IMG/VR virus record: IMGVR_UViG_3300037010_002556
Coordinates: 1 to 29,572 of that record
Length of the DNA stretch: 29,572 bases
DNA from: a virus
Reading direction: 5' to 3' (one strand)
Shown: positions 1 to 29,572 of the stretch, one piece after another
How positions within the stretch are numbered: the first letter of the stretch is position 1
Layout of the letters: the number at the start of each line of letters is the position of its first letter
Position numbers and translations under genes: made by a program
The notes under the pieces: model-generated
Told to the model about the DNA's origin: nothing
Databases searched by the model: none
What the model saw: the letters and a program-made list of their open reading frames with translations, nothing else

Positions 1-639
1 GTACTTGATAACAATATTGACATTAAACCTTTAGAAGATTTAATGATTCATGATGGGAAAATAATTCCTGTTCCGTTTGATATGATTAAAGATGTTTCGC
101 AAGAAGCAATTTCTATATTTTGCCACAAACATGCATTGTATCAATTTCCAACAACAGAGCTTATTGATTTCATTAAGACTGAAATTGGAACCAACTCAGC
201 AATTGAGATTGGTGCTGGTAATGGCTGTATAGGAAGATCTCTTGGCATTCACATGACAGATAATAAGATGCAAACATGGGATGATATTAAGAAAAGTTAT
301 TTCATGACCGGACAGCCTATTATCACATACGGTAAAGATGTAGAAGAAATTCCTGCATTAGATGCTATTGAAAGATATAAACCAAAGGTAGTTGTTGCAT
401 GTTGGGTTACACATAAGTGGAAGCAAGGAATGGAAACGGGCAACATGTATGGCGTAGAAGAAGAAAAGATTTTTGACTATGGTGTTGAGAAATACATTCA
501 TGTTGGTAACATGAATACAACAGGACATTTATATAAAACCATACTGGAAACAAGAGAACCAATAAAGTTGAGATTTCCTTGGTTGGTATCACGTTCAATG
601 AAAAGAGAACTAAACACTATTTATATTTTTAATAAATGA
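1..639 (+). CDS. SAM-dependent methyltransferase-like protein, 5' end outside the window
   Basis: The frame is open from base 1, so the gene starts upstream. The ATG at 43 is only the first one inside the window. The visible part ends in TGA at 639. About 54 residues after that ATG lies a glycine-rich stretch reading IEIGAGNGCIGRSLG, which fits motif I (the SAM-binding loop) of class I methyltransferases. A later VVVACWVTHKW stretch sits where motif IV would be expected. No substrate-specific domain is recognisable, so the target (DNA, protein or small molecule) is unknown. The downstream gene follows after 15 bases on the same strand. The fold assignment is moderately safe. Catalytic activity is inferred. 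Confidence 0.65.
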   Translation, partial: VLDNNIDIKPLEDLMIHDGKIIPVPFDMIKDVSQEAISIFCHKHALYQFPTTELIDFIKTEIGTNSAIEIGAGNGCIGRSLGIHMTDNKMQTWDDIKKSYFMTGQPIITYGKDVEEIPALDAIERYKPKVVVACWVTHKWKQGMETGNMYGVEEEKIFDYGVEKYIHVGNMNTTGHLYKTILETREPIKLRFPWLVSRSMKRELNTIYIFNK

Positions 640-654
640 TTTAGCGGAATTTAG

Positions 655-870
655 ATGAAAGAAGAACAACAAAAAATAATTAATGTTTTAAGAGAGATGT
701 ATGGTATTCATGCCATTTGGTTATGGGGACCTGAAAATATACGTCTTCAATATGAAAAAAACCATCTCGAATTTGTTGAGTTTTCAGAACTAATTCCAAA
801 GATAACTTCCCATTTCGAGAATGAATCTATTAGAAGAGAACTAATTCCCATATTTCAAATATTGATTTAA
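655..870 (+). CDS. hypothetical protein, 71 aa
   Basis: A short ORF beginning 15 bases after the methyltransferase-like gene, with a purine-rich GCGGAAT stretch just upstream of the ATG. The product is mixed charged and hydrophobic, with a tryptophan-rich patch (IWLWGPE) near residues 21-27. There is no signal peptide or membrane segment and I do not recognise the family. Spacing and strand suggest co-transcription with the preceding gene. It is followed by two hairpins that probably end this transcript. Confidence 0.6.
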   Translation: MKEEQQKIINVLREMYGIHAIWLWGPENIRLQYEKNHLEFVEFSELIPKITSHFENESIRRELIPIFQILI

Positions 871-923
871 TCACGAACCCGTGATAATCATAAAATCGTT
901 CAACAGAAAAATGTTCTGTTGAA
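871..923. terminator. paired hairpins between convergent genes
   Basis: Two inverted repeats fill the gap between the plus-strand gene ending at 870 and the minus-strand gene ending at 943. The first is TCACG/CGTGA at 871-884. The second is a perfect 10-bp stem, TTCAACAGAA/TTCTGTTGAA, at 899-923 with a 5-base loop. Neither has a long T-tract, so a bidirectional terminator is inferred from position and stem quality. Confidence 0.5.
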
Positions 924-942
924 TCTAATACCTCCTCAAATG

Positions 943-1173
943 TTATTCATTTCTATAATGTTTAATAGCATTTTCCAATTCAACGCCAGTTAAATCTGGA
1001 AACAAAGCCTTTACCATTTTCTCTACTTGCTTTTTTGTAGGCTTAAGTGGTGGAACTTCTGTCACTGTCACTGTTACAATCAAATCTTTTATTCGTTGAG
1101 TCTCTTTCTCATTAAGAGAAGTTTTATCTTCAAGATAGCCACTAAGAAAATATACTAAGTTTTTTATGTCCAT
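943..1173 (-). CDS. hypothetical protein, 76 aa
   Basis: A minus-strand ORF with a clear ATG at 1173, convergent to the gene on its left. The product has a hydrophobic N-terminal helix (residues 3-13), a central threonine/valine strand, and a basic C-terminal part that looks helical (KKQVEKMVKALFP). No family is recognised. It is alone on its strand between two plus-strand blocks. The hairpins at 871-923 probably terminate it. Confidence 0.55.
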   Translation of the reverse strand: MDIKNLVYFLSGYLEDKTSLNEKETQRIKDLIVTVTVTEVPPLKPTKKQVEKMVKALFPDLTGVELENAIKHYRNE

Positions 1174-1224
1174 TTGTATGTGATTTTATTTTTATATGCA
1201 ACTGATGATAAATTGTTTTAATAA

Positions 1225-1253
1225 AAAAAGCCTGCTAATTATGCAGGCTTTTT
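1225..1253. terminator. strong bidirectional rho-independent terminator
   Basis: An 11-bp perfect stem AAAAAGCCTGC/GCAGGCTTTTT with a 7-base loop, A-rich on one side and T-rich on the other, so it can work in both directions. It lies between divergent genes (start at 1173 on minus, start at 1409 on plus), which is unusual for a terminator. It probably insulates the head operon from transcription coming from the left. Confidence 0.8.
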
Positions 1254-1359
1254 CATTTAAGCTGTTGTCTATTAATGTTTTTTCTCTATAAAAAATATAT
1301 ATAGAAAAGAAGGACTACTAAAAAATTAATTTTTTTGGAAAAATTTCCGATAACGAAAT

Positions 1360-1373
1360 ATATATAAGAAAGC
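1360..1373 (+). promoter_or_regulatory. candidate phage late promoter for the head operon
   Basis: The core ATATATAAGAAAGC is nearly identical to 9130-9143. Both are preceded by ACGAAA, and both begin exactly 49 bases before the ATG of a head-related gene block. The TATATAAG core recalls the T4 late promoter box (TATAAATA), but identity as a late promoter is inference from the shared sequence and position. Confidence 0.55.
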
Positions 1374-1408
1374 GAGTACCTGAAACTGTATTAAAATCAG
1401 AATAAACA

Positions 1409-3460
1409 ATGAGCAATAACAACGAAATTCAAGATCTTGGAGCATTTGGTAAAGATTGGGTCTTCGTCCTTGAAAGGATGTCAGATTCTAATGTTGTTGA
1501 AGTGAAATCCAAGAATGAAGGTGGCGACTATATTCTCGAAGGTATAGCAGCGGTATTCGGACAGGAAAACAACAATCATAGAATATACGAGGAAAAGGAA
1601 TATCTTCCACACCTTGAATATTTACAAAAGAAAATTGCAAAGAAAAGTTTACTTGGTGAACTTGATCACCCTGCAAATTTCGAGACATCATTAAAAAACG
1701 CTTCTCATATTGTTGAATCATTAGAATATGATAAAGCAAATAGAAACGTTAAAATCAGAATAAGACTTATCAATGGACACCCAGCCGGTGAAATGGCAAA
1801 GGCTCTTGTAAATGCAGGAGTTCCATTACACATCTCTTCAAGAGCTGCAGGTGTTGTTAAAGAGAACAAGAAAGTTCAAATCAAAAAGATATTTACGTAT
1901 GACTTAGTAGAAAGTCCTGGCTTTGAACAAGCAGAACTTGAAAGAATCTATGAAAGCGTACAAGCTAAATTCAATGGAAAGGGTTCAGATTCAATTACTG
2001 AAGGGTTAGAAGATGTAACAAATAATGTAATTGGAGAAAATTCTGATTCGTTGAAGATATATAGAATAGATGAAAATCATCAAAACGCTTTTTTAAAGGC
2101 GTTAGATATTGAAAAAAATAATAATATCTCAGAAATGGCTAATAGAGATTTTGTAACAGTGGATGACATGAATGGATATTCACAAGTTATTAAAAAAGAA
2201 TTACAAGCGCTTAAAGATAAGATAAACAATCCTGAAGCAGCAAACGAGAATGCACCAGCAGTGGACGTTCTTGAACAAAGAATCGAGAGGATTGAAAAAT
2301 ACATGAAGTATCTTGCTGAGAACGTTGATAAAAATATTCAGTACTCTGAATATTTAGCAGAAAACGTTGACAAGACTATTGAGTATTCTAAATACTTAGC
2401 TGAGAACTTAGACAAGACTATCTCTTATGGAGAATACCTTGCAGAAAACGTTGACAAATCTATTTCTTATGGTGAATACCTTGCTGAGAACTTAGATAAG
2501 AGCATTACATACGCAAACTACCTTGCTGAGAATCTTGAAAAAGGAATTTCTTATGCTGAGTATCTTGCTGAGAACGTAGACAAAGCCATTTCCTACGGTG
2601 AATACCTTGCTGAGAACTTAGACAGAACAATCGCTTATGGTGAATACCTTGCTGAGAACTTAGATAAGAGCCTTGATTACAGCGAATACATTGCAGAAAA
2701 AGTTGACCAAAGCATTGCTTATGGTGAATATCTTTCTGAGACTTTAGATAAAGGAATTACATATTCTGAATATTTAGCTGAAAAAATTGAGAAAAACATA
2801 GCGTACTCTGAATATATAGCTGAGAACGTTAATATCGATGCTCCTAAAACTGCAACTGAAGTTGCAAAAGCAGAGGTAAATGAAAACAAGAAAGAAACAG
2901 GAAAAGTTGATTATACAACTTTACCTACACAGATAAGTTCATTGCTTGAAACTGTTAAAAACCAGAAAACAGCATCCGCATTGAACGAGAGCAAATACGC
3001 TTTTTATAAGCTTCTTAACGAAGACAAAAGAAAAGAATTTGTTGCTCTCGATGAGACCAAGAAAGAAAAGGTCGTTAAGGCGTTGGAAAACGGCGCTTAC
3101 TTCTCGGAAATGGACATCATCAAAAAATGGGATGCGTCATTAATAGAGCAAGAAAAGCCAACTGAACCTAAGTTCATTACGGAAATGCCAGAGAGCGTAA
3201 AACCAATCTGGGAATCTATGAATGTTCAAGAGAAAGAAGCAATAGTAGCAGCAAGTAAATTGCGTAAACTTGAAACTTCTTATCAAATAAAGAACTTCTG
3301 GAGTACAAGACCAGGAATGAGCAAAGACAAAGCAGTGGGTCTAATCAGACTCAACGAGAACGAAACAGCAGCTAATGCCGCAAAACCGAACATGACAGGG
3401 TATACAAATGACTACATGTCGGGAGTAGCTGATGAGTTAGCAAAGCGTTTCAAGAAGTAA
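1409..3460 (+). CDS. prohead core protease fused to scaffold protein (gp21-gp22 type)
   Basis: Residues about 1-185 resemble the T4 gp21 / peptidase S77 prohead protease. They include GELDHP with a candidate catalytic His at 87, HISSRAAG with a candidate catalytic Ser at 143/144, and YDLVESPGFE near 164-173. The region after about 190 is highly charged. Residues 298-479 are 13 copies of a 14-residue unit built on YGEYLAENLDK, expected to form an extended coiled coil. A charged C-terminal region (480-683) ends in a basic helix, as scaffolds that contact the capsid protein often do. In T4 the protease (gp21) and scaffold (gp22) are separate, so 683 aa fits a fusion. The LAE in nearly every repeat matches the (L/I)-x-E consensus of this protease class. 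The capsid protein gene follows after 27 bases. Confidence 0.85.
   Translation: MSNNNEIQDLGAFGKDWVFVLERMSDSNVVEVKSKNEGGDYILEGIAAVFGQENNNHRIYEEKEYLPHLEYLQKKIAKKSLLGELDHPANFETSLKNASHIVESLEYDKANRNVKIRIRLINGHPAGEMAKALVNAGVPLHISSRAAGVVKENKKVQIKKIFTYDLVESPGFEQAELERIYESVQAKFNGKGSDSITEGLEDVTNNVIGENSDSLKIYRIDENHQNAFLKALDIEKNNNISEMANRDFVTVDDMNGYSQVIKKELQALKDKINNPEAANENAPAVDVLEQRIERIEKYMKYLAENVDKNIQYSEYLAENVDKTIEYSKYLAENLDKTISYGEYLAENVDKSISYGEYLAENLDKSITYANYLAENLEKGISYAEYLAENVDKAISYGEYLAENLDRTIAYGEYLAENLDKSLDYSEYIAEKVDQSIAYGEYLSETLDKGITYSEYLAEKIEKNIAYSEYIAENVNIDAPKTATEVAKAEVNENKKETGKVDYTTLPTQISSLLETVKNQKTASALNESKYAFYKLLNEDKRKEFVALDETKKEKVVKALENGAYFSEMDIIKKWDASLIEQEKPTEPKFITEMPESVKPIWESMNVQEKEAIVAASKLRKLETSYQIKNFWSTRPGMSKDKAVGLIRLNENETAANAAKPNMTGYTNDYMSGVADELAKRFKK
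2300..2845 (+). repeat. 13 x 42-bp in-frame tandem repeat (14-aa scaffold unit)
   Basis: Thirteen consecutive 42-bp units encode Y-x-(E/K/N)-Y-(L/I)-(A/S)-E-(N/K/T)-(V/L/I)-(D/E/N) and a short variable tail; the last unit is truncated. Each unit is two heptads long. Nucleotide identity is high between some units (for example around 2468-2504 and 2635-2671), which suggests recent expansion by unequal recombination. Codon differences between other units show it is not an assembly collapse artefact. Confidence 0.95.
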
Positions 3461-3487
3461 AACAACCAAAAAATCTCTAAATTAAAC

Positions 3488-5014
3488 ATGAAAATGATTA
3501 ACGAACAAGAGATCTTTGATAACTGGTCTCCGATCATCGAGAGCAAAACAACAATCAAAGACTCTAACAAAGTAGAATGGCTTTCTAAATATTGCCACTA
3601 CCACTCACTAAATGAAAGTTCTTCGACCGCATATCAGACTTTGTCTGGTCTTGCAGGATTCCAAGGACAACCAGTTGCTCCTACAAGAGGTGCTACAGGT
3701 TCAGGTGACAAATTCCCTTCTTTACTTCCATTAGCTATCCAGGTAGCTGCGAAGACTGTAGGTTTTGACATCGTTCCAGTTATCCCTATGCCAGGTCCAA
3801 CGGGTGTTTTAACTTACCTTGACTATGTATATGGTGGTGGTCAGTTAAACTCTGCGACTCAGCCTTTAGTAATTAAAGCTGGTATCTCAGGTACTTACAC
3901 AGTAGATTCAACTTACACTACAACAACTGTTGCTGGTGCTAACGCGGTTCTTACCTTCGTAGGTAAATCTCGTATCGATGGTTTCCCAATCTTCAGATAC
4001 GCTGCTGGTTTATTACCTAACACTCCAGTATCTACAGTATTTGCTCCTGCATCTACTTTCACTATCACTGACGATTTATCTGCAACCATCGCGTTGACAG
4101 TAAGCGCAGCGTTAGTTCCTGCATTAGAAGACCACATCGCTGGTTTCACTGGTGCTGGTGATACTGACACAGACGGCTGGGAAGGTCCATTCGCTACCTC
4201 TACAGGTAACGACGGTCCAATGACCAGAGAAACTGGTGAGTCAACGTACTACAGATCTATGGGTCTTAAAACGTTCACTAAGTTCGTTGAAGCTAAAACC
4301 TACCAGGTTGCTGCTTCTGTAACAACTGAGCAAATTCAGGATCTTAACAAACAATTCGGTATTGACGTGGTTTCCATGGTTGAGAACGCATTGGTGAATG
4401 AGATTTCTCAGTCTATCAACAAGCACATCTTAGGAACTGCGTTCACTCAAGGTGCTACGAACTCGACAAACTTCGCGGCAAACGAAGGTCAGTCGTTAAA
4501 CTTAAACCTTGCTGCCTTGCCAACAGTTGGTACGTTCGAAAATCAGATGACCTTCCAAAGAAGAATCTTCTCGAGAATTCTTGCGGCTGCTAACGTTGTT
4601 GCTAACAGAGGTAGAAGAGGTCCTGCAAACTTTGTTGTTTGTAACTCGCAAATTGCAACTGCAATTCAAGACATCAGCCAATTCGTAACAGCTCCATTCG
4701 CTAACACTGCATCGCAGAATAATGGATCGCTTTACCCAGTTGGTTCACTTGCTGGAATGACAGTTTATGTTGATCAAAACATGAAATGGAATGACACAAG
4801 AGTTCTTGTTGGAAGAAAAGGTTCTGACGATGAGCCAGGTATTAAATTCATGCCATACATGATGGCTGAGTCTATCCAGACTATCTCTGAAGGAACTATG
4901 TCTCCAAAGATTGCGGTAAAATCAAGATACGCGTTAGTGCTTGCAGGTTTCCACCCGGAAACTATGTACTTCACGTTCTCTATCGCCTTGCCAAGTTCAG
5001 GTCTGATCGTGTAA
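3488..5014 (+). CDS. major capsid protein, T4 gp23-like
   Basis: A 508-aa protein, close to T4 gp23 in length (about 520). The N-terminal 43 residues form a charged propeptide ending in SLNE-S (residues 40-44). This fits cleavage after (L/I)-x-E by the gp21-type protease encoded just upstream. The next part has the gp23-like run AYQTLSGLAGFQGQ followed by PTRGATGSGDKFPSLLPLA. The middle (about 120-250) is rich in Thr, Ala and Gly, as an inserted surface domain would be. C-terminal stretches such as FVVCNSQIA and SRYALVLAGFHPETMYF fit the HK97-fold core. It shows careful codon use (many C-ending codons) unlike most neighbours, as expected for the most abundant protein. A terminator follows. 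Confidence 0.9.
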   Translation: MKMINEQEIFDNWSPIIESKTTIKDSNKVEWLSKYCHYHSLNESSSTAYQTLSGLAGFQGQPVAPTRGATGSGDKFPSLLPLAIQVAAKTVGFDIVPVIPMPGPTGVLTYLDYVYGGGQLNSATQPLVIKAGISGTYTVDSTYTTTTVAGANAVLTFVGKSRIDGFPIFRYAAGLLPNTPVSTVFAPASTFTITDDLSATIALTVSAALVPALEDHIAGFTGAGDTDTDGWEGPFATSTGNDGPMTRETGESTYYRSMGLKTFTKFVEAKTYQVAASVTTEQIQDLNKQFGIDVVSMVENALVNEISQSINKHILGTAFTQGATNSTNFAANEGQSLNLNLAALPTVGTFENQMTFQRRIFSRILAAANVVANRGRRGPANFVVCNSQIATAIQDISQFVTAPFANTASQNNGSLYPVGSLAGMTVYVDQNMKWNDTRVLVGRKGSDDEPGIKFMPYMMAESIQTISEGTMSPKIAVKSRYALVLAGFHPETMYFTFSIALPSSGLIV

Positions 5015-5038
5015 GGATATATGTTAGTATAAGAATAG

Positions 5039-5063
5039 CCCTCAGAAATGAGGGTTATTTTTT
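5039..5063 (+). terminator. rho-independent terminator after the capsid gene
   Basis: Stem CCCTCA/TGAGGG with a GAAA tetraloop, followed by TTATTTTTT. It lies 25 bases after the capsid protein stop codon and before the GIY-YIG gene. Confidence 0.85.
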
Positions 5064-5088
5064 AAAATGAAATAGACTATAAAACGGG

Positions 5089-5787
5089 ATGATTGGAATT
5101 TACAAAATAAGAAATAAAATAAATGGAAAATTTTATATTGGATCTTCCATAAATATAAATCATAGGTGGACTATACATACTAATTCATTAAAAAGAGGTG
5201 ATCACCATTCAATTGTATTACAAAGAGCATGGGATAAATATGGTCCAGATAATTTCATATTTGAAATAATAGAAGAGACTTCTAATGATGTTCTAATTGA
5301 ACGTGAGCAGTTTTACTTAGATGAATTAAAGCCTGCATATAATATAAGTTATACTGCTGGAAATTGTTTAGGAGTAAAAAGAAGTAAAGCTACTAAAGAG
5401 AAATTAAGAGAAATTAATTTAGGAAAGAAACATTCGGATGAAACAAAAAAGAAAATATCCAAAGGTCTTAAAAATTCTGAAACTTGGAAAGACTCTGTTA
5501 CTTCTGATGAATACAGAGAAAAGATGAGGGAACTTAATTTAGGAGAAAATAATCCAATGTGGGGTAAAGGCATAAAGGGTGAGACTAATCACATGTGGGG
5601 TAAATTTGGAAAACTACATCAAAGAGCGAGAAAAATCCTCCAATATAAAAAGACGGGTGAGTTTGTTAAAAAATGGGATTCATTAGCAGATGCAGAACGA
5701 GAAGGATTTTTACACGGTAATGTAAGTTCATGTTGTTCTGGGAAAATAAAAAGCGCATACGGATTTATTTGGAAGTGGACTAAATAA
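5089..5787 (+). CDS. GIY-YIG homing endonuclease with NUMOD modules
   Basis: A 232-aa protein starting MIGIYKIRNKINGKFYIGSS, which contains both the GIY and YIG elements of the nuclease domain (residues 1-90), followed by RAWDKYGPDNFIFEIIEE and an expected catalytic Glu. The middle carries two NUMOD3-like modules (LREINLGKKHS near 105-115 and MRELNLGENNPMWGK near 146-160). The end (about 190-232) resembles a NUMOD1/IENR1 DNA-binding helix. This is the layout of free-standing phage homing endonucleases of the Seg/I-TevI kind. It sits just after the capsid gene, a common spot for homing genes, and outside its terminator. It probably cuts alleles of a nearby gene in related phages. Confidence 0.9.
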   Translation: MIGIYKIRNKINGKFYIGSSININHRWTIHTNSLKRGDHHSIVLQRAWDKYGPDNFIFEIIEETSNDVLIEREQFYLDELKPAYNISYTAGNCLGVKRSKATKEKLREINLGKKHSDETKKKISKGLKNSETWKDSVTSDEYREKMRELNLGENNPMWGKGIKGETNHMWGKFGKLHQRARKILQYKKTGEFVKKWDSLADAEREGFLHGNVSSCCSGKIKSAYGFIWKWTK

Positions 5788-5883
5788 AATTAATCCTGAA
5801 AACTATATTCGAAATTTTCCTCATAATCATTTTCCTCAGCCAATCAATCAGTATACAAGAAATTTATAAGGTTGTCAGACAGG

Positions 5884-5949
5884 ATGGCTATAAACAAATC
5901 TAAGTTTATAGAAAACACAATTAAAGAATTTATATCTAAGAATGAGTAG
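5884..5949 (+). CDS. possible 21-aa peptide or gene remnant
   Basis: A very short ORF, MAINKSKFIENTIKEFISKNE, with AGG just before the ATG and a TAG stop. It looks like the N-terminus of a helical protein and may be a remnant left after insertion of the homing gene upstream. Its end overlaps the minus-strand ORF at 5936. No other signal is visible between 5788 and 5935. Confidence 0.2.
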   Translation: MAINKSKFIENTIKEFISKNE

Positions 5950-6103
5950 TATCATCTTTTGGCTTGAATGCTTCCATCCATCCAGCAGCTCTTTCTGCGA
6001 TTTCGGTGAGATCTTGAGGACTCCATTTAGCATATATTTTATCACATTCAACTAATCTATTCAATAGCTTCTTGAGTTCACTATATTGTTTTTGTTGATA
6101 CAT
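5936..6103 (-). CDS. hypothetical protein, 55 aa
   Basis: A short minus-strand ORF from an ATG at 6103 to a TAG at 5936. The frame is open upstream to about 6146 without another ATG, so a non-ATG start closer to the adenylate kinase stop (6148) is possible. The product is helical and charged, with a tryptophan-containing part (AKWSPQDLTEIAERAAGWM). Its position as last gene of a tightly packed minus-strand run, and its protein-like composition, support it. No family is recognised. Confidence 0.45.
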   Translation of the reverse strand: MYQQKQYSELKKLLNRLVECDKIYAKWSPQDLTEIAERAAGWMEAFKPKDDTTHS

Positions 6104-6147
6104 TTCAATCGCATAGGTATCCTCAATAATACATTTTTCATTTTGCT

Positions 6148-6666
6148 TTATTTAATATTTGACATTATGTTATCTACCGTGTTTGCTACTTCATCAATGC
6201 TTCCTTCGCCGTTGATTGGAAATAGTATTTTGTTTAAACTATAGAATTGTTTTAATGGATAGGTCTTGTCTTCGTATTCCTTGATTCTTTTATGTGCAAC
6301 TTTTTCGTTGTCATCTGCTCGTTCAGAAGTTTCTCCGCGTTTAACGATTCTGTTTATTACTTCTTCGCCAGATACCATTAGTAGTATCGCACCGTCGATC
6401 TTGATTAACTTGCTTAATGCTAAGGCTTGTTTAGTTGTGCGAGGAAATCCATCGAACACGAATTGGCCATCTGGATTTTCTTTTATTTTGTCTTCGACAA
6501 GCTTTATGACTACCTTATCGTCTACATAATCTCCAGTTCCAAGAGGAACCTTTTTTGCTCTTAATAAGTCTCCAGTTGAAACGTGTATAAGATTATATTT
6601 TTCAGCAAGCTTTTTTGCTTGGGTTCCTTTGCCTGAACCAGGAGGGCCAAATATTATTATGTTCAT
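6148..6666 (-). CDS. adk: adenylate kinase, short form
   Basis: A 172-aa nucleoside monophosphate kinase that converts AMP and ATP to two ADP in the cytoplasm. The P-loop GPPGSGKGT is at residues 7-15. HVSTGDLLR (NMP-binding) and FDGFPRT follow, and the later RIVKRGETSERADD region takes the place of the LID. It lacks the long zinc-type LID of typical 210-220 aa bacterial enzymes, so it is a short form. Strict AMP specificity cannot be shown from sequence, and UMP/CMP kinase activity is possible. It lies in a minus-strand run of small genes. Together with PPK2 at 27301 it could recycle nucleotides during infection. Confidence 0.9.
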   Translation of the reverse strand: MNIIIFGPPGSGKGTQAKKLAEKYNLIHVSTGDLLRAKKVPLGTGDYVDDKVVIKLVEDKIKENPDGQFVFDGFPRTTKQALALSKLIKIDGAILLMVSGEEVINRIVKRGETSERADDNEKVAHKRIKEYEDKTYPLKQFYSLNKILFPINGEGSIDEVANTVDNIMSNIK

Positions 6667-6691
6667 GTTTTATATTTTTTTATTTTTTTTA

Positions 6692-6868
6692 TTATTCATC
6701 CCTTGACATCCATGCTACAAATAAAGCAAAAGGAAGTCCTATCAGAGATACAAGTATCACGAAATCTCTTATACTATGTATCGATTTATTTCCAGCTGCT
6801 CCTACACAGCACAGAATCAATATGACTGTAAATCCAGCCCAATTCCATTTTTTTAATTTATTTTTCAT
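6692..6868 (-). CDS. small two-helix membrane protein, 58 aa
   Basis: This ORF begins MKNKLKKWNW, a basic N-terminus, followed by two hydrophobic segments at about residues 11-26 and 37-53, and a short charged tail. It fits a two-pass inner-membrane peptide. It begins 1 base after the stop of the 82-aa gene upstream and ends 25 bases before the adenylate kinase start, which supports it as a real member of the minus-strand operon. Its role is unknown. Small membrane proteins in this position could act in lysis or superinfection exclusion, but nothing here shows that. Confidence 0.6.
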   Translation of the reverse strand: MKNKLKKWNWAGFTVILILCCVGAAGNKSIHSIRDFVILVSLIGLPFALFVAWMSRDE

Positions 6869-6869
6869 C

Positions 6870-7118
6870 TTATTCTCTAATTAAAAAAGAGCCTGTCGTC
6901 TTTATGCCATCCCATCCAAGATCTTCGTCTACTTCAGAACCATTGTCTTTTCTGAATTTCCAACCTTCCTCGTGTGATATGATGCCATCAGGTGACGCTG
7001 TGTAAATAAAATCATCGTCTACCTTCCCGACGATTAGTTTCATTGGTATACTGCCAGCAAGCATTCTCGTTACTCTATCGCCAACTCCTATGTGGCCGAA
7101 TTTAATGTCATTTTCCAT
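6870..7118 (-). CDS. conserved hypothetical small beta protein, 82 aa
   Basis: The 82-aa product contains GVGDRVTRMLAGSIPMKLIV and ends with SEVDEDLGWDG. I recall the core (VTRMLAG-IPM and a terminal E-x-DEDLGW) from small uncharacterised proteins in bacteria and phages, so it is probably a conserved family without known function. Alternating hydrophobic residues suggest a small beta-barrel. It is in the minus-strand run, with the next gene ending 2 bases upstream of its start. Confidence 0.7.
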   Translation of the reverse strand: MENDIKFGHIGVGDRVTRMLAGSIPMKLIVGKVDDDFIYTASPDGIISHEEGWKFRKDNGSEVDEDLGWDGIKTTGSFLIRE

Positions 7119-7119
7119 T

Positions 7120-7441
7120 TTAGTCTTCCTCCTCTAATTCTATTTCATCAAATACTTCTTTTTCTTCGATTGGTAAATCGGCTTCTGTGATTTCTTCACA
7201 TGTTATTCTAAACAATTTTGTCTTGTCAGCTGAAGCAAAATATGCTGCGTCGATTGTAGTTATGTCTCTGTATCTTACTCGAGTAAGAGCTGCATAACCC
7301 ATGTCCGTAATTCCGTTTTGATCTTACTCGAGTAAGAGCTGCATAACCCATGTCCGTAATTCCGTTTTGATCTTGCGTGTATTCAGCATCAAAATTAAGG
7401 TTACACAAGAGTTCACCTTTGTTTGTTATTGAATTATCCAT
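7120..7441 (-). pseudogene. 90-aa gene split by a 49-bp tandem duplication
   Basis: Two overlapping ORFs in different frames make up one former gene: an N-terminal part from ATG 7441, and a C-terminal part from 7302 to 7120. A 49-bp unit is present twice (7274-7322 and 7323-7371). Removing one copy joins the frames exactly: 30 residues from MDNSITNKGELLCNLN, then MGYAALTRVRYRD and on to the acidic C-terminus, 90 aa in all. Because 49 is not a multiple of three, the duplication shifts the frame. The 60-aa part could still be made by internal restart at the ATG at 7302. The family is not recognised. Confidence 0.75.
7274..7371. repeat. 2 x 49-bp direct tandem duplication with a 14-bp palindrome
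   Basis: Two identical adjacent 49-bp copies. Each starts with the perfect palindrome CTTACTCGAGTAAG (7274-7287 and 7323-7336). The palindrome at the repeat boundary may have promoted slippage or recombination. Confidence 0.95.
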
Positions 7442-7709
7442 TTTCCATTTTTTTCCATTTTTTTATGTTTTTTTCTATTTCTTTTATTGAATGTGTATTA
7501 TGTCCGGATTCTGACCTAATTATTAATATTCCATTCTTTTTTTGATTCTTCTATTGTATAAATAGTTGGACCGTTTGATTTATCATAAAAGCACGGAGAG
7601 CTTTGACCGCATCTCTCTTGATGAATTTTTTCCCTATTAATTCCATTTTATGCTTGTCCTTGTATGTTTGCTTTTGAATACGCTCTACTATTTTAGATTT
7701 CTTTTTCAT
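7434..7709 (-). pseudogene. probable frame-damaged gene of about 91 aa; intact ORF is 52 aa
   Basis: The ATG at 7709 overlaps the upstream stop (ATGA), and an ORF of 52 aa runs to a TAG at 7551. After this TAG the same frame stays open to a TAA at 7434 that overlaps the next start (ATGGATAA), as expected in an operon. In the middle, the -1 frame reads a more protein-like stretch (SNGPTIYTIEESKK) between a 6-A run (in GGGAAAAAATTC) and a 7-A run (in TCAAAAAAAGAA). A lost A in the first run and a gained A in the second would give one continuous protein. The alternative is a single nonsense TAG, or a genuine 52-aa gene. No family is recognised. Confidence 0.5.
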
Positions 7710-8095
7710 AAACTGTCTGTTATTATTTGGCATGGAATCATGATGTCCTCATTGTAGTGATATACTGCACACATACGATGGTAACCATCTGCGACAATAA
7801 CCATTTTGCTGTGTCTGTCCCTTACGAGAAGTAATGGTGACATTTTCTGTCCTTTTTTAATCTTCTTAAGATTCTTTTCCACATGCGAATTGCTTACACC
7901 AAGAAGAGATAACTTTGAAGCTCTGAATATATCTTTTGCTTTAAAGTGTATGATAGGTTGTTCTTTTAAAAGTTTTGCCATTTTCTTGGCATCTGTACTT
8001 GGATATACAAGTGCAAGATATGATTCAGCAGCAGGATAATCGTGCTCTTCTGGTTTAACATACCATTTGATTTTAACTTTACTTTTGATTTTCAT
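7706..8095 (-). CDS. ParB/sulfiredoxin-like nuclease-domain protein, 129 aa
   Basis: The C-terminal half contains MSPLLLVRDRHSKMVIVADG followed by YHRMCA (DGYHR at residues 103-107). This matches the pattern of ParB N-terminal domain proteins, where a strand with a local instruction precedes the D-G-x-H-R box that binds or hydrolyses a nucleotide. There is no HTH domain, so it is not a partition ParB. Phages often carry such single-domain proteins of unknown role. It is in the minus-strand run and its stop overlaps the next start. Fold moderately sure, function unknown. Confidence 0.6.
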   Translation of the reverse strand: MKIKSKVKIKWYVKPEEHDYPAAESYLALVYPSTDAKKMAKLLKEQPIIHFKAKDIFRASKLSLLGVSNSHVEKNLKKIKKGQKMSPLLLVRDRHSKMVIVADGYHRMCAVYHYNEDIMIPCQIITDSL

Positions 8096-8106
8096 ATATT
8101 ACTGGT

Positions 8107-8364
8107 TTACCGTTTAGTTTTTACTGTTGTTTTGGATTTTGATGTTCCATAATAAGAAATGATGTCCCATTCTTTTATAAATATTTTTTGACTAATTAAG
8201 TATTGGTCAAATTTATTTGACTTGATTAATATCTCTTTACCTAAAGGAAAATTAGATTCAAATATCTTGTTCAATTGATTCTCTTTTGGATTCTTAGGTT
8301 GAACAAAACACTTTGTAAGTTGCAAAAACATATAGCAGAATATTTTAATAAAAAAATTATTCAT
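8107..8364 (-). CDS. hypothetical protein with hydrophobic N-terminus, 85 aa
   Basis: The ATG at 8364 overlaps the stop of the HNH gene upstream (ATGAATAA), and it is preferred over an ATG 15 bases earlier. The N-terminus (MNNFFIKIFCYMFLQLTKCF) is hydrophobic with cysteines, so it may be a signal anchor. The rest is basic and has no recognised domain. It lies between two packed genes of the minus-strand run. Confidence 0.5.
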   Translation of the reverse strand: MNNFFIKIFCYMFLQLTKCFVQPKNPKENQLNKIFESNFPLGKEILIKSNKFDQYLISQKIFIKEWDIISYYGTSKSKTTVKTKR

Positions 8365-8590
8365 GATTAAATACCTCAATGGTAGCTTCCTTTTTTATTA
8401 GGTCTGTGAATTTTCCTTCATATCGTGTCGCAGTCCAAATAGAATGAATCTTTCTATGACATATCTTATGAAGATATTGGGAATCCTTTCCTCCTCTACA
8501 CTTTGGTATAAAGTGATGCTTGTCTATGGTGTTTCCCTTCCACATATCTCTATCGCATATAGGACATTGTCCAACTACTTCATGCTCCAT
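8357..8590 (-). CDS. HNH endonuclease-type protein, 77 aa
   Basis: A small protein with a zinc-binding CPIC (Cys 9 and 12), then DKHHFIPKCRGG (residues 24-34) and LHKICHRKIHS (residues 40-50). This is the HNH beta-beta-alpha metal fold, with a candidate catalytic His pair at 25-26. It is short, with only the nuclease core and a short tail, and without NUMOD modules. It may be a general nicking nuclease or a domesticated homing-type gene. Start and stop overlap both neighbours by a few bases (TAATG upstream), so it is part of the operon. Confidence 0.8.
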   Translation of the reverse strand: MEHEVVGQCPICDRDMWKGNTIDKHHFIPKCRGGKDSQYLHKICHRKIHSIWTATRYEGKFTDLIKKEATIEVFNHE

Positions 8591-9003
8591 TATCTTAACT
8601 TGATGCTGTTCTTTAAGTTTCTCTCCATTTCCTGTAGTTTTACCTCAGGAACTCCGTGTTGATTTTTGCCCCCGTGTCTGTTTTCGACTACAATCACATA
8701 AACCTTATAACCATATTCCTCAGCAAGTTTCCTGTACGGAGATAGCTCTTGTTCTTTTATGCAGGTGTTGTTTATGAAAACATTAACGCCATCCAACATG
8801 GCTTCTTCGCATCTTCTTTGGCAGTCTTTATGAGCATGGCCAAGTTGTGTTGGATCGAAATTATATGTACCGTTAGAATCATAGAAATAGTCATCAGCAG
8901 CCAATACAGCGGCTCCCGGTCCTGCCAGATCTTGGCAGAACGAGGTTTTCCCTGCTCCGGGAACGCCCCTCGTTATCACGAGTATTTTCGCTGTTGTGCT
9001 CAC
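8590..9003 (-). CDS. P-loop kinase, polynucleotide-kinase-like (AAA_33 type)
   Basis: A 137-aa protein with Walker A GVPGAGKT at residues 13-20, an AADDYF motif, and FDPTQLGHAHKDCQRRC. These are typical of the kinase domain found in T4 PNK and in N4BP2-like proteins. The C-terminal part has VIVVENRHGGKNQHGVPE, the usual position of the substrate/lid Arg. No phosphatase domain is present. It probably phosphorylates nucleic acid ends or a small substrate. It is the first gene of the minus-strand run, with a promoter-like box just upstream. Confidence 0.75.
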   Translation of the reverse strand: MSTTAKILVITRGVPGAGKTSFCQDLAGPGAAVLAADDYFYDSNGTYNFDPTQLGHAHKDCQRRCEEAMLDGVNVFINNTCIKEQELSPYRKLAEEYGYKVYVIVVENRHGGKNQHGVPEVKLQEMERNLKNSIKLR

Positions 9004-9030
9004 TATTAATTTCTATTGTTCTATTGTATT

Positions 9031-9038
9031 CAAATGTA
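9031..9038 (-). promoter_or_regulatory. Bacteroidetes-type -7 box for the minus-strand operon
   Basis: TACATTTG on the minus strand matches TAnnTTTG, the -7 element of Bacteroidetes sigma-70 promoters. It lies 28 bases upstream of the ATG at 9003. I see no clear -33 TTG at the right distance, so confidence is limited. Confidence 0.45.
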
Positions 9039-9129
9039 AGATCTTTCAATGGCGATGTGCTTTTGGCTCAAGGTATTATCGTTATGATTCTTCATGGTTC
9101 TGATCATTATTTTGCTAATATACGAAAAA

Positions 9130-9143
9130 ATATATAAGATAGC
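9130..9143 (+). promoter_or_regulatory. candidate phage late promoter for the internal head protein block
   Basis: The core ATATATAAGATAGC differs from 1360-1373 at one base, is also preceded by ACGAAA, and lies the same 49 bases before the ATG at 9179. It is inferred to be a shared late promoter. Confidence 0.55.
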
Positions 9144-9178
9144 CAACATAGCTGTGAAAATTTGAATATATACATCAA

Positions 9179-9577
9179 ATGAACAATCATCAAAACATGA
9201 AGAGAATTAAACCGTTAGAAGAATTCGGTAAGGACTTTTTACAAGAAGCCATCACTCCTGAAAAGGCAAAGTTTAGATTCTCCATTACAGCCAACATCAA
9301 AAAGGTTTCTAAGATTAATAAAACAATGATTGACATCCATCAGTTGTTGATAGAAATGAGTGATGAGATAGTTGCTTTGAAATTATCATACGATAATTTG
9401 GATGCTGAATCAATGAGAGTCATCAACAACATGAAGACTAATATTGACAATTTGATTGGAGCTCTTAAGAAGAAAAAAGAAGATGGATCTTATACTGGAA
9501 TGATTGACAACTCTGCAAGATTGGAAAGAAATCTCGAGAGGTTGAAGACCGGTTTCTTAAAAATGAAAGGAGTTTAA
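9179..9577 (+). CDS. putative internal head protein with capsid-targeting leader, 132 aa
   Basis: The N-terminus reads MNNHQNMKRIKPLEEFGKDF and then LQEA. The MKRIKPLEEF part resembles the capsid-targeting leaders of T4 internal proteins (MKTYQEFIAEA type), and LQE-A fits a gp21-type cleavage site. The remainder (about 30-132) is basic, helical and probably a coiled coil. A second ATG at 9197 would give the leader directly. The 9179 start is kept because its distance to the candidate promoter equals that seen for the protease gene. It is first in a five-gene plus-strand block with minimal gaps. Role unknown; packaging into the head is inferred. Confidence 0.65.
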   Translation: MNNHQNMKRIKPLEEFGKDFLQEAITPEKAKFRFSITANIKKVSKINKTMIDIHQLLIEMSDEIVALKLSYDNLDAESMRVINNMKTNIDNLIGALKKKKEDGSYTGMIDNSARLERNLERLKTGFLKMKGV

Positions 9578-9579
9578 CC

Positions 9580-9858
9580 ATGAAATTTATTAAACCGTTA
9601 AACGAATATGCAAACGCCGAATCGGAGAACTACGTTGAAGTAGGTCTTGAAGGCGTTTCTGCAAAAGATATTTTATTAAATGTATATCCAAAGACTTTTG
9701 AAGTCATAGTAAAAGATTTTGATGAACAATGTGATAAGAGTTCTGAATTCAAAAACAGAAACTTAGACATGTTAAGAAGTATAATAGGTTTCTTCTCTAA
9801 ATATCACGGTAAGAGCAAGTTCATGGATACCATGATACATAAATATAACTTGAAATAA
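9580..9858 (+). CDS. putative internal head protein, 92 aa
   Basis: It starts 2 bases after the previous stop. The N-terminus MKFIKPLNEYANAESENY closely parallels the MKRIKPLEEF leader of the previous gene, and LNE-Y could be a cleavage site. The remaining roughly 75 residues are mixed alpha/beta-looking with no recognised family. Its last base overlaps the next gene (TAATG). It is placed in the capsid-targeted group on the leader alone. Confidence 0.6.
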   Translation: MKFIKPLNEYANAESENYVEVGLEGVSAKDILLNVYPKTFEVIVKDFDEQCDKSSEFKNRNLDMLRSIIGFFSKYHGKSKFMDTMIHKYNLK

Positions 9859-10736
9859 TGAAACACTTAAAAATTTATTTAAAAATGAATCCATATTTAA
9901 CTTTTCGTCAGTTCGAACGAGCTGCAATATTATTGGAAAATGCACCTGAGGCTATTAGCGACGAAGTGCTGTCTGAAAATGAATTGACGAGAGAAGACAT
10001 TGAGAAAATCAATGAAGGTATTCTTGGCGACATATTCAGCGGACTGTTTGGCAAGATAAAAGAAAAGATCTTAAAAGCAATACCAGGTTCATTATTGAAA
10101 AAAGTAGATGTAATCTTAAATGAGTACAAGAAGGTTCAATTCGAAGTTTCTGAGAAAACTCAGAAAGAGAGAAATAAGATTTATAAAGCTAACGCGGACG
10201 ATAAAGGCAACGAGAGAAATAAAGAACAAGTTAAAAGATCTGAAGCAGCAATCGCGGCTATTGAGGCTGCAAGTAAAAGCAAGAAAGAATCCATTAAAGG
10301 AAAACTTGATTTATTGGTGAGAGATAAAAGTGATGTAGTTATAGATTACGTGAAGATGCAATTATTTCAAGTGCAAGAAGATGTTGCAAACAAACAATTG
10401 AAAGATGCTGAAGAGTTTGCAAGCGAGGAAGAGCTTGATAAATTAACCAAAGAAGTGGAAGACATCAAGAAGAAGAAAGAAGCACAGAAGAAGATGATTG
10501 AAAATGCTTCCATCGAAAAGAAAGATGATAAGGTTGACGCAAAAACAGCAAAGGTTGGACAGACTTGGCTTTATAAAAAAGATGATACAGAAGAAGGACA
10601 AGAGGTTACGATAGTGCATCAGTTTGGACATACAGGAGATGGTGCAGAAGAGGGGAAGATACAAGTGAAAGGAATAAAAGATCCATTTAATGTTGAACCT
10701 GCTAAATTGGTCAAATTAATTAAAGATATAAAATAA
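9858..10736 (+). CDS. putative internal head protein, coiled coil, 292 aa
   Basis: The N-terminus carries a basic hydrophobic leader and FRQFERAAILLENAPEA. After it comes EKINE-GILGDIFSGLFG (residues 50-66), where INE-G fits prohead protease cleavage. The central region (about 85-225) is a long highly charged coiled coil. The C-terminal part (about 230-292) reads VGQTWLYKKDDTEEGQEVTI and looks like a small beta domain. The order of leader, (L/I)xE-GIL, amphipathic helix and coiled coil is shared with the next gene, so the two look paralogous. It overlaps both neighbours by one base. Confidence 0.65.
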   Translation: MKHLKIYLKMNPYLTFRQFERAAILLENAPEAISDEVLSENELTREDIEKINEGILGDIFSGLFGKIKEKILKAIPGSLLKKVDVILNEYKKVQFEVSEKTQKERNKIYKANADDKGNERNKEQVKRSEAAIAAIEAASKSKKESIKGKLDLLVRDKSDVVIDYVKMQLFQVQEDVANKQLKDAEEFASEEELDKLTKEVEDIKKKKEAQKKMIENASIEKKDDKVDAKTAKVGQTWLYKKDDTEEGQEVTIVHQFGHTGDGAEEGKIQVKGIKDPFNVEPAKLVKLIKDIK

Positions 10737-12139
10737 TGATAATAGATAAATTCAAATTATTCGAGAGCCTTTCCATTGGAGCCATTGAAAGAGGAGAACA
10801 CAGAACCATTTTGAATGAATCTGAAATGTTGGACGAAGGAATTCTTTCTTCCATTACAAATTTCTTTTCTCGCATGTTAGGAGGTTCCGTCGCAAAGATA
10901 GATAAAATACTTCGTAGGTATGAAGATGCTGAATTGGAATATTGGATTGATTGGGCTGATGCTCGTGGTAAATTTTCTGAAGCTGATGCTCTTTCTAAAG
11001 AAGCTAAATCAGATCCTATTCAGAAATCTAAATATGAAGAGCAAAAAGAAAGAATCAAGAAGCTTCAATCACAGGTTGAAGGCAAAAGAAAAGACATACT
11101 TGATGCGTTAACACGTCAGGCAAATGCAATAATCAAAGACAGCGAAAGACTTAAAGATTATTGGGAGATGAAAAAGGCTAAAATAGATGAAGATGTTGCC
11201 AGAGAATCTTACAAAGAAGTTAAGAACTCAACTGATGATGAAACCATACATCAATTGTTTGATAACGAAATTCAAAGAGCTGCAAAGATTGCAAGAGACA
11301 AAGACGCTAAATTTAAAGAGAAATATGGTCCATTGTCTTCTGGTAAATTCTTTGATCAAGCACCAAATGCGGGAAGCAATGATGATGATGATTTATCTGT
11401 TGCCGGAATTAAGATCACAGATTTAATTTCTAAACCAATATCAGAGCTACAAAGTAAACTCAAGGTTATCCCATTAGACAAGCTTGATGAGATATTAAAG
11501 TATTTAGAAAAGGAATTGAAAAAGATTAAAGACCAAAGAGATGATGACATCAAAAACATCAAAGGAAAATCTGATAAAGACCAAATAGGAAGAGAAATAG
11601 ATGACATTACAAAGAAGGTTAAACCTATAATCGATGTGATGTGGTCTAAGATTAATTACATAGATCAATTGCTTCTTGCGAATGTTGGAATTGATAAAGA
11701 GATTAAAAAAAATCCTGAAATGGTTACTGACATCACTAAGAAAGAATTAGGGGCTGAAGGTACTGACAAAGCAGTGACAGCAGCAATTGCACAAACTGCA
11801 GAAGTGGTCAAGAAGCCAGATGTAGATGCCGTGACTGAAGTCATAAGCGATCAGGTTAAAAAGAATTTTGACACTGCACGTGGAACGATAGAAGAATCTG
11901 TTGGAGAATCTATCGATGATGACGCATATACTCATTTAAAAAATGACATGATTGCTTTATATGGAAAACTTGTAATCTATTATAATAAATTGAAAAAAGG
12001 AGTTCCATCAAAAACGCTTGAATTTGGTTTAATAGATTTTGCAGCACAACTTTATAAATTCAAAAAGGAAAATGATTCTTTGAAGAAAGATCTTACTGAT
12101 GATGAACTCGAAAAACAACTCGATAAATATTCAAAATGA
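10736..12139 (+). CDS. putative internal head protein, coiled coil, 467 aa
   Basis: The leader MIIDKFKLFESLSIGAIE is followed by TILNES and then MLDE-GILSSITNFFSRMLG. Both LNE-S and LDE-G fit the cleavage consensus, and LNE-S is the same as at the capsid protein. The region about 55-170 aligns by pattern with the previous gene (KIDKIL-RRYEDAELEY, then long charged helices). The rest (about 215-467) is also mostly helical and charged, with no catalytic motif seen. Start and stop overlap neighbours (TAATG; ATGA). A core or DNA-associated internal head protein is the best guess. Confidence 0.65.
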   Translation: MIIDKFKLFESLSIGAIERGEHRTILNESEMLDEGILSSITNFFSRMLGGSVAKIDKILRRYEDAELEYWIDWADARGKFSEADALSKEAKSDPIQKSKYEEQKERIKKLQSQVEGKRKDILDALTRQANAIIKDSERLKDYWEMKKAKIDEDVARESYKEVKNSTDDETIHQLFDNEIQRAAKIARDKDAKFKEKYGPLSSGKFFDQAPNAGSNDDDDLSVAGIKITDLISKPISELQSKLKVIPLDKLDEILKYLEKELKKIKDQRDDDIKNIKGKSDKDQIGREIDDITKKVKPIIDVMWSKINYIDQLLLANVGIDKEIKKNPEMVTDITKKELGAEGTDKAVTAAIAQTAEVVKKPDVDAVTEVISDQVKKNFDTARGTIEESVGESIDDDAYTHLKNDMIALYGKLVIYYNKLKKGVPSKTLEFGLIDFAAQLYKFKKENDSLKKDLTDDELEKQLDKYSK

Positions 12140-13320
12140 TAAAAAAATTCAGATTGTTTGAATCGCTTTATGAAGCAGCTCAAACTAAAGAAACTATAAT
12201 CAAGAAAGTGAAGGATACAGTTGGAGATGTTTATTACATTCCTGATTTCCAAGAGATTTCAAGACCTGATGAACCAGATCAAATTCAGTATTTGTTTTCA
12301 GATAAAGAAGGACACTCATTTACTTTAAACTTTACTGAAGACACTGGTATTTTATATAGTATTGATTTTTGGCTTCCACATTCTACAAAAGCTGAATCTA
12401 CTCTATATGTTGTAGGTCAAGACTTGGATAGAATAATTTCATTATTACCTAAGATGATGAAGAGTCCGCATCCACAAACAGTAAGAGAAAGTGAAGATGT
12501 TGCTTCTGAACCGGTTGTTTTGGAAAAACCAGCAGACACAGTTCAAAAATCTGGAGATGATAAAGTAGATAAAATAGACAAAGAACTTCCTGAATACAAA
12601 TATCAAGATCCAAAGACCATATTTGAGGATATGAGAAAGTATGTGAAGATGGTTATAAAAGGAATTCAACCTTCTTTGCTTGTTACTGGAATGCCAGGTG
12701 TTGGTAAGACTTATATCACAAGCGATGAAATTAAAAAAGCAGGACTTGAAAAAGGAAAAGATTGGGTAAAAGTAAAAGGTAAAACTACTGCCGCAGCTTT
12801 GTATATTTCATTATACAGAAACAATGGTAAGTTAATAATATACGACGATTGTGATAGTGTGTTTAAAGATCCAAATGCTATCAACACATTGAAAGGAGCT
12901 CTTGATTCTGAAGACGATGAAAGAGACATCACATGGGATATTTCAAGAGAAATAAAAGATCCTATGAATGGTGAAGTTGTTCCAAGAAGTTTTAAGTTTA
13001 CTGGAAGGGTTATCTTCTTAAGTAACCTTGCTCAAAAAGCAGTTGATCCTGCTATCAAGTCAAGAGCATTTGTTCTTGAGGTTGCATTGTCACCAAGCGA
13101 TATGATCGAATACATTGAAGACCTTTTGCCTAAAGTAATGCCAGAAGAATCAATGGCACTTAAAAATAGTGCATTAAACACTATTAAGAGTGTTGAAAAA
13201 GTTAATAAGAAAGTTCAATTGAATATGAGAACTTTATTGAAGGCAGTAAAAATATTAAAAGAAGTTCCTGATTTAGGCGATGCAAGAAGAATGATTGTCC
13301 AACAGTGTTCGTACGAATAA
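12136..13320 (+). CDS. AAA+ ATPase with capsid-targeting-like leader, 394 aa
   Basis: The N-terminus MIKKFRLFESLYEAA repeats the KFxLFES leader of the previous gene, with LYE-A as a possible cleavage site. Residues 25-110 form an unrecognised alpha/beta domain, and 111-155 are a charged linker. The ATPase domain has Walker A GMPGVGKT at 185-192, Walker B LIIYDDCD at 233-240, a sensor-1-like IFLSN at 293-297 and IKSRAF at 307-312. This suits an AAA+ domain of the kind seen in phage ATPases of unclear role, not a helicase or terminase. Its start overlaps the previous stop (ATGA), and its stop overlaps an inserted HNH gene. Confidence 0.8.
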   Translation: MIKKFRLFESLYEAAQTKETIIKKVKDTVGDVYYIPDFQEISRPDEPDQIQYLFSDKEGHSFTLNFTEDTGILYSIDFWLPHSTKAESTLYVVGQDLDRIISLLPKMMKSPHPQTVRESEDVASEPVVLEKPADTVQKSGDDKVDKIDKELPEYKYQDPKTIFEDMRKYVKMVIKGIQPSLLVTGMPGVGKTYITSDEIKKAGLEKGKDWVKVKGKTTAAALYISLYRNNGKLIIYDDCDSVFKDPNAINTLKGALDSEDDERDITWDISREIKDPMNGEVVPRSFKFTGRVIFLSNLAQKAVDPAIKSRAFVLEVALSPSDMIEYIEDLLPKVMPEESMALKNSALNTIKSVEKVNKKVQLNMRTLLKAVKILKEVPDLGDARRMIVQQCSYE

Positions 13321-13886
13321 TGGATTACAAAAAGATATATGACAATTTAATCACTTCTCGTAAATTGAGAATTATCAATAGTGGAATTTATTACGAGAAA
13401 CATCATATTATCATGAAATCGATGGGAGGAACCAATGACAAGGATAATCTTGTTTTGCTTACTCCCAGGGAACATTTTCTTGCACACTGGTTATTATTTA
13501 AAATTTATGGAAATGCTGAATCCTCTCGAGCATTTTTCCTCATGAGTAATAGAGGGAAAAATAAAAAATATCTATCTTCTCGTGCTTATGCTGAAGCAAG
13601 AGAGGCTTTTTCGAAAATTAAAGTTTCCGAAGAAACCAGAAGAAAAATAGGTTTGAAATCACAAAATCGTTTTCACTCAAATGAGCAAAAGAAGAAAAAC
13701 TCAGATGCTCATTTAGGAAAAACAACTTGGAACAAAGGAATTTCAAATAAGCCGGAACAGTGTAAAAATATTTCGAAATCATTAAATAAATTTTATGATT
13801 CTGATGAAGGTCTTTTATTAAAACAAAAAAGATCTGATATGGTTAAAGAGTATTGGAAAAATAAAAAAAATTCCAATGCAAAATAG
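13320..13886 (+). CDS. HNH homing endonuclease with NUMOD3-like region, 188 aa
   Basis: The start ATG at 13320 overlaps the TAA of the ATPase gene (TAATGG). An earlier ATG inside the ATPase gene is less likely. The HNH core reads YEKHHIIMKSMGG (around 24-36) then DNLVLLTPREHFLAHWLLF, with the usual His/Asn/His placement. The C-terminal half is basic and holds ETRRKIGLKSQNRFHS and GKTTWNKGISNKPE, typical of NUMOD3 DNA-binding modules. It ends in TAG, a stop rare among genes here, and overlaps the next start by 11 bases. It is probably a free-standing homing gene inserted into the head protein block without damaging the flanking genes. Confidence 0.85.
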   Translation: MDYKKIYDNLITSRKLRIINSGIYYEKHHIIMKSMGGTNDKDNLVLLTPREHFLAHWLLFKIYGNAESSRAFFLMSNRGKNKKYLSSRAYAEAREAFSKIKVSEETRRKIGLKSQNRFHSNEQKKKNSDAHLGKTTWNKGISNKPEQCKNISKSLNKFYDSDEGLLLKQKRSDMVKEYWKNKKNSNAK

Positions 13887-14505
13887 AAAGATAAAGACAT
13901 ATAGTCAATTTGTCTTTGAGAAAGCAATTCCATTCGAAGACATTTTAAAAGATGATACACAGCAAGGACTTGTTGTCAAAGACAGCAAAGCACCAGGTGG
14001 TGGAATTCTTCGTAATATAGTGTTGTATGATTTTGACGATAAAAAAGTTCTTGCATTTGCACAAATACGTGAGTGGGATGGAATTTGGGAAATCAATATG
14101 ACAGTAGCGGAAAAGGATTACGGTCCAGATCTTTACGACCTTGCTCTTATGTCTGCATATCCTGAACCCATAATTCCATCAAAGACTATTAAACCTGCTG
14201 CACAAAGAGTTTGGACCTATTATAAAGAGAAAAGAAATGATGTTAAGAAGGTTCCTATTCCAGAGGACCACAGCGAGTATAAGAAAAGATATGAGACTTC
14301 AGTTAATGGAAAAGAAGCTTATAGTAAAGATCCAGACATGCTTAACGTGATAAATACAATGTATTCATTAGAACAAAGCGATGTATTTGACAAACTCATT
14401 AAACGTGGCGAAGAGTATCTTATAAAATATCACGTTGATAAGAATAAAATTATTCATGATGCAGATAGAGTATTTTGGAAAAGATATGACTTGTCAACAG
14501 ATTAA
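13876..14505 (+). CDS. putative internal head protein with T4-like leader, 209 aa
   Basis: Residues 5-15 read KIKTYSQFVFEKA, strikingly close to the MKTYQEFIAEA leader of T4 internal proteins, and VFE-K may be the cut site. The body contains DFDDKKVLAFAQIREWDGIW, which looks like a mixed beta-sheet domain, and LYDLALMSAYPEPIIPSKTI. It resembles phage proteins with an acetyltransferase-like or toxin-like core, but no catalytic motif can be named. The last 70 residues are helical. It overlaps the HNH gene and ends the block before a likely new promoter near 14528. Confidence 0.65.
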   Translation: MQNRKIKTYSQFVFEKAIPFEDILKDDTQQGLVVKDSKAPGGGILRNIVLYDFDDKKVLAFAQIREWDGIWEINMTVAEKDYGPDLYDLALMSAYPEPIIPSKTIKPAAQRVWTYYKEKRNDVKKVPIPEDHSEYKKRYETSVNGKEAYSKDPDMLNVINTMYSLEQSDVFDKLIKRGEEYLIKYHVDKNKIIHDADRVFWKRYDLSTD

Positions 14506-14554
14506 CGAAACAAATTCCATTTAGAAGTATATAATACGAAAACAAGTTAAAATC

Positions 14555-15310
14555 ATGCACAAGACAAGCAACAGCTTGCCGCAGGCTTTCGTGTCTGTAG
14601 GTAAGAATAAAAGCCGATTGAAAATATACAACGGCAAAACCGTCTTCATAAAAGACGGAGAAGAGTTCCAAATAGAACTATTCAACCCAACAACAAAAAC
14701 GATAGGAGCTAAAATCTTTATTAATGGTAATTCCATTTCTAATAGTATGCTTGTTATCAAACCAGGAGAGAGATCTTATCTTGAAAGGTATCTTGACGAC
14801 AACAAGAAATTCTTGTTTGAAACATACAACGTTGAAGACTCAAAAGAGGTAAAAGAAGCCATTAAACAAAATGGTTTAATTAAGGTTGAGTTTTATAACG
14901 AGAAAATTGCAGCACCATTAATTCAAACATGGGGAAGTACAACAACTCCGTATTATTACACAACTCCACTTTACAATAACACAATTATAATTGGAGATCC
15001 AAATCTATTTTATGTTGGTTCTGGTGGAAGTGGAATAGTAAACTGCAGTACATCAGATGCATATACCGGTGGAGCTGCTAAACTTAAAACTGGTAGAATT
15101 GAAAAAGGCGATGTTTCAAATCAAGTATTTGGAAGTTATTATGGTGATTTTGAATCATATTATTTCGCATCTACTGAGTATCATTTAATGCCTGAATCAC
15201 AAAAGCCTGTTGAGGTAAAAGAAATCAGACAGTATTGCCCAGGTTGCAGAACACGAGTGAAGAAATCTTCATGGAAATTCTGTCCAAGCTGTGGAGAATC
15301 TTTAGACTAA
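14555..15310 (+). CDS. beta-rich protein with C-terminal zinc ribbon, 251 aa
   Basis: The first 95 residues (FVSVGKNKSRLKIYNGKTVF, then EFQIELFNPTTKTIGAKIFI) look like a beta-sandwich. I recall similar domains from large phages and giant viruses, without known function. The middle (about 125-205) is Gly/Ser/Thr/Tyr rich and low in charge. The end has CPGCRTRVKKSSWKFCPSCG (residues 228-247), a four-Cys zinc ribbon. It has its own TATATAAT-like box at 14528-14535, 27 bases before the ATG, and is followed by a strong terminator. So it is probably a single-gene transcript. It could be a virion surface or DNA-contact protein; that is a guess. Confidence 0.7.
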   Translation: MHKTSNSLPQAFVSVGKNKSRLKIYNGKTVFIKDGEEFQIELFNPTTKTIGAKIFINGNSISNSMLVIKPGERSYLERYLDDNKKFLFETYNVEDSKEVKEAIKQNGLIKVEFYNEKIAAPLIQTWGSTTTPYYYTTPLYNNTIIIGDPNLFYVGSGGSGIVNCSTSDAYTGGAAKLKTGRIEKGDVSNQVFGSYYGDFESYYFASTEYHLMPESQKPVEVKEIRQYCPGCRTRVKKSSWKFCPSCGESLD

Positions 15311-15334
15311 ATTTCAATAAATTTCCAATAAAAG

Positions 15335-15360
15335 AGCCCGATCCCAGGAATCGGGCTTTT
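15335..15360 (+). terminator. rho-independent terminator
   Basis: Stem AGCCCGAT/ATCGGGCT with a 7-base loop and a following TTT run, 24 bases after the stop of the zinc-ribbon gene. The remaining gap to 15538 is AT-rich; it holds a possible TATAATTTAG box near 15440 and an A-rich leader, and no gene. Confidence 0.85.
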
Positions 15361-15538
15361 CTATTTATTAACAATCATGTAACTGATTGATTATCAATAG
15401 GTTATACTTCCATCTATTTATGAATCATTTTTCTATATGGTATAATTTAGTAATTTTACTATGTAAATCAAACCAACCAAAAAATCAAATAACACCTCAA
15501 TTAAAACTTAAACTTAAACATTAAAAAATAAACCAACC

Positions 15539-16150
15539 ATGAATATAAAAATAGATAAATGCGCAGCATGTCCACTGTTTAGAACTGATGAAAATTTCAA
15601 CAGTGGATGTAAACTTGATTCAACAATTTTGTTTGAGCGAGAAATTAGGATTGAAGACACACAGGTACATGACAATTGTCCTTTAAAAGATTCTGATATT
15701 AAATTAGAATACACTGGAGAAAAAAATGTTACCAGAGCAACAGCATTTTTATTCCATGCAAAGGAACCTAATTTTGGAATGGAAGACATTTTATTCACTC
15801 CTGGAAACTTTGAAATAGTTGCAGAGATTTATAAAAAAGATGTTACCCCAGATTGGATTTTTGAACACACTCAAAATCTTGATGAATCTTGGACTGAAAC
15901 AAAATGGACTAAAAAAGAAAAAATTACTTCTCATTTTTCTAATATTAGATCTACTTCAGCAGGAGACATCATTGTAATTGCAGATAGATTTGCACCAGGA
16001 GAACATTTGGTTCTTAGATGTGATAACATTGGTTGGAAACCAGTTGACGTGCTTGAATATTGTTGCACTGGTTGCCACGAGGCATTATTTGGAGACAATT
16101 GGCCATCTCTAAAAAAGCATTTCTTCTTTAGTGGATGTAATTGTGAATAA
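15539..16150 (+). CDS. cysteine-rich hypothetical protein, 203 aa
   Basis: The N-terminus has CAACP and GCKLD, and CPLKD follows near residue 55. This spacing (CxxC ... C ... CPL) is seen in small zinc-binding regions of phage proteins. A second cysteine group sits at the C-terminus (YCCTGCHEA, SGCNCE), so two metal sites are likely. The middle has a beta-rich, Trp-containing part (SWTETKWTKKEKI). No enzyme motif is visible. It is preceded by a long A-rich leader ending AAACCAACC, typical of translation starts in this window. Confidence 0.6.
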   Translation: MNIKIDKCAACPLFRTDENFNSGCKLDSTILFEREIRIEDTQVHDNCPLKDSDIKLEYTGEKNVTRATAFLFHAKEPNFGMEDILFTPGNFEIVAEIYKKDVTPDWIFEHTQNLDESWTETKWTKKEKITSHFSNIRSTSAGDIIVIADRFAPGEHLVLRCDNIGWKPVDVLEYCCTGCHEALFGDNWPSLKKHFFFSGCNCE

Positions 16151-16185
16151 GTCATCTAAAATTTGTATATTAGCAGTCCTTAATT

Positions 16186-16198
16186 AAATATCAGTTAA
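16186..16198 (+). promoter_or_regulatory. shared leader motif upstream of DNA ligase
   Basis: AAATATCAGTTAA ends 19 bases before the ligase ATG. The same 13 bases occur at 18753-18765 before lemA. A 5' UTR or transcription start signal is inferred. A possible promoter box (AAATTTGTATATTAG) lies about 25 bases further upstream. Confidence 0.35.
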
Positions 16199-16216
16199 AC
16201 AATAAAAACCATAATC

Positions 16217-17656
16217 ATGATTAAGCAAATTTTCAACGAAATATCAACAGAACCAGGAACAAATAAAAAAATGGAAATTCTTGCCTCACATAAGGCAGGT
16301 CCACATAGTGCTTTGTTAGAAAGGGTTTTATACCTTGCAAATTCTAAACGCATTAAATTTTTCATCAAACAAATTCCAACATATAAATCAAATGGAAAAA
16401 ACATTCCATTGAAAGATGCAGTGGAAATGCTGCTTGAACTAAGCGATAGAAAAGTATCCGGTCAAATTGGAATAGACCATTTAGCAAATGTACTTTCTTC
16501 TGTATCATCTGATGATGCTTATATTATTGAGAGAATTATAGAGAAAGATTGTAAACTTGGAATGGGAACAACAAACATAAACAAGATTTATGCTTCTCTT
16601 ATAGAGAATACTCCTTACATGGGTGCTGTTGCTTATAAGAAAGAAATTGCACAAGCAATATTTGATAATCCTAAAAATCATGGTTATGCTTATAGCCAAA
16701 TAAAAATGGATGGAAGATATTGCAATGCTATCGTGCGTGGTGGTGATGTTTTATTGGAAAGTCGTGAGGGTAATCCAACTTATGTTGGTGGTGCTAAATT
16801 TATGAGAGAACTTTCTACCTTTGGTGATTGTGTTTTGAATGGTGAACTTACTATTGACGGTGTTTCAAGATATGACAGCAATGGAATTATAGCATCATTG
16901 GTTAGCATTGGTTCAAAGATAAATGACGGAGAAGATGTTGCCGCTGAAATAAAAGCATTTGAAAAGAAAAAAGGTATGACATACCAAGCAGCTTTAGATT
17001 CTATTAGATATACTGTTTGGGATACTATTAAAGTAGATGAATACTTCGCATGCATATCTAATACTCCTTATCATGATAGATTAGTTAATCTTAGCAGAAT
17101 ATTAAAACCTGCTAATCCTACAATGGTATCATTCATCAAAACAAAAAAGGTTTATAGTTTTGAACAAGCATTAGAACATTTTCAAGAATTGTTGAATGGT
17201 GGACAAGAAGGAACTATTCTTAAAGCATCAATGGGAACTTGGGAAGATAACAAACCTAAATGGCAAGTTAAAATGAAATTGGAGATGACTATTGATATGC
17301 GTATCACAGGTTTCAATTATGGTACTGGTAAAAACGCGCAGTTGATTTCTTCAATAGATGTTGAGTCATCAGATGGTTTAGTTAAAACAAGTCCATGCGG
17401 AATGAAAGAGGATGTTATGAAATATGTTACTGCTAATCAGGCAAAATTAAAAGGTACCATATTAGAAGTAACATGCAGCGGATTGTCAAATGATTCATCT
17501 GGAAGTTTTTCATTGTTACACCCAAGACTTGCTAAAGGGGATTTATCTTCATTCAGAGATGATAAAACAACATGCGATTCATTGCAGTCTATTAAAGACA
17601 TTGAGGCCGCAGCAAAAGCATTGCCAACTGGAAAAAAGAAAGCTATTGTTAAATAA
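16217..17656 (+). CDS. ATP-dependent DNA ligase, T4 gp30-like
   Basis: A 479-aa protein, close to the T4 ligase (487 aa). The adenylation motif KMDGR places the nucleophilic Lys at 163, followed by LLESREGNP (motif III region). EGTILKA and KWQVKMKLEMT are the later motifs IV/V. The N-terminal part, including IKQIFNEI and ERVLYLANSKRIKFFIKQIP, lines up with the T4 N-terminal DNA-binding domain, and the C-terminal third is the OB fold. It seals nicks in duplex DNA during replication and repair, using ATP. It has its own leader with a motif shared with lemA. The downstream gene starts 13 bases later. Confidence 0.9.
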   Translation: MIKQIFNEISTEPGTNKKMEILASHKAGPHSALLERVLYLANSKRIKFFIKQIPTYKSNGKNIPLKDAVEMLLELSDRKVSGQIGIDHLANVLSSVSSDDAYIIERIIEKDCKLGMGTTNINKIYASLIENTPYMGAVAYKKEIAQAIFDNPKNHGYAYSQIKMDGRYCNAIVRGGDVLLESREGNPTYVGGAKFMRELSTFGDCVLNGELTIDGVSRYDSNGIIASLVSIGSKINDGEDVAAEIKAFEKKKGMTYQAALDSIRYTVWDTIKVDEYFACISNTPYHDRLVNLSRILKPANPTMVSFIKTKKVYSFEQALEHFQELLNGGQEGTILKASMGTWEDNKPKWQVKMKLEMTIDMRITGFNYGTGKNAQLISSIDVESSDGLVKTSPCGMKEDVMKYVTANQAKLKGTILEVTCSGLSNDSSGSFSLLHPRLAKGDLSSFRDDKTTCDSLQSIKDIEAAAKALPTGKKKAIVK

Positions 17657-17668
17657 TAATACGTGTTT

Positions 17669-18643
17669 ATGCTCAAGGTATTTTTTGATAAAGGACATGT
17701 TCCACACAACAAAATAGTTCTTACTGCAGAAGAAGAATCCTATTTAAGGGATAACTATGCAACGAAATCTAATGTTGAAATGGCTGCAAAGTTAAAAATA
17801 CATCCTAAAACTGTGCTTAGGATGAGAACAAGAATGGGCTTAAAAAGAACTCCTGAACAAATAGCTTTAATTTGTAACAACAAAAAGAAAAGAGATATAG
17901 TTAAATGGAGATTGAAAGTTCAAAAGATTGAAGGCGGCGGAAGAGAAAATTCCATTGCAAAATATCACTTATTGAAATGGATTGAAAAAAACAGACCATT
18001 TTCGAGAAAAAAGATTCTTGTGTATAAGAATTCGGATTTTAAAAATTATGATGATTTAATCTTGATCTTTAAAAGACATTATGAAGATTTTTTAGTTCAA
18101 CGAGAAAATAGAAGATTAAGAAAGATTCGTCAGGAAAAAGAAAAAGTAGAAAAAGCAGAAAAGAGAGATGCTCGTTTGTTGGAAAAATCGAAAGTTAAAG
18201 AACAACGTTCCATAGAAAAAGCAAAAAAACAAGAGAAACTTGATGATGCAAAAAAAGAACGTGAGATAAAACTCGAAGAGAAAAGAAAAATCCAAGAAAA
18301 GAAAAACGAGGAAATCAAACAAAAGGCGATTGCAAAAGCAGCAGTAAGAAGTGTAACTCTTAAAAAACGCCAAGATGAAGAAGATAGAGAAAAAAGATTT
18401 GAAGAAATCAAGGCTTCTCGTCCAAAGTCAGTCCAGGAGGCAAATCTTCAGCTAATTAAAGAAGATAAGGTTCCAATAAAAGTTGATCATAGGACAACTG
18501 TTTGGGTTTCTAAAAGCAAATGCGAAATAATTAATGGAGAATGGGTTAAGAAAACTCCACTGAATATTGTATTACAAGAAGAAATAAACAATAAACCTAA
18601 AAAACATGAAAGAAAAAAAGGACTTCTGGACAAGGTTGAATAA
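17669..18643 (+). CDS. HTH DNA-binding protein with long charged coiled coil, 324 aa
   Basis: The ATG at 17669 is preferred over a GTG two codons upstream. Residues about 17-60 (LTAEEESYLRDNYATKSNVE, then AAKLKIHPKTVLRMRTRMGL) look like a homeodomain-like helix-turn-helix. Residues about 130-260 are a very highly charged Lys/Glu/Arg coiled coil. A short C-terminal domain (about 275-324) includes TTVWVSKSKCEIINGEWV. It probably binds DNA and may organise it, but no partner is evident. The gene follows the ligase closely and could share its transcript. Its 3' end overlaps a 35-aa ORF in another frame. Confidence 0.6.
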   Translation: MLKVFFDKGHVPHNKIVLTAEEESYLRDNYATKSNVEMAAKLKIHPKTVLRMRTRMGLKRTPEQIALICNNKKKRDIVKWRLKVQKIEGGGRENSIAKYHLLKWIEKNRPFSRKKILVYKNSDFKNYDDLILIFKRHYEDFLVQRENRRLRKIRQEKEKVEKAEKRDARLLEKSKVKEQRSIEKAKKQEKLDDAKKEREIKLEEKRKIQEKKNEEIKQKAIAKAAVRSVTLKKRQDEEDREKRFEEIKASRPKSVQEANLQLIKEDKVPIKVDHRTTVWVSKSKCEIINGEWVKKTPLNIVLQEEINNKPKKHERKKGLLDKVE

Positions 18644-18713
18644 CCTTCTGAAATCTTGGTTACCACCAAGAGCAATAGACCGCTACTATGATGAGCATGG
18701 CAATAGGAGATAA
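18606..18713 (+). CDS. small protein, 35 aa
   Basis: A short ORF overlapping the end of the HTH gene, ATG at 18606 and TAA at 18713. The product (MKEKKDFWTRLNNLLKSWLP then PRAIDRYYDEHGNRR) has an amphipathic Trp-containing helix and a basic tail. The composition is protein-like and unlike shadow frames, and most of its 3' part lies outside the neighbour gene. Function unknown. Confidence 0.4.
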   Translation: MKEKKDFWTRLNNLLKSWLPPRAIDRYYDEHGNRR

Positions 18714-18752
18714 TGATGCAATAATTTCTTAATTAGAAAAAAAGTTACAAAC

Positions 18753-18765
18753 AAATATCAGTTAA
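18753..18765 (+). promoter_or_regulatory. shared leader motif upstream of lemA
   Basis: AAATATCAGTTAA, identical to 16186-16198, ends 18 bases before the ATG at 18783. Upstream is AT-rich with no convincing -7 box. Confidence 0.35.
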
Positions 18766-18782
18766 TTTAAAACAAAACAAAA

Positions 18783-19379
18783 ATGAAAAAATATCTTAAA
18801 GTTGGAATCGGTGTATTTATTGGGCTTCTGTTATTCATGAATGGATGTACAAGTTTTAATACAATGGGAATTAAAGAAGAAAAAGTGGAACAAACTTGGG
18901 GCGATGTTCAAACGCAATATCAAAGGCGTTCTGATTTAATACCTAAATTAGTTAAAGTTCTTTCTGCGAATGCAAATTTTGAAAAATCCACTTTAACGGA
19001 TGTTATCAATGCAAGAGCCAATGCAACAAAAATAGTTATTGATCCAAGCAAATTGAATGCTCAATCACTTCAACAGTTTGATGCAGCTCAATCACAGGTA
19101 TCAAATTCATTATCACGACTGCTGGTTTCGGTGGAAAAATATCCGGATTTAAAAGCAAGTGCACAATTTATAGATTTGCAAGCTGAAATATCTGGAACCG
19201 AAAACAGAATAACCATTGTGAGAAAAGATTTTAACTCAACAGTGAATGATTTCAATAGTTACATTAAAGTGTTTCCAAAAAATATTTGGGCTAAATCATT
19301 TGGCTTCTCTCGTAAGGATTATTTCAAAGCAAACAGTAATGCTCAGGATTCTCCAGACATAAATTTCGATATTAAGTAA
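18783..19379 (+). CDS. lemA: LemA family lipoprotein
   Basis: A 198-aa protein with a basic hydrophobic N-terminus and a lipobox-like FMNGC (Cys at 22), so it is probably membrane-anchored. The core EEKVEQTWGDVQTQYQRRSD followed by LIPKLVKVL is the LemA signature, and the remaining helices (KYPDLKASAQFIDLQAEISG then TENRI) fit the family four-helix bundle. LemA proteins are common in bacteria, often next to TPM-domain proteins, and their function is poorly understood. Here a TPM gene lies two genes downstream. A phage copy is unusual. It could act at the envelope on host physiology or lysis timing, but that is inference. Confidence 0.9.
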   Translation: MKKYLKVGIGVFIGLLLFMNGCTSFNTMGIKEEKVEQTWGDVQTQYQRRSDLIPKLVKVLSANANFEKSTLTDVINARANATKIVIDPSKLNAQSLQQFDAAQSQVSNSLSRLLVSVEKYPDLKASAQFIDLQAEISGTENRITIVRKDFNSTVNDFNSYIKVFPKNIWAKSFGFSRKDYFKANSNAQDSPDINFDIK

Positions 19380-19381
19380 AT

Positions 19382-20320
19382 ATGGCTAAGGGTAAGAACA
19401 GTGGCATGTTTAGACATGGCATCTATGACATACAAAAAACGATGAATTGGATGGAAACAGATTCATCGTTTGATACCGATAGAAACCTTAAAAAATTTGA
19501 AAGTCTTGATGTATTGTCTGGATTGCTTGGATATAAAGTCTTTAAAGCAAAAGGAGTTAAGTGCTGTTGTTGCCCAACTACAGGTGAATATTTCGCTTTA
19601 GAAAAAACACCTGGTAAAGGAAGTAGTAAATACAATAATTGGCATTTTAATTTATATGGAAAAGACCATTTTGGTAGAGAGGTTTTAATGACCAAAGATC
19701 ATATCACTGCTCGTTCAAAGGGAGGTTCTAATGAGCTTGAAAATCTTCAGCCAATGTGCATGATATGTAACACTAAGAAAGGTTCCATGCACATGAAAGA
19801 ATTTGAAGCAAATCAACAGGGAAAAACTCATGATTGGAATCTTGACCATGCAAATCATACCATTAAAAGAATTAAAGAGAGATATTCCTTGGATATGAGT
19901 ATTAAAGAATACAGTCATTTCCTTGATCGTGCAACACAAGGTTGTGAAATGGTTCATGTTATCTCAAATTCTAAGTCATATAGAAAAGTACGATTCAAAG
20001 ATAATGATGTATATTGTTTATATTCTTCCATGCATAAGACCATTTATACGGTAATTACCGCAGACGAAATGGAAAAAAGAAAACAGCATGTTCCTAATTG
20101 GGGAAAAGGAAATGAAAAAGCATGTCATGAATTGTATAAACATGTTACTGAAGTAATAAATGAACAATTAAAAAATTCAAGTTCTATAACAACACAAAAA
20201 GAACTTGCAGAATATTTTGCTAAATGTAAATATCCAACTTTGATGTTTGCTTTATGGAAACAAAAAACAAACATTAACATAGGCAGTAGTAAAAAGCACA
20301 TTAAAATTAACAGACAATGA
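19382..20320 (+). CDS. HNH endonuclease with extra C-terminal domain, 312 aa
   Basis: It starts 2 bases after lemA. The nuclease core has a cysteine cluster KCCCCPTTGEYF (about 60-71), then TKDHITARSKGGSNELENLQ (about 104-123) and PMCMICNTKKGSM. This is a zinc-supported HNH motif with the D-H pair and the closing Asn. The C-terminal half (about 160-312) is a separate domain with DRATQGCEMVHVISNSKSYR, of unknown type. It lies between lemA and the TPM gene and may have inserted as a homing gene. Its stop overlaps the next start (ATGA), so it is integrated in the operon. Confidence 0.8.
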   Translation: MAKGKNSGMFRHGIYDIQKTMNWMETDSSFDTDRNLKKFESLDVLSGLLGYKVFKAKGVKCCCCPTTGEYFALEKTPGKGSSKYNNWHFNLYGKDHFGREVLMTKDHITARSKGGSNELENLQPMCMICNTKKGSMHMKEFEANQQGKTHDWNLDHANHTIKRIKERYSLDMSIKEYSHFLDRATQGCEMVHVISNSKSYRKVRFKDNDVYCLYSSMHKTIYTVITADEMEKRKQHVPNWGKGNEKACHELYKHVTEVINEQLKNSSSITTQKELAEYFAKCKYPTLMFALWKQKTNINIGSSKKHIKINRQ

Positions 20321-20514
20321 AGAAACAGAACCAACCACAAACAACAGCAACCATGGAGTGCCTGTACGATAATCACGTAGCTTTAACAAAAGGTAATTCT
20401 TATGAAGTTCTCCAAGAAGATGAAAATAAAGTTTATGTAATTGATGATAATGGAAAAAGAAATTCTTTCTATAAATCGCGCTTTGTCCAACCAGTAAAAA
20501 CCACAACTAAATAA
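20317..20514 (+). CDS. small SH3-like beta protein, 65 aa
   Basis: A 65-aa protein. After a Gln/Thr-rich N-terminus, residues 14-60 (CLYDNHVALTKGNSYEVLQE then NKVYVIDDNGKRNSFYKSRF) read as a five-strand small beta-barrel of the SH3 type. That pattern is common in short phage and Bacteroidetes proteins. The gene overlaps both neighbours (ATGA at its start, TAATG at its stop), indicating translational coupling to the TPM gene. Function unknown. Confidence 0.6.
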   Translation: MKKQNQPQTTATMECLYDNHVALTKGNSYEVLQEDENKVYVIDDNGKRNSFYKSRFVQPVKTTTK

Positions 20515-22193
20515 TGAAAAATCTGTTTATTTTAATCGCAGCCTTTTTATGGCTTAATGTAAATGCTCAAAATATACCTGAGCATAAGTCTAACACATAC
20601 ATCAATGATTTTGCAAATGTTATTGATGATTCACAAGAACCAATACTTGATAAAAAAATTAGAGATTTTAAAGCAAAGTCTTCCATTGAGATGACTGTTG
20701 TATCAATCACATCTCTTGATGGAAGTGATATAGATAGTTATTCAAATGCATTGTTTAGAAAATGGGGAATCGGAACATCTCAATTAAACAATGGATTACT
20801 TATATTATTTTCTGTTTCAGACCGTAAATGGAGGATTGAGGTTGGCGACGGCCTCGAAGAATATATGACAGATGGATATGCAAAGGTAGAAGCAAAAAAT
20901 GTTTTGGTTCCTTACTTTAAGCAAAAAGATTATTTCAGTGGCGTTAATGCCTTAGTAGATGATTTTATAACTAAACTTGGTCCATTATCATGGGATGAAA
21001 GAAACGCGCTTAAAGCAAAACAAGCAGAAATTGCTGCAAAAGAAGCACAAGATTCGAAAGATGCAATGGTTTCATTCTTCACTTGGTTTTCCATTTTTGT
21101 AATTGCGGGTTTAGGTATTTTCTTATACGTTAGAAATGAGATTAAAAAGAAACGTAAATTAGAAGAAGAAGCAAGAGAACAAAAAATGAAACTTGAAGCA
21201 CTTGTTTCGGAAAATAATACGGCAATAAATTATTTTTCAAAAATGTCACAATGGGCAAAGGAAAATAAAGATTTATTTAAAAGCGGCTTATATGCAAGAG
21301 CAGTTAACTTTGAAGATTTTGATGCTGCTAAAAATAAATTAACTGATTTGCTTGCTCAAAGAAATTTATCGATTGAATATCTTGAATCTGAAAAACTTCT
21401 TATAAGAAATACTTCAAAAGAACTTTTAGATAAAATTAAAGATGTGTATGTTGCTTATACTAAAATGAAGGCATTAAAGTCTTCCATACAAGAAGCATCA
21501 TCTCAATCAAATGGATATAAAACATCTGTTAATAACACAGATACAAAACACAAACGCGCTTTAAGTACATTTGGAATAGCTGTATTAGACATATCGTTTC
21601 CACAAGCAATGTTGATTAATAAACTTAATACAGTAGATTCTACACTTTCCAGATTAAATTCAATGTCAGCTTTAGATGATTTATCTTCCATGCAAAAAGA
21701 TTTTGCGCAAGTGAAAACATCTTTACGAGATGTTAGCACACAAATTGATATGGTTAACAAGAGAATTGATTCTATAAATAGCGCAGTTCAATATGTTTCC
21801 AGCAATAGAGGAAAAATAAACACTTTATTGAATGAAGCTCAATATAAGGTTAAAGACAGCGATGTTGAATATTCCACAAAAAGTAAATTCAATACCGTTA
21901 AGGCAAAAGCAGAAATGTTTAGAGAGAATCCAAATCCATTAATTGCTTATACAGAAATGAGTACATTGATTAATGATTTAAACTCTGTCATTAAACGTGC
22001 GAAAGATGATATATCTGATGCTGAGAGAGAAAGAGAAAACGAAAATGAAAGAAGAAGAAAAGCAGCAGAAGCCGCAGCATTAATTTCTTCCACGTCTTCA
22101 TCTTCATCTTATTCAAGTACAACCAGTTCAAATGATACTACAAGTTTTGGTGGTGGAAGTTCAAGTGGTGGTGGAGCTTCAGGAGATTGGTAA
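20514..22193 (+). CDS. TPM-domain membrane protein with long coiled coil, 559 aa
   Basis: A signal peptide (residues 1-18, ending NVNA-Q) is followed by a TPM_phosphatase domain (about 25-155). Family features include YINDFANVIDD, the IEMTVVSI strand, RKWGIGTSQLNNGLLILFSV and RKWRIEVGDGLEEYMTD. One transmembrane segment is at about 187-206, and a long coiled coil (about 210-530) follows. The C-terminus ends SFGGGSSSGGGASGDW, the Gly/Ser tail usual in this family. The TPM domain would lie outside the membrane and the coiled coil inside. It forms a pair with LemA upstream, as in many bacterial genomes. Its long internal coiled coil is larger than usual. Enzyme activity is unproven. Confidence 0.85.
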   Translation: MKNLFILIAAFLWLNVNAQNIPEHKSNTYINDFANVIDDSQEPILDKKIRDFKAKSSIEMTVVSITSLDGSDIDSYSNALFRKWGIGTSQLNNGLLILFSVSDRKWRIEVGDGLEEYMTDGYAKVEAKNVLVPYFKQKDYFSGVNALVDDFITKLGPLSWDERNALKAKQAEIAAKEAQDSKDAMVSFFTWFSIFVIAGLGIFLYVRNEIKKKRKLEEEAREQKMKLEALVSENNTAINYFSKMSQWAKENKDLFKSGLYARAVNFEDFDAAKNKLTDLLAQRNLSIEYLESEKLLIRNTSKELLDKIKDVYVAYTKMKALKSSIQEASSQSNGYKTSVNNTDTKHKRALSTFGIAVLDISFPQAMLINKLNTVDSTLSRLNSMSALDDLSSMQKDFAQVKTSLRDVSTQIDMVNKRIDSINSAVQYVSSNRGKINTLLNEAQYKVKDSDVEYSTKSKFNTVKAKAEMFRENPNPLIAYTEMSTLINDLNSVIKRAKDDISDAERERENENERRRKAAEAAALISSTSSSSSYSSTTSSNDTTSFGGGSSSGGGASGDW

Positions 22194-22212
22194 ACAATTA
22201 AAATTTAATATC

Positions 22213-22575
22213 ATGGCAGCAACAAGAGAAGATGTAGACAGATGGATTGCAACAGCAAAAGCAAAAGGAGAAACTCACATTATTTCAGTATGTGATACAT
22301 TTGATTATGATGATTATCCAGTGTATGTTTTGCCCGGAGAAGATCTTGAAGAAAAGAAAAAAGAATACAATCAGGTTAACATGCAGAAGATAAATGAGGT
22401 GATTGTTGTCTCTGATTTTAAAGATGCAATATTAGCTTCTGGTTTTTCTTCAGAAAAAGAATTCTTTGAAATGGTTGCCGGAGTAGATCTTAGTACTCCT
22501 AATAAACGAAAATTATTCACGGAATGGAAAGATCGTGATGGCACCAAAGCCGGATTAGAACAATTATCGAAATAA
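22213..22575 (+). CDS. hypothetical protein, 120 aa
   Basis: The ATG at 22213 is chosen because it follows the TPM stop by 19 bases. The frame extends upstream inside the TPM gene, but only as a shadow. The product starts MAATREDVDRWIATAKAKGE and continues as a small alpha/beta protein (THIISVCDTFDYDDYPVYVL then ..FKDAILASGFSSEKEFFEM). No catalytic motif is seen. It resembles small phage proteins with a helix/beta core, family unknown. A promoter-like box follows it, so it probably ends the lemA transcript. Confidence 0.6.
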   Translation: MAATREDVDRWIATAKAKGETHIISVCDTFDYDDYPVYVLPGEDLEEKKKEYNQVNMQKINEVIVVSDFKDAILASGFSSEKEFFEMVAGVDLSTPNKRKLFTEWKDRDGTKAGLEQLSK

Positions 22576-22599
22576 TTTTCATAAGTTTTCAAAAATTAG

Positions 22600-22607
22600 T
22601 ATATTTG
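22600..22607 (+). promoter_or_regulatory. Bacteroidetes-type promoter for the AAA+ unfoldase gene
   Basis: TATATTTG matches TAnnTTTG exactly, and TTTTC at 22576-22580 sits 19 bases upstream as a possible -33 element. The ATG of the AAA+ gene is 48 bases downstream of the box. Confidence 0.6.
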
Positions 22608-22655
22608 TTTAAGTCGCTAAGTAGATAAAATATAAAGTCAATTTAAAACCAACCT

Positions 22656-24254
22656 ATGTCAGAAAAACCAAAACCGTCAGAAGTCCTTGAAAAGGCAAAA
22701 GAAATTATCGCAGACCAGCAGGAAACATTGCGTGGTATATTTGCGCAAACATTTACCTATGGAATAGTTCTCGCATTAGATTCGAGAATAACAATGCCAG
22801 AAAAATCTGATGATTCAGATTATTTACCAAGTCCAAAACACAAACAGGACACTTGCATTGTGTTACATCAAAATCAACGTATTGAGGTTGTATACACAAA
22901 AAAGCAAAAAGAAAACCTTAAACTTCAGGTTGGTGATACTGTAAAATGTCTTACTTCTAAAAGTGGTATTGGCATTATCGAGAAATCAAAAGCGATGAGC
23001 TATGGAATGGCTGTTACCATTAAAGATGTTCTCGATAAAGAACATGCTGAGATTGACGCTAATGGAACAGTACGCGTTGTGTTAACTGGTTTGTCATCTG
23101 ATAAAGATGCATTAGTTAAACTTGAAAAAGGATGTCGTGTTATTCTTGATGAATCTGGAACTATTGTAATGAAAAACCTTGGAAAATCACAAGGTCAATA
23201 TACATTCTCAGCTAAGACCGGTGTTTCTTGGAATGATATTGGTGGATTGGAAGATGTTAAGCAACAAATGGCTGAAGCAATTGAAAATCCAATTAAGTTT
23301 GCTGAACTATATTCTTCGTATGGAAGAAAACCAACAAAAGGTATTTTGTTATGGGGTCCTCCGGGTAATGGTAAAACAATGATTGGAAAAGCAGTAGCAA
23401 CTTCAATTGCAGAGCTTTACAAAACAGATGAATCTGGTTTCATCTACATTAAAGGGCCAGAAATTTTGAATATGTATGTTGGTGCTTCAGAAGAAAGAAT
23501 CAGAAGCATATTTGCTTCAGCTCGTGACTTTAAAACAAAAACAGGTTGTCCTGCAATCATCTTCATAGATGAAGCCGAAGCTATATTAAGCAAACGTGGA
23601 TCTGGAAAAAGCAGTGATGTTGATAAAACAATAGTTCCTCAGTTCTTAACTGAAATGGATGGACTTGATGAAAGCTCTGCAATTGTTATTTTAACAACAA
23701 ACAGACCTGACATGTTGGATAGTGCAATCATACGCGAAGGTCGTATTGACAAAAAGATAAAAGTTCCACGTCCTACTCAACAAAGCGTTGAAATGATTTT
23801 CAACTTGAACTTGAAAAAAGTTCCATGCATAATTGAATCTAAGAAGATTGCAAAGAGTGCAGCACAGTTGGTGTTTGATAAAGAACTTTGTTTATATGAC
23901 ATCTCTATGAAAAGTGGAAATAAAATGAAATTCTGTATGGAACACATAATCAATGGAGCAATGATTGCTTCTATGGTTAATGAAGCTATTACTTCTGCCA
24001 TCAACAGAGATTTAGCAGGAAACAAAAAAGTTCCAACTGGTGTTACATTGGATGACATGCATGCTTCAATCATGAAGTCATTCAAACAAAACTCAAGAAT
24101 GAACCACCAACATCACTTTGAAGATTTATCTTATGAATTGACAACTGAACAGAATGATGAGATTACGGAAATTAAACCTATTAAAATAATCGACCACGTA
24201 AGTGAAAATAGCGTTAGTGCAAAAGAAGATGCTAAAAAAGCGGTAGTGGCTTAA
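22656..24254 (+). CDS. AAA+ unfoldase of the Cdc48/proteasomal-ATPase type, 532 aa
   Basis: A single AAA+ domain with an N-terminal region of about 185 residues that begins with a short helical stretch and continues as beta-rich OB-like sequence (QVGDTVKCLTSKSGIGIIEK). The AAA domain starts SWNDIGGLEDVKQQM, the IGGL signature of Cdc48, Rpt and ARC ATPases. Walker A GPPGNGKT is at 234-241, Walker B IIFIDEAE at 301-308, sensor-1 TTNR at 347-350, and Arg fingers at 360/363. A pore-loop-like NMYVG is at 272-276, with an aromatic residue. The C-terminal tail is Lys/Glu rich with no HbYX motif. The order of domains resembles proteasome-activating ATPases. A phage protein-unfolding or remodelling role is inferred. 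Confidence 0.85.
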   Translation: MSEKPKPSEVLEKAKEIIADQQETLRGIFAQTFTYGIVLALDSRITMPEKSDDSDYLPSPKHKQDTCIVLHQNQRIEVVYTKKQKENLKLQVGDTVKCLTSKSGIGIIEKSKAMSYGMAVTIKDVLDKEHAEIDANGTVRVVLTGLSSDKDALVKLEKGCRVILDESGTIVMKNLGKSQGQYTFSAKTGVSWNDIGGLEDVKQQMAEAIENPIKFAELYSSYGRKPTKGILLWGPPGNGKTMIGKAVATSIAELYKTDESGFIYIKGPEILNMYVGASEERIRSIFASARDFKTKTGCPAIIFIDEAEAILSKRGSGKSSDVDKTIVPQFLTEMDGLDESSAIVILTTNRPDMLDSAIIREGRIDKKIKVPRPTQQSVEMIFNLNLKKVPCIIESKKIAKSAAQLVFDKELCLYDISMKSGNKMKFCMEHIINGAMIASMVNEAITSAINRDLAGNKKVPTGVTLDDMHASIMKSFKQNSRMNHQHHFEDLSYELTTEQNDEITEIKPIKIIDHVSENSVSAKEDAKKAVVA

Positions 24255-24265
24255 TACTATTAAAC

Positions 24266-24523
24266 ATGTTTGAGAAAAAGAAAAAATCTGACCTCGACTT
24301 CAAAGGACCAAAAAATACAACATTTGGAAATGATTCGGATTCAGATGAGCAAGAATCGGAGGAGGTTGAAAACGTGGATGACTTCATGAAAATGGTGGAT
24401 GGAGAAATCAAAACAGCAAAACAGAATGAGAAGAATGCATCTGTAGCTCGGGTGTATTCAACTCAATCAGCTATACAAAAAGTGTCTAAAAATATAAATG
24501 CCTGCGGGTGCTTTGGAGGATAA
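24266..24523 (+). CDS. acidic hypothetical protein, 85 aa
   Basis: It begins 11 bases after the AAA+ gene. The first part is lysine-rich, then Asp/Ser/Glu-rich (NDSDSDEQESEEVENVDDFM) and probably disordered. The end reads SKNINACGCFGG. The CGCFGG tail could be a metal- or disulfide-related motif or a membrane-contact tail; this is unknown. It may be an adaptor or substrate handler for the adjacent ATPase, inferred only from position. Confidence 0.55.
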   Translation: MFEKKKKSDLDFKGPKNTTFGNDSDSDEQESEEVENVDDFMKMVDGEIKTAKQNEKNASVARVYSTQSAIQKVSKNINACGCFGG

Positions 24524-24527
24524 GAAT

Positions 24528-24893
24528 ATGGAATGGATAATGAATCACATGGTTTTGCCAATATTTTATTTATTGGTATTGTCAATAGCAGTTTCGGTTA
24601 TGTCGTTAACTGTTACAAAAACAAAAGTGTTCAAATCATTGAGACTTTGGGTTAAGAACAAAAGTGAATTTTTTGGAGAGCTGTTTACCTGTCCATATTG
24701 CTTTAGTTTTTATCCATCATTGTTTCTTGTATTCTTTTACTTTTCAAGACTACAAGTTACATACGGACCATCTTTCACAGTATATGGAAGTAATTACTAT
24801 CCATTTGATTTTGTGCTTGTATGGTTTTGTATGGTTTGTATTGCGAGTTTTATAACTGGATTCATTTATAGATCCATAAGTCAAATAGAATAA
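24528..24893 (+). CDS. multi-pass membrane protein, DUF1360-like, 121 aa
   Basis: The ATG at 24528 is chosen because GGAGGA lies 7 bases before it, one of the few clear ribosome binding sites in the window. An ATG 30 bases earlier is inside the previous gene. Three to four hydrophobic segments are visible (residues about 10-30, 55-70, 85-110). FGELFTCPYCFSFYPSLFL (around 44-62) resembles the CPxC motif of phage DUF1360 membrane proteins, which suggests a family match. Role unknown. Confidence 0.65.
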   Translation: MEWIMNHMVLPIFYLLVLSIAVSVMSLTVTKTKVFKSLRLWVKNKSEFFGELFTCPYCFSFYPSLFLVFFYFSRLQVTYGPSFTVYGSNYYPFDFVLVWFCMVCIASFITGFIYRSISQIE

Positions 24894-24904
24894 AAACTAA
24901 AAAC

Positions 24905-25705
24905 ATGTACATAATAGAAAAAGATCTGCATAAAAGCAGAAGCACATCGTATAACGGTGCAGAAAAACATGCCGAAGAGATCAAACTTTTAATTGATGGA
25001 AGTTCCATTGAAGAACGTAACATCTTAAAAGAAGCTGGACTTGATTTTAATGTGGCTGGAGTGGAAAAAGTTTTAGGAGTGAACATGGTTCGTTCTAAAA
25101 AAGAAATTGAACTTGATGCGAAAGTTTTTACTGAAGATGAAATAAGAACTGCTTGTATTAAGTATGATTTGCGTTTTCTTCAATCTCGTTATTACAAAGG
25201 AAAAATTGAACCAAATCTTGGAAAGAAGATATTAGAGTTTTTTGCGAACAAAAACATTGATGGAAAAAATCATGAAGCTCACAATAACTTATACATCATG
25301 GCTCCAAAGAAAGCATTCAATTTGGAAGCTATGCCAAACCCACCTCAACTCGATCCAATGATGTTCTATAAAATGTCAACTACTGAAGGTGAAATGTATG
25401 CAGTTGTTCACAAATGGGGAAAAGATTTTACTCCATTTAGAAGAATATTAGGAGCAGCAAGAGAAACAAGTTGGCATTGGTTCTGGTTTAGAACATTAAT
25501 GGTATTCTTAGCTTCAACACTAACAACTGCTTTATTTTATAATCCAATTTCATTGGAAGCATTATTTATAAACGCATGTGTTGCCGGTGCTGTTGTTGGA
25601 GTATGGAACCTGATCGAGGTTGGTGATGAAAGTTCTTCATGGTCTAATTATAGTGAATCATTTAATAGGAACGCATGGAATTCTAAACAAGAATTTAGAG
25701 GTTAA
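24905..25705 (+). CDS. hypothetical protein with C-terminal membrane helices, 266 aa
   Basis: The first about 190 residues are cytosolic-looking and charged, with no recognised fold (LRFLQSRYYKGKIEPNLGKK near 92-110). The C-terminal part has two hydrophobic segments (about 198-212 and 217-238), forming a hairpin membrane anchor, followed by a short acidic/Ser tail. It follows the DUF1360-like gene by 11 bases and precedes another membrane gene by 4 bases, so these three are probably one transcript and may act together at the membrane. Confidence 0.6.
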   Translation: MYIIEKDLHKSRSTSYNGAEKHAEEIKLLIDGSSIEERNILKEAGLDFNVAGVEKVLGVNMVRSKKEIELDAKVFTEDEIRTACIKYDLRFLQSRYYKGKIEPNLGKKILEFFANKNIDGKNHEAHNNLYIMAPKKAFNLEAMPNPPQLDPMMFYKMSTTEGEMYAVVHKWGKDFTPFRRILGAARETSWHWFWFRTLMVFLASTLTTALFYNPISLEALFINACVAGAVVGVWNLIEVGDESSSWSNYSESFNRNAWNSKQEFRG

Positions 25706-25709
25706 TAAA

Positions 25710-25961
25710 ATGAATAAAATGAACAACGGAACAGAAAAAGCACAAGAAAATAAAAGGAACATAACTTTTATTTCCATCATGGTAGCAATTTTTTTATTTG
25801 GATTATTTTGTGCACAATCAGTGTTCTGGTACCAAACAGGCACAAAGGGTAAAACTTGGACTGAACACGAAGGATACAGCAATGAAGTGATATACACCAG
25901 ATCAAGAGCGCAATTCCCATTTGTGAAAGTTAAAAACAATAAAGAAGATACTGAGGAATAA
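25710..25961 (+). CDS. single-pass membrane protein, 83 aa
   Basis: The ATG at 25710 follows the previous stop by 4 bases. An earlier ATG is a shadow inside the neighbour. The product has a hydrophilic N-terminus of about 18 residues, one transmembrane segment (about 20-38, IMVAIFLFGLFCAQSVFW) and a polar tail with charged residues. A short helper membrane protein is likely. It is the last gene before the disrupted region. Confidence 0.6.
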   Translation: MNKMNNGTEKAQENKRNITFISIMVAIFLFGLFCAQSVFWYQTGTKGKTWTEHEGYSNEVIYTRSRAQFPFVKVKNNKEDTEE

Positions 25962-25967
25962 TGAGTT

Positions 25968-26099
25968 ATGGAAAAACTATTAACACGAGATGAATTTAGA
26001 GAGGGAGTCTTCAAAAGAGACTCCCATAAATGTGTTATAGCAGAACGTAGTGTTAGTAATAAAATGGCGGGTGACTCGGGAAAAGTTTTGTATCTTTAA
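25968..26099 (+). pseudogene. truncated remnant, HNH-type N-terminus
   Basis: The ATG at 25968 begins MEKLLTRDEFREGVFKRDSH followed by KCVI. This matches the N-terminal start (LTRDEFREGVF-RD-HKCV) of phage HNH/RNA-processing proteins that I recall, which then continue with a CxxC-type motif. Here the frame leaves the family pattern around base 26040 and stops at 26099. The change falls at ATAGCAGA (26037-26044), repeated at 27249-27256. Joining the two copies gives a continuous frame into the 28-aa ORF (27228-27314). The rest of a typical HNH protein is not present, so the gene was damaged before or during the insertion. Confidence 0.55.
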
Positions 26100-26262
26100 C
26101 TAAAGTTTATGCACGGCAGACAGGTGGTCGTTCCAAACGCCACTTTATAAACGCGCAAAACGTTATATGCCATTTTAGGACGACCCGAAACCGACAGACA
26201 AACCGACAAGAAACAGGAATTAAAAACGTAACTTTACGACCTTAATGAAACAAAATAAATAG

Positions 26263-27221
26263 ATGGCGAAGAAAGCAGCAAACTTGAATTTAAGAAAGGC
26301 AAGCACAGCCAAGAAAGATGAGTTTTATACTCAACTTTCTGACATTGAGAATGAATTGAAGCATTACAAAAAGCACTTTAAAGACAAAGTTGTTTACTAC
26401 TTTTCACACAACTTTGAAAAATTAGGACTTAAAAAACTAATTACAACTTGCTACAAAAGTCAAAGTATGGACTTTTAGAGATAATAAATCTGAAGAAGCA
26501 ATTTATCTTGAATATACTGGCGACAAAAACGGCAACAATGTTCCAGACCCTGACGAAATTGGAATAAAAAAATTAAAAAGTGAAAAAATTAAAAAGTGAT
26601 GGTGATTTTCGTAGTAAAGAAAGTATCGCCTTTCTAAAGCAAGCCGATATTGTCGTTACAAATCCACCGTTTTCATTGTTCCGTGAATATGTAGCTCAAC
26701 TCATTGAACACGACAAGAAATTTATAATTGTTGGACACCAAAACGCAATTTCATATAAAGAGATTTTCAAACTCATTAAGGAAGATAAAATGTGGTTGGG
26801 TTATGGGTTTAAAGGCGGTGCTGCACATTTTATAAACAAACACTACGAAGATTACGCAACAGCAGGAAACCACCAAGAAGGAATGATAAGAGTTTCGGGC
26901 GTTACTTGGTTCACTAACCTTGACACTTCAAAACGATACGAAGATTTAATTTTATACAAAACCTATAACCCGAAAGAATATCCAAAGTTTGACCACTATG
27001 ATGCAATCAACGTAGATAAAACAAATGAAATTCCAATGGACTACAAAGGAAATATTGGTGTTCCTATTACATTTTTAAATAAATATAGTCCTGAACAATT
27101 TGAAATTATTGATGGACTTGGCAGATACAGTATTTTAGATGGGCCAACACCTGAAACTCAAGGCAAATTTATCTCAAGTAAACGGGAACCCGATTTATGT
27201 GAGAATTGTAATCAAGAATAA
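26263..27221 (+). pseudogene. EcoRI-type adenine-specific DNA methyltransferase, decayed
   Basis: Three frames together make up one gene of the M.EcoRI family. Part one (26263-26478) has KKDEFYTQLSDIENELKHYK. Part two (about 26480-26598) has NKSEEAIYLEYTGDKNGNNV. Part three (to 27221) has the catalytic ADIVVTNPPFSLFREYV and downstream family sequence. Lesions: a frame change at GACTTTTAG (26470-26478) and a 16-bp tandem duplication at 26567-26598, each shifting the frame. A conserved part after KDKVVY, which family members carry as a CDDP-containing segment, also appears deleted in frame. The enzyme would have methylated adenine, possibly for protection against host restriction. Non-functional as it stands. 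Confidence 0.85.
26567..26598 (+). repeat. 2 x 16-bp tandem duplication in the methylase pseudogene
   Basis: AAAAAATTAAAAAGTG is present twice in direct succession (26567-26582 and 26583-26598). Deleting one copy restores the frame between the second and third parts of the methylase. Confidence 0.9.
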
Positions 27222-27227
27222 GAAAAT

Positions 27228-27314
27228 ATGAAGAAAGATTCTTTACGAATAGCAGATTCAAACTCTGTTTGGCAAAAAGTAAAAAGTAAATTAAGAAAGA
27301 ATGGAAATAAGTAA
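27228..27314 (+). CDS. 28-aa ORF, probably a gene fragment
   Basis: MKKDSLRIADSNSVWQKVKS with a lysine-rich end. It overlaps the PPK2 start by 14 bases. From ATAGCAGA (27249) on it joins in frame with the remnant at 25968 if the insert is removed, so it is probably the 3' end of the disrupted gene rather than a separate gene. Confidence 0.35.
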   Translation: MKKDSLRIADSNSVWQKVKSKLRKNGNK

Positions 27315-28032
27315 CATTAATACTAAAGCTCCGAAAGACCTTAGTAAGAAAAAAATAAAAAAGAAAACAAAAGAGCTTTATTGCGAACTCATAGAATTAC
27401 ATAAGACTATGAGAGCTGAAGAGAAACATGCCGTGCTTGGAGTTTTCCAAGGAATGGATGCAGCAGGTAAAGATGGTTCTGTTGTTTCTTTATATAAAGG
27501 ATTATTTCCAATGGCAGCATCAGTTCATGCTTTTAAAGCACCTACTGAATTTGAGGCATCAAAAGATTTTCTTTGGAGAATACACCAAAATATTCCATCT
27601 AAAGGCAATGTTGTTTTGTTTAATCGTTCTCATTATGAAGATATACTTGTTCCAACTGTGCATAATCTATTTGAAAAGGATGTTATTAAAAAAAGATACA
27701 AGCATATTAATGATTTTGAAAACATGCTTGAGGATAATGGTACAATAGTCCTTAAATTCTTCTTGCTAACTTCTAAAGCAGAACAAAAAGCGCGTTTCAA
27801 AGAAAGAACAACGAATATAGAAAAGAAATGGAAGTATAATTCAAATGATTTGGCTGAAGCAAAACTTTGGGACAAATACATGAATGTATATAAAAACATC
27901 TTTAAGAAGTGTGATGTTAAATGGGAGATAATTCCAGCTGATGATAAATGGTATAGAGATTATTTAATAGTAAAGAAGTTTGTTGAAGTATTGAAGGAAC
28001 TAAAAATGAAATATCCTAACACGTTAAAATAA
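27301..28032 (+). CDS. ppk2: PPK2-type polyphosphate kinase
   Basis: A 243-aa protein. FQGMDAAGKDGSV (residues 49-61) is the PPK2 Walker A. FNRSHYEDILVPTV (107-120) is the conserved Walker B/Mg-binding segment. KFFLLTSKAEQKARFKER (152-169) is the Lys/Arg-rich lid, and WEIIPADDKWYRDY (208-221) the C-terminal signature. PPK2 moves phosphate between polyphosphate and nucleoside mono- or diphosphates, and class III forms accept both. Which class this belongs to cannot be fixed by eye. In a phage it could rebuild ATP/GTP from host polyphosphate, together with adenylate kinase (6148). It precedes YqeY with no gap. Confidence 0.9.
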   Translation: MEISNINTKAPKDLSKKKIKKKTKELYCELIELHKTMRAEEKHAVLGVFQGMDAAGKDGSVVSLYKGLFPMAASVHAFKAPTEFEASKDFLWRIHQNIPSKGNVVLFNRSHYEDILVPTVHNLFEKDVIKKRYKHINDFENMLEDNGTIVLKFFLLTSKAEQKARFKERTTNIEKKWKYNSNDLAEAKLWDKYMNVYKNIFKKCDVKWEIIPADDKWYRDYLIVKKFVEVLKELKMKYPNTLK

Positions 28033-28482
28033 ATGGAAAATCTAAAAACAGAAGTCCTTGGGGACATGAAGACCGCAATGAAGGAAAAGAATGCGGCAAA
28101 GCTTGAAGCTGTTAGAGCAGTTAAAGCTGCAATCGATAAATACGAAAAGGAAAATCCAGGTCAAGCGATAAACTATCCTAAAGTATTAAAACCTTTAGTT
28201 AAACAAAGAGTTGATAGTATTGAACAATTTAAAACTGCAGGAAGTATTGAACTTGTTCTTAAAGAAGAAGCCGAACTTGCAATTATCAATGTATATCTTT
28301 CTAAGTTTCAATCAAACATGATGACATCTGATGAGATGGAATCTACTGCGAAGAAATACATTACAGACAATAACCTTGGAAAATCTGACATGGGTAAAGT
28401 AATGAGTTTCTTTAAAACAAACCACGAAGGTTTATACGATGGAAAAGAATTGAGCAACATCGTTAAAACTATATTAGCATGA
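28033..28482 (+). CDS. yqeY: GatB/YqeY domain protein
   Basis: A 149-aa protein, the usual YqeY length. LGDMKTAMKEKNAAKLEAVR followed by AVKAAIDKYEKE is the N-terminal signature, and VKQRVDSIEQFKTAGSIELV then EEAELAIINVYLSKF the middle. The C-terminal helices match the tail domain shared with GatB. YqeY-like proteins are tRNA-related (the tail binds tRNA in GatB), but the YqeY role itself is not established. It starts right after the PPK2 stop and overlaps the next start (ATGA). Confidence 0.9.
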   Translation: MENLKTEVLGDMKTAMKEKNAAKLEAVRAVKAAIDKYEKENPGQAINYPKVLKPLVKQRVDSIEQFKTAGSIELVLKEEAELAIINVYLSKFQSNMMTSDEMESTAKKYITDNNLGKSDMGKVMSFFKTNHEGLYDGKELSNIVKTILA

Positions 28483-28793
28483 AAAAGGAAGAAGTTAAAT
28501 ATCGTATTATAGTTTCGACAAACACATTTGCCACAAACTTCGATAAAGAACTTTGTGCCTTTGTTACTGGTCAAATTGGAGAATTTGAACTTTATTTTAA
28601 AGAAAGGCCAACAGATGAAAAGATCAAAGCTCTTGTCGAAGGATTCCATGAATTTGCAGATGAAAAGAAAGAAAAAAATCCAATAACTGAAAGGATAACA
28701 TTGCATGGAATAAAAGTAATTAAAAAAAGATCTTTATATGAAGAGTCTGAAGAATCTTATGAATTGCCAGTTATAATGAATGCTATAAATTAA
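28479..28793 (+). CDS. hypothetical protein, 104 aa
   Basis: It starts inside the YqeY stop (ATGA) and ends overlapping the next start (TAATG). It begins MKKEEVKYRIIVSTNTFATN and has an acidic central part, with beta-strand-like segments at both ends. No motif is recognised. Coupled translation with YqeY and the next gene suggests a shared operon. Confidence 0.6.
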   Translation: MKKEEVKYRIIVSTNTFATNFDKELCAFVTGQIGEFELYFKERPTDEKIKALVEGFHEFADEKKEKNPITERITLHGIKVIKKRSLYEESEESYELPVIMNAIN

Positions 28794-29170
28794 TGCCTGT
28801 GATAGACCTAAATAAGCATTTCTTCGTCAATTTATTCTTTGGACGTTTTATTAGAAAATTCAGAGAATGGAAGATAAAACGATATAAATCAAAGAAAGTA
28901 AAAACAGAAGCAAAAAATTCTTCTGAGAAAATATACCACATGCAATTTAAGATTGCAATACGTGATAACAGTGAAGATGGAAAATTAGCACAATGTGATA
29001 CAATCTTTGATATTAAGATTCCAGCAAATGGATATTATTATGCAAAGAAGCAACTTGAGAGATTCGTAGTAGCAAACATAGATGTTGAAGTTGTAGATTT
29101 TGAATCACTTCAGGACGAAGAAACTGAAATAAAAAACGAGACGTGGCAAGAAGAAAAAGAAAATTTGTAA
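28793..29170 (+). CDS. hypothetical protein, 125 aa
   Basis: It starts by overlap with the previous stop. The N-terminal 40 residues are basic and hydrophobic (FFGRFIRKFREWKIKRYKSK), as in a membrane-surface or nucleic-acid contact, and the middle (KIYHMQFKIAIRDNSEDGKL) is a beta-like domain. The tail is acidic. Family unknown. Its last 28 bases are overlapped by the HAD gene. Confidence 0.55.
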   Translation: MPVIDLNKHFFVNLFFGRFIRKFREWKIKRYKSKKVKTEAKNSSEKIYHMQFKIAIRDNSEDGKLAQCDTIFDIKIPANGYYYAKKQLERFVVANIDVEVVDFESLQDEETEIKNETWQEEKENL

Positions 29171-29469
29171 TTGGCGTTGATCTTGATTCAACTCTTATAG
29201 AAACACATGCGGCTGCTGTTGCTGCAGAAGAACTTGGGTACCAATACAGAGATAAAGATGTACTACATTGGAATCATTTAAACTTTCCAGAAGACTTAAG
29301 GAAAAGGATAATGGAATATTTTATGGATCCATTACACATGTGCGATGAAGCAAAACCTATTGAAGGTGCACAAGATACTATAAAGAAGTGGACTGACATG
29401 GGACATAAAATCGTTCTAATAACAGCCAGAGCTGAGTATATCAATACCAACATATCTGGTATCAAATAA
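29143..29469 (+). CDS. HAD-type phosphatase (5'-nucleotidase-like), C-terminus lost or shifted
   Basis: The start is a GTG at 29143 overlapping the previous gene by 28 bases; no ATG fits. GVDLDSTL (residues 11-18, nucleophile Asp 13 and acid Asp 15) is HAD motif I. KIVLITARAE is motif II. The protein then stops after 108 residues without motifs III/IV, against about 170-200 in related phage 5'-nucleotidases. From about 29440 the +1 frame reads TYLVSNNYTKYNWKVKDNPG and continues to a TAA at 29567-29569. So it is a frameshift or a junction near the window end, not a normal C-terminus. Confidence 0.7.
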   Translation: MARRKRKFVIGVDLDSTLIETHAAAVAAEELGYQYRDKDVLHWNHLNFPEDLRKRIMEYFMDPLHMCDEAKPIEGAQDTIKKWTDMGHKIVLITARAEYINTNISGIK

Positions 29470-29572
29470 CTATACCAAATACAATTGGAAAGTAAAAGAT
29501 AATCCAGGATTAAAGGGTGTGGTTAAAATTATAGCAGAAATAGATTTAGATGTATCCGTATCACAATAAGAT

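Follow-up and report, generated by a model that had tools for sequence, protein, structure and literature searches.

The window analyzed here, a 29,572-nucleotide stretch of viral DNA (IMG/VR record IMGVR_UViG_3300037010_002556), contains on its forward strand an open reading frame at 1409..3460 that encodes a 683-residue protein (P0001), in which a protease is joined to a scaffold. The protein matches the head maturation protease profile phrog_207 (E=9e-37) and Pfam Peptidase_S77 (E=2e-8, 34.7 bits versus a cut-off of 27). The gp21-type serine protease domain is located at 1526..1951 (+; residues ~40-181): a profile of 37 homologs matches T4 gp21 (5JBL; E=2e-5), and a Foldseek comparison of the modeled domain with 5JBL gives an E value of 2e-9 and a TM score by target of 0.72-0.74. 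The motifs GE(L/F)DHP and SSRAAG are kept in the 37 homologs and are present in the window protein as GELDHP (H87) and ISSRAAG (S144); the alignment with 5JBL spans both motif stretches, and 5JBL has an alanine at the histidine position. From this alignment and from knowledge of T4 gp21, we take H87 and S144 to be the catalytic pair. By sequence and fold, the protease is of the T4 gp21 type, and it is predicted to cut after L/I-x-E, the specificity that the earlier note had assigned to T4-type proteases and that two reports establish for T4 gp21 (PMC9026906, PMC9958956).

The major capsid protein gene, of the gp23 family (3488..5014, +; Pfam Gp23, E=2e-44), starts 28 nt downstream of the end of the fusion gene, and a GIY-YIG homing endonuclease is encoded directly downstream of the capsid gene (window 5089-5787), comparable to SegD downstream of T4 gp23. 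A helical segment (predicted helix 285-473) is present between the protease and the gp23-type capsid gene, as expected of a gp22-like core scaffold; together with the profile and fold matches, this long predicted helix bears out the protease-scaffold fusion proposed in the earlier note. Homologs of the fusion, of which ~100 were collected, occur in uncultured phages of 462-735 kb (LR756500-LR756504 and LR745206) and in hundreds of IMG/VR contigs.

The scaffold part contains thirteen 14-residue coiled-coil units (2309..2854, +; residues 301-482) with the consensus Y-L-A-E-N-(L/V)-D-K-x-I-x-Y-(S/G)-E. The motif (L/I)(A/S)E occupies unit positions 2-4 in 13 of 13 units, as LAE or IAE in units 1-10, 12 and 13 and as LSE in unit 11, and the distance from one (L/I)xE to the next is exactly 14 residues twelve times in succession, which places the predicted cuts after positions 2320+42n (n=0..12). 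Unit 13 retains only YIAENVN, after which the sequence departs from the repeat. The thirteen units and their common motif position had been recognized previously and are confirmed; the span given at that time, 2300-2845, is about right, the array proper being 2309-2854. The linker and the C-terminal helical part of the scaffold follow (2855..3460, +) and contain more (L/I)-x-E motifs at irregular spacing (LNE|S, LNE|N and LNE|D). Helices are predicted with low confidence at residues 285-398 and 408-473, and the pLDDT of the repeat in the predicted structure (~36-66) is too low to assess the register of the coil or its oligomer state.

Residues 301-482 contain 13 (L/I)xE motifs, compared with a mean of 4.7 and a maximum of 11 in 5000 shuffles of the stretch. 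A chance origin of the in-register motifs is rejected by these shuffles, although one motif per unit is readily obtained by chance, 42% of shuffled consensus units containing (L/I)xE at least once. Because of this single-unit chance and because the units are homologous copies, the motif count alone is weak evidence; the fair null is one unit, and the question is therefore one of retention rather than count. Recent duplication is also rejected, as the units have diverged in nucleotides and are orthologous unit by unit between relatives. The mean between-unit nucleotide identity is only 69%, and the glutamate codons of the first twelve units are mixed (GAG in 8, GAA in 4), which indicates that the array is old and maintained at the protein level.

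Retention of the site was assessed in 48 representatives (<80% identity) with columns 2-4 masked during registration, which yielded 450 complete units from 45 lineages. Position 4 is E in 418 of these units (93%) and D in 1, position 2 is L/I/V in 447 (99%), and position 3 is A/G/S in 446. Across all homologs, (L/I/V)xE is found in 965 of 1050 units, 780 of them with (L/I)xE, and D stands at position 4 in 6. Valine replaces L/I at position 2 in ~17% of units, and the relatives use V as often as I. On a helix with 3.5 residues per turn, E4 is positioned ~150 degrees from the hydrophobic moment, i.e., at the pole opposite the hydrophobic face. Position 11, which shares this helical angle, is the most variable column (entropy of 3.1 bits versus 0.56 for position 4); in a comparison of 420 orthologous unit pairs from sister lineages, the residue differed at position 4 in 6.0% and at position 11 in 28.8% (p=4e-19). 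Additionally, E-D exchange is rarer at position 4 (3 of 25 changes) than at positions 7 (16 of 56) and 14 (12 of 33). A salt bridge between E4 and K8 was considered as the reason for E4 and rejected: the occurrence of E4 is independent of a basic residue at position 8 (p=0.58), which argues against such a bridge.

The glutamate is not retained everywhere. In a sub-clade that includes L105, L111, L086, L102, L091, L079 and others, T, G, K or Q occupies position 4 in one to six units and the coil continues; E4 is absent from 6 of 10 units in L105, 4 of 9 in L111 and 3 of 5 in L003, all of which keep the 14-residue coil, and LR756500 likewise lacks E in several units. The persistence of these coils indicates that the coil does not require E4, and also that the phage does not require a site in every unit. 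The alignment check proposed in the earlier note, whether LAE stays fixed while other positions change, supports retention: the site is kept across distant homologs and nearby exposed positions vary, apart from the units of this sub-clade that lack E and the valine at position 2.

The (L/I/V)xE motif is conserved at three expected places, namely the repeats, the protease-domain border and the N-terminal region of the capsid protein. A predicted self-cleavage site, I-Y-E|S, lies between the protease and the scaffold (1946..1954, +), and (L/I/V)-x-E-(S/A/G) is found here in every homolog checked; this conserved motif behind the protease domain is likely the self-release site. The predicted capsid maturation site, S-L-N-E|S, follows residue 43 (3608..3616, +) and is conserved as (L/I/M)-x-E-(S/N/G/A) in homologs. 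An asparagine follows the predicted capsid cut in about one quarter of the lineages, which by analogy makes LAE|N plausible as a cut site. In the repeats, the residue after E4 is N in 255 of 418 units and K in 92, in contrast to the S, A or G that predominates at the best-supported sites; a lysine after the cut may be tolerated by analogy with the N-terminal leader peptides of a 482-kb relative (G001), its sole precedent. A coupling of V at P3 in the repeats with V at P3 at the domain border was looked for among the homologs, and the signal is not clean. A helical substrate must also unwind before it is cut, which counts against cleavage within the coil.

The conservation of L-A-E could instead reflect coil architecture. 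E4 and Tyr1 would then form a second helix-helix contact, the match to the protease motif would be incidental, and the scaffold would be cut mainly in the unstructured linkers (LNE|S, LNE|N) and leave as larger pieces. Tyr1, Ile10 and Tyr12 are conserved to the same degree as E4, and the exposed angle of Tyr1 suggests that the outward face may serve a structural function as well; however, the coils of L105, L111 and L003 persist with E4 missing in many units, and position 11, at the same angle as E4, is unconstrained. The ease with which a shuffled consensus unit acquires (L/I)xE, the recurrence of the unit with its E in proteins that are not known to be cleaved, and the location of the sites with a preferred small residue after the cut in the linkers and at the domain border are consistent with the architectural explanation, whereas the near absence of D at position 4, when other acidic positions exchange freely, and the motif enrichment of unrelated T4-type scaffolds are not. 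On balance, we regard this explanation as unlikely, although it is the most serious competitor to cleavage of the repeat.

The (L/I)xE motif is enriched 2.7-fold over shuffles in the window fusion and 1.8-3.5-fold in 11 scaffolds or protease-scaffold fusions of other T4-type phages (gp22 and ten more), with a median gap of 12.5-18 in 9 of the 11. T4 gp22 itself has 16 motifs in 269 residues versus 5.8 expected, irregularly spaced with a median gap of 15. When ORFs of at least 100 residues are ranked by enrichment in ~150 kb of T4 stretches, the first 400 kb of the 482-kb relative and the whole window, gp22 is 1st of 152 T4 ORFs, with gp21, gp23 and gp68 within the top ten, and the fusion is 1st of 446 in the relative and 1st of 29 in the window. 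Although E, L and I abound in scaffolds and a motif of three residues is short, the possibility that the enrichment is the mere composition of glutamate-rich helices, with no selection for cleavage, has very little probability: shuffles that preserve composition yield clearly fewer motifs than observed (less than half as many in most scaffolds), and four control proteins of the window, long or charged, show no enrichment. The enrichment score also offers a simple finder of prohead-protease substrates in phage genomes. The ORF at rank 2 of 446 in the 482-kb relative (L168:7622-8752; 376 aa, leader MAKRFHNFEEFILE; 14 motifs versus 6.1 expected) encodes, judging by these sequence features, a candidate second core or internal protein.

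Several ORFs outside the core carry leader-like N-termini. A strict pattern for the N-terminal leader, exemplified by MKHIKLFENFLNE, is matched by 22 ORFs of the 482-kb relative, compared with a chance mean of 1.5 and a maximum of 6 ORFs in 500 shuffles; ~18 of the 22 look convincing. The common leader MKHIKLFENF(L/I/V)NE begins ~18-25 ORFs in L155-L174 (for example, those at L162:7415, 7753, 11174, 12581, 17377 and 18170 and at L168:5435, 8755 and 9944). We take this leader to resemble the capsid-targeting sequence of T4 IPII/IPIII, MKTYQEFIAE, and by this analogy the ORFs are candidates for packaged or ejected proteins. In the window, a run of ORFs at 9179-14505 has leader-like N-termini that end in (L/I)xE or similar: FLQE|A (9179), ILLE|N (9858), ILNE|S (10736), FESLYE|A (12136, AAA ATPase-like) and QFVFE|K (13876). 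An HNH homing endonuclease-like ORF (13305-13886), so described by reading of its sequence, overlaps the end of the AAA ATPase-like gene. In LR745206, a five-ORF cluster on the minus strand (L179:3888-6343) has the starts MKYLKKYNES, MKHLKRYNES and similar, which may represent a leader variant.

Some non-scaffold proteins of huge phages also contain the 14-residue unit, from one to four times each, namely a DUF6378 protein, a collagen-like protein and small ORFs (L113:57-998, L114:261-884, L115:236-487 on the minus strand and L153:1047-1277). The glutamate is kept in 9 of 11 of these units by our reading, and most copies are found again with columns 2-4 masked. These proteins carrying the unit with its E are the strongest counter-observation to cleavage of the repeat. 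A role of the repeat mainly as a docking module, in which other proteins with two or three units would be anchored to the core by the pairing of matching coils and set free at the cut sites, would suit the DUF6378 protein of G001, encoded 0.4 kb upstream of a gene cluster with capsid-targeting-like leaders, but appears most improbable, as non-scaffold copies are present in only 4 of 25 records having the unit and those of W01 and W02 are not clearly among head genes.

Cleavage of the repeat by the adjoining protease is the explanation we prefer, and with good but not full confidence we propose that the locus encodes a T4-type prohead core in which protease and scaffold are fused, the cut site is part of the coil repeat, and the rod is shredded by its own protease. 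In this view, a T4-type huge phage would make its prohead core from this fusion of a gp21-like protease and the protease's own scaffold. The scaffold part would be a long helix of two-heptad units, able to bundle through a broad hydrophobic face, each unit bearing the recognition site (L/I/V)-(A/S/G)-E with the glutamate directed outward. Upon closure of the shell, the protease would free itself at I-Y-E|S behind its own domain, mature the capsid protein at L-N-E|S, and cut many or even all in-register sites along the rod. Fragments of ~14 residues would arise where adjacent sites are both used, and these would exit through the shell and make room for DNA. Because the site is locked to the repeat, a rod of any unit number could be shredded. 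The shredding mechanism of the earlier note is therefore likely; its further claim that every unit is cut to give uniform 14-mers is unproven, in view of the loss of E in sub-clades, the V in place of L/I, and the occurrence of the unit with E in a few proteins that lack a known connection to the head. The repeat, the protease fold, the retained site and the motif enrichment of scaffolds are observations; use of the repeat sites and release of uniform 14-mers are what we infer.

A broader proposal is put forward tentatively, with reasons for belief and for doubt nearly in balance: in a large clade of huge phages, the core may be a self-destructing polymer whose coil repeat doubles as the cleavage site, and the rod length could change by whole units without loss of shreddability. 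More generally, the site density of T4-type scaffolds, about one per 13-18 residues, would arise because a closed head lets out short peptides only, and the clade would represent the perfectly periodic limit. How very large heads build and then empty an internal frame before DNA entry is poorly known, and a building unit that is also a cut site provides a clean, testable substrate, with predicted 14-mers of known ends.

In T4, gp21 breaks the gp22 scaffold into multiple fragments; the scaffold is degraded after shell closure and the peptides are thought to exit via shell openings (PMC9026906, PMC9958956). The structure of the T4 core is unresolved (PMC9958956). The window fusion resembles gp21/gp22 in its protease fold, its motif-dense scaffold and its position next to a gp23-type capsid gene, whereas T4 gp21 and gp22 are separate genes, the gp22 sites are irregular in spacing and context and lack a repeat unit, and the profile of the 14-residue unit has no match in T4. 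Alignments to 121Q and its relatives continue past the protease to the beginning of their scaffold gene, at 28% identity. More distantly, phiKZ, SPN3US and 201phi2-1 have diverged gp21-like proteases that cut after a short motif ending in E, and propeptides with several redundant sites; their motif is S/A-x-E or A-x-E, and regular repeat-bound sites are not described in the accessible parts of these reports (PMC9026906, PMC10052503). In Lak phage A2, the examined stretch upstream of the capsid gene contains no protease ORF, and a scan of the genome with the unit profile under the standard code gave no match.

Fusions are also encoded by other phages. Tenacibaculum phage PTm1 (BBI90692), like the window, has a protease-scaffold fusion upstream of the capsid gene, and its scaffold has its own ~16-residue repeat with LSE|G, LSE|S and LCE|G; it differs in repeat sequence and in its longer, less regular units, and the unit profile does not match it. 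Chryseobacterium phage MA9V-1 encodes an unusually long fusion of 1347 aa with many INES/LNES sites (L152:447-4490). The fusions of LR756500-LR756504 and LR745206 are homologous to the window fusion over most of their length and built of the same 14-residue unit; some have more V at position 2, and LR756500 differs by its loss of E in several units. No description of register-locked cut sites was found in the openly licensed literature, and the earlier suggestion that the design had not been described before is thus valid in part: a scaffold studded with cut sites is already known from T4 gp22, and what is new is the strict register of the site with the coil repeat.

Follow-up and report, generated by a model that had tools for sequence, protein, structure and literature searches.

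The capsid targeting sequence of bacteriophage T4 was described for the internal proteins IPI, IPII and IPIII (Mullaney and Black 1996; reviewed in PMC9026906 and PMC3012670). In IPIII, residues 4 and 7 govern targeting and residues 8 and 10 govern processing, and an aspartate at position 10 stops processing while targeting is unaffected (PMC9026906). T4 is described as having three internal proteins plus Alt, with approximately ten internal proteins across the T-even relatives (PMC12373910, PMC9026906). The T4 internal proteins share no homology among their bodies, and the Ip1-3 proteins of Tequatrovirus are injected and inhibit type IV restriction (PMC12373910). In the giant phage SPN3US there are many head proteins, several of which are cut by the prohead protease at an E-type site, and its propeptides are often longer than 100 residues and mostly unshared (PMC5694885). 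Sphingomonas phage PAU carries leaders of the form MKT(L/I)xxLYEAKLNE↓A (arrow, putative cleavage site) on 19 genes, two of which are annotated as internal capsid proteins; the literature examined held no description of these as a targeting leader.

The 29,572-base viral record analysed here (33.5% G+C; hereafter the window) contains six genes that share an N-terminus which, judged from its sequence, is very probably a T4-type capsid targeting leader. Like the T4 sequence, it is N-terminal, spans 10–14 residues, has the form aromatic-x-x-aromatic-I-x-E↓A, precedes unrelated bodies and is linked to a gp21-type protease. Unlike the T4 sequence, it has another consensus and a longer basic start (MKHIK), it is found on 59–70 genes in one genome versus the three internal proteins and Alt of T4, and a large scaffold bearing tandem LAE repeats is fused to the protease. 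The likeness to IPI-IPIII is one of way of working, not of body homology. As with Ip1-3, there is no homology beyond the packaging leader and the gene clusters are variable, although the members here are many more, include enzyme domains among their bodies and are known from sequence alone. The predicted cleavage at an E-type site recalls SPN3US, but here one short leader is carried by dozens of proteins. The PAU leaders have the same organisation and a consensus of their own, unlike the one described here. The capsid targeting leader as such is known from T4, and its use on dozens of proteins looks like a new scale. A search of the open-licence literature on the leader string and on jumbo-phage targeting sequences returned no description of this leader set.

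The left part of the window is a T4-type head module; this and all features below lie on the plus strand. It encodes a head maturation protease of the gp21 type, to which a scaffold/core domain is fused (1409..3460; phrog_207, 9e-37; Peptidase_S77, 2e-8), followed by a major capsid protein of the Gp23 family (3488..5014; PF07068, 1.8e-44) with a candidate maturation site, LNE43↓S44, ending at 3616. The scaffold part bears 13 tandem 14-residue repeats, YLAEN(V/L)DKxIxYxE (2309..2854), each with an LxE↓N-type site. In total the scaffold has 21 sites of the form LxE followed by a small residue versus 6.0 in shuffled sequences (maximum 12), and such an excess was also found in most of the other protease-scaffold fusions checked. 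The nearest relative of the window that we found is a 482,156-base IMG/VR contig, G001, in which the major capsid protein is 91% and the protease 87% identical, the protease likewise runs on into a repeat-bearing scaffold, and most window genes are kept collinear. By capsid protein, the nearest named genome is that of the huge uncultured phage LR756500 (46%), followed by the Lak phages (~41%). A gp21-type protease was also present in 18 of the 23 leader-bearing IMG/VR contigs besides the window and G001, a count that covers leader-bearing contigs only, all of them fragmentary. The mature capsid protein of PAU has 520 residues by N-terminal sequencing (PMC5646251), and the nearest LxE site in that protein, LME64↓N65, predicts 521, within one residue of the sequenced start.

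The original prediction had named six open reading frames as a block of capsid-packaged proteins, and all six are present; we refer to each by its first base. Gene 9179 (9179..9577; 132 residues) has the leader MKRIKPLEEFGKDFLQE↓A at 9197-9247, beginning at the internal Met7 where its G001 ortholog starts; the site reads LQE↓A in the window and LSE↓A in G001, where it follows a 3-residue insertion. Gene 9580 (9580..9858; 92 residues) begins with MKFIKPLNEY (9580-9609) and lacks a clear cleavage site, its sole LxE-type candidate being LNE↓Y. In gene 9858 (9858..10736; 292 residues) conservation is lacking over the first 13 residues and the conserved leader, LTFRQFERAAILLEN, runs from residue 14 (LTFRQFERAAILLE↓N at 9897-9938), so the start codon may be that at 9885, an alternative that is equally good. 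Its sites read LLE↓N, LSE↓N and INE↓G, the last a further candidate (INE53↓G) ending at 10016. Gene 10736 (10736..12139; 467 residues) is partly paralogous to 9858 and has the leader MIIDKFKLFESL, with candidate sites LNE28↓S and LDE34↓G ending at 10819 and 10837, respectively. Gene 12136 (12136..13320; 394 residues) encodes an AAA ATPase of the phrog_1250 family whose leader, MIKKFRLFESLYE↓A, ends at 12174 with the site LYE↓A. An HNH homing endonuclease (13305..13886; phrog_655, 1.2e-44) is inserted in the block and has no leader. Finally, gene 13876 (13876..14505; 209 residues), with a possible but weak GNAT fold, has the leader KIKTYSQFVFE↓K ending at 13920. The claim that most of the six carry (L/I)-x-E with a small residue after it is clear for 9179, 9858, 10736 and 12136; 13876 has VFE↓K instead, and 9580 is doubtful.

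We built a leader profile, in which one-residue gaps were allowed, from 199 IMG/VR leaders that included none from the window or G001. Across the 47 open reading frames of the window, the six named genes took ranks 1–6 (Mann-Whitney, 9e-8), so that an independently trained profile confirmed the shared leader. Shuffle p-values were 3.5e-4 for 13876, 2.1e-3 for 9179, 3.5e-3 for 12136, 3.9e-3 for 10736 and 7.1e-3 for 9580, with 9858 the weakest (0.03), and none of the remaining frames in the window fell below 0.05. One-residue gaps were required, as ungapped position weights missed 10736, 12136 and 13876. A tblastn search of a phage collection with the 20-residue leader gave no matches because the query is too short. 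When the window is compared with G001, identity over the first 15 aligned residues is 100, 93, 100 and 87% for 9179, 9580, 10736 and 12136, versus 77, 65, 67 and 74% for the remainder of each protein; 9858 is the exception (57% versus 59%).

The consensus of the leader is MKHIKLFExF(I/V/L)NE↓(A/S/G), which shares the spacing aromatic-x-x-aromatic-(I/L/V)-x-E↓A with MKTYQEFIAE↓A, the proven capsid targeting sequence of T4 (internal protein sequences taken from NC_000866). When the two are aligned on their aromatic residues, LFEQFINE↓A corresponds to TYQEFIAE↓A position by position. In the window the exact T4 spacing is found in 13876 and variants in the other five, and the likeness of the 13876 leader to T4 internal proteins that had been noticed earlier was borne out (KTYSQFVFE versus KTYQEFIAE). 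The full core, aromatic-x-x-aromatic-(I/L/V)-x-E, was present in 117 of the 199 leaders and was followed directly by A, S or G in 63 of these (54%), versus a background of 18%. The columns that match IPIII residues 4 and 7 are aromatic in 98% and 95% of the 199 leaders, whereas those that match residues 8 and 10 hold I/L/V in 68% and E in 69% (D in 11%). The putative targeting positions are thus better kept than the processing ones, as the T4 result would predict. Among G001 leaders, 63% had L/I/V/F/M-x-E at positions 9–14 versus ~10% in shuffles, and further along the same proteins the frequency was down to 6–18%.

A search with the profile for further members, as the original prediction had proposed, found many more: 70 of the 780 open reading frames of G001 scored above the 99.9% point of the shuffled distribution, where ~0.8 would be expected. 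When the first 20 residues were cut off and the remaining bodies compared by BLAST, the 70 tagged proteins formed 70 clusters, with no matching pair at 1e-3. The tagged genes lie in many clusters along G001 (56–61, 137, 147–160, 202–206, 265–272 and 458–470 kb, and more). Since the leader belongs to dozens of genes around the genome, the block was too narrow a unit, and that of the window is one cluster of a genome-wide set. In G001 the block itself has three additional tagged genes that are missing from the window, one of them with MKHIKLFESFINE↓A. The family of 13876 is found at a different locus in G001 and in two other contigs (~30% identity), again with the leader at the start of each homologue; relatives of 10736 and 9179 were found in G001 only, and 10736 had no match among named phages. 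At the DNA level, a pattern for MKx(hydrophobic)K(hydrophobic)(F/Y)E occurred 44 times in G001 versus once in the reversed control, and was present in most other contigs examined. More than 120 stretches of the viral collection showed the leader pattern, versus only two contigs, of which one is a Bacteroidetes bin, among 257 Gb of genomes from bacteria and archaea. The exact pattern had no match in Lak-A2 or PTm1, two named genomes with a T4-type head.

Leaders were also sought blind, by clustering the open reading frames of a genome on identity over their first 13 residues, with residues 31–43 as a control. The largest cluster in G001 comprised 59 genes with 59 distinct bodies. Clusters were likewise recovered from PAU (19 genes, 19 bodies), from two further contigs (22 genes with 21 bodies, and 8 genes) and from the first 400 kb of LR756500 (27 genes, 18 bodies; consensus near MKYIKxYExFIxE), and control clusters had two or three members. 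In T4 a cluster of three was obtained, consisting of ipII, ipIII and a 54-residue open reading frame at 18966, which demonstrates that the method recovers a leader proven by experiment. Another three T4 frames, among them one at the position of the homing endonuclease mobD, also clustered, but show likeness past the first 13 residues by eye; an N-terminal cluster is thus not always a leader. The two PAU proteins with an internal-capsid annotation, gp142 and gp154, both bear the KLNE↓A tag. As the cluster consensuses differ and the spacing is the same, the wording of the leader appears specific to each lineage, which would be expected if leader and core co-evolve.

This variation bears on whether the shared 5' ends could instead be a feature of the DNA, either recombination sites that swap accessory genes or a translation-enhancing start region. 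The clusters of tagged genes do vary in membership from one relative to another, with genes gained and lost. However, for any one leader residue the codons are distributed much as they are elsewhere in the genome, indicating that conservation acts on the peptide and not on the DNA, and between lineages the leader sequence varies while the residue spacing is kept. We regard a DNA-level explanation as highly improbable. A leader that sends proteins elsewhere, for instance to a membrane, a phage-made compartment or a host partner, with LxE incidental, would suit a peptide that is short, basic and amphipathic; ~30% of leaders also lack E at position 13. The exact T4 spacing, the A, S or G after E, the linked gp21-type protease and the T4 positive control all argue against such a destination, which we consider unlikely. 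Against a targeting leader with a head-protease site stand the leaders that lack E, the many in which K or E comes after it, the missing convincing site in 9580, the negative result for Lak-A2 and PTm1, and T4 nrdC.10, a leaderless relative of the AAA ATPase. The proposal that the leader is a capsid-packaging signal with a head-protease site is well supported by the profile, the unrelated bodies, the T4 spacing, the protease and the T4 control, even though its assignment to a single block did not stand.

Most of the tagged proteins match nothing. The matches in G001 are to Nudix, pol-X, an ATP-grasp protein of the ribosomal protein S6 glutaminyl transferase type, an esterase-like family and LPD11, and those in other contigs to GNAT acetyltransferases, lysozyme, AAA ATPase and nucleotidyltransferase. 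One tagged protein from a different contig gave a weak 2'-5' RNA ligase/Acb1-like match, which was set aside, Acb1 being below the Pfam cut-off. The predicted fold of 13876 (mean pLDDT 72) had GNAT acetyltransferases among its top matches (best E 0.011; TM ~0.3); as these are not significant, GNAT remains a lead. The hits of the AAA ATPase 12136 include proteins annotated nrdC.10 in T4 relatives. The related T4 nrdC.10 has no leader, whereas in the 642-kb phage LR756502 its counterpart carries one, as do the neighbours of that counterpart. Gain or loss of the tag on one body is how a modular address label would behave.

None of the six window bodies matched an internal protein in Pfam or PHROG. 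Since 9179, 9858 and 10736 are rich in lysine and glutamate, lie directly after the capsid genes and keep their order in G001, these three may be core or scaffold parts instead of cargo. Extended to the block as a whole, this would make the tagged proteins structural parts comparable to T4 gp67, gp68 and gp22, imported by the leader and not destined for the host. Consistent with this, the partly paralogous 9858 and 10736 have several LxE sites each, and in PAU the leader is also found on gp152, which is annotated as a scaffold. On the other hand, neither the AAA ATPase nor the 13876 family resembles a scaffold, the genome-wide tagged set includes Nudix, pol-X, ATP-grasp, GNAT and lysozyme domains, and the three extra tagged block genes of G001 are unlike an essential core. 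We consider a purely structural role of the block possible but doubtful, and the six window proteins may include both core parts and cargo.

A head-type late promoter for the block had also been proposed. We identified the promoter-like elements TATATAAGAAAG (1361..1372) and TATATAAGATAG (9131..9142), each 48 bases 5' of a start codon, that of the protease-scaffold gene at 1409 and that of 9179, respectively; the latter element is kept in G001, and the G001 protease gene has a one-base variant, TATATAGGAAAG. The pattern TATATAAGAWAG, which was drawn up after both sites had been seen, had only these two matches in the window (0.02 expected). The bare 8-mer TATATAAG was not significant (1.3 expected), in contrast to the 12-mer, and no other convincing promoter motif was found upstream of tagged G001 genes. 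The shared 12-mer lends the proposed promoter modest support and is not proof of it.

For the targeting leader that we favour, we infer packaging, cleavage, binding and injection of the tagged proteins; we found no proteomics of any phage with the exact leader. The block of the window would be read as an operon from the promoter-like element shared with the head genes. F7 and F10 of MKHIKLFEQFINE, aromatic or large hydrophobic residues three apart, would bind the prohead core, here presumably the scaffold domain of the gp21-type protease fusion, and the tagged proteins would be incorporated into that core. The protease would then cut after (I/L/V)-x-E, freeing the mature protein into the head, and would shred the scaffold at its tandem LAE sites. 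The mature proteins would remain with the packaged DNA and many would probably be ejected alongside it; by analogy with T4, we think it reasonably probable that most tagged proteins are injected into the host. Once there, the ejected proteins, such as the AAA ATPase, Nudix, acetyltransferase and anti-defence-like enzymes, could act immediately.

On balance we lean, if only slightly, towards the view that huge phages of the T4 superfamily have an encapsidated proteome, in which approximately one tenth of the genes bear a lineage-specific tag (59–70 in a 482-kb genome). The leader would then serve unrelated proteins as a modular address label, and dozens of enzymes and anti-defence proteins would be packed into the head, trimmed by its protease and co-injected with the DNA. 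As the leader is legible from sequence, the packaged set of huge phages can be predicted in one step and the prediction tested by virion proteomics. The predicted set consists mostly of proteins without an assigned function, and it offers a candidate list of take-over and anti-defence proteins, as well as new address tags for putting foreign proteins into very large heads.

In the huge uncultured phage LR756500 (sequences L211-L230), a leader resembling MKYIKxYExFIxE is common to 27 ORFs, and the bodies of several of these tagged ORFs belong to one family with LELIAKLAKVS. In the T4 genome (NC_000866; L171), a 54-residue ORF at position 18966 begins with MKTFKEFIKED, a sequence similar to the leaders of the internal proteins ipII and ipIII, and may encode an additional packaged protein.

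In G001, a 482-kb contig closely related to the window, some tagged genes (positions 95658, 147415 and 432854) carry ATATATAGACC or ATATATAAGAC immediately 5' of the ATG, an arrangement that may reflect leaderless late transcripts.

Within the scaffold domain fused to the window's head protease lies an array of 13 similar 14-residue repeats, YLAENVDKxIxYxE (2309-2854). An LAE|N-type site is present in every repeat, as if the array were designed for shredding during maturation. Homing endonucleases were identified after the major capsid gene (GIY-YIG; 5089-5787) and interrupting the leader block (HNH; 13305-13886). Other genes of the window specify a LemA protein and, two genes away, a membrane protein with a TPM domain (18783-22193). 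PPK2 is also encoded (27301), as is an adenylate kinase (6148, minus strand).

Three genes of Bacteroides phage DAC16 (_76, _79 and _82; L005:13031-19786), among them the AAA ATPase's relative and a zeta-toxin-like kinase, have a distinct N-terminal stretch in common, LNLSSFxxI ... NRKLGRVGxxY, which is possibly a second type of packaging leader, unrelated to the first.
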